A stretch of 64,000 nucleotides of DNA, from positions 1 to 64,000 of the forward strand of contig SUXX01000007.1 of NCBI GenBank assembly GCA_015060735.1, read 5' to 3'. The notes below the pieces were generated by a model. That model was given only the letters and a program-made list of their open reading frames with translations, was not told the origin of the DNA and searched no databases. Every line of letters starts with the position of its first letter. Position 1 is the stretch's first letter. Origin of the DNA: Bacteroides sp. GTDB lineage: Bacteria > Bacteroidota > Bacteroidia > Bacteroidales > Bacteroidaceae. Of this stretch, positions 1-64,000 are shown piece after piece. A program made the translations under genes and the position numbers.

Positions 1-76
1 GCTGGGCCAACGCAGACACAGGAATCAGCCATACCATCACACAAATGGCTACCAATGATTGAATTGTCTTTTTCAT
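1..76 (-). CDS. N-terminus of a secreted protein, cut by the window edge
   Basis: Reading leftward from an ATG at 76, the frame is open to the window edge and gives 25 residues: a basic start (MKK), a hydrophobic core (SLVAICVMVWLIPVSA) and an ALAQ cleavage-like end. This is a typical signal peptide, so the product is exported. Nothing of the mature protein is inside the window and no function can be assigned. Too short for the ORF track. Confidence 0.6.
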   Translation of the reverse strand, partial: MKKTIQSLVAICVMVWLIPVSALAQ

Positions 77-425
77 AAGTATTCTTTTTAAGATAAAATG
101 ATACATCTCTACAATATTCGTAAAAAAACTCGACTTCTGCAAGAAAAGAGCATACAAAAAACATTTATTCCCCAAAAGCTCTTTAAAGAATCAAGTTCAG
201 GAAACATTAGCCTCAACTAGGCAAAGAATTAATACAATTCTTCTTTACCATTAGCTTCTTCACAATTGTGAAGAAGAAACGTCACATAATGTGACGAAGT
301 TTCATCATATATTGTGAAGGAGAAACGTCACAGATGTGACGAAGCAATTAGATGCTAGACAAAGACGCAATATTATTTGAATTTATATCATATATATATT
401 ATATTTACACCAAATTATTAAGCCT
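77..425. other. Gene-free interval holding a palindrome-array repeat
   Basis: No credible ORF lies here. The right half (about 200-356) is a repeat with several tandem palindromes, listed separately. The rest is AT-rich sequence between two divergent genes and must hold both 5' regions. A weak -7-like TATATTTA sits near 402 in front of the DUF3883 gene; no clear promoter is seen for the leftward gene. Confidence 0.6.
200..356 (+). repeat. Palindrome-array repeat, copy A
   Basis: The copy begins GAAACATTAGCC and ends near GATGCT. It contains CTTCACAATTGTGAAG (258-273), CGTCACATAATGTGACG (280-296), a degenerate third unit, and CGTCACAGATGTGACG (326-341), separated by GAAGAAAC-type linkers. Copy B at about 28.8 kb has the same order of blocks in reverse orientation. 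The shared non-palindromic ends show that this is one dispersed element rather than chance hairpins. Confidence 0.7.
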
Positions 426-1193
426 ATGAAAATATTATCGTCATTGAATCAAAGAGATAAAGCAATATTAGTGGGATTGTTCTTGTCAAAATTTGACAGA
501 CAAGCATTGGATGGTTTCGGCTTTAAAGGGTTTAATGAAGCTTACAATGTTCTGGGATACGCTTTGGATATAAATCCAAATTCAATTAAAAATTATAGAG
601 ATGAATTTGACCCATATTTCCCAAATACAAGACAGGGACGACGTAATAGAAACATTCGCGATTACTGTAAAGAGATCATGATTTTAGCCGAAAGCCTTTC
701 TTTTGATGATTTCTATAAATATATTAATTCTTTTATCCTAAATGAGTATGTTGACATAAAAGATTTGAAGCCTGTTCATCAGATTAGTAAGGAACGAAAA
801 TTTGTGACTAATAGACTTATTACCGGGAAAGCGGCAGAGGAATATTTTACAAAGAAATATCAAACAATTAATTGTTTTCAAAATTTCAAATTGATAGATA
901 CGACTAATTGGGGATGTGGTTTTGATTACAAACTTTTTAGCGAATCAGAAAACTTTTATATTGAAGTAAAGGGAATTAATGAAAGTGTTGGTAACATATT
1001 AATGACAGAGAAAGAGTATAATATGGCTGATAATCTACAAGAAAGATATTGTTTATTTGTTGTGAGTAATTTTAAAGAAAGGCCGGTACATCAATTATTT
1101 TTTAATCCTCTGTACCATAAAGATATTATATTTACTCGAAAAGAACAACAAATACTACAAATATCATATATTGGCAATATTTTAAAAATATGA
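426..1193 (+). CDS. Orphan DUF3883-type PD-(D/E)xK endonuclease-like protein
   Basis: A 255-residue protein, probably a DNA-cleaving or DNA-binding defence protein. The C-terminal part (about 128-225) reads like DUF3883, a restriction-endonuclease fold: RLITGKAAEEYF helix, then GCGFDY (D167) and FYIEVKG (E180, K182), which fit the D...ExK catalytic signature, then a LFVVSNF strand. The N-terminal 100 residues (LGYALDINPNSIKNYRDEFDP) form a small, apparently helical module that I associate with DUF3883 nucleases. No methyltransferase, helicase or McrB-like partner is adjacent, so it stands alone. It is more AT-rich than its neighbours and lies beside a dispersed repeat, consistent with acquisition. 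A type IV restriction role is inference only. Confidence 0.6.
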   Translation: MKILSSLNQRDKAILVGLFLSKFDRQALDGFGFKGFNEAYNVLGYALDINPNSIKNYRDEFDPYFPNTRQGRRNRNIRDYCKEIMILAESLSFDDFYKYINSFILNEYVDIKDLKPVHQISKERKFVTNRLITGKAAEEYFTKKYQTINCFQNFKLIDTTNWGCGFDYKLFSESENFYIEVKGINESVGNILMTEKEYNMADNLQERYCLFVVSNFKERPVHQLFFNPLYHKDIIFTRKEQQILQISYIGNILKI

Positions 1194-1291
1194 AAGTGTA
1201 AAAACGCCTTTACATATTCCTAATAAGGTCTATCCGAACATACAAAAAGTTAATATCATCTTAGTTCTAGGCTAATTGCAAACGAATGAAT

Positions 1292-1344
1292 ACAGCCTTC
1301 ACAAGTTCCACGCTAGAAATTGCATGTAAACCTGTGAAGGCTAT
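1292..1344. repeat. Long inverted repeat after the DUF3883 gene
   Basis: AGCCTTCACA (1294-1303) pairs with TGTGAAGGCT (1333-1342); the match extends imperfectly outward and inward to about 14 of 16 positions, with a loop near 20-29 nt. There is no clean U-tract, so it is not a textbook terminator, but it lies between two convergent genes and could end both transcripts. Related CCTTCAC/GAAGGTG arms occur near 45.8 kb. Confidence 0.45.
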
Positions 1345-1360
1345 ATTTAGTCTTTTGTCT

Positions 1361-2656
1361 TTATTCTTCCAACCAACCTTTGATGATGCTGATGGCTTTC
1401 TGCTTCATCTCTTCCGGAAGGGTATTGATGCGTGCCCGATGACTTCCACGAGGTTCCACAAAGATATGCATGTTTTCCTTCTTGCTGGTGTTCAGCCAAG
1501 TAACGGCAGCTGCCGACCATGGGTCAATTTCACCATAGATGAAGACCATCTTCGGATCGTGCTTTTTGAAGAACTTGGTGATTTTCTTGCTCAAGGTCTT
1601 GTCGAACTTAATGTCCTTGGCATCGTCGGGTAGCATCAGACGCTTCAAGTAACCTTTGCTAGACTTGATGGAAAGGTATTTCTTGAAAGGCTTGATGTCG
1701 TAACCGTAATATCCCAATTCGCGAGCTGCCTGTACAAAGAACGACTCGTTACCACCCCCCTTGGCAAAATAGGACGGCTCGCTGATGGCCATGAAATGTT
1801 TATAGATGTCATCATCACTGGCATTGTTTGCCGGAATGGTGTTCACAGGTGTTCCCCATTGCCAAAAAGCGAAAGAATATTCAAGTACGGAATAGTCATA
1901 AATCTCTTCTACAGAACCATTGAACTCGTATTTCTTTTCTTGGCAATGCTTCTCGAATCGAGGTAATAAGGTAGATTTCCGCTTCAATACTTCCAACTGG
2001 AAATCTTCAATTTTTTGACGTTCTTCTGCTGTTCCTACTTGACGAAGGAAAGGCTCATGACGCCCATCTTCCACTCCGTAACACAGAGGACCCACGTAAG
2101 GAACGGTAATATCTACATCATCCGGATAGAACGTGCGATATAGCATAGCTGTTTGCCCACCTTTGCTAATACCTGTTGCAATCCATTTGCCCGGATAGAT
2201 TTCTTTTAGGGCAGTGCGGATGGCGTGAAGGTCGTCCGCACTGCTTTCAGCAGTCAGATATTGCCAATCACGTGGTTCGGGAGTTGATTCAAGGAAATAG
2301 CGGTATTCCACAAACACCATGTTGGTATTGAACATTTTCGAAAGTTCCTCTCGATAACGTGGATATACGGCATAACCTGCTCCATAACCTTCGGTCACGA
2401 TAACAGTCGGACGATCGAATCCCACGTGCGAAATAATAACTCGTTGGCGAAAGTTACCCAGTTCAGGACGATCATGATCGAGCGGTTGAGTGAAATAGGC
2501 TACGTATTTTTCTGCAAACTCACCACTTTCCAATGTTTTGATTTCAGTGATGTTGCTGATGGCTTTCAGTTTGTCTTGAAGGGCTGTCTGGGCAATTGAT
2601 GGAAGTGCCAATAGGCAGAGCACCAGAAACAGATATAAGTTCTTGAATTGCTTCAT
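1361..2656 (-). CDS. Secreted S37-family (PS-10 type) serine aminopeptidase
   Basis: A 431-residue exported alpha/beta-hydrolase peptidase. Residues 1-22 are a signal peptide ending SIAQ. The nucleophile elbow GISKGG places the catalytic serine at about S164; GEIDPWSA and RGSHRA (H about 406) supply plausible Asp and His. VEYRYFLES before the elbow is typical of the family, whose founding member is the prolyl tri/tetrapeptidyl aminopeptidase of Streptomyces. The likely role is trimming proline-containing peptides in the periplasm or at the surface. It is monocistronic: a perfect 17-bp hairpin repeat separates it from fucO upstream, and its 3' end faces the DUF3883 gene. Confidence 0.85.
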   Translation of the reverse strand: MKQFKNLYLFLVLCLLALPSIAQTALQDKLKAISNITEIKTLESGEFAEKYVAYFTQPLDHDRPELGNFRQRVIISHVGFDRPTVIVTEGYGAGYAVYPRYREELSKMFNTNMVFVEYRYFLESTPEPRDWQYLTAESSADDLHAIRTALKEIYPGKWIATGISKGGQTAMLYRTFYPDDVDITVPYVGPLCYGVEDGRHEPFLRQVGTAEERQKIEDFQLEVLKRKSTLLPRFEKHCQEKKYEFNGSVEEIYDYSVLEYSFAFWQWGTPVNTIPANNASDDDIYKHFMAISEPSYFAKGGGNESFFVQAARELGYYGYDIKPFKKYLSIKSSKGYLKRLMLPDDAKDIKFDKTLSKKITKFFKKHDPKMVFIYGEIDPWSAAAVTWLNTSKKENMHIFVEPRGSHRARINTLPEEMKQKAISIIKGWLEE

Positions 2657-2670
2657 TGGGATATTGTTTT

Positions 2671-2717
2671 AAACAGAAGTGTCATTCTTCGCGATGCTCA
2701 GAATGACACTTCTGTTT
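2671..2717. repeat. TGTCATTCTGA-family hairpin, copy 1
   Basis: AAACAGAAGTGTCATTC pairs perfectly over 17 bp with GAATGACACTTCTGTTT around the loop TTCGCGATGCTCA. The GTCATTC...GAATGAC core and the TTCGCGATGCTCA middle are shared with copies near 41.1, 62.1 and 63.5 kb. It lies between fucO and the S37 peptidase, both leftward, so it may also end fucO transcription. Confidence 0.8.
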
Positions 2718-2725
2718 GTTAATGA

Positions 2726-3880
2726 TTAATATGCTAAATTATAAAGAGCTTCGATGTCTTCGATGGAAGTCGGACGTGGATTACCACCTGTACATACATC
2801 ATTGAATGCATCGACAGCCAAAATATGCAAATCTTCCTTACGGACACCGATTTCGTTCAGTTTCTGAGGAATACCGATACTGAGGGAGAGCTGCTTCACG
2901 GCTTCTACAGCAGCTTTTACAACTTCGGCTTCGGTCATGCCGTCTGTATTCACGCCCATAGCCTTAGCTATATTGATATACTTCGGTGCGGCCGGAGAAT
3001 CAGCATTATATTCCATCACATAAGGAAGCAACAAAGCGTTGGCTACACCGTGAGGAGTGTCATAATGAGCACCAAGCGGATGAGCCATGGAGTGAACGAT
3101 GCCCAAACCTACGTTGCTAAAACCCATACCGGCAATGTACTGAGCCTGAGACATCGCTTCGCGAGCAACAGGGTCGTTGCCATTATCAACAGCTGCCTTT
3201 AGGTTAGCAGCAATCATCTCGATTGCCTTCAGTTCAAGCATATCCGACATAACCCATGCACCCGGAGTGATATAACTTTCAATGGCATGAGTCAAAGCGT
3301 CCATACCGGTAGCAGCAGTCAACCCCTTCGGCATAGAGTACATCAATTCAGGGTCAACGATAGCCACGGCCGGAATGTCGTTCGGGTCAACGCATACCAT
3401 TTTTTTCTTGGCGTCTTCGTCAATAATGACATAATTGATGGTTACTTCGGCAGCTGTACCGGCGGTAGTCGGAAGTGCGAAAGTCGGAACAGCCTTCTGC
3501 TTGGTATCTGCCACACCTTCCAATGACTTAACATCGGCAAATTCTGGGTTATTAAATACAATACCGATACCCTTGGCTGTATCGATGGCAGAACCGCCAC
3601 CTAACGCCACAATGAAGTCGGCACCTGATGCTGTGAATGCAGCCACACCATTCTGCACATTAGCAATGGTCGGATTGGCCTTCACGTCGCTATAGATTTC
3701 ATACGGGATGTTGTTCTTTTCGAAAACCTCTATGATCTTGTCGGCTACCTTGAATCGAATCAAGTCCTTGTCAGTTACGAAAAATGCTTTTTTAAAGCCT
3801 CTGCGAGCTGCTTCGACAGCAATGCTCTCACGACAACCTGCACCAAAGTACGAGGTTTCGTTCAAAACCATTCTATACAT
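2726..3880 (-). CDS. fucO: Lactaldehyde reductase (iron-dependent alcohol dehydrogenase)
   Basis: Reduces L-lactaldehyde to 1,2-propanediol, the fermentative end of fucose and rhamnose breakdown. The sequence follows E. coli FucO closely: the MYRMVLNET start, the nucleotide-binding GGGSAIDTAKG, PTTAGTAAEVTINYV, and the metal ligands in MDALTHAIE (Asp, His) and HSMAHPLGAHYDTPHG (two His). The ORF track starts 20 codons earlier, but a consensus -7 element (TATCTTTG, 3914-3921) lies inside that extension, so the ATG at 3880 (384 aa, family length) is preferred. No other fucose genes are next to it, so it appears to be a stand-alone locus. Confidence 0.95.
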   Translation of the reverse strand: MYRMVLNETSYFGAGCRESIAVEAARRGFKKAFFVTDKDLIRFKVADKIIEVFEKNNIPYEIYSDVKANPTIANVQNGVAAFTASGADFIVALGGGSAIDTAKGIGIVFNNPEFADVKSLEGVADTKQKAVPTFALPTTAGTAAEVTINYVIIDEDAKKKMVCVDPNDIPAVAIVDPELMYSMPKGLTAATGMDALTHAIESYITPGAWVMSDMLELKAIEMIAANLKAAVDNGNDPVAREAMSQAQYIAGMGFSNVGLGIVHSMAHPLGAHYDTPHGVANALLLPYVMEYNADSPAAPKYINIAKAMGVNTDGMTEAEVVKAAVEAVKQLSLSIGIPQKLNEIGVRKEDLHILAVDAFNDVCTGGNPRPTSIEDIEALYNLAY

Positions 3881-3913
3881 AGTGTAAAATATTAAGGTTA
3901 ATATGATTAATCG

Positions 3914-3921
3914 CAAAGATA
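3914..3921 (-). promoter_or_regulatory. -7 element of fucO promoter
   Basis: TATCTTTG on the minus strand matches the Bacteroidetes -7 consensus TAnnTTTG, about 34 nt upstream of the chosen fucO start. Its position inside the longer ORF decides the start codon. Confidence 0.6.
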
Positions 3922-3954
3922 ATATTATTTTTGTAGACAAAACAAGAAGGAACT

Positions 3955-4101
3955 ATGGATTATCAACAAAATCTTGAAAATACTTACCACCTCATCCAGC
4001 CTTATGCTAAGGTGAGCAAGTAAGCAGACTACATTCTACCATTGGATAAGGTGAATCCTGTTCTGATTAAGTTACAACATATTCATTATACAAGAAAAAG
4101 A
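3955..4101 (+). pseudogene. Short gene remnant with an in-frame stop
   Basis: From ATG at 3955 the frame reads MDYQQNLENTYHLIQPYAKVSK, then TAA, then stays open as ADYILPLDKVNPVLIKLQHIHYTRKRP to a second stop. Both halves have protein-like composition and share one frame, suggesting the 5' end of a gene broken by one stop and truncated. I do not recognise the family. It is followed by a strong terminator. Independent chance ORFs are the alternative. Confidence 0.35.
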
Positions 4102-4137
4102 CCTTGACGCTCTTTTGGAGGTACCAAGGTCTTTTTT
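4095..4137. terminator. Bidirectional intrinsic terminator
   Basis: AAAAAGACCTTG pairs with CAAGGTCTTTTTT around an 18-nt loop, with A- and T-tracts on the two sides. It can end the leftward DUF1349 gene and anything reading right from the remnant. Confidence 0.8.
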
Positions 4138-4153
4138 ATACAACATTTAGTTG

Positions 4154-4804
4154 TTACTCTGCATTCTTTTTCAGCCATTCCAAACGGCGTTGGTCAGGCA
4201 AATGTTTCACCTTGAAATGTTCGAATTTCACGCTAAATCCTTGACCATCCGGACAAGCTCCCATCACACCAACTTGTACGGGAATGTTGTCTTGTAACCA
4301 TGCATTACGCATCATTACATAGTTCTTGTCGTCAAAAGAATAGAAGATTTCTACGGCATCCAACCGTCTTACCGCCTTAATCCAAATGGCCGGAACGGGC
4401 TTATCAAGAGTGATAACACTCCAATCACTGGTCTTGTGAGTAACAACAACACTCAAATTATATTTCCCATCTACAAACTCGATACCGGCCTTAATCCAGT
4501 TTTCATGGTTGATACGGAGCATCATACCGGCTTGATCGAAGCGCTCTTTATATTCACCGGTGATTTTTACTTTTGCCTCAAATTCGCCCCCATAAAGACT
4601 ATAATAAAAAGGAGCATCGTCCACGGTGAAACCATAATGTGAGACTCTCCAGTAATCGCTTTGTGGAGTGACAAACATACTCAACGAGTTGTTCTCAATT
4701 TTCCATTGTGCAGGTTCATTGAACCATTGCATCTTTTCCAATGTTTGAGCAGCAAGGCTTTGTGTGATAAGAAGCATAGCTCCTAATAAGATTTTCTTCA
4801 TCAT
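4154..4804 (-). CDS. Secreted DUF1349 (concanavalin-like fold) protein
   Basis: A 216-residue exported protein. MMKKILLGAMLLITQSLAAQ is a signal peptide. The rest follows the DUF1349 pattern: WRVSHYGFTVDDAPFYYS, GEFEAKVKITGEYKERFDQAGMMLRI, ENWIKAGIEFVDG and a C-terminal GVMGACPDGQGFSVKFEHFKV. Members have a lectin-like beta sandwich and are usually linked to carbohydrate binding or processing, with no settled activity. It shares a compact divergent promoter with the LuxR-type regulator at 4904, which may control it. Either of the first two Met codons could be the start. Confidence 0.8.
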   Translation of the reverse strand: MMKKILLGAMLLITQSLAAQTLEKMQWFNEPAQWKIENNSLSMFVTPQSDYWRVSHYGFTVDDAPFYYSLYGGEFEAKVKITGEYKERFDQAGMMLRINHENWIKAGIEFVDGKYNLSVVVTHKTSDWSVITLDKPVPAIWIKAVRRLDAVEIFYSFDDKNYVMMRNAWLQDNIPVQVGVMGACPDGQGFSVKFEHFKVKHLPDQRRLEWLKKNAE

Positions 4805-4831
4805 ATTGTTTCAGTTTTTAATCGGGTTAAT

Positions 4832-4847
4832 TATCTTTGCAAAGATA
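4832..4847. promoter_or_regulatory. Palindromic overlapping divergent promoters
   Basis: TATCTTTGCAAAGATA is a perfect 16-bp palindrome made of two abutting TAnnTTTG -7 elements, one per strand. The rightward one serves the LuxR regulator (ATG 4904), the leftward one the DUF1349 gene (ATG 4804). Predicted start sites would make the two transcripts overlap by roughly a dozen bases at their 5' ends. Confidence 0.6.
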
Positions 4848-4903
4848 GCCGATCGCATTGAAAGCATCAATGATTATAAATAACCATTTTTCTTAAAGTA
4901 GAG

Positions 4904-5650
4904 ATGAATTTGGTGAAAGAGCTGAATCATAAATTATTGCAGCAACATTTTCTGGAAAAAGAATTAGCCAAACTTGACGAATATAAACAGATTGCTGCCC
5001 TTTATGCCCGAACGGAAAATGCCGTTGCGGTATTGAGCGACATGCGTGCCAATACCAGCTATATATATTATGGTAAAGTAGCCGACAAATTACAGTTGGC
5101 CGAACCGGGAACTTCAACAATCATCCACTCCATTTGGGAAAAAGACATTCTCAATCGCATTCATCCGGACGACTTGCACGGCAAACATTTACGAGAGCTT
5201 CGTTTCTTTCATTTTCTGAAAGGAATCCCCGAGAAGCGAAGAAGCGATTATTATTTGTCCAGCCAAATAAGGATGTGTGATGCCGAAGGAAGATATTTCC
5301 CAGTTTTGCACCGGATGTTTTATGTAGCCTGCCAATCGAACGGAAGTATTTGGTTAGCCCTATGTTTGTATAACCTCTTGGCGGATTATTCTAACAGACA
5401 TACCATTGTAAATTCAGCCGATGGAAATCTGATTCTTTTAGGAGAAATAGATGGGAAAGAATTGTTATCCGAGCGGGAAAAGGACATCTTGCGATTGATC
5501 CAATGGGGAAAGAAAAGCAGGGACATTGCAGAAACTTTGTCCATCAGTATAAATACGGTGAGCAGACATCGGCAAAATATATTAGAGAAACTCCAAGTAG
5601 TGAATTCAGTTGAGGCTGTTCGACTTGCCCAAGAATTAGGGGTCATATAA
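4904..5650 (+). CDS. LuxR-type transcriptional regulator with PAS-like sensor
   Basis: A 248-residue cytoplasmic DNA-binding protein. Residues 186-245 form a clear LuxR/GerE helix-turn-helix (LSEREKDILRLIQWGKKSRDIAETLSISINTVSRHRQNILEKL). The N-terminal 170 residues look like a PAS-type sensor (IHPDDLHGKHLRELRFFHF, then YFPVLHRMFYVACQ). No receiver phospho-Asp pattern is seen, so it is probably a one-component sensor-regulator. It is divergent from the DUF1349 gene through a shared palindromic promoter, which makes that gene or itself a plausible target. The signal it senses is unknown. Confidence 0.85.
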   Translation: MNLVKELNHKLLQQHFLEKELAKLDEYKQIAALYARTENAVAVLSDMRANTSYIYYGKVADKLQLAEPGTSTIIHSIWEKDILNRIHPDDLHGKHLRELRFFHFLKGIPEKRRSDYYLSSQIRMCDAEGRYFPVLHRMFYVACQSNGSIWLALCLYNLLADYSNRHTIVNSADGNLILLGEIDGKELLSEREKDILRLIQWGKKSRDIAETLSISINTVSRHRQNILEKLQVVNSVEAVRLAQELGVI

Positions 5651-5652
5651 AG

Positions 5653-5680
5653 AAAAAAGGTTCGCAAATGCGAACCTTTT
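5653..5680. terminator. Intrinsic terminator after the LuxR-type gene
   Basis: AAAAGGTTCGC AAAT GCGAACCTTTT is a tight stem-loop with A/T tracts on both sides, ending the regulator (+) and the tRNA-Asn pair (-). Confidence 0.85.
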
Positions 5681-5681
5681 G

Positions 5682-5755
5682 CTCTTCCTCTTGGACTTGA
5701 ACCAAGGACCCTCTGATTAACAGTCAGATGCTCTAACCGACTGAGCTAAGGAAGA
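5682..5755 (-). tRNA. tRNA-Asn (GTT), copy 1
   Basis: The cloverleaf is complete on the minus strand: acceptor TCTTCCT/AGGAAGA, D arm GCTC..GAGC, anticodon stem TCTGA/TCAGA with loop CTGTTAA (anticodon GTT), T arm CTTGG TTCAAGT CCAAG. CCA is not encoded. Mature region identical to the next copy. Confidence 0.97.
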
Positions 5756-5776
5756 ATGTACATTGAGTTTTAGAAG

Positions 5777-5850
5777 CTCTTCCTCTTGGACTTGAACCAA
5801 GGACCCTCTGATTAACAGTCAGATGCTCTAACCGACTGAGCTAAGGAAGA
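5777..5850 (-). tRNA. tRNA-Asn (GTT), copy 2
   Basis: Same 74-nt sequence and structure as copy 1, 21 bp upstream of it in transcription order. One transcript probably carries both. Confidence 0.97.
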
Positions 5851-5871
5851 GTGTTTTTCTCAAATGCGATG

Positions 5872-5879
5872 CAAAGGTA
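5872..5879 (-). promoter_or_regulatory. -7 element for the tRNA-Asn pair
   Basis: TACCTTTG on the minus strand, 22 bp before the 5' end of the first tRNA, matches TAnnTTTG. The -33 box is not obvious. Confidence 0.5.
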
Positions 5880-6083
5880 AATGCTTTTTTCTAATTATGC
5901 AATAGAAATTCCAAAAAAAATCCTTGAGAATGAAAAAATATTGCTTAATGAGGCTAAATTGCAACGTGAATGACCTTCGAACACTCTAAATCGGGAAAAT
6001 AAAGTTAAATAATGACGAACTTCTATAGAGGGAACGGATTTTATATGTTATTTTGCAATGTTTAAACGAAGTAATCTATAGAT

Positions 6084-7775
6084 ATGAATAAAAAAACAAT
6101 AGGAATTCTACTAGGAACGATCTTGACTGTAGGAATATTCTTTGGATTCAACAAGGAAGATGACCGCAATTTTCAGATTGTGAAAAGTTTGGATGTATTT
6201 AATGCAGTTTTTAAGGAGTTGGACTTGTTTTATGTAGACACCATTGACCCTAAAGAAGTAATAGAATATGGTATCGACGCCATGTTGTCGAAAACAGACC
6301 CTTATACCGAATATTACCCGGAAGAAGATAACACATTGAAAGAAATGACTACAGGGAAATTTGGCGGTGTGGGTTCTGTGATTCGTTACTATACTCCTCG
6401 CAAACGAGTAGCCATCATTGAACCTTCTGAAGGGAACCCTGCAGCAGAAGCTGGATTGAGGGCGGGTGACATCATCATGGAAATCAACGGAAAGGATATG
6501 TCGCTCGGTGATCGGATTCCCAATGATTTGACTTCTTATGTAAGCGATCACCTTCGAGGTGATCCGGGAACAGTTTGCATGATTAAAATAGAACGCCCAA
6601 CTTCAGACAGTACTTATGTGCCTATGGAGTTCAAAGTAACTCGTGGTACAATTAAAACCAATCCCGTTCCATATTATGGTATGGTTGATAAAAACGTAGG
6701 CTATGTATATGTCAGTACTTTTTCCATTGAAAATTGTTCGAAGGACATCAAAAAAGCATTGATTGAATTAAAACAGCAAGGAGCCACTTCCCTAATACTC
6801 GACTTAAGAGGAAATGGCGGTGGATTGTTGGGTGAAGCAGTAAATGTCGTCAACTTTTTTGTTCCGAAAGGAAAGGAAATTGTCGTAACGAAAGGAAAGT
6901 TAAAACAAGTGGAGCACACCTATCGAACCATGAATGAACCTTGGGATTTAAATATCCCTTTGGCTGTTCTGGTGGATGGAATCACAGCTTCGGCTTCTGA
7001 GATTGTGTCAGGTTCTTTGCAAGATTTGGATCGTGCCGTGATTATCGGTAACCGCACTTATGGAAAAGGATTGGTGCAAACTTTACGCAATTTACCTTAC
7101 AATAGCAGCATGAAGGTGACTACTTCCAAATATTATATTCCAAGTGGCAGATGCATTCAGGCCATCGACTATTCCAAACGAAATGCAGATGGTTCCATTG
7201 CACGTACACCGGATAGTCTGACAAATGTATTTCATACAGCTGCAGGCCGTGAAGTTCGGGATGGAGGCGGTATCCGTCCAGATGTAGAAGTGGATAAAGG
7301 TAAAACCCCTAACATCCTTTTCTATTTAGTGAATGATGATATGATTTTTGATTTTGCGACACAATATGTCATCAAACATCCACAAATTGGCACCATAAAT
7401 GAATTCGCTTTGACTACACAAGATTATGAGGATTTCAAAACGATGCTGAAAAAACGTAATTTTACTTACGACAGACAGAGCGAAGCCGCCTTGAAGAACT
7501 TGAAGGAAATCGCAGAATTTGAGGGGTATATGGATAACGCTTCCGAAGAATTTACGGCTTTGGAAAAGAAATTGCGACACAACCTCGATTTGGAACTAGA
7601 CCGTTTTGAAAAAGAAATTAAGCCAATGTTGGCTGAAGAGATCGTAAAACGCTATTATTATGAAAAAGGAGCAGTGCAAGAAGGGTTGAAGGACGATGCG
7701 GATTTGAAGAAAGCATTGGAAATCCTTCAGAATCCAACGGAATACAATCAGCTTTTAAGCGTTCCCATTAAATAA
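6084..7775 (+). CDS. C-terminal processing peptidase, S41 family
   Basis: A periplasmic, membrane-anchored protease of the CtpA/Prc family that cuts proteins near their C-termini in envelope quality control. Residues 5-22 form an uncleaved or signal-anchor helix, about 90-175 a PDZ domain (GGVGSVIRYY, AGLRAGDIIMEINGKDM), and about 200-370 the S41 core. TASASEIVSGSLQD places the catalytic Ser at S303, and K328 in YGKG lies exactly 25 residues later, the usual Ser-Lys dyad spacing. Length (563 aa) fits Bacteroidales homologues. Monocistronic; a strong terminator follows. Confidence 0.92.
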   Translation: MNKKTIGILLGTILTVGIFFGFNKEDDRNFQIVKSLDVFNAVFKELDLFYVDTIDPKEVIEYGIDAMLSKTDPYTEYYPEEDNTLKEMTTGKFGGVGSVIRYYTPRKRVAIIEPSEGNPAAEAGLRAGDIIMEINGKDMSLGDRIPNDLTSYVSDHLRGDPGTVCMIKIERPTSDSTYVPMEFKVTRGTIKTNPVPYYGMVDKNVGYVYVSTFSIENCSKDIKKALIELKQQGATSLILDLRGNGGGLLGEAVNVVNFFVPKGKEIVVTKGKLKQVEHTYRTMNEPWDLNIPLAVLVDGITASASEIVSGSLQDLDRAVIIGNRTYGKGLVQTLRNLPYNSSMKVTTSKYYIPSGRCIQAIDYSKRNADGSIARTPDSLTNVFHTAAGREVRDGGGIRPDVEVDKGKTPNILFYLVNDDMIFDFATQYVIKHPQIGTINEFALTTQDYEDFKTMLKKRNFTYDRQSEAALKNLKEIAEFEGYMDNASEEFTALEKKLRHNLDLELDRFEKEIKPMLAEEIVKRYYYEKGAVQEGLKDDADLKKALEILQNPTEYNQLLSVPIK

Positions 7776-7810
7776 AAAGTTTGGAGGCAAAAACCTCCAA
7801 ACTTTTATTT
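7774..7810. terminator. Bidirectional terminator between ctp and ispG
   Basis: AAAAGTTTGGAGG CAAAAA CCTCCAAACTTTT is a long perfect stem with A/T tails, ending both convergent transcripts; its right edge overlaps the ispG stop region. Confidence 0.9.
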
Positions 7811-9649
7811 TTCAATATAATCACCGTTGTTCTTTATCAATTCGATAAGCTTTTCTACGGCTTGTTCTTCCGGAATGTTCTTTTCAATACATTCTTTCTT
7901 TTTATAAAGGCTGATTTTACCCCGGCCAGCACCAACATAGCCATAATCAGCATCAGCCATTTCGCCCGGTCCGTTAACAATACAACCCATAATGCCAATC
8001 TTTAGTCCTTTCAAATGAGAAGTGGCAGCTTTGATACGAGCAATTGTTGACTCCAAATCATAAAGTGTGCGTCCACATCCGGGACAAGAAATATATTCAG
8101 TCTTACTGATACGTACACGGCCTGCCTGCAGGATGTTAAAAGCTGTAGAATCAACAACCTGATGGGATAAATCACCTTGATTGAAAAGGAAAAGTCCATC
8201 GCAGAATCCGTCAAAAATCAAGGCTCCCATGTCGGCAGCAGCCTTTATCTGAAAATCTTCCACCTCTTCTTCTTCATAAAACTGAAAGAAAACAACCGGG
8301 TTTTGAATATCATCATCCATCAGTTCATGAACCATCGCACGGAATTCGCCTTGACGGTTCACATGGCTGCTTTGGGCTATAATGACTACTTCCGGATGAA
8401 CTCTCAGAGCAGCCTTCACTTCACGGTCTAATGCCATGTAAGGAAGGAACAAGAATTTTAGTTCAGCCTTTGAGAAATGCATGCTAAATATTTCTTTGTA
8501 GCTGAAAGCCGGATAAGTGTTCTTCTCTTCTGGATTCCAGTTATAGGCATCCACAATATATGGAATATCCTCCCGACGGTTTTCAGGCAATGTTTGCCCA
8601 CTATAAATATAGTCTGGTTTGAATTGCTCATCTACTTCAGTCGATTCATCAAATCGGTCAGCAATAACAATAGGCTGATAATTTCCCCCTATATTCTTAA
8701 TCGGAGTTGTTTTTCTACGAGAAGGTGACAAATAATCAAAATCCTTAGCAACCCGGCCTGGGGTATAGAGATGTCCCTCCCGAGCTTGAATGTAATTTAC
8801 CAATTTCTGAGCTACCGGGATCTCAGCTTCAGGAGCCTCACTCAAGGAAACGCGGATAGTATCACCAATACCATCTGACAACAAAGCACCGATACCAAAA
8901 GCCGATTTGATACGTCCGTCTTCTCCGTCACCGGCTTCGGTTACTCCTAAATGAATAGGGAATGCCATACCTTCCTTTTCCATTTCGGCTACTAACAAGC
9001 GTACAGTTTGAATCATAACGATGGTATTGGAAGCCTTGATGGAGATGACCACATCACTGAAGTTTTCTTCTACACAAATACGTAAGAATTCCATACAGGA
9101 CTCGACCATACCCTCAGGAGTATCTCCATAACGTGACATGATGCGATCGGACAAAGAACCATGATTTACTCCAATGCGAATAGCTGTATGATTCTCTTTA
9201 CAGATATTCAAGAAAGGAACCAAACGAGTTCGTATCTTTTCTATTTCTTGTGCATATTCTTCATCGGTATATTCCAGTTTCTTGAAAGTACGTGCTGCAT
9301 CCACATAATTCCCGGGATTGATACGCACTTTTTCCGCATATTGAGCGGCCACATCAGCTACATTCGGATTGAAATGCACATCAGCGACTAACGGCGTGTC
9401 ATAACCCTGAGAACGTAATCCTATATTTATGTTCATCAGATTCACAGCTTCGCGTACACCTTGAGTCGTCAGACGTACATATTCACCTCCAGCTTCGATA
9501 ATTCTTTTCGCTTGTTCTACGCAAGCCTCTGTATCCATGGTCACAGTATTAGTCATACTTTGGATACGAATAGGATTAGTGCCACCCATAGGAGTGGCAC
9601 CAATGTTTACTTCATTCGCCTGACGGCGAGAATAGTTGAATAAATCCAT
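7805..9649 (-). CDS. ispG: 4-hydroxy-3-methylbut-2-enyl diphosphate synthase (IspG/GcpE), long form
   Basis: Catalyses the reductive step from MEcPP to HMBPP in the MEP isoprenoid pathway, using a 4Fe-4S cluster. The N-terminal TIM barrel (GGTNPIRIQSMTNT, VADVHFNPNVA, IRIGVNHGS) is followed by a family insert and a C-terminal cluster domain with CPGCGRTLYDL and IMGCIVNGPGEMADADYGYVG, which give the three Cys and one Glu ligands. At 614 residues it is the Bacteroidetes/plant long form rather than the approximately 370-residue enterobacterial type. Its ATG overlaps the purE stop by one base (TAATG), so the two are translationally linked. Confidence 0.97.
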   Translation of the reverse strand: MDLFNYSRRQANEVNIGATPMGGTNPIRIQSMTNTVTMDTEACVEQAKRIIEAGGEYVRLTTQGVREAVNLMNINIGLRSQGYDTPLVADVHFNPNVADVAAQYAEKVRINPGNYVDAARTFKKLEYTDEEYAQEIEKIRTRLVPFLNICKENHTAIRIGVNHGSLSDRIMSRYGDTPEGMVESCMEFLRICVEENFSDVVISIKASNTIVMIQTVRLLVAEMEKEGMAFPIHLGVTEAGDGEDGRIKSAFGIGALLSDGIGDTIRVSLSEAPEAEIPVAQKLVNYIQAREGHLYTPGRVAKDFDYLSPSRRKTTPIKNIGGNYQPIVIADRFDESTEVDEQFKPDYIYSGQTLPENRREDIPYIVDAYNWNPEEKNTYPAFSYKEIFSMHFSKAELKFLFLPYMALDREVKAALRVHPEVVIIAQSSHVNRQGEFRAMVHELMDDDIQNPVVFFQFYEEEEVEDFQIKAAADMGALIFDGFCDGLFLFNQGDLSHQVVDSTAFNILQAGRVRISKTEYISCPGCGRTLYDLESTIARIKAATSHLKGLKIGIMGCIVNGPGEMADADYGYVGAGRGKISLYKKKECIEKNIPEEQAVEKLIELIKNNGDYIEK

Positions 9650-10158
9650 TAATTTGTTTTAAAGTTATATTTAACTTCTTTCAACTCTTCGTTGGCCTTG
9701 ACAATCTTGTTTTTCAAACTGGTTTTATAATCTGCAAATTTGCTTGCCAATTCTTGATTACCCAACGCCAATATTTGTACAGCCAAAATGGCTGCGTTCA
9801 TAGCTCCGTTGATAGCAACTGTTGCCACAGGGATGCCCGGCGGCATTTGGATTATGGAGTAAAGGGCATCTACTCCATCCAAAACAGAGCCTTTAATGGG
9901 CACACCAATTACTGGAAGAGTGGTGCTTGCAGCAATGACACCAGGCAAAGCAGCCGCCATACCAGCAGCAGCAATGATAACTTGAATGCCACGTCCAGCA
10001 GCGTTCTTAGCAAATTCTTCGACAGCTTCAGGGGTACGATGAGCTGACAATGCATTCATTTCGAATGGAATTTGCATTTCGTCCAGCAATTTAGCAGCTT
10101 TCTCCATTACAGGAAGATCGGAGGTACTGCCCATAATAATGCTTACGATTGGTTTCAT
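9649..10158 (-). CDS. purE: N5-carboxyaminoimidazole ribonucleotide mutase
   Basis: Moves the carboxyl group of N5-CAIR to form CAIR in purine synthesis. The sequence shows IMGSTSDLPVMEKA at the nucleotide site, SAHRTPE with the catalytic His, and AAGMAAALPGVIAA, at the usual class I length (169 aa). It lies between gcvH (29-bp gap) and ispG (1-bp overlap) in the rpoN cluster. GcvH supplies one-carbon units from glycine, so the pairing with purine synthesis makes metabolic sense. Confidence 0.97.
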   Translation of the reverse strand: MKPIVSIIMGSTSDLPVMEKAAKLLDEMQIPFEMNALSAHRTPEAVEEFAKNAAGRGIQVIIAAAGMAAALPGVIAASTTLPVIGVPIKGSVLDGVDALYSIIQMPPGIPVATVAINGAMNAAILAVQILALGNQELASKFADYKTSLKNKIVKANEELKEVKYNFKTN

Positions 10159-10187
10159 GCTTTCTCTGAACTCCTTTAATACCTTAT

Positions 10188-10565
10188 TTATTCCAAACCA
10201 GCTTGATAAGCAGCTGCATCCAACAAACCTTCAATGTCGGCAGCATTGTTTGGCTTAATCTTAATCAACCAGCCTTCGCCATATGGATCTTGATTAACAA
10301 GTTCTGGATTGTCGGCCAATGCTTCATTTTGGCACAATACTTCACCTGCGATAGGCAAGAACAAGTCAGAAATAGTCTTAACTACTTCAATGGTTCCGAA
10401 AACCTCACCTGCTTCCAAAGTTTCACCTTCTGTTGGGATATCAACGAATACAATATCACCCAATTGGTCTTGTGCGTAATCTGTAATACCTACAATAGCT
10501 TCATCTCCTTCAATGCGAATCCATTCGTGTTCGCTAGTGTAACGGATGTCTGTTGGAAAATTCAT
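10188..10565 (-). CDS. gcvH: Glycine cleavage system H protein
   Basis: The lipoyl carrier of the glycine cleavage complex, shuttling the aminomethyl group between the P, T and L proteins. Length 125 aa is standard. The swinging-arm lysine is K63 in GTIEVVKTISDLF, and the biotinyl-lipoyl fold is marked by ITDYAQDQLGDIVFVDIP and NPELVNQDPYGEGWLIKI. The P, T and L genes are not nearby. It is co-directional with the PAP2-like gene (33-bp gap) and purE. Confidence 0.97.
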   Translation of the reverse strand: MNFPTDIRYTSEHEWIRIEGDEAIVGITDYAQDQLGDIVFVDIPTEGETLEAGEVFGTIEVVKTISDLFLPIAGEVLCQNEALADNPELVNQDPYGEGWLIKIKPNNAADIEGLLDAAAYQAGLE

Positions 10566-10598
10566 AATGTTCTAAATTTAGGGTTAATATAATTTTTT

Positions 10599-11261
10599 TC
10601 AAATAAACAAAATTCCGATGATTCCGCAAAATATTCCGATAATAAATCCTGCTGTTATTTCACATAAAGTGTGTTGTTTGACAATAATTCGTGCTGTTCC
10701 GATTAAACCAGACTGTAGAATAAGGACACATAACCACCAAACAGGATTGAACAAGAAGATTAAACTATAGGATAACAAACTTCCTATCATTAGCCCACTG
10801 GCCGCTGTATGTGTGCTGATTTTCCATTTCAGGTTAATGATGGCACAGAGAATCATGCATATAAGGCTGGCAATGACAATCCCCGACATGTACCGCGGAA
10901 AATGTAAGTTATACATAGTCAATAAACAGGTACCATATCCCATAATCGATAGTATATAAGGAATATGCCGTTTCTTGCGGTTCCCCAATTCACTAAATTT
11001 CCAATGATTTATCTTTTGATATATATAAATGAAAATTAAAGGCATTAATATGGTGAAACTAACAACCACACTGATGGCAAAAAGTTTGTACTGGAGTGGC
11101 ATGATGTTTAGATAAGTACATAAGAATAGCCACAGGAGAACAACGGATGGCACGATAAAAGGAGGGAAAACATACGATAGGATACACGAAATAGTTTCCA
11201 ATGTTGTTCTCCGCTTGGGTGTTTGAGGAGTATTCTCCTTTTCATTGTATTCTTCCTTCAT
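10599..11261 (-). CDS. PAP2-like polytopic membrane protein
   Basis: A 220-residue integral membrane protein with about six hydrophobic segments. Late motifs resemble the PAP2 phosphatase signature: KKRHIP (motif 1-like), ISTHTAASG (motif 2, S-x-H) and ARIIVKQHTLCEITAGFIIG (motif 3, R and H). A lipid or undecaprenyl-phosphate phosphatase role is plausible but unproven, as motif 1 is degenerate. It starts 4 bp after the rpoN stop, so it is almost certainly cotranscribed with the sigma factor. Confidence 0.65.
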   Translation of the reverse strand: MKEEYNEKENTPQTPKRRTTLETISCILSYVFPPFIVPSVVLLWLFLCTYLNIMPLQYKLFAISVVVSFTILMPLIFIYIYQKINHWKFSELGNRKKRHIPYILSIMGYGTCLLTMYNLHFPRYMSGIVIASLICMILCAIINLKWKISTHTAASGLMIGSLLSYSLIFLFNPVWWLCVLILQSGLIGTARIIVKQHTLCEITAGFIIGIFCGIIGILFI

Positions 11262-11265
11262 TGTC

Positions 11266-12735
11266 TTATCTTCTTAAGCGTGCTATTGGAATATTCAATT
11301 GTTGTCTGTATTTAGCTGTTGTACGACGGGCTATCGAATATCCTTTTCCTTTTAGGATGTCAGTCAATTCATCGTCTGTGTATGGATTGTTTTTATCTTC
11401 ATGCTCGATACATTCTTTCAAAATAAGTTTAATTTCCCGAGCAGATAGTTCGTCCCCTTTTTCTGTCGTAAAGCCATCACTGAAAAAGAACTTCAATGGA
11501 TAAATGCCATAATTGGTCTGTACATATTTACTATTACTAACTCTGGATATGGTGGAAATATCCAACTTTGTCCGTTCAGCTACATCTTTCAATATCATAG
11601 GTCTCAACAGGGATTCATCGCCTTCCATAAAAAATGGCTTCTGCAAATCAATGATAGCCTGCATAGTAACTAACAAAGTTTGATGGCGTTGTTTGATGGC
11701 ATTGATAAACCCTTGTGCTGCATCTACCTTTTGTTTCAGGAATAGAAAAGCATCCTTAGATTCCTTACTTTGGTTTTCTTTATTGACCGTATGTTCTTCC
11801 AATAAATCAGAGAACTCACGACTTAATCTTAATTCAGGAACATTCCGATTATTGAGGCTGAACGATATAGTACCATCCTCCTCCGTTTCGACAATGAAAT
11901 CCGGAATAATTTGTTGAAAGTTCTTTCCGATAACTTCGCCCAGCGAACTTCCCGGACGTGGATTGAGCCTGATCAAATCATTTACAGCCTCTTGGTATGT
12001 ATCTTCATCTATTTCCAACCGTTGGATAATCTTATGCTTGTTTTTCCGTATAAAATCATCAAAACATGTTTCAATGATACTCAATTCAATTTGTTTCAAC
12101 GGGTATTCCGGCCTGCGTTGAATCTGTAAAAACAAACATTCTTGTAAGCTCCGTGCACCAATACCTGCCGGATCAAAATCTTGAATAATTTTCAAAATTC
12201 TTTCTATATCCTGACTTCTTACATATATCCCCCGATAAATAGCCAACTCATCAATAAGAGTATCCATATTTTTCCGAAGCAAACCGTCATCGTCTAATGA
12301 ACCTATCAAGTATTCGGCTATATCTTCATCTTCATCGCTCAGTTTTAACATATTCAATTGCTCTTTCAGCGTTTCATAGAAAGAAATGCTGTCTGAAAAG
12401 GGAATCTCTTCCGGAGTTTCTCCCTTACTTCGGTTGTGTTCTTGCAATTTATAATCCGGTATATCATCTTCAGACCGATAATCTCCTAAAGACAAGTCCT
12501 CATAATCGTATGATTTCTCATCATCGTTGCTTGTTTCGTAATCTCCTTCAGCCTCCAAGGAGGGGGCTTCTTTACCCTCCTCCAATGCCGGATTATCCAG
12601 AATTTCTGCCCGGACACGTTCCTCCAATTCCACAGTAGGAAGTTCCAGTAGTTTTACTACCAGAATCTGTTGGGGGGACAGCGTTTGGGTTAGCTGTTGG
12701 GATTGCGTTTGTATTTGTTGTGATCCTTGTCCCAT
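11266..12735 (-). CDS. rpoN: RNA polymerase sigma-54 factor
   Basis: Directs RNA polymerase to -24/-12 promoters under control of AAA+ activators. The N-terminal region I is Gln/Leu-rich (LTQTLSPQQILVVKLLELPTVELEERV), an acidic region follows (about 55-115), and the C-terminus carries the RpoN box ARRTTAKYRQ at about 469-478. Length (489 aa) is normal. A TATTTTTG -7 element in the 45-bp gap after the uridine kinase suggests its own promoter. No sigma-54 activator gene is in the window. Confidence 0.96.
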   Translation of the reverse strand: MGQGSQQIQTQSQQLTQTLSPQQILVVKLLELPTVELEERVRAEILDNPALEEGKEAPSLEAEGDYETSNDDEKSYDYEDLSLGDYRSEDDIPDYKLQEHNRSKGETPEEIPFSDSISFYETLKEQLNMLKLSDEDEDIAEYLIGSLDDDGLLRKNMDTLIDELAIYRGIYVRSQDIERILKIIQDFDPAGIGARSLQECLFLQIQRRPEYPLKQIELSIIETCFDDFIRKNKHKIIQRLEIDEDTYQEAVNDLIRLNPRPGSSLGEVIGKNFQQIIPDFIVETEEDGTISFSLNNRNVPELRLSREFSDLLEEHTVNKENQSKESKDAFLFLKQKVDAAQGFINAIKQRHQTLLVTMQAIIDLQKPFFMEGDESLLRPMILKDVAERTKLDISTISRVSNSKYVQTNYGIYPLKFFFSDGFTTEKGDELSAREIKLILKECIEHEDKNNPYTDDELTDILKGKGYSIARRTTAKYRQQLNIPIARLRR

Positions 12736-12762
12736 AATTTAGAGTCTCATTTGTTTTGTGGG

Positions 12763-12770
12763 CAAAAATA
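12763..12770 (-). promoter_or_regulatory. -7 element upstream of rpoN
   Basis: TATTTTTG on the minus strand, 28 bp upstream of the rpoN ATG and downstream of the uridine kinase stop, matches TAnnTTTG and would be an internal promoter of the cluster. Confidence 0.45.
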
Positions 12771-12780
12771 ATCATTATTT

Positions 12781-14445
12781 CTAATATCGGAAACTGCTTC
12801 CTCCTAAGAATTCTCTCAGAAGTGAAGTTGGAGGCAGTTCTTTGTCTTGTAATGGCACAAAATATTCTAGGAATTTACGTAAACGATATGCTTCAGAATA
12901 TTCAGGCCGGTTATTCGGTACCTTGCGTAAGATAGGTTCTGCATAATCCTTAATAATAGCCAATTCGAACAATAAGGCCGAATTGAACATCACATCTGCA
13001 TTTTCCTGATAAGGGAAAATCCACTTTTCTTCCCCTGCTCGAACACTTGGCCAACGGCTAATAGTCTCCTCTGCCGAATAGCCGCGATATTTAAAATCAC
13101 GGATGATTCTCCGTAGCAAACGGTTATCGGTGGTTGGAATGTAATTGTGATTGTCCAATAAAATGGTCGTTAATGCAGATACATAAATCTTATACTTACA
13201 ATCAGACGCAATGTGTGGAGTCAATTCTGGATTTAATGCATGAATACCTTCTAATATTAGTATGGTATTGGGGGTTAATTTCAGTTTTTTCCCTTTCATT
13301 TCACGCTTCCCGGTTGTAAAGTTGAATTGCGGAAGTTCCACTTCTTCACCATCCAACAAAGATTGCAATTGCTGGTTAAAGAAAATAAGATCCAAAGCAT
13401 ATAATGACTCGTAATCATACTCCCCATTTTCATCTTTAGGAGTGTCTTCCCGATTTACAAAATAGTCATCTAATGAAATGGGATATGGTCTCAATCCGTT
13501 TGCCATTAGTTGTACACTTAATCGTTTACTAAAGGTAGTCTTCCCGGAAGAAGAAGGGCCAGAAATCAAGATTAACTTAACGGGGTGTCCTTTTTCGCTC
13601 CGGTTGAAAATCTCATCAGCAATTTGGGAAATACGCTTTTCTTGCAAAGCTTCCGATACATTGATTAATTCGGTCGCATGCCCTAAGTTACACGCCGTAT
13701 TAAAGTCACCTACAGTGCCTATTCCCAGAATTTGATTCCAACGGCGATGTTCCTTTAATACCTCCAGCATTTTTTCCTGCTTAACGACTTCTTCCAATTT
13801 CTCCGGATTGAGTCGATTAGGCACTTGCAATAATAACCCATCGTAATATTTCACGATATCAAATAGGTGAATGTAACCGGTGCTCGGCAGCAAACTTCCA
13901 TAATAATAATCAATGGAATCTCCTAATTTATAATAATAAGAATAGAGATTACCCGAAGTTTCCAATAAACGAACCTTATCCATCATCCCTTTTTTGCGGA
14001 ACAACGCAACAACTTCAGTGGTATGTTTTTCGAATTTGTTGAACGGAAGATTCTCGGCAATGATTTCTTTCATGCGTTGCTTGATCCGATGTACATCGTC
14101 CAAACCAATGGTGCGATCCAGTTTCAGTTGGCAATAGTAGCCTCTTGAAACTTGATGCTCCAACACAATGCTGCCGTTAGGATAAAGATCTTCTACAGCC
14201 TTACTCAAGACAAAGAACAAGGAACGCACATAGGTTCTCATTCCAGACGGATTATGAATATCTTGAAACTCGACATCCTTATTATTATATAGTCGAAAAT
14301 CCAGCCCTTCTACCTTATTATTAACTTTAGCACTAACCGGGCCATAGGGCATGTTCAATTCAAAACCGGGATAAATGTCTAAAAGTGAACTTCCAATAGG
14401 GAAACATTTTGATTTATTAATATTTTTGCAATATATTTGTAACAT
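12781..14445 (-). CDS. Uridine kinase-like nucleoside kinase with threonyl-tRNA-synthetase-like N-terminus
   Basis: Likely phosphorylates uridine/cytidine for pyrimidine salvage. The kinase domain starts near residue 285 with P-loop GPSSSGKTT (296-304) and continues with PISLDDYFVNRED and LILEGIHALNP, all typical of uridine kinases. Before it lies a long domain related to the TGS and second additional (SAD) regions of threonyl-tRNA synthetase (VEGLDFRLYNNKD, VEDLYPNGSIVLEHQVSRGYYCQL), an architecture common in Bacteroidetes and some Firmicutes. At 554 aa it is over twice a classic Udk. It heads the leftward rpoN cluster. Confidence 0.88.
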   Translation of the reverse strand: MLQIYCKNINKSKCFPIGSSLLDIYPGFELNMPYGPVSAKVNNKVEGLDFRLYNNKDVEFQDIHNPSGMRTYVRSLFFVLSKAVEDLYPNGSIVLEHQVSRGYYCQLKLDRTIGLDDVHRIKQRMKEIIAENLPFNKFEKHTTEVVALFRKKGMMDKVRLLETSGNLYSYYYKLGDSIDYYYGSLLPSTGYIHLFDIVKYYDGLLLQVPNRLNPEKLEEVVKQEKMLEVLKEHRRWNQILGIGTVGDFNTACNLGHATELINVSEALQEKRISQIADEIFNRSEKGHPVKLILISGPSSSGKTTFSKRLSVQLMANGLRPYPISLDDYFVNREDTPKDENGEYDYESLYALDLIFFNQQLQSLLDGEEVELPQFNFTTGKREMKGKKLKLTPNTILILEGIHALNPELTPHIASDCKYKIYVSALTTILLDNHNYIPTTDNRLLRRIIRDFKYRGYSAEETISRWPSVRAGEEKWIFPYQENADVMFNSALLFELAIIKDYAEPILRKVPNNRPEYSEAYRLRKFLEYFVPLQDKELPPTSLLREFLGGSSFRY

Positions 14446-14537
14446 AATTGTAATGCTTGTTTCAGAGTTAACAATTTAGGCTGTTAAATTACTGAATAAA
14501 ATAGAAAAACACTAATTCATACATTATTAATTAAAAG

Positions 14538-16241
14538 ATGGAATATTCTTTTTATGATTTATTAAAATTGCTAGGCTCTCTGGCAATGTTCCTTTACGGA
14601 ATGAAAATTATGAGTGAGGGTCTGCAAAAGTTTGCAGGTGATCGTCTCCGTAGTATCCTCACTGCTATGACCACCAACCGTGTGACCGGTGTCTTGACCG
14701 GCGTTCTCATCACAGCGTTGATTCAATCTTCGTCCGCTACCACCGTAATGGTAGTAAGTTTCGTTAATGCCGGTTTGCTGAGCTTGTCGCAATCCATCGG
14801 TGTAATCATGGGTGCCAATATCGGTACCACCGTCACGGCATGGATTATTTCGGCTTTGGGTTTTAAGGTGGATATGGCGGCTATGTCTTTGCCATTATTG
14901 GCTATCGGTGTGCCTTTGTTGTTCTCGGGAAAGAGTAACCGCAAGTCCATCGGTGAATTCATCTTTGGGTTCTCCTTCTTGTTCATGGGGCTTTCGTTGC
15001 TGAAAGCTAACGCTCCTGACTTGGGGAAGAATCCGGAAATGCTTTCGTTCGTCCAGAACTATACCGATATGGGATTTGCTTCGGTAATTCTTTTCGTGCT
15101 TATCGGTACTGTATTGACAATGATTGTCCAAGCCTCCGCAGCTACAATGGCCATTACCTTGATTATGTGTGCTAACGGCTGGATTAGTTTCGAGCTAGGT
15201 GCTGCCTTGGTTTTAGGTGAGAACATCGGTACTACCATTACTGCTAACTTGGCAGCATTGACTGGGAATACACAATCCCGAAGAGCGGCTTTGGCTCACT
15301 TGGTATTCAATATCTTCGGTGTAATTTGGGTACTTTGTCTTTTCAAACCGGTGACAATGGGTGTGTCTTGGTTTGTAGAAGACATCATGAAAACTGTCGA
15401 TCCGGCCGTAGCAGTATCGTTCAAACTCTCAGCTTTCCATACCGCTTTTAACATTTGCAATGTACTTATCTTGATTTGGTTTGTGAAATTTATTGAAACA
15501 ACCGTTTGCAAGATTATCCCTCAGAAGGAAGTGGACGAAGAATATCGTTTGCGTTTCATCACTGGTGGTTTGCTCTCTACAGCCGAACTTTCTATCGTAC
15601 AGGCTCGTAAGGAAATCAACTTGTTTGCCGAACGTACCAGCCGCATGTTTGGCATGGTGAAAGACTTGCTTCATATGACGAACGAGAATGAGTTTAACAA
15701 ATTATTCAGTCGTATCGAAAAGTATGAAAACATCAGCGACAATATGGAATTGGAAATTGCCAACTATTTAAATAAGGTATCTGAAGGACGTTTGAGTTCA
15801 GAAAGTAAGTTGGAAATCCGTGGCATGCTCCGCGAAGTGACCGAAATAGAAAGTATCGGTGACAGTTGTTACAACTTGGCTCGTACTATCAACCGCAAGC
15901 GTAGCGGAGGTAACGACTTTACCGAAAAGCAGTACGAACATATCCATCAAATGATGCAACTGACAGATGACGCTTTGGCTCACATGATTGCGGTTGTGGA
16001 AGATGATTACCATGTGGTGGATGTAAACAAATCGTTCAACATCGAAAATGAAATTAACAACTACCGTGCCCAACTGAAAAACCAAAATGTAGTAGATGTT
16101 AATAATAAGGAGTATGATTACCAGATGGGTGTTCACTATATGGATTTGATTGGTGAATGTGAAAAACTGGCCGACTACGTGGTAAATGTGGTGGAAGCCC
16201 GGACCAATGTAAAAGAAAAGAAAACAAACGATAACCGTTAA
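14538..16241 (+). CDS. Na+/phosphate cotransporter family protein with PhoU-like tail
   Basis: An inner-membrane carrier of the NptA/PNaS family. Residues 1-320 hold the duplicated transmembrane core with the paired QSSSATT and QASAATMA signatures and two GANIGTT / GENIGTT motifs that bind substrate. Residues about 340-560 form a cytoplasmic PhoU-like helical domain, suggesting control by phosphate status. The 567-aa length and fusion are typical. Phosphate uptake is the usual assignment, although family members may act as exporters. Confidence 0.92.
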   Translation: MEYSFYDLLKLLGSLAMFLYGMKIMSEGLQKFAGDRLRSILTAMTTNRVTGVLTGVLITALIQSSSATTVMVVSFVNAGLLSLSQSIGVIMGANIGTTVTAWIISALGFKVDMAAMSLPLLAIGVPLLFSGKSNRKSIGEFIFGFSFLFMGLSLLKANAPDLGKNPEMLSFVQNYTDMGFASVILFVLIGTVLTMIVQASAATMAITLIMCANGWISFELGAALVLGENIGTTITANLAALTGNTQSRRAALAHLVFNIFGVIWVLCLFKPVTMGVSWFVEDIMKTVDPAVAVSFKLSAFHTAFNICNVLILIWFVKFIETTVCKIIPQKEVDEEYRLRFITGGLLSTAELSIVQARKEINLFAERTSRMFGMVKDLLHMTNENEFNKLFSRIEKYENISDNMELEIANYLNKVSEGRLSSESKLEIRGMLREVTEIESIGDSCYNLARTINRKRSGGNDFTEKQYEHIHQMMQLTDDALAHMIAVVEDDYHVVDVNKSFNIENEINNYRAQLKNQNVVDVNNKEYDYQMGVHYMDLIGECEKLADYVVNVVEARTNVKEKKTNDNR

Positions 16242-16244
16242 AAA

Positions 16245-16283
16245 TAAAAAAACCTAGCTGATTAATAGCTAGGTTTTTTTATT
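16245..16283 (+). terminator. Intrinsic terminator after the Na/Pi cotransporter
   Basis: AAAAAAACCTAGCT GATTAAT AGCTAGGTTTTTTT is a perfect stem with a U-tract. Its tail touches the TATTTTTG -7 element (16280-16287) of the next gene, so termination and the next promoter are packed together. Confidence 0.88.
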
Positions 16284-16287
16284 TTTG
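16280..16287 (+). promoter_or_regulatory. -7 element of the PqaA-like gene
   Basis: TATTTTTG, 22 bp upstream of the ATG at 16310, matches TAnnTTTG and directly follows the preceding terminator. Confidence 0.5.
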
Positions 16288-16309
16288 CACATCATTAAAT
16301 TCTACTATC

Positions 16310-17674
16310 ATGAAGCGTTTTTTCTCAGTATTTATTTTCGCCTTGTTCGTTTATAGCATGGCGGCCCAGCATGTCGATTCAAAGAATGCGTTAGTAAACT
16401 ATGTTCATACCCCAGATGCCAGTTATCATTGGGAGATAAATGATACTCTGCGAGGAGATGATTGGACAGCGTATCGTTTGTTTTTGACTTCCCAAACCTG
16501 GCGTGACATTAAGTGGATACACGAATTGGTGGTGATGGTTCCCGACCGGTTAACCCACTCCGAAGTGCTTTTGCATGTAGCTGGTGGAAGTGTAAACGAA
16601 GAAACAGAATTGCCTAATCTACATCAATGGGATGATAGAGCCATTAAGTACAATACCGATATCGCAGTAAGATGCGAGGCTGTTACAGCAGTTCTTTGGC
16701 AAGTACCCCGACAACCGTTGATGGGTGGCAAGTACGAAGACGAACTGCTTTCCTATACACTTCATCAATTTCAGCAGGACAAAGATTACACTTGGCCGTT
16801 ATTGTTCCCGATGGTAAAAAGTGTAGTAAAGGCCATGAATGCTGTTGAAGAATTTACCCGAAAAACGCGTGAAAAGGAAGTAGATAAGTTTGTTATCAAC
16901 GGATTTTCCAAGCGAGGATGGACTACCTGGATGACAGCAGCAACAGGCGATAGCAGAGTCGTCGCCATAGCTCCGATGGTAATTGACATCTTGAATATGC
17001 CGGTCAGTGTTCCTTACCAACGCCACATGTATGGAAGTTACAGCATTCATATCCAGGATTATGTAAACTTGGGCTTGACCGAAGAATTGGCTAACCCTAC
17101 TGGATTGGAACTGGTTGAAATGATTGACCCTTATTCCTATCGGGATAAATATACGATGCCCAAGATGGTCTTTTTAGGAACAAACGATGAATTTTGGACG
17201 GTGGATGCCGTAAAGAATTACATTGATGGCATCCCGGGAGAAACCTATACCTCTTATGTAACGAATGCAGGGCACGGCTTGGGAGAAGATGCCTTTATTT
17301 CGCTGGAAGCATTTTTCCATCAAACCATCCACGGGAAAAAATATCCTTGCTATGGTTATCAAATTAAAGAACAGGATGGAAAGATAAAGCTAGACATTCA
17401 GGCCGAGAAGAATTTGTTGGAAAATGTACTTGTTTGGGAAGCTTGTTCCGATGACAAAGACTTTCGCCCCAAGAAATTTGAGCCTTCTCGTTTAGGCATC
17501 TCTGCGAAGGCGAATTTTTCAGTTGAAGTAGCATATCCCGACAAAGGTTATAAAGCCTTTATGGTGATGCTTAAATACAAGCATCCATCCATTCCGGATG
17601 CTACCTACAACATCACCACCCGCATGTTTACCGCAAGCCCAACCGAATTGTTCGAAGAGGTTTTTGTTCCGTAA
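16310..17674 (+). CDS. Secreted PhoPQ-activated pathogenicity-related (PqaA-like) protein
   Basis: A 454-residue exported alpha/beta-hydrolase-like protein. The first 19 residues are a signal peptide ending MAAQ. Family marks are LVVMVPDRLTHSEVLLHVAGGS, the nucleophile elbow INGFSKRGWTTW (S200) and MVFLGTNDEFWTVDA before a likely catalytic His in NAGHGLGED. The family is named after Salmonella PqaA; its substrate is unknown, and the name should not be read as evidence of virulence here. Monocistronic. Confidence 0.85.
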   Translation: MKRFFSVFIFALFVYSMAAQHVDSKNALVNYVHTPDASYHWEINDTLRGDDWTAYRLFLTSQTWRDIKWIHELVVMVPDRLTHSEVLLHVAGGSVNEETELPNLHQWDDRAIKYNTDIAVRCEAVTAVLWQVPRQPLMGGKYEDELLSYTLHQFQQDKDYTWPLLFPMVKSVVKAMNAVEEFTRKTREKEVDKFVINGFSKRGWTTWMTAATGDSRVVAIAPMVIDILNMPVSVPYQRHMYGSYSIHIQDYVNLGLTEELANPTGLELVEMIDPYSYRDKYTMPKMVFLGTNDEFWTVDAVKNYIDGIPGETYTSYVTNAGHGLGEDAFISLEAFFHQTIHGKKYPCYGYQIKEQDGKIKLDIQAEKNLLENVLVWEACSDDKDFRPKKFEPSRLGISAKANFSVEVAYPDKGYKAFMVMLKYKHPSIPDATYNITTRMFTASPTELFEEVFVP

Positions 17675-17677
17675 AAA

Positions 17678-17716
17678 AGAAGGGCTGCATCCATCAACGG
17701 ATGCAGCCCTTCTTCA
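17678..17716. terminator. Bidirectional terminator (PqaA-like / FKBP)
   Basis: GAAGGGCTGCATCC ATCAAC GGATGCAGCCCTTC with flanking A and T runs ends the two convergent genes. Confidence 0.88.
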
Positions 17717-17731
17717 AAAGCTATGAATAAA

Positions 17732-18601
17732 TTATTTCTTTTCGATTTCGAGCAATTCAACTTCGAATACCAAAGTAGAGAATGGTTTGATGGTACCGGT
17801 TTCGCGAGAACCGTATGCCAATTCTTGCGGAATGTAAAGTTCCCACTTTGAACCTACAGGCATCATAGTCAAAGCTTCTGTCCAACCCTTGATAACTTGA
17901 TTAGCACGGAAAGAAGCCGGTTCCTTACGGCTGTATGAGCTATCGAACTCTGTTCCGTCAATCAATGTACCCTTGTAGTTCACCTTTACAGTAGAAGTTT
18001 CAGTAGGGATAGCACCCTTACCTTCCTTGATAACTTTGTATTGCAAACCGCTTTCAGTAGTCTTTACGCCTTCCTTAGTCTTGTTTTCGGCCAAGAACTT
18101 TTCACCGGCAGCCTTGTTTTCTCCATACTTTTCTTCCAAAGCCTTAGCTTTGATAGCATCGGCATGAGTCTGAACGTAAGCAGAAGCTTCTTCCGGAGTA
18201 ACCATGCCCGGCTTCTTCTTCAATGCACTGACAAAACCGGCAATGAAGTTGTTGACATTCAAAGCTTGAGTTGAATCGCCTGCAAACAATTGTGCATTGA
18301 TGTTTTCGATGATACGACCTGTAATTTGCTGACCAATCTGAATACCTGCACTATGAGCGATGTCTTTAGGAGAGTTCATGTTTACACCTTCCTGTACACC
18401 GGCGATGAAGTCGGCCATGTAAGTAGTATCTACGCCCAACTGACCTGCGATGTAATAGTCGAGGCCTTGTGTATTGGCGACACCAAACATGTATGACAAA
18501 GAGTCGATTTCGTTCTTGAATTCAGCTTTCGGAGCTTGAGCTGTACATGATGCTAAGCCGGTTGCAGCAATGATTACTGTCAAAATTCCAAGTTTTTTCA
18601 T
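17732..18601 (-). CDS. FKBP-type peptidyl-prolyl isomerase, lipoprotein
   Basis: A folding catalyst for prolyl bonds, anchored to the envelope. The lipobox ends at C19 (TGLASC). Residues about 27-165 form the FKBP N-terminal dimerisation domain (DSLSYMFGVANTQGLDYYI), and about 195-289 the catalytic FKBP domain (VNYKGTLIDGTEFDSSY, IKGWTEALTMMPVGSKWELYIP, STLVFEVELLEI). The arrangement is that of FkpA/Mip. It lies 11 bp downstream of a second FKBP gene with the same plan, probably from tandem duplication, and the two are likely cotranscribed. Confidence 0.93.
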   Translation of the reverse strand: MKKLGILTVIIAATGLASCTAQAPKAEFKNEIDSLSYMFGVANTQGLDYYIAGQLGVDTTYMADFIAGVQEGVNMNSPKDIAHSAGIQIGQQITGRIIENINAQLFAGDSTQALNVNNFIAGFVSALKKKPGMVTPEEASAYVQTHADAIKAKALEEKYGENKAAGEKFLAENKTKEGVKTTESGLQYKVIKEGKGAIPTETSTVKVNYKGTLIDGTEFDSSYSRKEPASFRANQVIKGWTEALTMMPVGSKWELYIPQELAYGSRETGTIKPFSTLVFEVELLEIEKK

Positions 18602-18612
18602 TTGTTTTCTTT

Positions 18613-19200
18613 TTATTTGATTACTTTAATTAATTCTACTTCAAAAATCAAGGTGCTGTAAGGAGGGATCAGTTCGCCTGCCTGCTGAGAACCGTAGCCC
18701 AATTCAGACGGGATGTACAATTTCCATTTCGAACCTTCCGGCATCAATTGCAAGGCTTCTACCCAGCCCTTGATGACTTGACTTACACCAAATACGGTCG
18801 GTTGTCCACGCTTGATAGAACTATCAAACAAAGTACCGTCGATTAATGTTCCCTCGTAGTGACATTTTACCTGGTCGTTAGCATTCGGCTTAATACCGTT
18901 GCCTTCCTTGATGATTTCGTATTGCAAACCACTTGGCAATGTTACAACACCTTCTCTTTTAGCGTTTTCAGCCAGGAATGCCTTACCCTTTTCGATAGTT
19001 TCAGCGTTCATCTTGGCTTCCAACTCTGCAAAATATTGGTTCACGATGTCGCGGGCTTCGTTGTGTGTGATAGCCGTTTCTTTTCTATTTAATACATCTG
19101 CGATAGCTTGAGCAAAATCTTCTACATTGATGCCCTGAGCACCCATACTCAATAAGTTCTGGCCGATTCCAAGGCCAATAGCGTAGCTAAATTTGTCCAT
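18613..19200 (-). CDS. FKBP-type peptidyl-prolyl isomerase, second copy
   Basis: Same architecture as its downstream neighbour but without a signal sequence if started at MDKFSYAIG (195 aa). The catalytic domain is intact (VKCHYEGTLIDGTLFDSS, IKGWVEALQLMPEGSKWKLYIP, STLIFEVELIKV). The ORF track begins 14 codons earlier at a TTG; that codon falls in the TACCTTTG -7 element (19240-19247), so it cannot be translated from that promoter and the ATG at 19200 is preferred. It may be cytoplasmic, giving a compartment split between the two paralogues. Confidence 0.9.
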   Translation of the reverse strand: MDKFSYAIGLGIGQNLLSMGAQGINVEDFAQAIADVLNRKETAITHNEARDIVNQYFAELEAKMNAETIEKGKAFLAENAKREGVVTLPSGLQYEIIKEGNGIKPNANDQVKCHYEGTLIDGTLFDSSIKRGQPTVFGVSQVIKGWVEALQLMPEGSKWKLYIPSELGYGSQQAGELIPPYSTLIFEVELIKVIK

Positions 19201-19239
19201 AATATAATTCTGTTTGATAGTTTTATTCATAAAAACACG

Positions 19240-19247
19240 CAAAGGTA
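19240..19247 (-). promoter_or_regulatory. -7 element of the FKBP pair
   Basis: TACCTTTG on the minus strand, 40 bp before the preferred start, matches TAnnTTTG and overlaps the longer ORF's TTG start. Confidence 0.55.
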
Positions 19248-19266
19248 GGTGTTTTATTTGAATGAA

Positions 19267-19300
19267 TTTGTTTATTGGTATATAATTTTAGTTATTTTTG
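19267..19300 (+). promoter_or_regulatory. Promoter of the sirtuin gene
   Basis: TTTG (19267-19270), a 22-bp spacer, then TATTTTTG (19293-19300) is a near-ideal Bacteroidetes -33/-7 pair. A strong AGGAGG follows just before the ATG at 19330. Confidence 0.6.
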
Positions 19301-19329
19301 TAGTAATTGCTTAAAAAAGGAGGCTGAAA

Positions 19330-20031
19330 ATGAAGAAATTGGTAGTATTGACAGGTGCAGGAATGAGTGCAGAAAGCGGAATCAGTACATTCCGCGATGC
19401 CGGAGGCCTTTGGGACAAGTATCCGGTGGAACAAGTGGCAACGCCGGAAGGCTATCACGCCAATCCCAAGTTGGTCATTGATTTTTATAACGAACGCCGG
19501 AAGCAATTGCTTACCGTAAGCCCTAACCGAGGGCATGAGCTATTAGCAGAGTTGGAAAAAGATTTCGAAGTCACCGTTATCACACAAAATGTGGACAATC
19601 TGCACGAACGGGCAGGTAGTTCGCAAGTGATTCATCTGCACGGAGAACTGATGAAAGTCACTTCTACGTGGGCACCTAATGACCCTCGCTATATCAAAGA
19701 GTTGAGTCCCGAAGAATACGAGATAAAGATAGGCGACAAAGCAGATGACGGATCCCAGCTTCGTCCGTTCATTGTCTGGTTTGGCGAGTCAGTGCCTATG
19801 ATTGAAACAGCCATTGATTATTGTGAACAGGCAGATATCTTCTTAATTATTGGCACGTCGCTCAATGTCTATCCGGCGGCCGGTTTGCTGAACTATGTGC
19901 CGGCACATGTGCCGGTTTATCTCATCGACCCCAAGCAAGTGCCCATCGCTTCCGGTCGCCCGGTTCATGTGATTCAGAAAGGTGCTTCGGCCGGTATGGA
20001 AGAATTGATAGAATCATTGAGGAATTTGTAA
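19330..20031 (+). CDS. Sir2-family NAD-dependent deacylase, class III type
   Basis: Removes acyl groups from lysine using NAD. The Rossmann core shows [27 protein letters not shown] and HLHGE with the catalytic H104. FYNERRKQ places Y53 and R56 in the YxxR arrangement that binds succinyl or malonyl groups in SIRT5/CobB, so desuccinylase activity is likely. The zinc module is reduced: after HLHGE the chain lacks the usual CxxC pairs ([14 protein letters not shown]). Length (233 aa) is normal for a stand-alone enzyme. A rubredoxin gene follows 52 bp downstream. Confidence 0.9.
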
Positions 20032-20083
20032 ACCAAAACCTCCTTTAAAGTGTTTTAAGATTAGAAACTTTAAAGAAAAGCTT

Positions 20084-20248
20084 ATGAAAAAGTATGTATG
20101 TACGGTTTGCGGTTGGGTGTACGACCCGGCTATGGGTGACCCTGATGGCGGCATTGTTCCGGGTACCCCCTTCGAAGACATTCCGGAAGATTGGGTTTGC
20201 CCCTTATGCGGAGTAGGGAAAGATGATTTCGAGGTGCAAGAAGAATAA
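20084..20248 (+). CDS. Rubredoxin
   Basis: A 54-residue electron carrier too short for the ORF track. It has one iron site with four Cys in two knuckles, CTVCG (C6, C9) and CPLCG (C39, C42), plus the conserved WVYDP and PEDWVCP segments. Rubredoxins pass electrons to rubrerythrin or oxygen-reducing flavoproteins in anaerobes, giving oxidative-stress protection. None of those partners is in the window. It may be cotranscribed with the sirtuin; a terminator follows at once. Confidence 0.97.
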
Positions 20249-20281
20249 ACGAATGGAGAGGAAAAACCTCTCCATTCGTTT
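20247..20281. terminator. Bidirectional terminator after the rubredoxin
   Basis: AAACGAATGGAGAGG AAAAA CCTCTCCATTCGTTT is a 15-bp perfect stem with flanking A/T, ending both the rubredoxin and the leftward anti-sigma gene. Confidence 0.9.
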
Positions 20282-21527
20282 ATTCTTTATTCCAATGCAA
20301 TCGCAGCCCTAGCGTAATGCTAAAGTTCAACGGATGATCGGTGTAATAAGTCTTTAAAGGACTTCCATTCTTGAAATGATAATGTATACCCGGCTCAGCA
20401 TATAGGCTGACACTTTTCCCCAATGCATATTCAGCACCGATGGAACCTAATACCGAGAACAACAGACGATTGTCGCTAACATGTCGGATACTTGTGTCCT
20501 GATATTTACCTTTCGCAAAATGGGCAGTTGAAGCTTCCCCCCCAATCAGTCTTTCCACTTGACCTCCGGCAGAAGTATAAGCCCTAAACCGTTTGCTTTC
20601 CCATAGTTTATATCCCACTTGTAAAGGGATGCCAATATAATGTAGTTTTTGTTTCGTGTTGTAGCTAGCTTCTGAATTATAACGGTTTAAGTCAGAAACG
20701 AGATAGGTATAAGTCAGCCCGCTTTGAATATTCCAATGCTCATCCAAGTTGTAACGGAATGATACACCGAATTTGATAGGCAAGCGATGTTTTTCTTTCT
20801 CCTTAAAGGCTGTTCTACTATGCATTCGCGATTCTGGTGAAGCGTTAGTGGAATCGTTGGCACCGGCTCCGTTTTGATTGGGGCCTGGACTCGACAAATA
20901 ATATTCACCATCATTTCTATTTACATTGCCAAACAAGAGAAATCCTCCTCCTTCGTTCGTCACTATTCCCGAATAATAAACACTAACAGCAAATGCCGTT
21001 TTCTTCTTTGAGGAAAGGTTATACGTCTGTTTTCTCTGTTGACGTACTTGGTCAGTCGTTTTTTCCAAAGGCTGTGGTTGTTTGTTCCCATTAGACAATG
21101 TATCTTTTTCCTCTACGATATCTTCTTCCTTGACCAATATTGTATCTGCCTGTACCGGAGTCTCCTTCTCTGCTTTGGCTATAAGCTTGTTTGGCATAGG
21201 CGTAATAGGTTGCTCAACAGGAAACTCAGGTTCTTCAATTATTGGTGGCAACATCACTTCCGATGGAGAAACAATAGGCTTATGCATATTGGTATTGTCT
21301 AATTTTTCTTTCCATAAAAAGCTGATACCGACCAACAAAAGCAAGAAGGAAGCAGCCGAAACTTTGAAGAGTACAGCAGATGATAACCATCTTTTCTGTC
21401 GCGTAGGAACAGAAGCTAAACCACGACGATGCATCTCCGACCGGATATCGTCAAACAGACCTTGAGGAGCTTTCACCGAAAAGTCCCTCAGCTGGTCATG
21501 AACATGTTTATCCCATTGTTTGCTCAT
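20280..21527 (-). CDS. Membrane-anchored anti-sigma-like protein with C-terminal beta-barrel-like domain
   Basis: A 415-residue protein whose ATG overlaps the ECF sigma stop by 4 bp. Residues 1-50 are cytoplasmic and could bind sigma, 51-72 form one membrane helix (AVLFKVSAASFLLLLVGISFLW), about 75-175 are acidic and Pro-rich linker, and about 180-415 look like an outer-membrane beta barrel of the PorT/OmpW sort (WNIQSGLTYTYLVSDL, YIGIPLQVGYKLW, LFSVLGSIGAEYALG, SITLGLRLHW). One chain could therefore span from cytoplasm to outer membrane. The linkage to sigma suggests signalling; the barrel assignment is inference from strand pattern. Confidence 0.7.
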   Translation of the reverse strand: MSKQWDKHVHDQLRDFSVKAPQGLFDDIRSEMHRRGLASVPTRQKRWLSSAVLFKVSAASFLLLLVGISFLWKEKLDNTNMHKPIVSPSEVMLPPIIEEPEFPVEQPITPMPNKLIAKAEKETPVQADTILVKEEDIVEEKDTLSNGNKQPQPLEKTTDQVRQQRKQTYNLSSKKKTAFAVSVYYSGIVTNEGGGFLLFGNVNRNDGEYYLSSPGPNQNGAGANDSTNASPESRMHSRTAFKEKEKHRLPIKFGVSFRYNLDEHWNIQSGLTYTYLVSDLNRYNSEASYNTKQKLHYIGIPLQVGYKLWESKRFRAYTSAGGQVERLIGGEASTAHFAKGKYQDTSIRHVSDNRLLFSVLGSIGAEYALGKSVSLYAEPGIHYHFKNGSPLKTYYTDHPLNFSITLGLRLHWNKE

Positions 21528-22090
21528 CTGTCTTCTGTTTTATGTTTATACGTTTGAATTATTTTGGCCAACATCCGCCTTGCCCTAGCAAATTGGGAGG
21601 CCGAAGTGTCGGGTTTGATATGCAAAATCTCGGCTATTTCCTTGTGGCTTTTCTCCTCAATAACGAAAAGATTGAATACAGCCCGATAACCGGGTGGCAA
21701 TTGTCGGACAAAAGACAATAATGTATCGGCATTCAATCCATCCGTATCCGGTTCCTCATCCGGAAGTTCTTCAAAAGTTGGTTCATGAAAGGAAACTAAG
21801 AATTGTTTGTCTTTTTGTAGTTGCATCAATGCTTCATTGATGACAATCCTGGTGAGCCAGGCTTTCAATGAACCTTTTCCCCGGTACTCAAACTGATGTA
21901 TTTGGGTGAAGACTTTAATGAAACTTTCTTGTAATACATCCTTCAATGTATCTTCATTGGAGATATAACGAGCACCCACACCGGTCAAATAGTCGGCGTA
22001 TTCCGTATAGAGCTTATCCATGGCCAAGCGGTCTCCTTTCTTGAACATGCTCCATATTTGTTGCTCCTTATCTTTCCAAAGAAGAATCAT
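21524..22090 (-). CDS. ECF-type RNA polymerase sigma factor
   Basis: A 188-residue group IV sigma factor. Region 2 spans about 22-90 (YTEYADYLTGVGARYISNEDTLKDVLQESFIKVF), and region 4 about 125-180 (LPPGYRAVFNLFVIEEKSHKEIAEILHIKPDTSASQFARARRMLAKII). It forms a two-gene operon with the anti-sigma-like membrane protein (4-bp overlap) and probably responds to an envelope signal through it. No SusC/SusD pair or FecR-type partner is adjacent, so it is not the usual glycan-responsive type. Confidence 0.92.
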   Translation of the reverse strand: MILLWKDKEQQIWSMFKKGDRLAMDKLYTEYADYLTGVGARYISNEDTLKDVLQESFIKVFTQIHQFEYRGKGSLKAWLTRIVINEALMQLQKDKQFLVSFHEPTFEELPDEEPDTDGLNADTLLSFVRQLPPGYRAVFNLFVIEEKSHKEIAEILHIKPDTSASQFARARRMLAKIIQTYKHKTEDR

Positions 22091-22171
22091 TTCATCTTAT
22101 CTTTCCTTGTCTTTCACCCTATAAATTCAATAATTGTGAAAACCTTGCATCTAAGATACAACTTTTTTCAT

Positions 22172-22210
22172 AAAAAATATAGGGAGTGCTTTCGGCACTC
22201 CCTATATATA
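22172..22210 (-). terminator. Intrinsic terminator of pnp
   Basis: On the minus strand, ATATAGGGAGTGC CGAAA GCACTCCCTATAT followed by TTTTTT begins about 17 nt after the pnp stop. Confidence 0.85.
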
Positions 22211-22226
22211 TAATAAGGTATAGCAA

Positions 22227-24398
22227 TTAGTTCTGTTGCTTCTTTTCTCGTTTTTCCTGACGTTCCGGCTTTTCAGCTCTTTCCGGTTTCGGCAACAACA
22301 CTTTATGAGAAAGTTTGAACTTACCTGTCTTCGGGTCGATGTCGAGCAACTTCACGTCGATTTCGTCGCCTTCCTTCAAACCAGCTTCTTCGATGGTTTC
22401 GAGACGCTTCCAGTCGATTTCAGAAATATGGAGCAAACCGTCCTTGCCTGGCAAGAATTCTACGAATACACCATAAGGCATTACCGAACGAACCTTACCT
22501 TTATACACTTCACCTACCTCAGGAACAGCTACGATAGCCTTGATCATGCGAATAGCACCTTCAATACTTTCTTTGCAAGTACCCGAAATTTCGATGCGGC
22601 CTACATTGTCAATTTCTTCAATGGTGATAGTAGCACCAGTTTCTTCCTGCATACCTTGAATAATCTTTCCACCCGGGCCAATCACAGCACCAATGAATTC
22701 CTTAGGAATAGTCATCATTTCGATGCGTGGAGCGTGCGGTTTTAATTCCGGACGTGGTTCAGCGATACATTCAGTCAACTTGTTCAAGATGTGTTCGCGA
22801 CCGGCCTTTGCCTGAAGCAATGCCTTTTCGAGGATGTCGTATGACAAGCCATCTACCTTGATATCCATCTGAGTAGCAGTGATACCGTCTTTTGTTCCTG
22901 TTACCTTGAAGTCCATATCACCCAAGTGGTCTTCGTCACCAAGGATGTCCGACAATACTGCATACTTGTCTTCACCAACATTCTTGATAAGACCCATTGC
23001 GATACCCGATACCGGCTTCTTCATCGGAACACCTGCATCCATCAATGCCAATGTACCTGCACAAACGGTAGCCATCGAAGAAGAACCATTTGATTCGAGG
23101 ATATCCGACATCACACGGATAGTATAAGGATAATCAGCAGGAATCATTCCCTTCAATGCACGCCATGCCAAGTGACCGTGACCAATTTCACGACGACCTA
23201 CGCCACGCTGCGGTCTAGCTTCACCGGTAGAGAACGGTGGGAAGTTATAGTGCAACAAGAAGCGTTCCTTATGTTGGTCAAGCACATCGTCGATGGTCTT
23301 TTCATCCAACTTAGTACCCAAAGTTACAGTGCTCAATGACTGAGTTTCACCACGGGTAAAGATAGAAGAACCGTGAGGACCCGGCAATGGATCTACTTCG
23401 CACCAAATAGGACGGATTTCGGTAGTCTCACGACCGTCAAGACGCTTACCTTCGTCCAAGATGCAACGACGCATTGCTTCTTTTTCTACATCGTGATAGT
23501 ATTTGTTGATGAGGGCTTCCTTTTCTTCCAATTCTTCTTCAGTGAATTGTGCTTTGAATTCTTCACGAACAGCCTCGAACGCTTCACCACGTTCGTGCTT
23601 GTTGCGGTTGCCCGATGCAGCGATGGCATACGCCTTTTCGTAACAAGCGTCGTGAACAGCCTTGCGGAGTTCTTCATCGTTTTCTTCGTGGCAATATTCA
23701 CGCTTCACAGTAGAACCAACTTCTTCCATCAGTTCCATCTGAGCCTTGCAATGAACCTTGATAGCTTCGTGAGCCACCTTCAATGCTTCGAGCAAGTCCT
23801 GTTCGCTTACTTCGTTCATTTCGCCTTCCACCATCATGATGTTTTCGTAAGTAGCGGCAACCATCAAGTCCATGTCTGCTTTTTCAAGTTGCCCGAAAGT
23901 CGGGTTGATGACAAACTGGCCATCGATGCGTGCTACGCGTACTTCCGAAATAGGACCGTTGAACGGAATATCAGAAACTGCGAGAGCAGCCGAAGCAGCC
24001 AAACCGGCCAAAGCATCCGGCATATCAACACCGTCGGCTGAGAAAAGGATGATATTTACATAAACTTCTGCATGGAAGTTGTCTGGGAACAACGGACGCA
24101 AGGCACGGTCCACCAAACGGCAAGTCAGGATTTCATAATCCGATGCCTTGCCTTCTCTCTTGGTAAAGCCACCCGGAAAACGTCCGAATGCTGAATATTT
24201 TTCTTTGTACTCTACCTGAAGCGGCATAAAATCTGTACCGGGAACTGCATCTTTTGCTGCACAAACAGTCGCCAAGAGCACGGTGTTACCCATGCGGAGC
24301 ATCACAGAACCGTCTGCCTGTTTTGCCAGCTTTCCCGTTTCGAGCGTGATGGTTCTTCCATCAGGAAGCTCGATCGTCTTAACAATTGGATTCATCAT
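22227..24398 (-). CDS. pnp: Polynucleotide phosphorylase
   Basis: A phosphorolytic 3'-5' exoribonuclease, central to mRNA turnover and possibly a degradosome part. Two RNase PH domains ([30 protein letters not shown]; then [39 protein letters not shown]) flank a helical linker. A KH domain (about 556-615, [23 protein letters not shown]) and an S1 domain (about 625-695, [28 protein letters not shown]) follow, ending in a charged tail. Length 723 aa is normal. Long antisense ORFs over this gene are codon-bias shadows. Confidence 0.97.
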
Positions 24399-24434
24399 AA
24401 AAATGTGTTATTAAAAATTTCGTCTAAAATCGTG

Positions 24435-24442
24435 CAAAGATA
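24435..24442 (-). promoter_or_regulatory. -7 element of pnp promoter
   Basis: TATCTTTG (then CACG) on the minus strand, 36 bp before the pnp start, is an exact TAnnTTTG match. Confidence 0.55.
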
Positions 24443-24558
24443 GGTATTTATTCTTCTAATAAGGTGGAAATGAGATAAAAAGTTAATATTCTTACTGTTT
24501 TTTTTCATTTTAACATGCAAGAACGTGAAGAAATGCTTTGTGAAACGATGAAAAGACG

Positions 24559-24566
24559 TATCTTTG
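24559..24566 (+). promoter_or_regulatory. -7 element of the DUF4369 lipoprotein gene
   Basis: TATCTTTG followed by CACC, about 41 bp before the ATG, matches TAnnTTTG and the extended TATCTTTGCAC seen at pnp, metG and rpsO. Confidence 0.55.
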
Positions 24567-24606
24567 CACCGATTTTATTTAAGAACACATACTTTTTATA
24601 AAAACG

Positions 24607-25758
24607 GTGATGAAAAAGGTCGTATATTTTTTGTTCGCATTGATGCTGGTAGGATTTTCGGCATGCGATAGTGAACCCAAGTTCAAGGTGCAAGGCAATG
24701 TAACCGGAGCCGAAGACAAAACACTTTATTTTGAAGCCTCAGGCTTGAATGGAATAGTAGTATTGGACTCTACAAAACTGAACAGCAACGGTTCGTTCAG
24801 CTTTACGAGTAAAAGTCCGGAATCGCCTGAATTCTATCGCTTGCGTTTGGATGAGAAGATGGTAAATTTCTCGGTTGATTCTACCGAAACAGTACAAATT
24901 CAGTCGGAAGCCGGAAAGTTTGATACCGGATATGTGATTGAAGGCTCTGAAAACAATAAAAAGATTAAGGAACTGGTATTGTTGCAGGCTGCTTTGCAAC
25001 AAAAAGTAGACCAACTGGCTCAGAATACTTCCATGCCGGCAGGAATCATGCAGGATAGCTTGCGTTCGATGGTGAACAACTACAAGAACAACGTGAAACG
25101 CAACTACATCTTTAAGGCTCCCAATACAGCTTATGCTTATTTTGCTTTGTTCCAAACATTAAACGGATACATGATTTTTGACCCATTGGCCGATAAAGAA
25201 GATGTGAAATGCTTTGCTGCTGTAGCTACCAGCTTGAACAATACTTACCCGCACGCCGACCGTTCACGAAACCTCTACAACATGGTTATCAAAGGTATGA
25301 AGAATACACGTGAACCGCGTCAAGAAACCATCGAAATCGACCCAAGCATCGTAAAGGAAGCCGGTTTGATTGATATTGAGTTGAAGGATTTGAAAGGTAA
25401 TGTACGCCGTTTGACCGACTTGAAGGGCAAAGTCGTTTTGCTTGACTTCACCATGTATAACAATACCATGTCGGCTGCTCATAACCTTGCTTTGCGTGAG
25501 GTATACGACAAGTATCATGCTCAGGGCCTTGAAATCTATCAGATTTCTTTGGATCCGGATGAACACTTCTGGAAAACATCTGCTGACAACTTGCCTTGGA
25601 TTTGTGTTCGCGATGCAACAGGTGCTTACTCAAAGTATGTCACTTTATATAACGTAAGCCAGCTGCCGGCCATCTTCCTAATAAATCGTGCCAACGAATT
25701 CAGTGCACGTGGTGAAGACGTGGAAGACATCGAAGCTGCTATTCGTAAATTGCTGTAA
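24607..25758 (+). CDS. DUF4369 / thioredoxin-fold lipoprotein lacking the CxxC
   Basis: A 382-383-residue envelope protein. The lipobox ends at about C20 (GFSAC). Residues about 25-130 match the DUF4369 beta domain (FKVQGNVTGAEDKTLYFEASG), a helical linker follows, and about 255-383 is an AhpC/TSA-TlpA thioredoxin fold (LKGKVVLLDFTMYNNTMSAAHN, LEIYQISLDPDEHFWKTSA, YNVSQLPAIFLINR with the cis-Pro). The position normally held by WCxxC reads FTMYNNTMS, so it should have no disulfide chemistry. Bacteroidales carry many such proteins, role unknown. The second Met may be the true start. Confidence 0.85.
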   Translation: MMKKVVYFLFALMLVGFSACDSEPKFKVQGNVTGAEDKTLYFEASGLNGIVVLDSTKLNSNGSFSFTSKSPESPEFYRLRLDEKMVNFSVDSTETVQIQSEAGKFDTGYVIEGSENNKKIKELVLLQAALQQKVDQLAQNTSMPAGIMQDSLRSMVNNYKNNVKRNYIFKAPNTAYAYFALFQTLNGYMIFDPLADKEDVKCFAAVATSLNNTYPHADRSRNLYNMVIKGMKNTREPRQETIEIDPSIVKEAGLIDIELKDLKGNVRRLTDLKGKVVLLDFTMYNNTMSAAHNLALREVYDKYHAQGLEIYQISLDPDEHFWKTSADNLPWICVRDATGAYSKYVTLYNVSQLPAIFLINRANEFSARGEDVEDIEAAIRKLL

Positions 25759-25812
25759 AATGCTAATTTAGAGCTGAATCTGTTTAAAGATGTTACAGAT
25801 TTGGCATAGAAA

Positions 25813-25844
25813 TTTGGCTTGTATCAATTAAAAGCTTATATTTG
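25813..25844 (+). promoter_or_regulatory. Promoter of greA
   Basis: TTTG (25813-25816), a 20-bp spacer and TATATTTG (25837-25844) form an ideal Bacteroidetes promoter. Transcription should begin near 25851, about 98 nt before the greA ATG, leaving room for the leader hairpin. Confidence 0.7.
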
Positions 25845-25865
25845 CAAGTGAAATATCAAGGAGGG

Positions 25866-25903
25866 TTCCGACATTAACAGGGTGTCGGAATTCTTTTTGT
25901 TTT
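25866..25903 (+). terminator. Intrinsic terminator in the greA leader (possible attenuator)
   Basis: TTCCGACA TTAACAGGG TGTCGGAA is a perfect 8-bp stem followed by TTCTTTTTGTTTT. It lies after the greA promoter and before the greA ribosome-binding site (AAGGAGG), so it would stop some transcripts after about 50 nt. It could also serve the upstream gene through read-through. Confidence 0.65.
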
Positions 25904-25948
25904 AATAGACGTATTAAAAACAAACATTAAATAAGGAGGAAAAACATT

Positions 25949-26413
25949 ATGGCTTATATGTCAGAAGAAGGTTACAAGCAATTGGTCGAAGAACTGAGAC
26001 ACTTGGAATCGGTAGAACGCCCAAAGATTGTAGCTGCTATCGCAGAAGCACGCGATAAGGGAGACTTGTCGGAAAATGCAGAATACGATGCAGCCAAGGA
26101 AGCACAGGGCTTGTTGGAAATGAAAATCAGTCAGTTAAAAGCCACCATCGGTGATGCCAAGATTATCGACACATCGAAGCTGAAAGCAGATACTGTCCAG
26201 ATTCTGAGCAAAGTAGAACTGAAGAATGTTAAGACAGGCATGAAGATGGCTTATACATTGGTGGCAGAAACCGAAGCCAACTTAAAGTTGGGTAAGATTT
26301 CAGTCAACACCCCGATTGCACAAGGATTGTTGGGCAAGAAGGTAGGCGATATTGCCGAAATCACCATCCCACAAGGTAAAATCAGTTTGGAAATTTTGAG
26401 TATTTCATTTTAA
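25949..26413 (+). CDS. greA: Transcription elongation factor GreA
   Basis: Binds backtracked RNA polymerase and stimulates transcript cleavage. The N-terminal coiled coil (residues 1-75) carries the acidic tip ARDKGDLSENAEYDAAKEAQG, and the C-terminal FKBP-like domain ends with GKISVNTPIAQGLLGKKVGDIAEITIPQGKISLEILSI. At 154 aa the size is normal. A strong AAGGAGG precedes the ATG. The leader holds an intrinsic terminator, suggesting its level is set by termination efficiency, the process this protein itself affects. Confidence 0.97.
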   Translation: MAYMSEEGYKQLVEELRHLESVERPKIVAAIAEARDKGDLSENAEYDAAKEAQGLLEMKISQLKATIGDAKIIDTSKLKADTVQILSKVELKNVKTGMKMAYTLVAETEANLKLGKISVNTPIAQGLLGKKVGDIAEITIPQGKISLEILSISF

Positions 26414-26467
26414 TGGATAGGCAGGTTCGCGTCATTGCGGGTCTGCCTTCTTTTATCAATCACAGAT

Positions 26468-26875
26468 ATGGCAACAATATTCAGTAGAATCATTGCGGGT
26501 GAAATTCCCAGCTATAAGGTAGCTGAAAATGAACAGTTTTATGCGTTTCTCGACATCAATCCATTGGTAAAAGGCCATACATTGGTGGTACCGAAGCGTG
26601 AAGTGGATTATATCTTCGACTTGGAAGACGAAGAAGTGGCGGCAATGCACGTCTTTGCCAAAAGCGTAGCTTTGGCTATTCAACAAGCCTTCCCATGCAA
26701 GAAAGTGGGCGAAGCCGTGATCGGACTTGAAGTGCCCCATGCACACATCCATCTGATTCCTATCCAAAAAGAGTCGGATATGTTGTTCTCCAATCCTAAG
26801 TTACAACTTTCTTCCGAAGAATTTGTAGCAATAGCCAAGGCTATCAACGAGGCTTGGGAAAACAACCGCAAGTAA
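26468..26875 (+). CDS. HIT-family nucleotide hydrolase
   Basis: A 135-residue histidine-triad protein that probably hydrolyses nucleoside phosphoramidates or similar nucleotides. The triad motif is HAHIHLIP near the C-terminus, with family marks IFSRIIAGEIPSYKVAE, FAFLDINPL-like YAFLDINPLVKGHTLVVPK and a C-terminal helix. The start at MATIFSRII is chosen over the track's upstream Met because the family begins there. It follows greA by 54 bp and may share its transcript. Confidence 0.93.
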   Translation: MATIFSRIIAGEIPSYKVAENEQFYAFLDINPLVKGHTLVVPKREVDYIFDLEDEEVAAMHVFAKSVALAIQQAFPCKKVGEAVIGLEVPHAHIHLIPIQKESDMLFSNPKLQLSSEEFVAIAKAINEAWENNRK

Positions 26876-26895
26876 TCTTCTTCCTTTTATAATAT

Positions 26896-26936
26896 AAAAG
26901 TGGCTGCGTCAAAATACGCAGCCACTTATTTTTTAT
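26896..26936. terminator. Bidirectional terminator (HIT / manC)
   Basis: AAGTGGCTGCGT CAAAAT ACGCAGCCACTT with A/T-rich sides ends both convergent genes. Confidence 0.88.
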
Positions 26937-27976
26937 ACGAATTCGTCTCCCAACTTGATTTGTACGTCATTCACATAACGACGGATAGTACTTTCATCGT
27001 CCTTTCGGCATATCAGCAACACATTGTCCGTGTCGGCTACCAAATAGTCTTCTAACCCTTGCAATACAGCCAGCTTTCCTTTCGGTACAGCAATGATATT
27101 GTTCTTGCACTCGTATAGCAGGGTATTTCCTTTAATAATGACATTCTTTTGCTGGTCCTTAGGCAATGCCTCGTGCAGAGAGCCCCATGTACCGAGGTCG
27201 GCCCAACCGAAGTTACAGATTTGAACATATACGTTCTCGGCCTTTTCCATGATACCATAGTCGATGGAAATGTTTGGACTGGAAGTAAATCCTTCTTCAC
27301 CAGCTGTCAGCTTTGAAGCGATTTCAGGCATAATGTTACCAAATGCATCCAAAATAGTATGGACATTCCATAAGAAAATCCCCGAATTCCAATAAAACTC
27401 TTCACTCTCCACAAAGATTTTGGCGAACTCCAATTGAGGTTTTTCTACAAAAGTCTTTACCTTATAGAAATCTCCTTGCTTTTCATCGGTAATCTGAATG
27501 TAGCCGTAACCGGTTTCCGGTCGGCTAGGCTTGATACCCAATGTCAGCAATTGTGGCGAATGGGCCACAAATTCAAGCCCCTTTTGGATGGCCTCGATAA
27601 ATTCTTCTTCTTTCAGAATCAAATGGTCGGCCGGTGCCACAATGATATTGGCATCCGGATTCAGTTGCTGAATATGTTGTGAGGCCCATGCTATGCAAGG
27701 AGCTGTATTTCTACGGGTCGGTTCCAACAGAATTTGACTTTCATCCAACTCCGAAAGTTGCTCCTTCACCAGATTTTCGTATGCAATATTGGTTATAACG
27801 AAAATATTTTCCTGAGGTACTATCTTTTTATATCTGTCGAAGGTCAGTTGCAGAAGCGTTTGTCCGGCCCCGAAGAAATCCAAAAATTGCTTGGGCTTAT
27901 TCTTGCGACTATAAGGCCAAAACCGGCTTCCGATGCCACCGGCCATAATTACGCAATAGTTGTTGCTGCTTGTCAT
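26933..27976 (-). CDS. Mannose-1-phosphate guanylyltransferase
   Basis: Makes GDP-mannose from mannose-1-phosphate and GTP, feeding GDP-fucose and surface glycans. The signature MAGGIGSRFWPYSRKNKPKQFL, ILLEPTRRNTAPCIAWAS, VAPADHLI, TGYGYIQI, FVEKP, WNSGIFLWN and NFGWADLGTWGS mark the ManC/RfbM nucleotidyltransferase domain. At 347 aa it lacks the C-terminal isomerase domain of bifunctional AlgA-type enzymes. Single gene, leftward. Confidence 0.93.
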   Translation of the reverse strand: MTSSNNYCVIMAGGIGSRFWPYSRKNKPKQFLDFFGAGQTLLQLTFDRYKKIVPQENIFVITNIAYENLVKEQLSELDESQILLEPTRRNTAPCIAWASQHIQQLNPDANIIVAPADHLILKEEEFIEAIQKGLEFVAHSPQLLTLGIKPSRPETGYGYIQITDEKQGDFYKVKTFVEKPQLEFAKIFVESEEFYWNSGIFLWNVHTILDAFGNIMPEIASKLTAGEEGFTSSPNISIDYGIMEKAENVYVQICNFGWADLGTWGSLHEALPKDQQKNVIIKGNTLLYECKNNIIAVPKGKLAVLQGLEDYLVADTDNVLLICRKDDESTIRRYVNDVQIKLGDEFV

Positions 27977-28088
27977 GATATTGTCTGTTTAAAGTTTCTG
28001 CTAAGTTAGAATTTATTTTCATTATCCCTATCATATTTATGATAAATGATGTTATAAAAACTTTTTTTGAAGAAAATATGCGAAATTA

Positions 28089-28119
28089 TTTGGCGGTATA
28101 CAAAAAAGTAGTACCTTTG
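28089..28119 (+). promoter_or_regulatory. Promoter of the tRNA-Leu(CAA) pair
   Basis: TTTG (28089-28092), 19-bp spacer, TACCTTTG (28112-28119), 34 bp before the first tRNA. Confidence 0.65.
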
Positions 28120-28153
28120 CATCCGCAATCAAGAAACAACTCTTGAATCGAAT

Positions 28154-28237
28154 GCCCAGATGGCGGAATCGGTAGACGCGCTGGTCTCAAACACCAGTGG
28201 ATTCACTTCCATCCCGGTTCGACCCCGGGTCTGGGTA
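28154..28237 (+). tRNA. tRNA-Leu (CAA), copy 1
   Basis: 84-nt class II tRNA: acceptor GCCCAGA/TCTGGGT, anticodon stem CTGGT/ACCAG with loop CTCAAAC (anticodon CAA), a long variable arm and T loop GGTTCGACCCC. CCA not encoded. Identical to copy 2. Confidence 0.97.
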
Positions 28238-28278
28238 CGAAGAAAGAGAGTTTTAAAATTGCAATCATAATGTATGTT

Positions 28279-28362
28279 GCCCAGATGGCGGAATCGGTAG
28301 ACGCGCTGGTCTCAAACACCAGTGGATTCACTTCCATCCCGGTTCGACCCCGGGTCTGGGTA
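28279..28362 (+). tRNA. tRNA-Leu (CAA), copy 2
   Basis: Identical 84-nt sequence, 41 bp after copy 1, followed directly by a terminator, so both come from one short transcript. Confidence 0.97.
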
Positions 28363-28364
28363 CA

Positions 28365-28399
28365 AGAGGAGAAAGTTTGAAGACTTTCTCCTCTTTTTT
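28365..28399 (+). terminator. Intrinsic terminator of the tRNA-Leu pair
   Basis: AGAGGAGAAAGT TTGAAG ACTTTCTCCTCT followed by a run of T, 2 nt after the second tRNA. Confidence 0.92.
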
Positions 28400-28455
28400 T
28401 ATACTTGCACATCACCTTTAACGCAGTTTTTCAGGCTATTCAAACAACCTATGTA

Positions 28456-28779
28456 TCAGCCAGTTATCCCGCTGACCGCGTCTGAACTTCCTTTGATTAC
28501 TTTCTGACGAACTACATGATAGAAATTACCGTGCCAGTATGCCTTGGATTGAGCTCCATAAAGGTCAGCCGATAGCTCAATTTTTGACAGAGGTACCTCG
28601 AAAGGCGACTGGTGATAATATGCCTTGTGCAACGTTACACTGCCTTTTCTTCTTCTTTATTCAGAAAATCACGCTCCACATTCATCACCTCCTTTTTCTG
28701 TTGGACATAGAATTGATGGGAGCTTCCGAAGTCTACACTAAATGAGAACTCTTGAAATGTTAGTGTTATCTTCAAGTAA
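28456..28779 (-). pseudogene. Possible frameshifted gene remnant
   Basis: On the minus strand one frame reads YYLKITLTFQEFSFSVDFGSSHQF...MNVERDFLNKEEEKAV to a stop at 28635; a second frame, open across the junction, continues KGSVTLHKAYYHQSPFEVPLSK...YWHGNFYHVVRQKVIKG to a stop at 28456. The Met of MNVERDF has a strong AAGGAGG 5 bp upstream. Together they could be one gene with a frameshift near the AAGAAGAAGAAAA run. The family is not recognised; unrelated chance ORFs or a repeat fragment are possible. Confidence 0.25.
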
Positions 28780-28795
28780 TATTACATCTCGATTC

Positions 28796-28907
28796 AGCAT
28801 CCATTATCTTCGTCACAGCTGTGACGTTTCTTCGTCACAGTTGTGACGAAGAGAATCAAAAAGCAAGTTTATGCTAATTCTTCAAGAAGTCAAGGCTAAT
28901 GTTTCTC
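28796..28907 (-). repeat. Palindrome-array repeat, copy B
   Basis: Read on the minus strand: GAGAAACATTAGCC, then AAGAATTA, then the palindromes CTTCGTCACAACTGTGACGAAG (28830-28851) and CGTCACAGCTGTGACG (28811-28826) joined by AAGAAA, ending GATGCT. Block order matches copy A at 200-356, with two palindromes instead of three or four. Confidence 0.7.
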
Positions 28908-29126
28908 AAGCCTAAGGCTAGTTAATACGAAAGATAAGGTAAAGGAGCGTTGTCATACTTACCCAATGATGATGAAGAAGGCGAAGAAACTTCAGCCGGA
29001 ACCATCGGTACAACTATTTGACAGCTAGATAAGTTTAAACCTCCCGAAAATGCAAAGATGAAATTATAAATTCCATTAACCGCGTAAAAGGATGCATCAT
29101 CATAGGAGCAGCGAGAAGCATGAAAA

Positions 29127-29166
29127 ACAAAAACTCTCGCAAGCCTATGACTTACGAGAGTTTTTT
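29127..29166 (-). terminator. Terminator of the tRNA-Gly/tRNA-Leu(TAA) pair
   Basis: AAACTCTCGTAAG TCATAG GCTTGCGAGAGTTTTT on the minus strand lies just after tRNA-Leu(TAA), with a U-tract. Confidence 0.88.
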
Positions 29167-29168
29167 CG

Positions 29169-29253
29169 TACTCGAAGCGGGACTTGAACCCGCACAGCCG
29201 CAATGGCCAAGGGATTTTAAGTCCCTCGTGTCTACCGATTCCACCATTCGAGC
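29169..29253 (-). tRNA. tRNA-Leu (TAA)
   Basis: 85-nt class II tRNA: acceptor GCTCGAA/TTCGAGT, anticodon stem AGGGA/TCCCT with loop CTTAAAA (anticodon TAA), variable arm and T arm GCGGG TTCAAGT CCCGC. CCA not encoded. Confidence 0.97.
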
Positions 29254-29266
29254 ATCCTCAAAAGAG

Positions 29267-29339
29267 AGCGGAAAACGAGGCTCGAACTCGCGACCCTAAC
29301 CTTGGCAAGGTTATGCTCTACCAACTGAGCTATTTCCGC
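29267..29339 (-). tRNA. tRNA-Gly (GCC)
   Basis: 73-nt cloverleaf: acceptor GCGGAAA/TTTCCGC with discriminator T, D arm GCTC..GAGC, anticodon stem AACCT/AGGTT with loop TGCCA context (anticodon GCC), T arm GCGAG TTCGAGC CTCGT. 13 bp upstream of tRNA-Leu(TAA), likely one transcript. Confidence 0.96.
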
Positions 29340-29350
29340 ATTTAATTTAG

Positions 29351-29402
29351 ACGGGTGCAAAGATAAACGCTTTTATATTAACCGCCAAATTTTGCACCCG
29401 TT
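29351..29402. promoter_or_regulatory. tRNA promoter embedded in a long inverted repeat
   Basis: On the minus strand the -7 TATCTTTG (29358-29365) and a TTTG -33 (29386-29389) with a 20-bp spacer drive the tRNA-Gly/Leu pair. The same DNA is an inverted repeat, ACGGGTGCAAA (29351-29361) / TTTGCACCCGT (29391-29401), lying just after the argH stop. Confidence 0.6.
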
Positions 29403-29405
29403 TTT

Positions 29406-30749
29406 TTACTCACGACCTAACAAAGCCTGTTCAGCCAGTTCCATTCCTACAAAATTAAAGCCAGCCACCACCTTATCCATCAAGGCGGTGATTTCGGCAT
29501 TACAAAGATTACCAATACTTCCTTCGTGAGTATGATGGACTTGCTTGTCGTGCGTAAACTTACCGGCCTCAATGTCCAATCCAACCTTCTTGTAAGCATC
29601 ACGGAAAGGTATACCCTCACTGGCCAACCGATTGACTTCTTCCACGCTAAAGATATACAGATAACGGTCATCATCCAAAATATGATCATTAATCGTAATC
29701 TTATCCATGATATAAGTCGCCATCTGCAAACAATCCTTCAGTTCCTCAAAAGCAGGCAAGAAGACCTCCTTGATAATTTGCAAATCGCGGAAATATCCCG
29801 AAGGCAAATTATTCATAATCAACATAATCTGCTGTGGGAGTGCCTGTATTTTGTTACATTTAGCACGAGTCAGTTCAAATACATCCGGATTCTTTTTATG
29901 AGGCATAATGCTAGAGCCTGTTGTACACTCGTCCGGCAATTTCACAAATCCAAAATTCTGACTGCTGAACATACAAGCATCGAAAGCCAATTTGGCAACC
30001 GTACCGGCAATAGAAGCCATCGCAAAAGCAACATTACGTTCCATCTTTCCGCGACCCATCTGAGCATATACCACATTATAATTCATGGAATCGAAGCCTA
30101 ACAAGCGGGTAGTCATTTCACGATTCAAAGGGAAAGAGGAGCCATAACCGGCAGCCGACCCTAACGGATTCCGGTTACACATCTTGAAAGCCGATTGCAG
30201 GAACATCATATCGTCTACCAAACTTTCGGCATATGCACCAAACCATAAGCCAAACGAAGAAGGCATAGCTATCTGAAGATGGGTATAACCTGGCATCAAC
30301 ACATCCTTGTACTTATTGCTCTGAGCAATCAAAACTTTAAATAAATCCTCAACAGCCTCGGCAATTTCCTTCAGTTGTGCACGGGTAAACAATTTCAGGT
30401 CTACCAAGACCTGATCATTTCGCGAACGTCCACTATGAATTTTCTTACCCACATCACCCAACTTACGAGTTAGCATCAATTCTACTTGCGAGTGAACATC
30501 TTCAATACCTTCCTCTATCACAAAATCACCCTTCTCAGCTGAAGCATAAATCTGCCGCAATTCTTCCAAAAGCATTGCAAGTTCTTCGGATGTCAACAAT
30601 CCGATACTTTCGAGCATAGTGATATGAGCCATAGAACCAATCACATCGTGCTTGGCCAGATATAAATCCATTTTACGATCACGTCCTACGGTAAACCGAT
30701 CAATTTCTTCGTTCACCTGAACATTCTTTTCCCAAAGTTTCTGTGCCAT
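29406..30749 (-). CDS. argH: Argininosuccinate lyase
   Basis: Splits argininosuccinate into arginine and fumarate in arginine synthesis. The fumarase/aspartase superfamily signature is GSSIMPHKKNPDVFELTRAK; HSGRSRNDQVLVDLKLF and MPGYTHLQIAMPSSFGLW supply further active-site residues. Length 447 aa is normal. It is last of the pyrE / SRPBCC / argH leftward group (9-bp gap before it). Other arg genes are absent from the window. Confidence 0.97.
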   Translation of the reverse strand: MAQKLWEKNVQVNEEIDRFTVGRDRKMDLYLAKHDVIGSMAHITMLESIGLLTSEELAMLLEELRQIYASAEKGDFVIEEGIEDVHSQVELMLTRKLGDVGKKIHSGRSRNDQVLVDLKLFTRAQLKEIAEAVEDLFKVLIAQSNKYKDVLMPGYTHLQIAMPSSFGLWFGAYAESLVDDMMFLQSAFKMCNRNPLGSAAGYGSSFPLNREMTTRLLGFDSMNYNVVYAQMGRGKMERNVAFAMASIAGTVAKLAFDACMFSSQNFGFVKLPDECTTGSSIMPHKKNPDVFELTRAKCNKIQALPQQIMLIMNNLPSGYFRDLQIIKEVFLPAFEELKDCLQMATYIMDKITINDHILDDDRYLYIFSVEEVNRLASEGIPFRDAYKKVGLDIEAGKFTHDKQVHHTHEGSIGNLCNAEITALMDKVVAGFNFVGMELAEQALLGRE

Positions 30750-30758
30750 ATGCTATTA

Positions 30759-31184
30759 TTAATAAGGAATCATTGCCAACATCTCGGCCAACTTTTCCAC
30801 TCCTTCTTGTAAAGGTTTGGAAACGAGCCCTTTCATAAACATGTTAACTTCAGCACGGATGGTAACTTTCATCTTAGCCTGTTCCGAAGTAACCGGAAGA
30901 ATCTGTATCCAAAGATTCAATGGAATAGGCGACTTGTCGCCCTCAAACTTAATGCATTTACACGGGTCACGTTCGATAATTCGCAAGGTTACATTTATTC
31001 CCTGAACTGTCAAAGTCAACGAATCACGATCGAAAGTGATATCTTGAATTTTATCACCAACTTGCTCGCGTACTTGCTCCAAACGTTCTTTGATTCCGGA
31101 CAGATTGTTCAAATCTTCCAGCTTTCCATAAACACGTTCCTGGCTATAAGGAACAAACTTTATACTACTTTCAAATTGTGCCAT
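30759..31184 (-). CDS. SRPBCC (START-like) family protein
   Basis: A 141-residue soluble protein with the helix-grip fold pattern: FESSIKFVPYSQERVYGKLEDLNNLSGIKERL at the start, beta strands with LRIIERDPCKCIKFEGD, and a long C-terminal helix KPLQEGVEKLAEMLAMIPY. The family binds hydrophobic ligands in a deep cleft; the ligand here is unknown. It lies between pyrE and argH, 9 bp before argH, so cotranscription is likely, without an evident metabolic link. Confidence 0.75.
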   Translation of the reverse strand: MAQFESSIKFVPYSQERVYGKLEDLNNLSGIKERLEQVREQVGDKIQDITFDRDSLTLTVQGINVTLRIIERDPCKCIKFEGDKSPIPLNLWIQILPVTSEQAKMKVTIRAEVNMFMKGLVSKPLQEGVEKLAEMLAMIPY

Positions 31185-31281
31185 TATTTCTTTTTATATA
31201 GATAAAAAGAGAACTGACCAGGCATTTTACATACCCGGGCGTTCTCTTCATAATATTTAAATCCCTTTCAAAAAGGACAGA

Positions 31282-31920
31282 TTACTTACCTGCATTCCAA
31301 TGAGCTGGATCTTCTCTCCAAGCATTCAATACAGGAACATCTTCATCACTGATATAGCCTGTTTTTAACGCTACTTCCAACACAGCCTCATAATTAGTCA
31401 AAGTAACCAAGCTAACCTTAGCATTCTTGAACGCTTCAATAGCTACCGGGAAACCGTAAGTGTATGAAGCAACCATACCAATGACTTCACAACCGTCACG
31501 ACGGATAGCCTCAACAGCCTTCAAACTACTTCCACCTGTAGAAATAAGGTCCTCAATAACAACGACCTTCATACCCGGACGAAGTTCACCTTCAATCAAG
31601 TTTTCCAAGCCATGATCCTTTGGGCTAGAACGAACATACACAAACGGCAAGTTCAACTCTTCAGCTACCAAAGCACCTTGTGCAATAGCTCCTGTAGCCA
31701 CACCTGCAATAGCATCTACTTGACCAAACTTTTCAAGAATCAGTCGGCTAATTTCAATCTTCACAAAATTTCGGAGAGAAGGATACGAAAGTGTCTTGCG
31801 GTTATCACAATAAAATGGCGATTTCCAACCAGAGGCCCAAGTGAACGGGTTAGTCGGTTGCAACTTGATGGCCTTTACTTTCAATAATTTCTCTGCGAAT
31901 AATTTTTCTAAAGCTTTCAT
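31282..31920 (-). CDS. pyrE: Orotate phosphoribosyltransferase
   Basis: Joins orotate to PRPP to make OMP in pyrimidine synthesis. The PRPP loop VVVIEDLISTGGSS, the flexible-loop region SSPKDHGLENLIEGEL, and NPFTWASGWKSPFYCDNRKTLSYP near the N-terminus identify it. Length 212 aa is standard. A TAAATTTG -7 element (31946-31953) lies 26 bp upstream of the ATG, in the gap after comF, so it has its own promoter. Confidence 0.96.
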   Translation of the reverse strand: MKALEKLFAEKLLKVKAIKLQPTNPFTWASGWKSPFYCDNRKTLSYPSLRNFVKIEISRLILEKFGQVDAIAGVATGAIAQGALVAEELNLPFVYVRSSPKDHGLENLIEGELRPGMKVVVIEDLISTGGSSLKAVEAIRRDGCEVIGMVASYTYGFPVAIEAFKNAKVSLVTLTNYEAVLEVALKTGYISDEDVPVLNAWREDPAHWNAGK

Positions 31921-31945
31921 AATTTATATGTCTGATAAATTTCTG

Positions 31946-31953
31946 CAAATTTA
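31946..31953 (-). promoter_or_regulatory. -7 element of pyrE
   Basis: TAAATTTG on the minus strand matches TAnnTTTG, in the 91-bp gap between comF and pyrE. Confidence 0.45.
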
Positions 31954-32011
31954 TAGAAAGGATTTGATATAACGAAGAAAGACGGAGCATTTTCTTCCAG
32001 AATTTGAAACT

Positions 32012-32704
32012 TTAATCATCACTTGCCAATGCTAATGCCAACACACTGATACGCAACTTCGGGACTTGCCTCAAAGCATCCGCACAAGCCACAATCGTTG
32101 CTCCCGTAGTAAATACATCGTCCAACAACAAGATATGCTTCCCTTCTAAAGATGTTGTCGGAACATATTCAAAGACATCCCTCACATTCACCCAGCGTTC
32201 ATAATAACTCTTGCGAGTTTGGGATTCCGTATAACAAGTTCTAACTATCACATCACGCAAGACCGGACACCCTACAACAGCAGCAACTCCATCAGCCAAC
32301 AATGCACTCTGGTTATATCCACGCTTTCTTTCTCGTTTCCCATGCAAGGGAACAGGGATAATATAATCTATCCCACTAAAAAAGCCAGATGGTTTCAATT
32401 CTGCCGCCATGCAACGTCCCAAGAAATGCCCGATTTTCGGATTATGATAATATTTCAGTTCATACAAAAGCTTACGCACTTTACCCCCTTTGATATAAAA
32501 AAGAAAAGCGGATGCCCTTTCAATCGGCAATTTTCCCCATAAGTTTTTCTCCATCTCATTGTCTGTCCGTTCATGCAAACGGGTACGCGGTAAAGAAGCA
32601 AGGCATTTAAAGCACAAGAATTCTTCGGATTTAGAAAGCCGTTCACCACAAACAACACAACACCTTGGGAAAAGGAGTTCCCATAAATCAATCCATATAC
32701 TCAT
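32012..32704 (-). CDS. ComF-family phosphoribosyltransferase-like protein
   Basis: A 230-residue protein with an N-terminal zinc knuckle (CCVVCGERL, then CFKC) and a C-terminal PRT domain with the PRPP motif HILLLDDVFTTGATI. DYIIPVPLHGKRERKRGYNQSALLA is the conserved ComF core. ComF is needed for DNA uptake in competent bacteria, where it works with PriA; in Bacteroidetes its role is untested. Its start overlaps the recX end by 17 bp, giving a prmC-recX-comF operon. Confidence 0.9.
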   Translation of the reverse strand: MSIWIDLWELLFPRCCVVCGERLSKSEEFLCFKCLASLPRTRLHERTDNEMEKNLWGKLPIERASAFLFYIKGGKVRKLLYELKYYHNPKIGHFLGRCMAAELKPSGFFSGIDYIIPVPLHGKRERKRGYNQSALLADGVAAVVGCPVLRDVIVRTCYTESQTRKSYYERWVNVRDVFEYVPTTSLEGKHILLLDDVFTTGATIVACADALRQVPKLRISVLALALASDD

Positions 32705-33173
32705 CGTTACAGCCTATCTGTTTCAAACTCAAAAGAATATCGTTCATTTCATAGCCATGACTAGCCGCAAAACGAATCAGCTTTCCATTCAACTCATAAT
32801 CACTGGAACATTTCAAGGTACGTCTTTTCTTTACCAACAATTGAATCAATATTGTTCTATATTCCTCTTCATCAATAGCCGACAATCCTTCTCGAATATC
32901 AACATCCGAAATATGCTTCATCCTCAATGCCTGGGTAATTTTGATACGTCCCCATTGGTTGAAACGATATTTATCTCGAACAAAAGAAATTGCATAACGA
33001 GTCTCATCTATAAATCCTTCCTGTATCAAATGCTCCAGAATCCCCTCCCAAGCATCTGGCGAAACTTCCCATAAAGCCAATTTATACTCAACCTCTGACT
33101 TACACCGTTCCGCCGCAGAGCAATAAGCCTCTGATTTTATGCGAGCCTCCTCGACCGAACATTCTTTCTTCAT
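32688..33173 (-). CDS. recX: Regulatory protein RecX
   Basis: Binds RecA filaments and limits recombination and SOS activity. The 161-residue protein is a string of three-helix repeats (YKLALWEVSPDAWEGILEHLIQEGFIDETRYAISFVRDKYRFNQWGRIKITQALRMKHI), the typical RecX pattern. recA is not adjacent, which is common in Bacteroidetes. It lies between prmC (1-bp gap) and comF (overlap). Confidence 0.9.
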   Translation of the reverse strand: MKKECSVEEARIKSEAYCSAAERCKSEVEYKLALWEVSPDAWEGILEHLIQEGFIDETRYAISFVRDKYRFNQWGRIKITQALRMKHISDVDIREGLSAIDEEEYRTILIQLLVKKRRTLKCSSDYELNGKLIRFAASHGYEMNDILLSLKQIGCNDEYMD

Positions 33174-33174
33174 C

Positions 33175-34014
33175 TTATTTCATTGCTTTTATCATACGGT
33201 CATTGCCGAACATATCTTTACGTAGAACGATTCGAGTATAGCCCATCTCTTCCAACATTGTCACCATTTCTTTGCCATATGCACGATTAATTTCAAAATA
33301 GAGCGAGCCTCCCGGATTTAACATCACACGACCCAACGAAGCTATCTTTCGATAAAACAATAAAGGATCATCATCTTGAACAAACAATGCTGTTTTAGGT
33401 TCCCAATCCAACACATTCCCTTCCATTCCCGTTTTTTCGCTCTCGGTTATATAAGGAGGGTTACTAACTAATATATCCAAACAAGCTGATTCAGGCACGA
33501 ACGTCAAGACATCCTGCTTCACAAAACAAATCTCAACTTCGTTCAAAGAAGCATTCCTTTTCGCCATTTGCAAGGCACCAGCCGAGAAATCCCATGCCTC
33601 GACCTGTGATTTAGGCATTTTTTTCGCTAATGATATTGCAATACATCCACTTCCGGTACCAACATCCAAAACACGACACCCCTTTCGCCCCTCATTGTCC
33701 ACCAAAATCCATTCAACCAATTCTTGAGTCTCCGGCCTTGGAATCAGTACATTTTTATCCACCATAAAAGACAAATTACAAAACGTCTCTTTACCTATTA
33801 TATATTGTATTGGCTCATTTTGCTGCAAACGACTAATAATATCCATTAAAAGGATTCGGTCTTTTTCAGAAATTACCCTATCTTTGCCACCATACAGTTC
33901 GAGTGTTGAGAAACCAAGCATCTCCACCAACAAAAGTTTTGCTAGTGCCCTTGCTTCGGAATCCAGATAATATCCTTGCAATGCTTTTCTTATTTCGTGA
34001 ACGACAGGATGCAT
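33175..34014 (-). CDS. prmC: Release factor N5-glutamine methyltransferase
   Basis: Methylates the GGQ glutamine of RF1/RF2. It shows the SAM motif VLDVGTGSGCIAISLA and the catalytic NPPYI, with an N-terminal helical domain and IPRPETQELVEW. The track ORF has 29 extra residues, mostly hydrophobic, reaching into the ribD start; the ATG at 34014 (MHPVVHEIRKAL, 279 aa) fits the family length and leaves 48 bp for the divergent ribD promoter region. First gene of the leftward recX-comF group. Confidence 0.93.
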   Translation of the reverse strand: MHPVVHEIRKALQGYYLDSEARALAKLLLVEMLGFSTLELYGGKDRVISEKDRILLMDIISRLQQNEPIQYIIGKETFCNLSFMVDKNVLIPRPETQELVEWILVDNEGRKGCRVLDVGTGSGCIAISLAKKMPKSQVEAWDFSAGALQMAKRNASLNEVEICFVKQDVLTFVPESACLDILVSNPPYITESEKTGMEGNVLDWEPKTALFVQDDDPLLFYRKIASLGRVMLNPGGSLYFEINRAYGKEMVTMLEEMGYTRIVLRKDMFGNDRMIKAMK

Positions 34015-34062
34015 AAATGTATAATCTCGACACAAAAGTAGGAATAAAAAACAGAACCTTAT

Positions 34063-35118
34063 ATGACAAAAGACGAAAAATATATCGCCCGTTGCATACA
34101 ATTAGCATCGAACGGAATTTGTAACACAGCCCCCAACCCCATGGTAGGTGCAGTTATCGTCCACCGTGACACTATCATTGGAGAAGGATACCATATACGT
34201 TGCGGAGAAGCTCACGCTGAAGTCAACGCCATTCGTTCCGTAAAGGATGAGCGTTTATTGAGGGAAGCTACCATTTATGTCAGCCTAGAACCATGCTCCC
34301 ATTACGGCAAAACGCCACCATGTTCGGATCTCATTATAGAAAAAGGCATCCCTAATGTCGTTATTGGATGCATGGACCCCTTTTCGCTCGTTGCCGGTCG
34401 AGGCATCCAGAAGCTACGTAATGCAGGCATAAACGTCACTGTTGGGGTATTGGAAAAAGAATGTCAGCAATTAATCCAACGATTTGTAGTATTCAATACT
34501 CTGCACCGGCCTTTCATCACGTTGAAATGGGCAGAGTCGGCCGATGGTTTCATCGATTTTAAACGGAGCGATGGAAAACCTTATATCTTTTCTTCTCCCC
34601 TGACAAGCATGATTGTTCACAAAAGGAGAGCAGAGCACGATGCTATTTTAGTGGGCAGAAAAACGGCCTTATTGGACAATCCATCATTAACAATCCGTAA
34701 TTGGGCAGGAAAGAACCCTATCCGTATCGTACTAGACAAAAACCTGACCCTTCCCGAACATCTTTCACTATTTGACGGGAAAGTACCAACAATTGTCTTT
34801 ACCCAACAACAGCCCCCTGCCCCGAGAAGAAACATCTCTTATTTCACTTTGGACTTTACCCAAAACATCCTTCCTCAGATGATGGAAGTCCTTTATCACC
34901 AAAAGATACAATCTCTACTTGTTGAGGGGGGAGGCCGGCTCATCCAATCGTTCATCGACAATGAATTATGGGATGAAGCACATATTGAAAAGTCTAATGC
35001 ATATTTATACGAAGGAGTAAAAGCTCCTATTTTCCCACAAAGGCAGCACTTTTTAACAGAACAAAAAATGGGGAAAGAGTTTAAATACGCAGTAAAAAGC
35101 CCTATTAAACCAACTTGA
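34063..35118 (+). CDS. ribD: Bifunctional riboflavin biosynthesis protein RibD
   Basis: Deaminates and then reduces the pyrimidine intermediate in riboflavin synthesis. The N-terminal deaminase (1-145) has the zinc site HAEVNAI and EPCSHYGKTPPCSDLII, and the C-terminal reductase (about 146-351) has FITLKWAESADGFID, HDAILVGRKTALLDNPSLT and LLVEGGGRLIQSF. Length 351 aa is normal. Divergent from prmC; other rib genes are elsewhere. Confidence 0.96.
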   Translation: MTKDEKYIARCIQLASNGICNTAPNPMVGAVIVHRDTIIGEGYHIRCGEAHAEVNAIRSVKDERLLREATIYVSLEPCSHYGKTPPCSDLIIEKGIPNVVIGCMDPFSLVAGRGIQKLRNAGINVTVGVLEKECQQLIQRFVVFNTLHRPFITLKWAESADGFIDFKRSDGKPYIFSSPLTSMIVHKRRAEHDAILVGRKTALLDNPSLTIRNWAGKNPIRIVLDKNLTLPEHLSLFDGKVPTIVFTQQQPPAPRRNISYFTLDFTQNILPQMMEVLYHQKIQSLLVEGGGRLIQSFIDNELWDEAHIEKSNAYLYEGVKAPIFPQRQHFLTEQKMGKEFKYAVKSPIKPT

Positions 35119-35206
35119 TTGCCTGAATAAGAGCGAAAAAGACTTATTTTATCTATAAATTAATATAAAACTTGTTTCAAAACTTCTGCAAAGAAAAAAA
35201 ACTTCC

Positions 35207-35214
35207 TACTTTTG
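35207..35214 (+). promoter_or_regulatory. -7 element of the DUF6242 gene
   Basis: TACTTTTG, about 29 bp before the ATG, matches TAnnTTTG. It may drive the whole DUF6242-uppS-bamA-skp run. Confidence 0.5.
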
Positions 35215-35242
35215 CAACTTGTAACAAAACAACCATTTGCAA

Positions 35243-36619
35243 ATGAAATTGAGAGTCCTGAATATTATATCATGCTTATTCGTTGCGGCATGCATTATCA
35301 CTTCATGTCTGGAAAAAGAAGAATATGAATATATCCCTAGTTCTAATGCTAGTATCACCGCTTTTTCGATAAATGACATCATTACCCAATATACGAAAGT
35401 TATTGATGGGAAAGACAGTATCCTTAAAGACACTGTTTTGGGTACCGATTATCCTTTTTCTATCGACCAACAACTTGGAGTCATTTATAATGCAGACTCT
35501 TTGCCCATGGGGACAGACGTCAAGAAGGTTAAAGTAGACATTACTGCTGATACTTATGGCATTTACATTGTAGCAAGCACAGACTCTTTGTGGGAAAAAG
35601 AAGATTCCTTGAATTTCGAGAAACCAATTCAATTCAAGGTCCTTTCTGAAACCGGAGCATTCGGTCGCATCTATGTTGCCAAAATCAACGTTCACCAACA
35701 GATTCCGGACTCTATGGTTTGGACAAAAATGAATACAACTCTTCCTGCAGGCATACAGCAGCAAAAAGCCATTTTCGCTAATAACCAAATCTTTGTATTC
35801 ACGGAACAGACTTCTCAAGTGGCTGTTTCCATGATGGATATCAAGACGCAAGCATGGACAAACTTACAAAACATTGATATTCCGGTAAAAGCAGACTACA
35901 CCTCCGTTATGTTATGGAATAATCAATTCTATATCTTGGCTGAGAAACAACTTTATACTTCTGCCAATGGTCTGAACTGGACGAAAGTTGAAACCACTCA
36001 AACTTTTAACCAATTAACAGCAAACATATCTTTGAAAACTGATAAGAAATTAATTGGCGTCAACACAGAGAACCAATACATAGAAAGCGAGGATGGAATG
36101 ACTTGGACGTCTCACGAAACAATACCGGAAGATTTCCCTACTCAAAACCTTTCCTATGCATCATATCCATTGGCTACCAATGCTTCTTTAGGCAGACTTG
36201 TAGTTATGGGTGATAACAAAGACACTCAAAACAATCATAAGACTATTTGGACGCAACTTGCATCAGAGCAAGAGTGGACAACATTGAGCCTTGAATCTAA
36301 CCCATATCCATGCCCGAATCTAGAAAATTCCAGTATGATACATTACAACAACCAACTCTATGTCTTTGGAGGACCTGCCAAGAATGATGAAACGAGTAAA
36401 GCATTCGACTACTTTTATTCCTCCATCGATAACGGAATCACTTGGAACAAAGTAATGGAACTTGTAATGTTCCCCGAAGAATTCAATCAATTGTACAGTC
36501 AATCAAAAGGGAATTATTCATGGGCGATAGACCCAAATAATTTCTTATGGATTATGTGGGGACAAACAGGAGAAGTATGGAAAGGCAGAATCAACAAACT
36601 GGGTTTTGATAAAAAGTAA
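35243..36619 (+). CDS. DUF6242-type lipoprotein with Kelch-like repeats
   Basis: A Bacteroidales surface or periplasmic lipoprotein of unknown role. The lipobox is ACIITSC. The N-terminal 150 residues resemble a cadherin/BACON-like module (ITAFSINDIITQYTKVIDGKDSILKDTVLGTDYPFSIDQQLG), and residues about 155-455 hold repeated beta-propeller-type units with W at repeat ends (WTKMNT, AWTNLQN, LNWTKVETT, MTWTSHET, ITWNKVMEL). The MKLRV start is preferred over the track's Met two codons earlier. It lies 12 bp upstream of uppS, so it sits in the envelope-assembly cluster. Confidence 0.75.
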   Translation: MKLRVLNIISCLFVAACIITSCLEKEEYEYIPSSNASITAFSINDIITQYTKVIDGKDSILKDTVLGTDYPFSIDQQLGVIYNADSLPMGTDVKKVKVDITADTYGIYIVASTDSLWEKEDSLNFEKPIQFKVLSETGAFGRIYVAKINVHQQIPDSMVWTKMNTTLPAGIQQQKAIFANNQIFVFTEQTSQVAVSMMDIKTQAWTNLQNIDIPVKADYTSVMLWNNQFYILAEKQLYTSANGLNWTKVETTQTFNQLTANISLKTDKKLIGVNTENQYIESEDGMTWTSHETIPEDFPTQNLSYASYPLATNASLGRLVVMGDNKDTQNNHKTIWTQLASEQEWTTLSLESNPYPCPNLENSSMIHYNNQLYVFGGPAKNDETSKAFDYFYSSIDNGITWNKVMELVMFPEEFNQLYSQSKGNYSWAIDPNNFLWIMWGQTGEVWKGRINKLGFDKK

Positions 36620-36631
36620 CAATACCAGAAC

Positions 36632-37363
36632 ATGCTATACAAAGATCAAATAGACAAAAACCGCATACCATCCCATATCGCAATTATAATGGATGGAAAC
36701 GGAAGATGGGCCAAGCAAAAAGAACAACCTAGAAGCCTCGGTCATCAGGCCGGAGCAGAAACTGTGCATGTAATTGCTGAAGAAGCTGCTAAATTAGGAG
36801 TCAAATACCTGACGCTATACACCTTTTCAACCGAAAATTGGAATAGGCCAGCAGATGAAGTGAATGCTTTGATGGCACTTCTCATGGACTCCATTGAGGA
36901 GGAAGTCTTCATGAAGAACAATATCAGTTTCCGCATTATCGGTGATGTAGAAAAACTTCCAACCGATGTTTTGAACAGATTGAACCAATGCATCAAACGA
37001 ACTTCTTCTAATACGGGGATGTGTCTTATTTTAGCTTTGAGCTACTCCTCTAAATGGGAAATTACACATGCCACCAAAGAAATTTCTTCTAAAGTGAAAG
37101 AAGGAATCTTATCTGTTGATGACATCACAGACGAATTGATTGGAAAACATTTATGTACATCATTCATGCCCGATCCGGACTTGTTGATTCGTACCGGTGG
37201 AGAAGTTCGCCTAAGTAACTATCTGTTATGGCAATGTGCCTATTCAGAACTATATTTTTGCGATACATTTTGGCCGGATTTCAAAGAAGAAGAATTATGC
37301 AAAGCCATATATGATTTCCAAAAGAGAGAACGTCGTTTCGGAAAAACCAGTGAACAATTATAA
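36632..37363 (+). CDS. uppS: Isoprenyl (undecaprenyl) diphosphate synthase
   Basis: Makes the C55 lipid carrier for peptidoglycan and glycans by adding cis-isoprene units. It shows the family signature [40 protein letters not shown] and [27 protein letters not shown]. Length 243 aa is normal. It is followed by bamA after 10 bp, so lipid-carrier synthesis and outer-membrane assembly share a transcript, as in many bacteria. Confidence 0.97.
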
Positions 37364-37373
37364 AGTCAAGGAT

Positions 37374-40016
37374 ATGCAAAGTCGTATTTTATCTATATTA
37401 TTCATATTGGTATGCTTGTTTGGCATAAGTACTAACATCCATGCCCAAGAAATTAATCCGGAAGAGAACAATAATCCCGTCATACTCTATTCGGCCACTC
37501 CAAAGAAATATGAAATTGGAGGAATTAAAGTAGAAGGAGTGACCAATTATGAGGATTATGTTTTGATTGGCTTATCCGGGCTTTCTGTTGGACAAAAAAT
37601 TACTGTCCCCGGCGACGAAATTACCACTGCTATCAAACGCTACTGGCGTCACGGCTTGTTCTCTGATGTCAGAATAGAAGCCGAAAAAATAGTTGGAGAC
37701 AAAATCTATCTGAAAATCATTCTGACCCAACGTCCCCGAATCGCAGAAATCACTTATCATGGTGTGAAGAAAAGCGAGAGAGAGGACTTGGAAGCCAAAT
37801 TGGGAATGGCAAAAGGCAGTCAAATTACTCCAAATTTGGTAGACCGTGCCAAATTGCTTATCAAAAGACATTTTGACGATAAAGGTTTCAAAAATGCTGA
37901 AGTCAATATCATAGAACGCAATATTGAAGGGAACAAAGAGCAAGTCAATGTCGATATTATGATTGACAAGAAAGAAAAGGTAAAAGTACACCAAATTACC
38001 ATTGATGGCAATACCGTATTGACTGACAAGAAGTTAAAGCGAATTATGAAAAAGACCAATGAAAAAAATAAATTGGTCAACATGTTCCGAACTAAGAAAT
38101 TCATTGAGGAGAAATACGAAGAAGACAAGCAGTTAATCATTGACAAGTACAATGAATTAGGTTATCGCGATGCTCAAATCGTTGTGGATAGTATTACTCC
38201 ATATGACGACCGTACGGTAGACATCTATATGCGTATTGAAGAAGGAAACCAATACTATCTGCGTAATGTAACTTGGGTTGGTAATACCATTTATCCTTCT
38301 GATTATTTGGCAGCCAAATTGAGAATGAAGTCCGGTGATGTCTACAACCAAAAATTATTGGGTGAACGAACAACCGGTGATGAAGATGCTATCGGTAATG
38401 ATTATTATAATCAGGGTTACGTATTCTTTAGTCTGGATCCCGTAGAAGTTAACATTGTGGGTGACTCTATCGATTTGGAAATGCGTATCATGGAAGGTCC
38501 TCAGGCCACCATCAATAAAGTACGCATCAATGGTAACGACCGTTTATACGAGAACATTGTACGCCGCGAATTGCGTACCAAACCGGGAGACCTTTTCAAC
38601 AAAGACGCTTTGGAACGTTCTTATCGTGAAATTGCTCAGATGGGACACTTTAACCCAGAAAACATCCAACCAGATGTACAACCGGATGCGACCAACGGTA
38701 CGGTTGACATCAATTGGAATCTAGAATCTAAGCCAAACGACCAAATTGAGTTCTCGGCCGGTTGGGGACAAACAGGGGTTATCGGTAAGTTGAGTCTGAA
38801 GTTTACCAACTTCTCCATGGCCAATCTTTTCCGCAAAAATGACAATTATCGAGGCATTATACCACAAGGTGACGGACAGACATTGACCGTCAGTGGCCAG
38901 ACCAACGGTAGTTATTATCAATCATATAGTATTTCGTTCCTGGATCCATGGTTTGGCGGCAAACGTCCGAATTCACTTTCCGTATCAGCCTTCTTCTCTG
39001 TACAGACAGATATCAGCAGTAATTACTACAATTCTGCTTATATGAATAACTTCTACAATTATTATAGTGGTTATGGTAGCTACTATAACAACTATTATAA
39101 TAATTATGAATCTTATTATGACCCGGACAAATCCATCAAAATGTATGGCCTGTCAGTAGGTTGGGGTAAGCGTTTGCGTTGGCCGGACGACTATTTTACT
39201 TTGTCAGCTGAATTGTCGTTCCAACGTTTTATATTGAAAGATTGGAGTTATCTTTATATTCGTTTGAACAATGGCGAATACATGACTACCGGTAGTTCGA
39301 ACAACTTAAGTCTCGGATTTACACTGGCACGTAATTCTACCGATAATCCGATTTTCCCACGTCGTGGCTCTGAATTTATGGCTTCTGTACATTTGACACC
39401 GCCTTATTCATTGTTCAGCGACAAGGACTATTCTACTTATGGCAAGGATGATTATGATCAGGCAGCCAGTGTATACAAATGGATTGAATACCACAAGTGG
39501 AAATTCAAAGCTAAAACCTATACCGCTCTCTCCGGTGCACAGAAATGCCCAGTTATCATGACACGTACTGAATTCGGTTTGCTCGGTCATTATAACAAAT
39601 ACAAAAAATCACCGTTCGAGACATTCTATGTCGGTGGTGACGGTATGACTGGTTACAGCGTAAGCTATGCATCAGAAACCGTAGCATTGCGTGGATATGA
39701 GAACGGTTCATTGACACCGTATGGCAGCGAAGGTTATGCCTATGTTCGTTTGGGAGCCGAACTCCGTTATCCATTGATGCTTGAAAACTCTACCAGTATA
39801 TATGCTTTGGGATTTGTTGAAGGCGGTAATGCTTGGACAGATGTCAGCAAGTTTAACCCATTCAGTTTGAAGCGTTCGGCTGGTATAGGTGTACGTATCT
39901 TCCTCCCAATGGTAGGTATGATGGGGCTTGACTGGGCATACGGTTTTGACAAGGTAAATGGTTCGTCCGATTACAGCGGAAGCCAATTCCACTTTATTTT
40001 AGGACAAGAATTCTAA
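37374..40016 (+). CDS. bamA: Outer membrane protein assembly factor BamA
   Basis: Inserts beta-barrel proteins into the outer membrane. Started at MQSRILSILFILVCLFG (signal peptide to about residue 24, AQ), it is 880 aa; the track ORF begins inside uppS. POTRA repeats span about 45-470 (IGGIKVEGVTNYEDYVLIGLSGL, VHQITIDGNTVLTDKKLKRI, VTWVGNTIYPSDYLAAKLRMKSGDVYN, VRINGNDRLYENIVRRELRTKPGD) and a 16-strand barrel follows to the terminal Phe. A Tyr/Asn-rich insert at about 547-585 (NNYYNNYESYYDPD) is unusual. Two skp-like genes follow, as in the E. coli bamA-skp order. Confidence 0.95.
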   Translation: MQSRILSILFILVCLFGISTNIHAQEINPEENNNPVILYSATPKKYEIGGIKVEGVTNYEDYVLIGLSGLSVGQKITVPGDEITTAIKRYWRHGLFSDVRIEAEKIVGDKIYLKIILTQRPRIAEITYHGVKKSEREDLEAKLGMAKGSQITPNLVDRAKLLIKRHFDDKGFKNAEVNIIERNIEGNKEQVNVDIMIDKKEKVKVHQITIDGNTVLTDKKLKRIMKKTNEKNKLVNMFRTKKFIEEKYEEDKQLIIDKYNELGYRDAQIVVDSITPYDDRTVDIYMRIEEGNQYYLRNVTWVGNTIYPSDYLAAKLRMKSGDVYNQKLLGERTTGDEDAIGNDYYNQGYVFFSLDPVEVNIVGDSIDLEMRIMEGPQATINKVRINGNDRLYENIVRRELRTKPGDLFNKDALERSYREIAQMGHFNPENIQPDVQPDATNGTVDINWNLESKPNDQIEFSAGWGQTGVIGKLSLKFTNFSMANLFRKNDNYRGIIPQGDGQTLTVSGQTNGSYYQSYSISFLDPWFGGKRPNSLSVSAFFSVQTDISSNYYNSAYMNNFYNYYSGYGSYYNNYYNNYESYYDPDKSIKMYGLSVGWGKRLRWPDDYFTLSAELSFQRFILKDWSYLYIRLNNGEYMTTGSSNNLSLGFTLARNSTDNPIFPRRGSEFMASVHLTPPYSLFSDKDYSTYGKDDYDQAASVYKWIEYHKWKFKAKTYTALSGAQKCPVIMTRTEFGLLGHYNKYKKSPFETFYVGGDGMTGYSVSYASETVALRGYENGSLTPYGSEGYAYVRLGAELRYPLMLENSTSIYALGFVEGGNAWTDVSKFNPFSLKRSAGIGVRIFLPMVGMMGLDWAYGFDKVNGSSDYSGSQFHFILGQEF

Positions 40017-40039
40017 ACTAGATAACAAGGAGGTAGATT

Positions 40040-40555
40040 ATGAAAAGATTTCTATTAGTAGTAGGATGTTGCATGGCCTGCGTTTTGATGGCCAATGCCC
40101 AGAAGTTTGCTTTAATAGATATGGAATACATCATGGAAAATATTCCTGCTTATCAGAAAGCAAACGAAGAATTAAATACGTTGTCACAACAATATCAAAA
40201 GATGGTAGAAGCCAAAGCCAAGGAAGCAGAAACCCTCTATCAAGCATACCAGAAAGCATCAACCAGTTTGAGCAATGCACAACGCACTCAGAAGGAAGAA
40301 GCAATTGTGGCCAAAGAGAAAGAGGCGGCCGAACTACGAAAAAAATATTTCGGTCCTGAAGGTGAAATGGCTAAAAAGCAGGAAGAACTAATTGCCCCGA
40401 TTCAAGACCAAATATACGAAGCGGTTAAGCAAATTTCGCTCCAAAAAGGCTATGAAGCTGTCATCGACCGAGCTTCAGCTACCAGCATCATTTTTGCGTC
40501 ACCACGTATTGATATTAGTAATGAAGTGCTCTCAAAACTAGGATATTCAAATTAA
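40040..40555 (+). CDS. OmpH/Skp-family periplasmic chaperone, copy 1
   Basis: Holds unfolded outer-membrane proteins on their way to BamA. The first 20 residues are a signal peptide ending ANAQ; FALIDMEYIMENIPAYQKA opens the body, residues 45-115 are a long coiled coil (EELNTLSQQYQKMVEAKAKEAETLYQAYQ), and the end forms the small beta core (YEAVIDRASATSIIFASPRIDIS). 171 aa. It follows bamA by 23 bp and has a close paralogue 59 bp further on. Confidence 0.92.
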   Translation: MKRFLLVVGCCMACVLMANAQKFALIDMEYIMENIPAYQKANEELNTLSQQYQKMVEAKAKEAETLYQAYQKASTSLSNAQRTQKEEAIVAKEKEAAELRKKYFGPEGEMAKKQEELIAPIQDQIYEAVKQISLQKGYEAVIDRASATSIIFASPRIDISNEVLSKLGYSN

Positions 40556-40560
40556 TTTTA

Positions 40561-40568
40561 TACATTTG
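40561..40568 (+). promoter_or_regulatory. -7 element before the second skp-like gene
   Basis: TACATTTG in the 59-bp gap between the two skp-like genes matches TAnnTTTG and could give extra expression of copy 2. Confidence 0.4.
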
Positions 40569-40614
40569 CAACCGAATCAGAAATCGTAATAAAATAACTA
40601 ATAAAATAAAGACT

Positions 40615-41118
40615 ATGTTGAAGAAAATTGCTTTAATCCTTTTGCTCATCGCTCCGATGAGTGTTTTCGCACAGAAATTCGGTCACATCAAGACTCAGGA
40701 CATTTTGACAGCTATGCCTGAATACACTAAGGCTCAGACCGACATTCAAACAATGCAGAAACAATATGAAGATGAAATCAAGCGTGCTTCTGAAGAATTG
40801 AACAAGAAGTTTACTGCTTACCAAGAAGAACAAGCTAACCTCCCGAAGAATATTCAGGAAAGACGCCAAAAGGAATTGCAGGAATTGAACCAGAAGGGCA
40901 TGCAAATGCAACAAGATGCTCAAATGGAATTGGAAAGATCATGGATGTCTATGTTGGAACCAATCGCCAAGAAGATTGATGATGCTATCAAGGCTGTAGG
41001 ACAAGAAGGAGGTTATGTCTACATCTTCGACTTGAACGCTACTCAGATTCCTTTCGTAAACGAAACATTGTCTACCGACGTAACTAGTGCTGTTAAGGCC
41101 AAGTTAGGTATTCAATAA
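40615..41118 (+). CDS. OmpH/Skp-family periplasmic chaperone, copy 2
   Basis: Paralogue of the previous gene: signal peptide ending VFAQ, FGHIKTQDILTAMPEYTKAQ, coiled coil 38-105 and a beta core ending TDVTSAVKAKLGI. 167 aa. Codons are strongly biased (AAG, GAA, GCT), suggesting higher expression than copy 1. The tandem pair may form mixed trimers; that is inference. Confidence 0.92.
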   Translation: MLKKIALILLLIAPMSVFAQKFGHIKTQDILTAMPEYTKAQTDIQTMQKQYEDEIKRASEELNKKFTAYQEEQANLPKNIQERRQKELQELNQKGMQMQQDAQMELERSWMSMLEPIAKKIDDAIKAVGQEGGYVYIFDLNATQIPFVNETLSTDVTSAVKAKLGIQ

Positions 41119-41143
41119 TAACATTCTACAGAATCTATTATCA

Positions 41144-41189
41144 TCGTGTCATTCTAAACAGATTATCCGTCTGTTCAGAATGACACGAC
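41144..41189. repeat. TGTCATTCTGA-family hairpin, copy 2
   Basis: TCGTGTCATTCT AAACAGA ... TCTGTTC AGAATGACACGA forms a stem of about 12 perfect pairs, extended inward by AACAGA/TCTGTT. It lies between the second skp-like gene and murI and could terminate the bam cluster, although no U-tract follows. Confidence 0.75.
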
Positions 41190-41205
41190 ATTTTAAAAGA
41201 CCACA

Positions 41206-42051
41206 ATGAAAAACGGTGAGTTGCTCCATACAGGACCTATCGGAGTGTTCGATTCCGGATACGGTGGATTAACCATACTGGAAAAATTTCGCGAACAGAT
41301 GCCCGAATACGATTATATCTATTTGGGTGATAATGCACGTACTCCTTATGGCACCCGATCGTTTGAAGTGGTATATGAATTTACCTTGCAAGCTGTTCGA
41401 AAACTGTTCGAGTTAGATTGTCCACTTGTCATCTTAGCCTGTAACACGGCCTCTGCCAAGGCTCTCCGTAGTATCCAGCAAATCAACCTTCCCCAACTAG
41501 ATGCTAGCCGTAGGGTATTAGGAGTCATTCGTCCTACGGCGGAATGTATCGGTCAATTGACACAAAGTTCACACGTTGGCATATTGGCTACCACCGGCAC
41601 CATTCATTCTGAGTCTTATCCTTTGGAGATTCGGAAACTCTTCCCCAACATTACTGTAACGGGAGAAGCTTGTCCCATGTGGGTACCATTGGTGGAGAAT
41701 AATGAATTCAATAGCCCCGGTGCTGATTATTTTGTCCAAAAGCACATTAAGAATCTATTGCAAAAAGACCCATTAATTGATTCCATTATCTTAGGTTGTA
41801 CCCACTATCCACTCTTACTGGAAAAAATAAAGCAGTTCATTCCTTCCCATATCCGCATCATTGCACAAGGAGACTATGTAGCCCAAAGTTTGCAAGATTA
41901 TCTTCGTCGACATCCCGAGATGAATGAGCGGTGCTCTACAAATGGGACTTGCCGTTTCCTCACCACCGAGAGTAAAGCAAAGTTCGAAGAATCAGCCTCT
42001 ATCTTCTTACGTCAAGACCAAATAAAAGTAGAGAGCATTTCGCTAGAATAG
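41206..42051 (+). CDS. murI: Glutamate racemase
   Basis: Supplies D-glutamate for peptidoglycan. The two catalytic Cys lie in ACNTASA and GCTHYPLL; the start shows IGVFDSGYGGLTIL and the middle YLGDNARTPYG. 281 aa. It lies after the bamA-skp block, keeping the envelope theme, and runs tail to tail with the LolC/E-like gene with only 3 bp between stop codons. Confidence 0.96.
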   Translation: MKNGELLHTGPIGVFDSGYGGLTILEKFREQMPEYDYIYLGDNARTPYGTRSFEVVYEFTLQAVRKLFELDCPLVILACNTASAKALRSIQQINLPQLDASRRVLGVIRPTAECIGQLTQSSHVGILATTGTIHSESYPLEIRKLFPNITVTGEACPMWVPLVENNEFNSPGADYFVQKHIKNLLQKDPLIDSIILGCTHYPLLLEKIKQFIPSHIRIIAQGDYVAQSLQDYLRRHPEMNERCSTNGTCRFLTTESKAKFEESASIFLRQDQIKVESISLE

Positions 42052-42054
42052 CAA

Positions 42055-43296
42055 TTAATGCTTGACCAACAGTTTCCGACTAAAATAACGGACAGGATAC
42101 CAAACGGACAGAAAACTAATAATCAAAACGGTAATCAGGACCAAAAGGACATCCTCCCAATGCACACTTACGGGATATGCATCGACTACAAAAGCACCGG
42201 CCGAAGAATCACCACCCAAAGTAATCCATCCATACTCTTGCTGAGCAAAGCAAAGTAGCAATCCCAACACGATACCAACCAATGAACCGATCATCGAAAT
42301 AAGACAACCCTCGAAAAGGAATATACGAGAAATAGTATGGTCGTCTGTCCCTAAATTACGTAAAACATTTACATCATCCCGTTTTTCGATAATAAGCATT
42401 GACAAAGAACCTATCACATTAAAACAAGCTATTAACAAAATAAAACATAGAAAAAAATAAGAAATAAGTTTCTCCACTTCCATAATGCGGAACGTGTCTG
42501 CTTGTTGTTCATAACGGTCTTTTACGGAAAAGTCATCGCCTAGAATTTCTGCGATCTTTTTTTTCACTTTTCCAACATTACTCCCTTCGGTCAGTTTCAA
42601 GTCAATCGAACTTATCTCAGTATCATATTGAAACAAATCTCGTGCAAAAGATAAAGAAGTCAGGATATAAGAAGCGTCATACTTCTGTTGATTTACGGCA
42701 AAAATCAATCCCGTGGAATGTAAATAAGCTGAATGAAGACTCGAAGCAGGATTGGCCACATTGATTTTGGCCCCTCTCTTAGGGACATACACTTCCAATG
42801 GATCGAGAAAACGAATACCCGTTCCCAAGACGGAAATTAATTCCACTCCCGGAATAGCATAATCGGCCACTTCATCATGCAAAATTCTCTCTCCTCGTCC
42901 ATACAAGATGCTATCAATGGGCGTCAACTGATAAAAATTGTCTTCAACTCCCTTGATAACCACCATCGCTTGCCTACCTTGATATTGCACCATGGCGTTG
43001 TCTTCTAAAGATTCGGAAATCACCTCTATCTCAGGCAATTGATGCAAGGATAATAGGCGAGAATCTTGTCCATCAAAGACTTTACCATTGACCGTCGTTA
43101 TCTTCAATTCCGGATCGAAAGCCGTAAAAAAGCGGGTTACCACTTCTTGAAAGCCATTGAAAACCGACAAGGTGCACACCAATGCCAATGTAGCCAAGGC
43201 TACCCCACATACCGAGATGCCCGATATGATATTTATGGCATTATGCGACTTTTTGGAGAAAAGATAACGCTTTGCAATGTAAAAAGGGAAGTTCAC
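42055..43296 (-). CDS. LolC/LolE-like lipoprotein-releasing ABC permease
   Basis: An inner-membrane subunit of the FtsX/MacB superfamily. N-terminal helix (about 15-45, NAINIISGISVCGVALATLALVCTLSVFNGFQ), a large periplasmic domain, then three helices (about 275-400, ISYFFLCFILLIACFNVIGSLSMLIIEKRDDVNVLRNLG). MNFPFYIAKRYLFSKKSHNAINIIS matches LolC/E openings. It should extract lipoproteins from the inner membrane with a LolD ATPase encoded elsewhere. It follows rbfA by 5 bp. Confidence 0.9.
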   Translation of the reverse strand: MNFPFYIAKRYLFSKKSHNAINIISGISVCGVALATLALVCTLSVFNGFQEVVTRFFTAFDPELKITTVNGKVFDGQDSRLLSLHQLPEIEVISESLEDNAMVQYQGRQAMVVIKGVEDNFYQLTPIDSILYGRGERILHDEVADYAIPGVELISVLGTGIRFLDPLEVYVPKRGAKINVANPASSLHSAYLHSTGLIFAVNQQKYDASYILTSLSFARDLFQYDTEISSIDLKLTEGSNVGKVKKKIAEILGDDFSVKDRYEQQADTFRIMEVEKLISYFFLCFILLIACFNVIGSLSMLIIEKRDDVNVLRNLGTDDHTISRIFLFEGCLISMIGSLVGIVLGLLLCFAQQEYGWITLGGDSSAGAFVVDAYPVSVHWEDVLLVLITVLIISFLSVWYPVRYFSRKLLVKH

Positions 43297-43301
43297 TCGC
43301 C

Positions 43302-43637
43302 TTACTTTTTCAAAAGTTCATCAATCCGTTCAACGTAATCCAACGAGTCGTCCACAAAGAATTTCAGCTCGGGAATGATACGCAATTGATGACGTACCCG
43401 AGTGCCTAACTCATAACGGATGGCCTTAGAATTGTTATTGATGTTCTTCACGATTTCTTCGGCTTTTGCCGAGGGGAAGACACTTAAATAAGCACGTACA
43501 ATACTCATGTCGGGGCTAATACGAACGGTGTTGACCGAAACGAGTACTCCATTCATAGACTTTGTTTGCAACAAGAATATTTCGCTCAATTCCTTCTGAA
43601 TCAAGCGACAAACTTTATTTTGTCTGGTTGTTTCCAT
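43302..43637 (-). CDS. rbfA: Ribosome-binding factor A
   Basis: Helps mature the 30S subunit at low temperature and is released by RsgA. At 111 aa it shows the KH-like family pattern: NKVCRLIQKELSEIFLLQ, VSVNTVRISPDMSIVRAYLSVFP, and YELGTRVRHQLRIIPELKFFVDDSLDYVERIDELL. It lies between the O-methyltransferase (4 bp) and the LolC/E permease (5 bp), a Bacteroidales gene order. Confidence 0.95.
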   Translation of the reverse strand: METTRQNKVCRLIQKELSEIFLLQTKSMNGVLVSVNTVRISPDMSIVRAYLSVFPSAKAEEIVKNINNNSKAIRYELGTRVRHQLRIIPELKFFVDDSLDYVERIDELLKK

Positions 43638-43641
43638 ATCT

Positions 43642-44280
43642 TCACTTTTTTCTTATAATCGTCAATCCGTCTCTCAACGGTAAAATTACTTTCTCTACTC
43701 TTTCGTCCTTTGCCACCCAATCGTTGAAAGCCTTGATGCCAATGGTTTGCATGTCGGTATGATGTGGTTCTTCCAATACGTGCCCGTCCCACAAGGTGTT
43801 GTCGGCAATGATGTAACCACCCGGAGAAAGCATCTTCAATACCAGCTCATAATATTCCATGTATTTTCGCTTATCACCATCAACAAAAGCCAAATCGAAC
43901 GTGATGTCCATGTGTGGCAACAACTCCAAGGCATCTCCGATATAAAACTTTATCTTGTCCGCATAAGGAGATTGTTCCAGCCAAGGGCGGGTGAAATCTT
44001 CTTGCTCGTCATTGATTTCGAAGGTGTGCAACATGGCTCCCTCTTCCAAGCCTTCGGCCAGACAAAGGGCGGAATATCCACTATATGTGCCTATCTCGAG
44101 TACTTGCTTGGGACGAATCATCTGCACAAACATCTTGAGCATCCGCCCTTGCAAATGACCGGAGGCCATGCGAGGACGAAGTAACTTGACGTGTGTATCA
44201 CGATAGAGAGCTTTCAGATAACCGCTTTCTTCGTCAATGTGCCGGAGGATGTATTCATCCAAAGCGTCTGTCTCCTTCAT
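43642..44280 (-). CDS. Class I SAM-dependent O-methyltransferase
   Basis: A 212-residue methyltransferase of the caffeoyl-CoA/catechol family. It shows VLEIGTYSGYSALCLAEGL (SAM site), FDLAFVDGDKRKYMEYYELVLKMLSPGGYIIADNTLW (metal and substrate site) and a terminal LPLRDGLTIIRKK. The bacterial substrate is unknown; tRNA wobble hydroxyuridine methylation (TrmR-like) is one possibility. Its start abuts the pyk stop. Confidence 0.88.
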   Translation of the reverse strand: MKETDALDEYILRHIDEESGYLKALYRDTHVKLLRPRMASGHLQGRMLKMFVQMIRPKQVLEIGTYSGYSALCLAEGLEEGAMLHTFEINDEQEDFTRPWLEQSPYADKIKFYIGDALELLPHMDITFDLAFVDGDKRKYMEYYELVLKMLSPGGYIIADNTLWDGHVLEEPHHTDMQTIGIKAFNDWVAKDERVEKVILPLRDGLTIIRKK

Positions 44281-45744
44281 TTATAAATATCGGTTACGGT
44301 TAGGCAATACATAATCCAAGCCATATCCCAGTACGTCGCCTACAACATTGATTTCGAGGAATGATGTGCGAGCACCTTGCTTGCCACTACTTAAATAGGC
44401 TACCATATCGTTTTCTGAAAGTACACCATCGTCCATCAACTTGCGAAGGGCAGCAAAGTAGTAGGCCTGACCATTGGCCTTTTCCGGCATGTAGATGGCT
44501 TCCACGCCATACGACAAGGCCAGGTGACGCATGGTCTTTTCCTTGTAACAAATGGCCAATACTGGATATTTCCCTCGGAAAGCTGCGAGGTTACGGGCTG
44601 TTCGTCCGCTGAAGCTATCGGTTATGATAGCCTTGATATTCAGTTTGTTGGTTGCCTTTACGGCTTGTTTGGCTAGAAATGCGGTGACATCGTTCGAGCC
44701 GGGAATCAAAGGTATCTTGATGTTGTTTTCCTGAGACTTGTCCTTCTCTGCTTGGGCAGCAATCTTAGCCATCGTACGGACTGCTTCTACGGGATATTTG
44801 CCATAGGCGGTTTCGCCACTCAGCATTAGGGCATCGGTGCGGTAATAGATGGCATTGGCGATGTCGGTCACCTCGGCACGGGTGGGACGAGGATTGTTTA
44901 TCATGGTGTGCAACATCTGAGTAGCCACAATAACAGGCTTCTTGGCTAATGTACATTTTTTAATGAGCATACGTTGGATACCCGGAATTCGTTCTTGAGG
45001 AACTTCGATACCCAAATCTCCACGGGCAATCATCACACCGTCGGCCACTTCGAGGATTTCATCAATGTTGTCCACCCCTTCTTGGTTTTCAATCTTGGCA
45101 ATGATACGGATATCACTTCCGTAATTATCCAATATCTCGCGGATATCGAGCACATCTTGCTTGTTGCGTACAAACGAGTGAGCAATATAGTCAATATCAC
45201 TTTCGATAGCAAAGAGGATGTTGTTGCGGTCTTTTTCGGTGAGGGAAGGCAGGTTAATGCGTACTCCCGGCACATTCACGCTCTTTCGATTGCCTAAGGT
45301 AGCTTCGTTCTGCACTTCACATAACAAGAAGTCTTCGTTCTTTTCGATGACCCGAAGTTCCAGATCGCCATCATCAATCAGGATGGTTCCGTCCAGCTTC
45401 AAGTCTTTCACAAAATCCGGATAAGACACGAAGATGCATTCCCGGCAGGTTTCCTGTTCGGGATTGCCGATTATTTTGACGCGATCTCCGATATGAAAAG
45501 GTATCGGCTCCTTGTTCACCAACGAGGTGGTTCGTATTTCGGGTCCCTTAGTATCCATGAGGATGGCAATCCGGTTGGAAACTTCACGCACATTGGCTAT
45601 TAGTTTCTCGAAGCCTTCCCGCGAAGCATGGGCGGTGTTCATACGAACTACGTTCATGCCCGCTTCAAACAAATCTCTAATAAAATCAACATCACAACGC
45701 AAATCTGAGATTGACGCTACGATTTTGGTTTGTTTCAACATCAT
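44281..45744 (-). CDS. pyk: Pyruvate kinase
   Basis: Last step of glycolysis, PEP to pyruvate with ATP formation. It shows KIVASISDLRCDVDFIRDLFEAGMNVVRMNTAHA, DTKGPEIRTT, the metal/substrate region IIAKIENQEGVDNIDEILEVADGVMIARGDLGIEVP and TQMLHTMINNPRPTRAEVTDIANAI. 487 aa. The second Met could be the start. It leads a tight leftward operon with the methyltransferase, rbfA and the Lol-like permease. Confidence 0.96.
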   Translation of the reverse strand: MMLKQTKIVASISDLRCDVDFIRDLFEAGMNVVRMNTAHASREGFEKLIANVREVSNRIAILMDTKGPEIRTTSLVNKEPIPFHIGDRVKIIGNPEQETCRECIFVSYPDFVKDLKLDGTILIDDGDLELRVIEKNEDFLLCEVQNEATLGNRKSVNVPGVRINLPSLTEKDRNNILFAIESDIDYIAHSFVRNKQDVLDIREILDNYGSDIRIIAKIENQEGVDNIDEILEVADGVMIARGDLGIEVPQERIPGIQRMLIKKCTLAKKPVIVATQMLHTMINNPRPTRAEVTDIANAIYYRTDALMLSGETAYGKYPVEAVRTMAKIAAQAEKDKSQENNIKIPLIPGSNDVTAFLAKQAVKATNKLNIKAIITDSFSGRTARNLAAFRGKYPVLAICYKEKTMRHLALSYGVEAIYMPEKANGQAYYFAALRKLMDDGVLSENDMVAYLSSGKQGARTSFLEINVVGDVLGYGLDYVLPNRNRYL

Positions 45745-45841
45745 ATATTTATATCCGTTTTTATAATTTCACTTTCAAGGGCAAACGCCTTCACGTTTTT
45801 TTTATTTGCGAAGGTGTTTCGACCCGAACGTCTTCACGTTT

Positions 45842-46264
45842 TCATTTCCGAATCAAAGCCTCTACCGCCAACCGATAAGAGTGTAAACCGAAACCGCAAA
45901 TCACACCCATACAAGCCGCAGAAATCATTGACTTGTGGCGGAACTCCTCACGAGCATGGACATTTGAGATATGTACCTCGATGACAGGCGTCTTAATCGC
46001 TCGGATGGCGTCCAACAAGGCTATCGATGTATGCGTATAGGCTCCTGCATTCAAGATGATTCCATCATACTCAAACCCGATTTCGTGGATTTTGTTTATC
46101 ATTTCCCCTTCAATGTTTGACTGGAAATATTCGAACTCCACCTGAGGATAAACCTTCTTCAACTCAGCCAGATAATCCTCGAACGAGCGATTACCATACA
46201 CAGAAGGCTCCCGCTTTCCCAGCAAATTAATGTTAGGGCCATTGATTATTTGTATCTTCATCAT
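45842..46264 (-). CDS. aroQ: Type II 3-dehydroquinate dehydratase
   Basis: Third step of the shikimate pathway. It shows INGPNINLLGKREPSVYGN with the catalytic Tyr, ILNAGAYTHTSIALLDAI, VIEVHISNVHAREEFRHKSMIS with the catalytic His, and GVICGFGLHSYRLAVEAL. 140 aa. It is 97 bp upstream of pyk and divergent from xerD (63 bp between starts). Confidence 0.97.
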   Translation of the reverse strand: MMKIQIINGPNINLLGKREPSVYGNRSFEDYLAELKKVYPQVEFEYFQSNIEGEMINKIHEIGFEYDGIILNAGAYTHTSIALLDAIRAIKTPVIEVHISNVHAREEFRHKSMISAACMGVICGFGLHSYRLAVEALIRK

Positions 46265-46327
46265 TACAAATCAATCTAAAATTAATACCTTTGTAGAAAT
46301 ATTAGGGTACAAAGGTAGGAAAAAGAA

Positions 46328-47254
46328 ATGAAAAGCGAATTGAAAATGGACAATATATTAAGAAGATATGAACAATATCTGAAGTTGGAAAAATCGCTAT
46401 CTCCCCATACCATCGATGCTTATCTCACAGATTTATGGAAACTGATTCAGTTCCTCCATGACGAAGGCATTTCCTATCAACAAGCAACCCTCGAGGATTT
46501 GCAAGCTTTCTCCGCAAGTCTGTACGACCTTGGCATCTGTGCCCGTTCGCAAGCTCGCATCCTTTCCGGCATCCGAGCCTTCTACCGTTTTCTCGTTTTA
46601 GACAATTGGATAAAGGGCGACCCTAGTGAATTGCTCGAATCACCACAAACGGGCTTCCACCTTCCCGAGGTGCTCACGCTCGATGAAATAGATAACCTGA
46701 TAAATGCCATCGACCTTAGTACTCGCGAAGGGCAACGAAATCGGGCCATCCTCGAAACATTATATAGCTGCGGATTAAGAGTATCCGAGCTGTGTAACCT
46801 CAAGTTATCCAGTCTTTACTTGGATCAAAGTTTCATTAAAGTAGAAGGGAAAGGCGGTAAGCAACGTTTGGTGCCCATCTCCCCCCGGGCCATCCACGAG
46901 CTCCAACTCTACTTCATGGATAGAAACTTGACCCACATCAAGCCCGGATACGAAGACTATGTTTTCATCAGTAAACGAGGCCAAAACATCTCTCGCATCA
47001 TGATTTTTCACTTCATTAAAGAGTTAGCAGAAGCCATTGGCTTGAAGAAAACCATCAGCCCTCACACATTCCGACATTCCTTCGCCACGCATCTGTTGGA
47101 AGGGGGTGCCAACCTCCGAGCCATTCAATGCATGCTGGGGCATGAAAGCATCGGAACGACTGAAATTTACACACACATCGACCGCAACCGATTGCGTAGT
47201 GAAATCATTGAACACCATCCACGTAACAAAAAACACAGAAAAATCCCGAATTAA
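46328..47254 (+). CDS. xerD: Site-specific tyrosine recombinase XerD-like
   Basis: Resolves chromosome dimers at dif with XerC. The N-terminal SAM-like domain (about 8-95) precedes the catalytic domain with R151 (CGLRVSEL), K175 (KVEGKGG), H246 and R249 (HTFRH), H272 (LGHESI) and the nucleophile Y281 (TEIYTH). At 308 aa with full motifs and a conserved aroQ neighbour it is the housekeeping recombinase, not a mobile-element integrase. A start at MDNILRR (46346) is equally possible. Confidence 0.92.
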   Translation: MKSELKMDNILRRYEQYLKLEKSLSPHTIDAYLTDLWKLIQFLHDEGISYQQATLEDLQAFSASLYDLGICARSQARILSGIRAFYRFLVLDNWIKGDPSELLESPQTGFHLPEVLTLDEIDNLINAIDLSTREGQRNRAILETLYSCGLRVSELCNLKLSSLYLDQSFIKVEGKGGKQRLVPISPRAIHELQLYFMDRNLTHIKPGYEDYVFISKRGQNISRIMIFHFIKELAEAIGLKKTISPHTFRHSFATHLLEGGANLRAIQCMLGHESIGTTEIYTHIDRNRLRSEIIEHHPRNKKHRKIPN

Positions 47255-47309
47255 CCCACCTTTTAAAGAAAAAAACATTATATATAGCCTTCTTAAAAGA
47301 TATTTTTTG

Positions 47310-47317
47310 TATTTTTG
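47310..47317 (+). promoter_or_regulatory. -7 element of the TPR lipoprotein gene
   Basis: TATTTTTG, 37 bp before the ATG at 47355, matches TAnnTTTG. Confidence 0.5.
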
Positions 47318-47354
47318 CCCATAATTCAAAAAACATCTAAAAAGTAATAACACC

Positions 47355-49031
47355 ATGATTAAGAAACTCTATTTGCCTTTAATGGCTTTGTTTGTTCTTG
47401 CCCTATCATCTTGTGGCAAGATGGGAGAATTGTCCTCTGATTATTTCACAACAAATCCTGAAGTACTTGAAGCAGTTGCCGGTAAGGTTCCTGTAACCAT
47501 CAACGGTAAGTTCCCTGAAAAGTACATGAAGAAAAATGCAACAGTTGAAGTAACTCCGGTTTTGAAATGGAACGGTGGTGAAGCCAAAGGTCAGCCAGCT
47601 ATTTTCCAAGGCGAAAAAGTAGAAGGTAACGGTCAGACTATCTCATACAAGATGGGTGGTAACTACACCATGAAAGCTTCTTTCGACTACGTTCCTGAAA
47701 TGGCTAAGTCAGAATTGTTCTTGAACTTCAAGATTACAAGAGGCAGCAAGAGCTACACTATCCCTGCCGTAAAGATTGCCGATGGTGTTATCGCAACTTC
47801 AGAATTGCCTACAGTTGCTAGCTCTAACGCTTCATACGCTAACGATGCTTTCCAACGCATCATCAAGCAAGCTCAAGAAGCCAACATCATGTTCTTGATT
47901 CAACAAGCTAACTTGCGTAACAGCCAGTTGACTTCTGCTGAAATGAAAGAATTCCACAAGAAAGTAGCTGAAGTAAACGCTGACAAGAAGAACTACAAGT
48001 TGAACAACATCGAAGTTTCTGCATACGCTTCACCTGATGGTGGTGTGAAATTGAACACTGGTTTGGCTGAAAACCGTGAAGAAAATGCTGAAAAGTACTT
48101 GAACCGTCAATTGAAGAAGGCTAAGATTGAAACAAACGTAGATGCTAAGTATACTGCACAAGACTGGGAAGGCTTCCAAGAATTGGTTGCTAAATCTAAC
48201 TTGCAAGACAAGGATTTAATTCTCCGCGTTCTTTCTATGTATCAAGATCCTGAACAAAGAGAAAACGAAATCAAAAACATTTCTTCTGTTTACAAGACTT
48301 TGGCAGACGAAATCCTTCCTCAATTGCGTCGTGCACGCTTGACAGCTAACTACGACATCATCGGCCGTAGCGATGAAGAAATTGTAGAAGCTTTCGATAC
48401 TGACCCGAAAGTATTGAGCGTAGAAGAATTGCTTTATGCAGCAACTTTGACTAACGACAAGGCTCGCAAACAAGCTATCTTCACTAAGACTACACAACTC
48501 TATCCTAACGATTATCGTGCATACAACAACTTGGGTGAATTGGCTTTTGCAGCCGGTGATGCAGCCAAGGCTGAATCATACTTCAAGCAAGCACTTGCTA
48601 AGAATGGTAATGCTGCTGAAGCTAACGCTAACCTCGGTTTGTGCGAATTGTTGAAGAACAACGTATCTGCAGCCGAAACATATTTGAGCAAGGCTACCGG
48701 TGCTGATGCTGCTAACGAAGCAATGGGTAACCTCTACATCAAGCAAGGTCAATACCAAAGAGCTGTTACTGCATTCGGTGATGCTAAAACTAACAGTGCT
48801 GCTCAAGCACAAATCTTGGCTAAGGACTACAACAAGGCTAAGGCTACTTTGCAAGCCGTAGAAAACAAGGATGCCATGACAGACTATTTGATGGCTATTG
48901 TTGGTGCACGCACAAACAACGAATCATTGGTAAACAGCAGTTTGAAGAGTGCTATTGCTAAGGACGCTTCTTTGGCTAAGACTGCAGCTAACGACCGTGA
49001 ATTCGCAAAATACGCTAATTTGCTGAAGTAA
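47355..49031 (+). CDS. Abundant TPR lipoprotein with OmpA-like region
   Basis: A 558-residue envelope lipoprotein (lipobox ALSSC). Residues about 25-150 are beta-rich, about 160-270 contain an OmpA-like segment (NIEVSAYASPDGGVKLNTGLAENREENAEKYLNRQL), and about 365-520 carry TPR units (DYRAYNNLGELAFAAGDAAKAESYFKQALAKNGNAAEANANLGLCELL). Codon use is extremely uniform (AAG, AAC, GCT, GAA), as in the most highly expressed genes. A structural role at the outer membrane or peptidoglycan is inferred. A strong terminator follows. Confidence 0.82.
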   Translation: MIKKLYLPLMALFVLALSSCGKMGELSSDYFTTNPEVLEAVAGKVPVTINGKFPEKYMKKNATVEVTPVLKWNGGEAKGQPAIFQGEKVEGNGQTISYKMGGNYTMKASFDYVPEMAKSELFLNFKITRGSKSYTIPAVKIADGVIATSELPTVASSNASYANDAFQRIIKQAQEANIMFLIQQANLRNSQLTSAEMKEFHKKVAEVNADKKNYKLNNIEVSAYASPDGGVKLNTGLAENREENAEKYLNRQLKKAKIETNVDAKYTAQDWEGFQELVAKSNLQDKDLILRVLSMYQDPEQRENEIKNISSVYKTLADEILPQLRRARLTANYDIIGRSDEEIVEAFDTDPKVLSVEELLYAATLTNDKARKQAIFTKTTQLYPNDYRAYNNLGELAFAAGDAAKAESYFKQALAKNGNAAEANANLGLCELLKNNVSAAETYLSKATGADAANEAMGNLYIKQGQYQRAVTAFGDAKTNSAAQAQILAKDYNKAKATLQAVENKDAMTDYLMAIVGARTNNESLVNSSLKSAIAKDASLAKTAANDREFAKYANLLK

Positions 49032-49052
49032 TTCGTTCGATACGAAGATAAC

Positions 49053-49088
49053 CAAAGCAGGGTGTCCACATGGACATCCTGCTTTTTT
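49053..49088 (+). terminator. Intrinsic terminator after the TPR lipoprotein
   Basis: AAAGCAGGGTGTCC ACAT GGACATCCTGCTTTTTT with a U-tract, about 22 nt after the stop. Confidence 0.9.
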
Positions 49089-49158
49089 GTGTAAAATAAA
49101 CTCTCTTTTTGAATTGCCTTACACACAAAATGCGTATTTTAGCAGAAAATTTATAGAA

Positions 49159-50187
49159 ATGAAAAAGAGACCCTTCTTCCTGTCCCTATTCTTCCTTTGG
49201 CTGGCAAGCAGCTGTAGCGAGAAAACAGATTTCACACTAAAAGGAAAGATTGACAATTTATCGTCTGATACACTCTTGGTTTATTATGAAGTGCCTCAGT
49301 CCAAGCTTGACACACTCATCTGCCAAGGTGGAGAATTTACATATACTTTCTCCCCTGATACATTCACCATATTATCTCTTATTTTAGACAATCAGGAGCT
49401 CCTTCCTATCTATGCTGAAAAAGGGGAAACGGTCGAAATTAGCAAGACAGACAGTACACTGACCGTCAAAGGAAAAGGAGAAAACAAACTGTTGACTCAA
49501 ATAATGGATTTATTAAAGGGACTTTCTCCCGAGGACACAAAGATGAAAGTCGATTCTTTCATCCAAGCTAATCCTGAATCCTTTACCAACCTATACCTCA
49601 TAGATAAGTATTACACCCGAAATGATTCGGCCAATTACAATGATTTAGAACCGTTAACCCAAAAGCTACATGGAATCATCAAGGATACTCCTTATATGAT
49701 CCAACTACAAGCAAAAATTGAAGCCTTGAAAAATCCCAATAAAAACCAAAGCATCCTCTCTTTGCAAGCCATAGACAAAAACGGAGAAGACATCAAATGG
49801 AATAGTTTACGAGATAAATACATCCTTCTGAACTTTTGGGCAAGTTGGCATCCTCAAAGTGTTTCCGAACGGGATTCACTGAAGGCCCTGTTCAAAGAAA
49901 TTCCCAAAGACATCAAAAAAGAAGACTTCATTGTCTATAACATTTCACTCGACATGGACAAGAAAACATGGCTTCAAGCATGTGATGAAGAGACAGATTT
50001 GTGGAAACACATCTGTGACTTCAAAGGATGGAACAACTTTGTCTTAAGAAACCAGAACATCCATCAATTACCTTATAACATCCTACTTTCGCCTGCCAAG
50101 CGTATCCTTGAACGGAACATACCTCGGGATAAAATGGTAGATAAATTAAAACAACATATCAAACCTAAGAACAAGAAAAACCGTTAA
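49159..50187 (+). CDS. DUF4369 / thioredoxin-fold lipoprotein without CxxC, second example
   Basis: A 342-residue lipoprotein (lipobox WLASSC) with a DUF4369 domain (FTLKGKIDNLSSDTLLVYYEVP) and a C-terminal thioredoxin fold (LRDKYILLNFWASWHPQSVSERDSLKALF, FIVYNISLDMDKKTWLQACDEE, cis-Pro in LPYNILL). The active-site position reads WASWHPQS where redox-active members have WAsWCxxC, so both Cys are lost. The MKKRPFFLS start is chosen because it gives a normal lipoprotein signal; the track's upstream Met adds 24 non-signal residues that run into the previous terminator. 5 bp before the ComM-like gene. Confidence 0.85.
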   Translation: MKKRPFFLSLFFLWLASSCSEKTDFTLKGKIDNLSSDTLLVYYEVPQSKLDTLICQGGEFTYTFSPDTFTILSLILDNQELLPIYAEKGETVEISKTDSTLTVKGKGENKLLTQIMDLLKGLSPEDTKMKVDSFIQANPESFTNLYLIDKYYTRNDSANYNDLEPLTQKLHGIIKDTPYMIQLQAKIEALKNPNKNQSILSLQAIDKNGEDIKWNSLRDKYILLNFWASWHPQSVSERDSLKALFKEIPKDIKKEDFIVYNISLDMDKKTWLQACDEETDLWKHICDFKGWNNFVLRNQNIHQLPYNILLSPAKRILERNIPRDKMVDKLKQHIKPKNKKNR

Positions 50188-50192
50188 CAAGT

Positions 50193-51731
50193 ATGTTAGT
50201 AAAAGTATACGCCGCAGCAGTACAGGGAATTGATGCAACGATTGTAACCATCGAAGTCAATAGTTCACGAGGAATCAAGTTCTTTCTGGTGGGGCTACCC
50301 GATTCGGCCGTTAAGGAAAGCCACGAACGAATCATGTCTGCTTTGCAAGTTAACGGATACAAATTCCCTACCCGACAAATTATCGTCAATATGGCTCCGG
50401 CTGATATACGGAAAGAAGGGTCGGCATACGATTTACCACTTGCCATCGGCATCCTTGCCTCAGCCGGTGAAGTTTCTGAGGAAAAATTATCCAAGTATCT
50501 TATTATGGGTGAGTTAAGCTTGGACGGAAGTCTACAACCCATCAAGGGTGCACTTCCTATTTCCATCAGTGCACGTTCACAAGGTTTCGAAGGACTTATT
50601 CTGCCCAAACAGAATGCACGCGAAGCTGCCGTGGTCAACAACCTCAATGTTTACGGTGTAGAAAACATCAAAGAAGTCATCGAGTTCTTTAACAACGAAC
50701 GTGAGTTACAACCCACTATCGTAAACACTCGCGAAGAATTCTATCAACATCAGGATACCTTTCCATATGATTTTGCAGACGTGAAAGGCCAGGAGAATGT
50801 GAAACGAGCCTTGGAAGTAGCGGCTGCCGGCGGACACAACCTCATCATGATTGGTGCCCCCGGTAGTGGAAAGTCCATGATGGCCAAACGCTTACCCGGT
50901 ATCCTTCCTCCCTTGTCATTGGGCGAAAGCCTGGAAACCACCAAAATCCATTCCGTGGCAGGGAAATTAAGCAAAAACGATTCATTGATTGCCATTCGAC
51001 CTTTCCGAAGCCCTCACCACACCATCTCACAAGTAGCCATGGTAGGTGGAGGTTCCAATCCGCAACCCGGCGAAATCAGTTTGGCACACAATGGTTTACT
51101 TTTCCTTGACGAATTGCCCGAATTCAGTCGAAGCGTACTCGAGGTGCTTCGCCAACCTCTTGAAGACCGCCATATTTCTATTTCACGTGCCAAATATAGT
51201 CTGGATTATCCGGCCAGCTTCATGCTTGTCGCTTCCATGAATCCTTGCCCATGCGGATATTACAACCACCCCACGAAGGCGTGTGTCTGCAACCCCGGCC
51301 AAGTTCAAAGATACTTGAACCGTATCTCAGGACCTTTATTGGATCGTATAGACATACAAATTGAGATTGTCCCTGTCCCTTTCGAAAAAATGTCGGAGCA
51401 AACCAAAGGCGAAAGCAGTTCGGTCATCCGTGAACGAGTTGTCAAAGCCCGTAAGATTCAAGAAGAACGCTTTGCCAACCATCCCGGTATCTATTGCAAT
51501 GCCCAAATGGAAAGTCAGTTGCTCCATCAATATGCCCAACCGGATGAGAAAGGCTTGGCTCTGCTACGGACAGCCATGACCCGTTTAAACCTTTCAGCCC
51601 GAGCCTACGATCGCATCCTAAAAGTCTCACGCACCATTGCTGACTTGGAAGGAAGCCCTACCATTCTGCCTCATCATCTGGCCGAAGCCATCAGCTACCG
51701 CAATCTAGATAGAGAGAATTGGGGAGGATAA
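50193..51731 (+). CDS. YifB/ComM-family Mg-chelatase-like AAA+ ATPase
   Basis: A 512-residue protein with an N-terminal Lon-protease-like S5 fold domain (1-170, KVYAAAVQGIDATIVTIEVNSSRGIKFFLVGLPDSAVKESHERI), an AAA+ module (GAPGSGKSMMAKRLPGILPPL Walker A; LLFLDELPEF Walker B), a zinc-knuckle-like NPCPCGYYNHPTKACVC, and a C-terminal lid. ComM is a hexameric helicase aiding branch migration during natural transformation in gamma-proteobacteria. The gene is widespread in Bacteroidetes, where the role is untested. A ComF-family gene also occurs in this window. Confidence 0.93.
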   Translation: MLVKVYAAAVQGIDATIVTIEVNSSRGIKFFLVGLPDSAVKESHERIMSALQVNGYKFPTRQIIVNMAPADIRKEGSAYDLPLAIGILASAGEVSEEKLSKYLIMGELSLDGSLQPIKGALPISISARSQGFEGLILPKQNAREAAVVNNLNVYGVENIKEVIEFFNNERELQPTIVNTREEFYQHQDTFPYDFADVKGQENVKRALEVAAAGGHNLIMIGAPGSGKSMMAKRLPGILPPLSLGESLETTKIHSVAGKLSKNDSLIAIRPFRSPHHTISQVAMVGGGSNPQPGEISLAHNGLLFLDELPEFSRSVLEVLRQPLEDRHISISRAKYSLDYPASFMLVASMNPCPCGYYNHPTKACVCNPGQVQRYLNRISGPLLDRIDIQIEIVPVPFEKMSEQTKGESSSVIRERVVKARKIQEERFANHPGIYCNAQMESQLLHQYAQPDEKGLALLRTAMTRLNLSARAYDRILKVSRTIADLEGSPTILPHHLAEAISYRNLDRENWGG

Positions 51732-51770
51732 TTCGATTCACTTCTACCCGAATGGGTTAAAGCAAATTAA

Positions 51771-51848
51771 CTTCACTTTTACACCATCAGCACTCACCCC
51801 TGAAATTCAGGCAGTTTGAGTGCCGTTCCTCGCTTCTTGGAAGTGAAG
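51771..51848. repeat. Nested inverted repeat after the ComM-like gene
   Basis: Three concentric arm pairs share one centre: CTTCACTT (51771) / AAGTGAAG (51848), CACTCA (51791) / TGAGTG (51822), and the inner palindrome CCTGAAATTCAGG (51799-51811). The 78-nt unit could fold as one long irregular hairpin on either strand. Confidence 0.55.
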
Positions 51849-51924
51849 ATGCGGAATACCACTTGTCCTGCTTAAAAACACCCAATTTACTCATCAATTC
51901 TTTGTTTTAATAAAGAGAAAAACT

Positions 51925-52008
51925 TAATCATAACTTATGATTATAGAATTACAACTTATAATTGTAGAATCATAAGTTATGATTAGCTGTTCAAAACTTA
52001 TGATTAGC
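51925..52008. repeat. ACTTATGATT palindrome cluster
   Basis: TAATCATAACTTATGATT (51925) and AATCATAAGTTATGATTA (to 51985) are perfect 18-nt arms of a 61-nt palindrome; each arm is itself nearly palindromic, the centre (ATTACAACTTATAATTGTA) is too, and a fourth half-unit AAAACTTATGATTAGC follows. Confidence 0.65.
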
Positions 52009-52133
52009 TTTTTAGAGAAGAGAAGAATTGCTTTTTATACTGAACAGAAATATTATTGAACCGGACAAAAAAGATTTCATTGAGATACCCTTAGACAAGA
52101 ATAAAGGAGGCGGCAAGAAAAAGTTTTCTTTTT

Positions 52134-52165
52134 TTTGCCCTTTTCAGTGATAGAATGTATCTTTG
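52134..52165 (+). promoter_or_regulatory. Promoter of metG
   Basis: TTTG (52134-52137), 20-bp spacer, TATCTTTG (52158-52165), 34 bp before the metG ATG. The -33 box lies in the right arm of a terminator-like hairpin. Confidence 0.65.
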
Positions 52166-52198
52166 CACATCTATCCGAATACAAAAAAGACAATATAT

Positions 52199-54241
52199 AT
52201 GGAAAAGAAATTCAAAAGAACAACCGTTACATCGGCACTTCCGTATGCCAACGGACCGGTACACATCGGTCACTTGGCAGGCGTTTATGTGCCTGCTGAC
52301 ATTTATGTACGCTACCTCCGTCTGAAGAAGGAAGACGTACTCTTCATCGGTGGCTCCGACGAACACGGAGTGCCCATCACCATCCGTGCCAAGAAGGAAG
52401 GCATCACTCCGCAAGATGTAGTTGACCGTTATCATACGCTCATCAAGGACTCGTTCAAGGAATTCGGCATTTCGTTCGATGTGTATTCACGCACCACTTC
52501 CGCCACTCATCGCGAAGTGGCTTCGGACTTCTTCCGCAAGCTCTATGACAAGGGCGAGTTCGTGGAAAAGACTTCGATGCAATACTACGACGAGGAAGCG
52601 AAACAGTTCCTGGCCGACCGATACATCACTGGCGAATGTCCACATTGCCATGCTGAAGGTGCTTATGGCGACCAATGCGAAAAGTGTGGTACATCGCTCT
52701 CACCCACCGATTTGATTAACCCAAAGAGTGCTATCAGCGGTAGCCAACCGGTGATGAAGGAAACCAAGCACTGGTACCTCCCACTCGACAAGCACGAAGG
52801 CTGGTTGCGTCAATGGATTTTGGAAGACCACAAGGAATGGCGTCCAAATGTATATGGCCAATGCAAAAGCTGGCTCGACATGGGCTTGCAACCGCGTGCC
52901 GTGAGCCGTGACCTCGATTGGGGTATCCCCGTGCCGGTAGAAGGTGCCGAAGGTAAGGTACTTTATGTATGGTTCGATGCTCCAATTGGTTATATCAGCA
53001 ACACCAAGGAATTGCTTCCTGACACTTGGGAAACTTGGTGGAAAGACCCTGAAACACGCCTCGTCCATTTCATCGGCAAGGACAACATCGTGTTCCATTG
53101 CATCGTATTCCCAGCCATGCTGAAGGCTGAAGGTAGCTATATCCTTCCGGACAACGTGCCGAGCAACGAATTCTTGAACTTGGAAGACGACAAGATTTCG
53201 ACTTCACGCAACTGGGCTGTATGGTTGCACGAATACTTGGCAGACTTCCCGGGTAAGCAGGACGTACTCCGCTATGTACTGACCGCCAATGCTCCTGAAA
53301 CCAAAGACAACAACTTCACTTGGAAGGACTTCCAGGCTCGCAACAACAACGAACTCGTAGCCGTATATGGCAACTTCGTGAACCGTGCCTTGCAACTCAC
53401 CAAGAAGTATTACGACGGTGTAGTGCCCGCTTGTGGCGAACTGACCGACTATGATAAGGAAACCATTGCCGAATTCATCGGAGTGAAGGCCGAAGTAGAA
53501 AAGCTGCTCGACGTTTTCAAGTTCCGCGATGCACAGAAGGAAGCCATGAACTTGGCACGTATCGGTAACAAATATTTGGCCGATTGCGAACCATGGAAGG
53601 TCATCAAGACCGACCCGGAACGTGTGAAGACCATCCTTCATATTTCTCTTCAGCTGGTAGCGAACTTGGCCATTGCCTTCGAACCGTTCTTGCCGTTCAG
53701 TAGCGAAAAACTACGCAAGATGTTGAACATGGAAACCTTCGAATGGACTCAATTGGGTAATACCGACCTGTTGAAAGCAGGACATCAATTGGGAGAACCG
53801 GCTTTGTTGTTCGACAAGATAGAAGACAGTGCCATCGATGCCCAGATGCAACGTCTGGCCGACATCAAGAAACAGAACGAAGCAGCTTCCCACAAAGCTA
53901 ACCCTATTAAGCCGACTATCGCTTTCGAAGACTTCGAAAAGTTGGATATCCGTGTAGGTAAGGTGTTGGAATGTGAAGCCGTGCCCAAGATGAAGAAACT
54001 ACTGAAATTCAAGATAGCCGACGGATTGGAAAACCGCACCATCGTGAGCGGTATAGCCCAGCACTACCAACCGGAAGAATTAGTGGGCAAGCAAGTCTTG
54101 TTCATTGCCAACCTGGCTCCTCGCCAGTTTAAGAACGGCCTGGTGAGCGAGGGGATGATTCTGAGTGCTGAAAACTACGACGGCACACTGGCGGTTACTT
54201 CCCTACTAAAGGAAGTGGCTCCGGGTAGCGAAGTAAAATGA
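52199..54241 (+). CDS. metG: Methionyl-tRNA synthetase
   Basis: Charges tRNA-Met. It shows the class I HIGH-type [14 protein letters not shown], a zinc knuckle [30 protein letters not shown], and a diverged KMSKS loop DDKISTSRN. Residues about 575-680 are the C-terminal tRNA-binding (EMAP-II/Arc1p-like) dimer domain ([29 protein letters not shown]). Started at [16 protein letters not shown] it is 680 aa; the track's earlier Met overlaps the promoter. Its stop overlaps the flippase start by 4 bp (ATGA), linking it to the glycan cluster. Confidence 0.97.
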
Positions 54242-55683
54242 CAGAAACATCATTAAAAGACAAGACAGCCAAAGGACTCTTTTGGGGAGGTGTGAGCAAC
54301 GGTGTACAACAGTTGCTCAACCTCCTTTTTGGTATTTTTCTAGCTCGCTTATTGTCTCCTTCCGACTATGGCATGGTGGGTATGCTGACGGTATTCTCAG
54401 CCTTGGCCTCCATTCTTCAAGAAGGTGGCTTTATCTCGGCTTTGGCCAATCGGAAAGAAATCCGACATCGGGACTACAATGCCGTGTTTTGGTTTAGCCT
54501 GTTGATGGGTATCGGCCTCTATACCTTATTATATATAGGTGCCCCTTTTATTGCCCGATTCTACAACCAACCCGAACTGACCGCTTTGGCACGCCTTTCT
54601 TTTCTTAGTTTCCTCATTTCAAGTACGAATGTAGCTCCTCGAGCGTTCCTTTTCAAGCAATTACGTACCAAGGAGAATGCCATCATCTCTTTTTGTTCGC
54701 TTACTTTCTCAGGGATGGTAGGGGTTACGTTGGCCGCCAACGGATTTAGCTATTGGGGGATTGCCATCCAAACCATCACTTTCACGCTAGGCACCAGTGT
54801 TCTCAGCTATTACTTCTCGGGATGGAGACCTTCCCGACACATCGACTTCACCCCCATCCGGGAGATGATAGGCTATAGCAGCAAACTGATAGTCACTCAT
54901 GCTTTCCAGGTTATCAACAACAACTTATTTTCCATCCTGTTGGGAAAGTTCTACAACGAGAAAGAAGTAGGTTACTTCAATCAAGCCAACAAATGGAGCA
55001 CCATGGGGCATACCACTATCAACGGGATGATAACCGGTGTGGCTCAACCCGTTCTTTCTACCCTCTCCGAGGACAAGGAACGGCAACGAAACGCCTTACG
55101 GAAGATGCTTCGTTTCACTGCCTTTGTCTCTTTCCCGGCTATGTTTGGATTGAGTTTTACATCCCATGAGTTGATTGTCCTGGCCGTCACCGATAAATGG
55201 CTATCCAGTGTAAGCAGCATGCAGATACTCTGTATCGGTGGAGCATTCATTCCTATCAGTGGTTTGTTCTCCAACCTCACCCTCAGCCGGGGACACTCTT
55301 CCATTTACATGTGGAATACCATTGCACTCAGTCTTTCCCAATTAATGGCTGCCTATCTGCTTTATCCCCTCGGCATCCGTCCCATGCTCTATGCCTTCAT
55401 CGGTATCAACATCCTCTGGATGTTCATTTGGCTATATTGGGTGCAAAAAGAGATCAGATTAAGCCTGCGGGATTTCTTGAAAGACATTTCGCCGTACCTT
55501 TTACTGAGTAGTGTCATCATCGGGGGATGCTCGTTCGTCACGGACTTCATCGAGCCGATTGTCCTACGCTTGCTTTGCAAGATTGGCTTGGTCGGCTCAC
55601 TCTACATCCTTATCTTGTGGCAAGCCCGTTCGGTGATTCTACAAGAAGCGGTTCATTTCATCTTTAAAAAGAAAGGAATCTGA
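54238..55683 (+). CDS. Polysaccharide flippase (Wzx-like, MOP superfamily)
   Basis: A 481-residue inner-membrane protein with about 12-14 helices. The start [44 protein letters not shown] is typical of lipopolysaccharide/exopolysaccharide exporters of the MATE-like MOP group. It should flip undecaprenyl-linked oligosaccharides made by the four following glycosyltransferases. Overlaps metG by 4 bp. Confidence 0.9.
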
Positions 55684-55688
55684 CACCC

Positions 55689-56588
55689 ATGAAAATACTG
55701 GTTATCATCATATCGTATAACTTCAAGCCTTGGATAGACCGATGTCTGGGAAGTTTGTCCACATCCGATTATCCGGTCGATGTCCTTGTCTTGGACAATG
55801 GTTCGCAAGACAACAGCCTATCGTACATCCGTACCCATTATCCACATGTCCGTCTGATAGATAACCAAGCGAATCTAGGATTTGGGAAAGCCAACAACAT
55901 AGGTATTCAACTCGCACTGGAAGAAGGATATGATGCCGTTTTCCTGATGAATCAGGATGCTTGGGTAAGAGAAAACACGATAGGAATCTTGGCTCGCTTA
56001 TGCTTGAGCCATCCGGAATATGGCATTCTCTCGCCCGTACACCTGACAGCCTCGGGAAAAAGTATCGACCCCGGATTCAGCAGTTATTGCCAGGTGAAGG
56101 AAATGTCTCAATTGCCGGTTTATCAAGACATTATTCCGCTTACCTTCATCAATGCAGCCTTTTGGATGATTCCGACCAATGTATTCAGACACGTAGGTGG
56201 TTTTTCTTCCTTGTTCTATCATTATGGCGAAGACAAGGATTTCATCAACCGCCTTTCTTTCCACGGTTATCTGGTGGGATATGCCCCGAATGTCTTTGGT
56301 TGTCACGATCGCGAATACCGACCGGTGAGTGAACAAAAGTTTCTGCATACAGAATATGTATATCACCTTTCGGAATACGCGAACATCCATTATTCTTTTC
56401 CGAAGGCATTTGGTTTTGGCGTGCTGGCCTGTTTCAAGAAAAGCCTTCAAGCCATTTTTTCGGGCAAGCTTAACCGTTCGTTGGATTACCTGTCCATGAC
56501 ATTCAGGCTGCTGACCCAAAGCAGAAAGGTCTTGCTTTGCAGAAAAAAGGACATCCATCCACAACTTCATAATCTATTCGAGCCATGA
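55689..56588 (+). CDS. Family 2 glycosyltransferase
   Basis: A 299-residue GT-A enzyme. It shows ILVIIISYNFKPWIDRCLGSLSTSDYPVDVLVLDNGSQDNS, the DxD-like FLMNQDAWV, and a mid-region LTFINAAFWMIPTNVFRHVGGFSSLFYHYGEDKDFINRLSFHG typical of rhamnosyltransferase-like GT2 members. The end has no membrane helix, so it is probably peripheral at the inner membrane. It is 5 bp after the flippase and overlaps the next gene by 4 bp. Confidence 0.9.
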   Translation: MKILVIIISYNFKPWIDRCLGSLSTSDYPVDVLVLDNGSQDNSLSYIRTHYPHVRLIDNQANLGFGKANNIGIQLALEEGYDAVFLMNQDAWVRENTIGILARLCLSHPEYGILSPVHLTASGKSIDPGFSSYCQVKEMSQLPVYQDIIPLTFINAAFWMIPTNVFRHVGGFSSLFYHYGEDKDFINRLSFHGYLVGYAPNVFGCHDREYRPVSEQKFLHTEYVYHLSEYANIHYSFPKAFGFGVLACFKKSLQAIFSGKLNRSLDYLSMTFRLLTQSRKVLLCRKKDIHPQLHNLFEP

Positions 56589-57496
56589 GTTATGCCCCTA
56601 TCTTGCTTTTTGCATACAATCGGCTGAATCACACCCAACGGTGCATTGAAAGCCTCCTTCAGAATTCACTTTCCCTGAAAAGCGAATTATTTATCTATGC
56701 CGATGCTGCCCGAACAGACGACCAACGGGAAGCCGTTGAAGAAGTACGCCAATACCTGCACACCATCAGCGGATTCCGAAAAGTTACTCTCATCGAACGG
56801 ACAGAGAATTGGGGTTTGGCACGCAACATCATTGATGGAGTCACCACTCAAGTAAATCAATTCGGCAAAGTTATCGTATTGGAAGATGATTTGGTCGTAG
56901 CTCCCCACTTTCTGGAATTTATGAACGAAGCACTGGAAACTTACAAGGACGAGCCTCGGGTAGGTCACATCCAGGCTTGCGATTTTACCAAAGACCCCAC
57001 CCTGCCCGACACCTTCCTCATCCGGTGGACAGGCAGTTGGGGATGGGCTACTTGGGACAGAGCTTGGAAACATTTCAACCCTAACGGGAAAGAACTGCTT
57101 CAAGAATTGGAAGGACGAAAACTAACCTATACTTTCGATTTCAATGGCAAGTACGGATTCACTCGGATGCTTCGCCGACAAATAGCCGGGAAAAATAATT
57201 CCTGGGCCATCCGTTGGAATGCCAGTTTGTTCTTGAAGGATATCCTTTCATTGAATGTGGGCCGCTCGCTTGTGCAAAACGAAGGATTCGACGGAAGCGG
57301 AACGAACTGCGGAGGCGGAGGACTATATGCATCCGACCTCTTTTTAGAGAAATTACCGGTCACTCCCATTTCGCCCATTCAAGAAAATAAAGAGGCTCGT
57401 CAAGCCTTTATTCGTTACTATGCTCGTACCAATTCATTTTGGGCCAAAGCCATCCGCCGCATCAAACGCACACTGAAGGGAGATTTTGGAGCATAA
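56585..57496 (+). CDS. Glycosyltransferase (GT2-like, GNT-I-type fold)
   Basis: A 303-residue enzyme with a GT-A nucleotide-sugar domain: SYAPILLFAYNRLNHTQRCIESLL, FIYADAARTDDQREAVEEV, a catalytic-site VIVLEDDLVVAPHFLEFMNEAL with an EDD motif, and WTGSWGWATWDRAW. The latter block is common in Bacteroidetes glycan clusters. Donor and acceptor are unknown. It overlaps the preceding gene by 4 bp; a 62-bp gap with a promoter-like element follows. Confidence 0.85.
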   Translation: MSYAPILLFAYNRLNHTQRCIESLLQNSLSLKSELFIYADAARTDDQREAVEEVRQYLHTISGFRKVTLIERTENWGLARNIIDGVTTQVNQFGKVIVLEDDLVVAPHFLEFMNEALETYKDEPRVGHIQACDFTKDPTLPDTFLIRWTGSWGWATWDRAWKHFNPNGKELLQELEGRKLTYTFDFNGKYGFTRMLRRQIAGKNNSWAIRWNASLFLKDILSLNVGRSLVQNEGFDGSGTNCGGGGLYASDLFLEKLPVTPISPIQENKEARQAFIRYYARTNSFWAKAIRRIKRTLKGDFGA

Positions 57497-57534
57497 AATC
57501 TCCTTTTGGACTACCACCTTATCATTAAAAAATG

Positions 57535-57542
57535 TACCTTTG
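57535..57542 (+). promoter_or_regulatory. -7 element inside the glycan cluster
   Basis: TACCTTTG matches TAnnTTTG, 17 bp before the chosen start of the next glycosyltransferase and overlapping the track's earlier Met. A good -33 is not visible at standard spacing. Confidence 0.4.
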
Positions 57543-57558
57543 TGGAAATGTTTCAACC

Positions 57559-58821
57559 ATGAGGGTACTAATCATCAATACATCTGAAAGAAGAGGGGGA
57601 GCAGCCATTGCCGCCAACCGCCTGATGGAGTCTCTGAAGAACAGAGGCATCAAAGCCAAGATGTTGGTTCGCGACAAGCAAACCGACCAAATCAGTGTAG
57701 TGGGACTTAATCGTTCATGGTGGAAAATTTGGCAATTCATTTGGGAACGCATCATCATCTGGAAGGCCAACCATTTCAAAAAACATCACCTGTTTGCCGT
57801 CGACATCGCCAATACAGGAACAGACATCACGATTCTACCTGAGTTTCAGCAGGCAGATGTCATCCACTTGCATTGGGTAAATCAAGGCATGCTTTCCCTG
57901 AACGACATCCAACGGATTCTTCGGTCGGGCAAGCCCGTCGTATGGACCATGCACGACATGTGGCCCTGTACGGGCATCTGTCACCACGCTCGCGATTGCG
58001 AGAAGTATCAACAGGAATGTCACCATTGCCCTTATTTATATAAAGGTGGAAAGAAAGACTTGTCCAACCAGGTATTCAAAAGGAAAAAGGAAATTTATCA
58101 ACTTGCTCCCATCACTTTCGTCACATGCAGCCAGTGGCTGAAGGAAAGAGCCGAGCAAAGTGCCTTGCTGAAAGGGCATACTGTCATCAACATTCCGAAC
58201 CCTATCAATACCAACTTGTTCAAACCTCGCAACCAGCAAGAAGCCCGGAAAGCTTGCGGACTCCCGGCAGACAAGAAATTGCTTTTATTTGGAGCCTTCA
58301 AGATTACCGACAAACGTAAAGGCATTGATTATTTCATCCGGTCGTGTCAAATCTTGGTGCAGCAATATCCGCAACTGAAGGATGAATGGGGAGTAGTAGT
58401 TTATGGCAACCATTCCGAAGAACTGAAACCACTGCTTCCTTTCGAGGTTTATCCACTCAATTACATCAGCAACGAAAAGGAACTAGTACATGTCTATAAT
58501 GCGGCCGACATTTTTGTGACACCTTCCTTGGAAGAAAACCTGCCCAACACCATCATGGAAGCCATGGCTTGTGGTACTCCTTGTGTCGGGTTCCAAGTAG
58601 GCGGCATCCCCGAAATGATAGACCATCTGCACAATGGCTACGTGGCCGAATACAAATCGGTCGAGGATTTTGCCAACGGCATTCACTGGGTGCTGAACGA
58701 AGGAGAATACGAAAGTCTGAGCGAGGAAGCTTGTCGAAAAGTCGTATCTTCGTATTCCGAAGACACCATTGCCAAGAAATACATTGATACATACAACAAG
58801 ATTATCGGAGATTATGAGTAA
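57559..58821 (+). CDS. Family 4 glycosyltransferase
   Basis: A 420-residue GT-B enzyme. MRVLIINTSERRGGAAIAANRLMESL opens the acceptor half; the donor half has FKITDKRKGIDYFIRSC and the E-x7-E motif region TPSLEENLPNTIMEAMACGTPCVGFQVGGIPEMI. A Cys/His-rich stretch CTGICHHARDCEKYQQECHHCP in the first half is typical of the WcaC/colanic-type subgroup and may bind metal. The start at MRVLII is preferred because the upstream Met lies in a -7 element. Overlaps the next gene by 8 bp. Confidence 0.9.
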   Translation: MRVLIINTSERRGGAAIAANRLMESLKNRGIKAKMLVRDKQTDQISVVGLNRSWWKIWQFIWERIIIWKANHFKKHHLFAVDIANTGTDITILPEFQQADVIHLHWVNQGMLSLNDIQRILRSGKPVVWTMHDMWPCTGICHHARDCEKYQQECHHCPYLYKGGKKDLSNQVFKRKKEIYQLAPITFVTCSQWLKERAEQSALLKGHTVINIPNPINTNLFKPRNQQEARKACGLPADKKLLLFGAFKITDKRKGIDYFIRSCQILVQQYPQLKDEWGVVVYGNHSEELKPLLPFEVYPLNYISNEKELVHVYNAADIFVTPSLEENLPNTIMEAMACGTPCVGFQVGGIPEMIDHLHNGYVAEYKSVEDFANGIHWVLNEGEYESLSEEACRKVVSSYSEDTIAKKYIDTYNKIIGDYE

Positions 58822-59572
58822 TATCCCCTATCTGCATCCCACGTTCAGTATCATTACCGTTACCTACCAGGCGGACAAGGTACTGGAAGAAACGATTCTA
58901 AGTGTCATCCATCAGACCTATAAACAGGTGGAATACATCATCGTAGACGGAGGTTCAACAGACCGCACATTAAGCATCATCGACCAATATCGCCCTCACA
59001 TCCAACGGGTTGTCAGCGAACCGGACAAAGGTTTGTATGATGCCATGAATAAAGGGATAGCTTTGGCTACCGGAGACTATCTGTGTTTTTTGAACGCAGG
59101 CGATACCTTTCACAAAAATGAAACCTTGGAACAGATAGCCCACACCCTAAAAAGCCCTGAACTTCCCGATGTAATTTACGGTGAAACGGCTATTGTGGAT
59201 GCCAACAGACAATTTCTGCACATGCGAAAGAAATCTGCTCCTGACAATCTGAATTGGAAAAGCTTCAAACAAGGGATGCTCGTTTGCCATCAAGCTTTCT
59301 TCGCTAGCCGAGAACTGGCTGTTGCCCATCCTTATGACTTGCAATACCGTTTCTCGGCCGATTTCGATTGGTGCATCCGCATCATGAAAAAAGCCAAGTG
59401 TCTGCATAACACTCGGCTCATCTTAATTAATTACCTGAACGAAGGAATGACTACTCAGAACCATAAAGCCTCACTGAAGGAACGCTTCCGTATCATGGTG
59501 AAACATTATGGCTGGTTCAGCACCGTTTTGCATCATGCATGGTTTGTCATTCGGCTCTTTTCTTTGTTTTAA
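58814..59572 (+). CDS. Family 2 glycosyltransferase (WcaA-like)
   Basis: A 252-residue GT-A enzyme: FSIITVTYQADKVLEETILSVIHQTYKQVEYIIVDGGSTDRTLSII, then CFLNAGDTF near the metal site and FSADFDWCIRIMKK. The start at MSNIPYLHP follows the preceding stop region by overlap (ATGAGTAA); the track ORF begins further inside the GT4 gene. Its 3' end overlaps the convergent YfhO gene by 26 bp. It closes the surface-polysaccharide cluster. Confidence 0.9.
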   Translation: MSNIPYLHPTFSIITVTYQADKVLEETILSVIHQTYKQVEYIIVDGGSTDRTLSIIDQYRPHIQRVVSEPDKGLYDAMNKGIALATGDYLCFLNAGDTFHKNETLEQIAHTLKSPELPDVIYGETAIVDANRQFLHMRKKSAPDNLNWKSFKQGMLVCHQAFFASRELAVAHPYDLQYRFSADFDWCIRIMKKAKCLHNTRLILINYLNEGMTTQNHKASLKERFRIMVKHYGWFSTVLHHAWFVIRLFSLF

Positions 59573-62033
59573 ATGACAAATAAATGGTTATTACGGCCAG
59601 CAAGCCCAATATAGTCAAGGCAATATAAGCAATGCTTTCAGTGACATGCAAGGACTTAGGGTCGAAACGGAATTCCACCACATGCTTTCCTGCCGGCACA
59701 TTCATGGCACGAAGAATGTAATTGGCACGTCCGTGAGGAGCGTTCTGACCATCAATGGTCGATTGCCAACCCGGATAGTAGATTTCCGAGAAGACAACGG
59801 CTCCACCTTTTTCTGAATTCACTTCATACTTCAGGTAGTTTGGCTCGTAGGCCACCAATTCGATGGTGGCGGTCGAATCCGAAGGCATCGACTTTACAAC
59901 CTCCGCAAATTTCTTGTCTACAACGGCCGTCTGCAAAGGATTCAAATCATGAATGGCATCTATTTCTTCGTTCGCATTGTCTACATACTGCACTTCGTCT
60001 ACAAACCAAGCATTTCCTAAAGCAAACGGATTTTCAAGTGGGAAGGTCTGACCTCCTTGCAACGGGAAGATGAAGTAACGGGTATTCAGCATGTTCAACA
60101 CTGGGAATGCTTCCGGATTCAATTGCTGAAGGTCTCCCTCTGCCTCAGTTACCCCTTTGAACAAGGTTGACATCTCGGCTGAAATATGCTCGTCAATCAT
60201 TTCCTGATAACGACGTAACTTGGCTGCATGATAACCACCAACACTTTTATGCCAATAAGCGGTATTGTTTTCATTGAACGTGTTCGAGGCCAAGTTCAGT
60301 ACGCGATAATCCAACGTCTCGTCTTCCAGAATCATCTTGTCGGTTTCTGTCTGTTGGAAACCTTGTGTCTGCACTTGCTTGTCCACGAACTGTTCGTCAT
60401 AAAGGTAACGCTTGTTCACATCCCACATATCTACCAAGCAAAGCACGGCCAACGCACCTATCAAGATGCTTTCCTTCAACTTGCCAAGACCATAAGCCCA
60501 TACCAATCCGGCACCTATCAAGATAATGAAGAAACTACGCCAAGCATCGGAAGTGAACAACGTCATGCGTACCTCTTCCAGATTGGCAAGCAGAGGCACC
60601 AACTGGTCGGCAGGAATGCTCTGCAAAGCATTCATTTCCATGGTGGATACATACGATGGGAAGAACACCTTCGGCATCAAAGCAAACAGAAGTGCCAAAC
60701 CGCCCGTCAAACCAAAGCTAATCAGGAAGTCCTTCTTACGTTCCTTTATTATATTAGGTGTATTCACCACTTCCTTCAATGCCAACATGGCCAACAAAGG
60801 AATGGTAAACTCGGCTATCACGAGGATGGACGACACCGCACGGAACTTGTTGTACATCGGTACATAGTCGAGGAAGAAGTCGGTAAAGCCCATGAAGTTC
60901 TTACCCCATGAAAGCAAGATGGACAAAACGGTAACTGCCAGGAGTGCCCATTTCATCGGGCCTTTCACGATGAACAACCCTAAGATGAACAAAAACATCA
61001 CGAAAGCTCCTACATAAACGGGACCTGATGTACCCGGTTGCTCGCCCCAGTATTGCCCCAACTGACTATAAATGTTGCGATACATTGGATTGGCCTTCTC
61101 CATCGCCCTCTCATTCATAGCCAAAGGAACAGATGCCCCACCCTTGACGTTTGGCACCAAGAGCGAGAAAGTCTCGCCAATGCCGTAACTCCACTGAGTG
61201 ATGTAATCTCTTTCCAATCCACTACTAGTCTGGTTGGCCGCGTTTTCCTTCACCAGTTCACTCTTGCCACGCATGGATTCCTTGCTATATTCATACGTAT
61301 GATACAGGTTCGAGAGATTGATACACACACCAAGCAAGCCCGCCAACACTAAAACGCCAGTACGTTTCCAGTAATTCGCCAGCACGTTTTCTTGAAATGC
61401 CTTCACCCCATAAGCAATGGCCATAAAGAGCATCACGAACAAGAAGTAGTAACTCATTTGCACATGGTTAGAAGAAATCTGTAACGCCACGAACAGAGCC
61501 GTCACCAGCCCACCCAGCAGATACTTGCCCCGATAACAAAGCACCATCCCGGCAATGGTGGGCGGAATGTAAGCCAAAGTGATGAGTTTCCAGATATGTC
61601 CGGCCGCAATAATAATAAAGAAATAAGACGAAAACGCCCAGATGATGGCTCCCAATGCCGACATCCACACCTTGAAATCGAAAGCACGGAGCAACATGTA
61701 GAACCCGAGCAACATCACGAATACATACCAAACGTAAGTAGGCAGATACAAATGATACAGATTCTCAATCCCCTTCAGCAAGTCCGTAGAATCATAGCTG
61801 GGTGCCATCTGATAAGTAGGCATCCCACCAAAGATGGAGTTCGTCCAACGGGTACGTTCACCGGTACGCTCCAAATACTCCTTACCTTCCTGTCCTGCAC
61901 CAATACCCGCCACCGAGTCGTGTTGCGAAAGGATACGCCCTTCGGTCACCGCCGGACAGAAATAAACAAACGAAATAAAGGCAAACACCAGAATTGCCAC
62001 TATATCAGGAATGATTCTCTTGATTGCATTCAT
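59547..62033 (-). CDS. YfhO-family polytopic membrane protein
   Basis: An 828-residue inner-membrane protein with about 11-13 N-terminal helices (LVAILVFAFISFVYFCPAVTEGRILSQHDS opening with the conserved D) and a soluble region (about 580-790) before a last helix (IAYIALTILGLLAVITIYLSF). The family resembles GT-C glycosyltransferases; in Firmicutes YfhO glycosylates lipoteichoic acid, while in Bacteroidetes the acceptor is unknown. Position beside the glycan cluster fits a glycosylation role. The leader crosses a long hairpin repeat. Confidence 0.85.
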   Translation of the reverse strand: MNAIKRIIPDIVAILVFAFISFVYFCPAVTEGRILSQHDSVAGIGAGQEGKEYLERTGERTRWTNSIFGGMPTYQMAPSYDSTDLLKGIENLYHLYLPTYVWYVFVMLLGFYMLLRAFDFKVWMSALGAIIWAFSSYFFIIIAAGHIWKLITLAYIPPTIAGMVLCYRGKYLLGGLVTALFVALQISSNHVQMSYYFLFVMLFMAIAYGVKAFQENVLANYWKRTGVLVLAGLLGVCINLSNLYHTYEYSKESMRGKSELVKENAANQTSSGLERDYITQWSYGIGETFSLLVPNVKGGASVPLAMNERAMEKANPMYRNIYSQLGQYWGEQPGTSGPVYVGAFVMFLFILGLFIVKGPMKWALLAVTVLSILLSWGKNFMGFTDFFLDYVPMYNKFRAVSSILVIAEFTIPLLAMLALKEVVNTPNIIKERKKDFLISFGLTGGLALLFALMPKVFFPSYVSTMEMNALQSIPADQLVPLLANLEEVRMTLFTSDAWRSFFIILIGAGLVWAYGLGKLKESILIGALAVLCLVDMWDVNKRYLYDEQFVDKQVQTQGFQQTETDKMILEDETLDYRVLNLASNTFNENNTAYWHKSVGGYHAAKLRRYQEMIDEHISAEMSTLFKGVTEAEGDLQQLNPEAFPVLNMLNTRYFIFPLQGGQTFPLENPFALGNAWFVDEVQYVDNANEEIDAIHDLNPLQTAVVDKKFAEVVKSMPSDSTATIELVAYEPNYLKYEVNSEKGGAVVFSEIYYPGWQSTIDGQNAPHGRANYILRAMNVPAGKHVVEFRFDPKSLHVTESIAYIALTILGLLAVITIYLSFKTKKRAE

Positions 62034-62057
62034 AATCTTATTCTTTTCTTTAAATTA

Positions 62058-62140
62058 TCGTGTCATTCTGAACGAAGTGAAGAATCTGAGTGCATAACAT
62101 GGATGTAACTAGATCCTTCGTGTTGCTCAGGATGACACAA
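62058..62140 (+). repeat. TGTCATTCTGA-family repeat, copy 3 (long form)
   Basis: TCGTGTCATTCTGAACGAAGTGAAGAATCT... AGATCCTTCGTGTTGCTCAGGATGACACAA: the outer arms pair (GTGTCATTCTGA / TCAGGATGACAC) and so do GAATCT/AGATCC-type inner arms. Copy 5 at 63.5 kb is the same about 83-nt sequence in reverse. Confidence 0.8.
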
Positions 62141-62161
62141 CTTATCCACATAAACTAAGTG

Positions 62162-62169
62162 CAAAGATA
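62162..62169 (-). promoter_or_regulatory. -7 element of the YfhO gene
   Basis: TATCTTTG (then CACT) on the minus strand. The resulting about 120-nt leader would contain repeat copy 3. Confidence 0.5.
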
Positions 62170-62190
62170 CGATAACTCCAATAAAATCCG

Positions 62191-62198
62191 TACATTTG
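62191..62198 (+). promoter_or_regulatory. -7 element of the MTAN gene
   Basis: TACATTTG, 22 bp before the ATG at 62221, matches TAnnTTTG; it is divergent from the YfhO promoter 22 bp away. Confidence 0.5.
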
Positions 62199-62220
62199 CA
62201 GTTGAATTCAAACTTTTTTT

Positions 62221-62925
62221 ATGAAAATAGGAATCATTACCGCCATGAGTTCGGAACACAAACAAGTGGCACAACTTTTGGAAGAAAAGAAAGAGTACAC
62301 CGAAGGTATCTATCAATATACCGAAGGGAAGATTAAGGACAATACCGTCATCCTGACCCAATGCGGCATCGGAAAGGTAAACGCAGCAGCTGGAGCCGTA
62401 GAACTCATCCGCACTTACCAGCCCGATTGCATCATCAGCACCGGCGTGGCCGGCGGTATCGACAAATGCCTGAAAGTGATGGATGTAGTAGCCAGTGCTC
62501 ACATTGTCTATCACGATGTATGGTGTGGCGAAGGCAATGCCTACGGACAGATTCAAGGGATGCCTACCTTCTTCGAAGGTCATCAAGCGTTGTTCGATAG
62601 TGCCATGTCGCTTGATACCGACACCGTCATCCACGGAGGCCTCATCTGTAGTGGCGACAAGTTCATCACCGACCGTGAAGAATTGAATGTCATCAAAGGA
62701 AACTTCCCTGAAGGGTTGGCCGTAGACATGGAGTCGGGAGCCATTGCTCAAGTGTGCTATATATATAAGGTACCGTTCATCAGTTTCCGCATCATCAGCG
62801 ACACTCCGGGAGCCGAAAACCATTGGGAACAATACACCAACTTCTGGGGCGAAATGGCCGACCGTTCGTTTGGTGTCACCAAAGCGTTCTTGGATTCTTT
62901 ACCCAATCAGATTAAGAAATCATAA
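62221..62925 (+). CDS. mtnN: 5'-methylthioadenosine/S-adenosylhomocysteine nucleosidase
   Basis: Cleaves adenine from MTA and SAH, giving S-ribosylhomocysteine for LuxS. It shows IGIITAMSSEHKQV (E12), GIGKVNAAAGAVELI, STGVAGGID, AVDMESGAIAQVCY with the catalytic Glu region and FRIISDTPG with the catalytic Asp. 234 aa. It precedes luxS by 20 bp, so the two consecutive steps of SAH recycling are cotranscribed. Confidence 0.96.
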   Translation: MKIGIITAMSSEHKQVAQLLEEKKEYTEGIYQYTEGKIKDNTVILTQCGIGKVNAAAGAVELIRTYQPDCIISTGVAGGIDKCLKVMDVVASAHIVYHDVWCGEGNAYGQIQGMPTFFEGHQALFDSAMSLDTDTVIHGGLICSGDKFITDREELNVIKGNFPEGLAVDMESGAIAQVCYIYKVPFISFRIISDTPGAENHWEQYTNFWGEMADRSFGVTKAFLDSLPNQIKKS

Positions 62926-62945
62926 ATCAAAATCATAAATCGTTT

Positions 62946-63425
62946 ATGAAAACAATACCCAGTTTTACCATCGACCACATCCGCCTGCTTCGTGGTATTT
63001 ACGTTTCCCGCAAAGACCAAGTGGGTAACGAAGTCGTAACTACTTTCGACATCCGCATGAAAGAACCCAATCGCGAACCAGCTTTGGGCCAAGGTGCCCT
63101 TCACACCATCGAACACCTGGCTGCGACCTATCTCCGTAACCACCCTGTTTGGGCAAATCAAATCGTTTATTGGGGACCGATGGGATGCCTTACCGGCAAT
63201 TATCTATTGATGAAAGGCGACTTGGAGTCGAAAGACATTGTAGAACTAATGCAGGAAACCTTCCGCTTCGTAGCCGAATTCGAAGGTGAAGTACCAGGCA
63301 CTGCCCCGAAGGATTGCGGCAATTACCTGCTTCATGACCTTCCCATGGCCAAATGGGAATCGGCCAAGTACCTGCACGAAGTGTTGGAGCAGATAACAGA
63401 AGAAAATTTGGCTTATCCTAATTAA
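62946..63425 (+). CDS. luxS: S-ribosylhomocysteine lyase (AI-2 synthesis)
   Basis: Splits S-ribosylhomocysteine to homocysteine and DPD, the AI-2 precursor. The metal site is complete: H53 and H57 in HTIEH with E56, and C124 in DCGNYLLHD; the catalytic C81 lies in GPMGCLTG. Length 159 aa is normal. Not all Bacteroides carry luxS. The mtnN-luxS pair is bracketed by inverted long repeats (copies 3 and 5). Confidence 0.97.
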   Translation: MKTIPSFTIDHIRLLRGIYVSRKDQVGNEVVTTFDIRMKEPNREPALGQGALHTIEHLAATYLRNHPVWANQIVYWGPMGCLTGNYLLMKGDLESKDIVELMQETFRFVAEFEGEVPGTAPKDCGNYLLHDLPMAKWESAKYLHEVLEQITEENLAYPN

Positions 63426-63436
63426 TAATTACCCCC

Positions 63437-63465
63437 TGTCATTCAGAGCTTTGCTCTGAATGACA
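63437..63465. repeat. TGTCATTCTGA-family hairpin, copy 4 (short form)
   Basis: TGTCATTCAGAGC TTT GCTCTGAATGACA is a perfect 13-bp stem followed by AAAAAAA, 12 bp after the luxS stop. It shares the GTCATTC/GAATGAC core with the other copies and may serve as the luxS terminator region. Confidence 0.75.
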
Positions 63466-63510
63466 AAAAAATGGGAAAAAGTGGTGTATCAAAATGAAAT
63501 TTGCCTATCA

Positions 63511-63594
63511 TAGTGTCATCCTAAGCAACGCGAAGGATCTGGTTACATCCACTTTGTGTATTCAGATTCTTCACTTCGTTCAGAATGACACGAC
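63511..63594 (-). repeat. TGTCATTCTGA-family repeat, copy 5 (long form, inverted)
   Basis: Read on the minus strand it is TCGTGTCATTCTGAACGAAGTGAAGAATCTGA...GGATGTAACCAGATCCTTCGCGTTGCTTAGGATGACACT, nearly identical to copy 3 over its full length, including the GGATGTAAC middle. Confidence 0.8.
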
Positions 63595-63636
63595 AAAAAA
63601 AAAGTGGATGTAACTTTAATCACACCCACTTTTTTA
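63594..63636 (-). terminator. Terminator of rpsO
   Basis: On the minus strand AAAAAAGTGGGTGTGATTAAAGTTACATCCACTTTTTTTTT forms an A/T-flanked stem (AAAAAAGTGG / CCACTTTTTT) about 24 nt after the rpsO stop. Confidence 0.7.
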
Positions 63637-63659
63637 ATGTCTTCACCGTAAGCAATAAA

Positions 63660-63929
63660 TTACTTACGCAAGCCAAGAGCCTTCACGATAGCACGATATC
63701 TGTTGATATCGCGATCCTTCAAGTAGTTCAACAAAGCACGACGCTTACCTACCAAAGTTGTCAATGCTCTTTCAGTGCTATAATCTTTACGGTTGACCTT
63801 CAAGTGTTCGGTCAAGTGAGAAATACGGTATGAAAACAAAGCAATCTGAGCTTCAGCTGAGCCAGTATCAGTGTTAGACTTTCCGTACTTTTCAAAGATT
63901 TCTTGCTTTTTTGCTGCGTCTAAATACAT
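63660..63929 (-). CDS. rpsO: 30S ribosomal protein S15
   Basis: Primary 16S rRNA binder in the small-subunit platform. At 89 aa it shows GSAEAQIALFSYRISHLTEHLKVNRKDYSTERALTTLVGKRRALLNYLKDRD, the classical S15 helices. In many bacteria rpsO and pnp are adjacent; here pnp lies 39 kb away. A TATCTTTGCACC promoter element precedes it. Confidence 0.97.
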   Translation of the reverse strand: MYLDAAKKQEIFEKYGKSNTDTGSAEAQIALFSYRISHLTEHLKVNRKDYSTERALTTLVGKRRALLNYLKDRDINRYRAIVKALGLRK

Positions 63930-63972
63930 AATTACTTAGATTTATTAGATATATAACTTAAATTTGCGGGTG

Positions 63973-63980
63973 CAAAGATA
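63973..63980 (-). promoter_or_regulatory. -7 element of rpsO
   Basis: TATCTTTG followed by CACCCG on the minus strand, 44 bp before the ATG; the same extended motif occurs at the tRNA-Gly/Leu promoter. Confidence 0.6.
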
Positions 63981-64000
63981 AGGAATATCTTTTATATCGC

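Follow-up and report, generated by a model that had tools for sequence, protein, structure and literature searches.

Dispersed palindromic sites serve several nucleoid proteins, as in Noc and NBS, SlmA and SBS, and MatP and matS. The HU-HIG proteins were reportedly defined in 2017 by Burroughs and colleagues, and no description of a DNA site for them, or of a pairing between HU-HIG and an array, was found in the literature searched. Among intergenic repeats, the palindromes of the REP/RAYT system carry a GTAG or CGTC tetranucleotide tag at one end (PMC3733652), while PINSR of Prevotella intermedia is present in 177-184 copies (PMC4755523). The palindrome array described here is a REP-like analogue and not a member of REP/RAYT. 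A fixed GTAG/CGTC tag is absent from 52 aligned copies, and no Y1 (HUH) RAYT transposase is found among the 25 commonest of the 134 Pfam families in 92 array neighbours, so the link to a REP-type tyrosine transposase raised in an earlier note on this DNA was not recovered there. Since tag and RAYT gene were both tested and neither was found, the array is not filed with that system.

The window, a stretch of 64,000 nucleotides, belongs to a genome (G000) of 96 contigs that is 81% complete. As the earlier note proposed, it holds two copies of the array in opposite orientation, A and B (Table 1), with shared ends: GAAACATTAGCC on one side and a GATGCT-like sequence on the other. BLAST of copy A against its own genome, the check that note asked for, recovers B (75% identity, E 2.9e-11) and reveals a third copy, C (C96:2328-2482), which is 80% identical to A along its full length (E 5.5e-34). 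With E-values this low the likeness between A and B is not due to chance, and it exceeds the palindromes. The pattern GTCACA-N1-6-TGTGACGAA has seven matches genome-wide, all within copies A, B and C, and its reversed control has none in the same genome. The perfect palindrome 20-mer occurs in only five contigs among 84,980 species genomes, from which the window's own genome is perhaps excluded. In copy A, four imperfect palindromes stand in tandem with a period of 22-23 bp, and the ATTAGC-like boxes of the left arm extend the 22-bp register leftward; such boxes are in equal register in copy B and in the copies of genome G034. Two covariance models, R1 (built on 10 copies) and R2 (built on 52), match copy A at 227-372 with 131.7 and 103.1 bits, respectively. 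Copy B is apparently a two-unit deletion product in which P2-P3 have been lost. Copy A is separated from a peptidase S37 gene (1361-2656) by a NOV_C (PF13020) gene on the plus strand (426-1193), which weakly resembles defence-protein models (PADLOC TmtA), and elsewhere (G070:C101) an array is found only about 72 bp from a peptidase S37 gene like the window's. Copy B is flanked by four tRNA genes (28154-28362 and 29169-29339).

Table 1. Coordinates of the array features in the window.
Feature	Position	Strand	Basis
Copy A, four-palindrome array and left arm	200..356	+	Sequence; own-genome BLAST; models R1/R2
Left-arm boxes ATTAGC (206-211), ATTAAT (228-233), ATTAGC (250-255), exact 22-bp spacing	206..255	+	Sequence reading
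Palindrome unit P1, CTTCTTCACAATTGTGAAGAAG	255..276		Sequence
Palindrome unit P2, AAACGTCACATAATGTGACGAAG	277..299		Sequence
Palindrome unit P3, TTTCATCATATATTGTGAAGGAG, degenerate	300..322		Sequence
Palindrome unit P4, AAACGTCACAGATGTGACGAAG	323..344		Sequence
Right flank of A, aligning with the promoter side of copy C before the HU-HIG gene	345..395	+	A/B/C alignment
Copy B, two-unit array	28796..28907	-	Sequence; BLAST; R1 62.3 bits, R2 49.4 bits
Copy B palindrome unit, CTTCGTCACAGCTGTGACGTTT	28808..28829		Sequence and pattern search
Copy B palindrome unit, CTTCGTCACAGTTGTGACGAAG	28830..28851		Sequence and pattern search
Copy B ATTAGC boxes (28873-28878 and 28895-28900), 22-bp spacing	28873..28900	-	Sequence reading

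The idea of a dispersed non-coding element with shared flanks is borne out, and the family reaches far beyond two copies. R1 finds arrays in 26 of the 61 genomes of the genus, which we take to be Phocaeicola. The loci found by R2 number 9 in G000, about 22 in G011 (taken here as P. vulgatus ATCC 8482), 26 in G063 (presumably P. dorei-like), 26 in G090 and 16 in G244, the last two genomes being from other families of the order Bacteroidales; E-values of both models are rough, and as both strands are reported, loci are counted as half of the matches. A Paludibacteraceae MAG contains a copy of the window's own subfamily (L040, JAGCLD010000019.1), which either crosses family borders or comes from a mixed bin. 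Plain BLAST finds few relatives, with plasmid matches at chance level only and no phage matches, and exact-match searches overlook the family, since the letters vary under a stable format. Scoring palindrome arrays in general picks out the strong ones and is weak on degenerate ones. The constant format is that of four palindromes with a CAC-N4/5-GTG core and a period of 22-23 bp, set in intergenic spacers: 100 of 111 arrays overlap no ORF of at least 80 aa, and the ORFs that the remaining 11 overlap are all short, at 81-213 aa. Unit number had been thought variable and expanding, but four is the norm in nearly all copies, with more in a few (G025, G080) and two in B. At two loci (L125 in G025:C48 and L144 in G080:C6), five or more near-identical units give a minisatellite-like appearance.

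In the 52 aligned copies, the CAC and GTG at each palindrome centre are almost invariant, whereas the arm letters vary between subfamilies yet remain palindromic. The arms change on both sides in 350 cells versus 165 in shuffles, and arm covariation is 0.382 versus 0.192 in shuffles and 0.09-0.15 in slid structures; because the shuffles leave relatedness in place, this counts as support and carries no probability. Among the first 10 copies hairpin covariation is not above shuffles, and it becomes visible only when subfamilies are compared. An invariant core with arms changing in step strengthens the likeness to dyad operators that had been remarked on earlier. The units can also be folded as hairpins, and many lie between convergent genes, as RNA hairpins or terminators might. 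Such an origin is highly improbable, since a T-run is absent, invariance lies in the inner CAC/GTG stem rather than the loop, the central four bases are often palindromic themselves, and no Rfam family reaches its gathering score on the arrays, with weak sub-threshold matches only.

The gene behind the array points to a candidate binding partner. Copy C lies 75 bp before a gene (C96:1690-2307) for a 205-aa protein with an HU-HIG domain and a winged helix, which is the candidate cognate protein for A and B. Among the array neighbours, 13 encode an HU-HIG domain (PF18291, E 1e-22 to 1e-37) joined to a winged-helix-like region, in proteins of 201-226 aa (one cut by a contig end), and in this search from the array side the array is upstream of the gene in 13/13. 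In a folded model (pLDDT 86) the HU domain comes first and the winged-helix region after it contains three helices, and the best fold match is structure 4fmr BVU_2165; PADLOC gives no convincing match for the protein. Searching from the gene side, an array is present within about 270 bp upstream of 27 of the 30 strong HU-HIG-wHTH genes (about 190 bits or more, upstream sequence present), 25 by R2 at E<=0.05 and two degenerate ones by eye (G070:C70, G090:C151), and some of these HU-linked arrays belonged to R2's own building set. No array is found upstream of the other three (G031:C139, G064:C14, G244:C2). Several distant paralogues (97-145 bits) carry four palindromes of another kind, which lack the CAC core (CTCCATA...GGAG in G011:5078, for example); four of these score above all 60 shuffles (G012:C64, G090:C92, G011:5078, G023:C33), and the array scores of the other distant paralogues are not significant against the same 60. 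Bacteroides-type promoter boxes (TAnnTTTG) occur just before or after the array in 33 of 46 upstream regions, against 5.6 expected, and their place beside the array suits an autoregulatory operator.

The array is probably a binding site for four HU-HIG-wHTH dimers and a likely self-operator, with A and B as dispersed solo copies. One HU-HIG protein dimer would bind each palindrome, and four dimers, two helical turns apart on one face of the DNA, would form a compact nucleoprotein block. Before an HU-HIG gene this block would control the protein's own promoter and so provide autoregulation; in dispersed copies, A and B among them, it would shape local nucleoid structure or be a tolerated remnant. 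Against this reading stand the three strong genes that lack an array and the several distant ones with non-significant scores, and also some array types that have no matching HU-HIG gene in their assembly (G034 and G010, both incomplete MAGs).

Motif and protein vary together. The gene-linked half-sites differ by protein group, examples being GCTTCGT-CAC (G000:C96), TTC-CAC-AT (C91), ATCGTnT-CAC-T (C74), TTAAT-CAC (G011:2976) and ACCTCGA-CAC-GT (G068). Motif similarity follows protein identity, with a Mantel r of 0.48 for the HU domain and 0.37 for the winged helix (p 0.0002), and most proteins with CAC-core arrays have the recognition helix TAxR, while the distant group has a different helix. 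Solo arrays, defined as those that do not adjoin an HU-HIG gene, have their closest gene-linked motif in their own genome in 49 of 87 cases, as against 7.1 expected and a maximum of 16 in 5000 shuffles, and the motif of A and B is closest to that of copy C. This tracking is a correlation in which descent and specificity are confounded, and within-genome motif sharing could come from common descent instead of a trans-acting protein.

The partner could also be VapE. Besides HU-HIG, the one clearly recurrent family in the Pfam scan of the 92 neighbours is the helicase-like VapE/DUF3874, and the rest belong to diverse, unrelated families. Each of the 14 VapE neighbours is preceded by an array, in most cases at a distance of 150-168 bp, and at 13 HU-HIG loci VapE is divergent from the HU-HIG gene across the array. 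The sequence of the VapE neighbour matches a VapE-type structure (7pds, E 1.4e-6) and phage helicase/primase families. These data would fit an origin-like iteron array of the VapE helicase, within a replicon- or phage-satellite-like module of VapE, HU-HIG and iterons whose remnants are the solo arrays. We consider this quite unlikely, because many HU-HIG loci lack VapE within the sequence examined, no integrase or other satellite gene recurs consistently among the families listed for the 92 neighbours, and solo arrays are stable over species-level time. At one locus of the window's genome, a tyrosine recombinase gene lies about 100 bp from a TTCCACA-subfamily array (L086 2722-3888, G000:C22).

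The spacers in which solo arrays lie bear on two further explanations. Convergent spacers hold 34 of 89 solo arrays. The share among control spacers is 10 of 60 within those loci (p 0.006) and 18 of 79 over 400 kb sampled from G011 (p 0.04); in divergent spacers the 89 solo arrays show no enrichment over control spacers. If the arrays were the operators of adjoining genes in an ordinary transcription-factor regulon, as the promoter boxes beside the array at the HU-HIG gene and its invariable place upstream of VapE might suggest, promoters rather than convergent spacers should be favoured, and neighbours other than HU-HIG and VapE would not be so unrelated. An ordinary operator set is thus unlikely. 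The preference for convergent spacers counts in favour of a REP/MITE-like selfish or passively copied element. Solo arrays would then have spread from the HU-HIG/VapE locus, through the proteins encoded there or another recombinase, and would be copies or scars without a host function. We regard this as a serious alternative, with somewhat less than an even chance. Within a genome the homology of copies extends past the palindromes (A and C; those of G034, about 75-87% identical over about 200 bp), which means that copying happened at some time; subfamilies and copy numbers are lineage-specific, and copy B is degenerate. On the other side, format and palindromy are preserved in diverged copies, and most G011 arrays have a same-place counterpart in G063 with flanks 90-97% identical, which gives no hint of high mobility at present. 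As to the marks of a MITE, terminal inverted repeats matching a transposase and target-site duplication, some subfamilies have inverted ATTAGC boxes, and the non-shared G011/G063 loci followed up showed neither a target duplication nor a clean empty site, two of them reflecting other events than clean insertion. In G011 an IS66-family element (TnpC of 537 aa, TnpB) sits inside an array with about 63 bp lost (L292 1622-3988, G011 49621-51988), and an end of the same element also abuts array G011_1595. In G063, 17 kb lie at an array edge, beside sequence resembling a tRNA end. These two loci are too few to make the arrays insertion hot spots.

The arrays may also be unevenly placed along the chromosome, which a selfish element would not readily explain. 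GC skew in G011 switches sign at about 1.5 Mb and 4.2 Mb. Among the matches listed, 15 of 20 arrays are in the origin half (half-chromosome test, p 0.04), and the largest array-free stretch, 2.03 Mb, spans the terminus (p 0.0025 on 19 arrays); one weak further match falls inside it. The distribution in G063, among the matches listed, is similar but not independent of that in G011. A concentration in the origin half is thus suggestive, for one species pair and among the matches listed. Solo arrays may be nucleoid sites, selfish copies or origin-like sites. A wider and tentative proposal, which we think has the lesser chance of being right, is that Bacteroidales possess a chromosome-marking system that diversifies fast and is specific to each paralogue. 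In it, every HU-HIG-wHTH protein, frequently accompanied by a VapE helicase, would read its own four-dimer array and bridge or mark 10-25 copies, most of them in the origin half, and site and recognition helix would co-evolve.

Compared with what is generally known of Noc, SlmA and MatP sites, the arrays are alike in being tens of palindromic sites, possibly biased on the origin-terminus axis; they differ in their four-unit format, in forming several paralogous site families per genome, and in lying upstream of the protein gene. REP/REPIN with RAYT likewise combines short palindromes dispersed in spacers, a lineage-specific motif and a linked protein gene that shares the motif, but here HU-HIG and a winged helix (often with VapE) stand in place of the Y1 transposase, and the array is fixed at four helically phased units. 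BrickBuilt, a MITE of Porphyromonas gingivalis, is also an intergenic Bacteroidales element with 23-nt units between a leader and a tail; its direct repeats vary widely in number, its terminal inverted repeats are of IS5 type, and it is not reported with HU-HIG (PMC4596501). The arrays do not belong to it, since their ends differ from its terminal repeat GAGACCTTYGCA and their unit format from its variable number of 23-nt direct repeats. PINSR, a 188-bp intergenic repeat with neither terminal inverted repeats nor coding content, is likened by description only (PMC4755523). There is also a tie to the HU-HIG proteins themselves (PF18291; 4fmr BVU_2165), the family of the linked gene, for which the arrays would supply the DNA site. 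These proteins are abundant in gut Bacteroidales, and the arrays offer a concrete predicted site for each paralogue, some 20 positions mapped in P. vulgatus, and a naturally occurring series for specificity (half-site against recognition helix). With such predicted sites, the roles in binding, autoregulation and chromosome organisation become directly testable.
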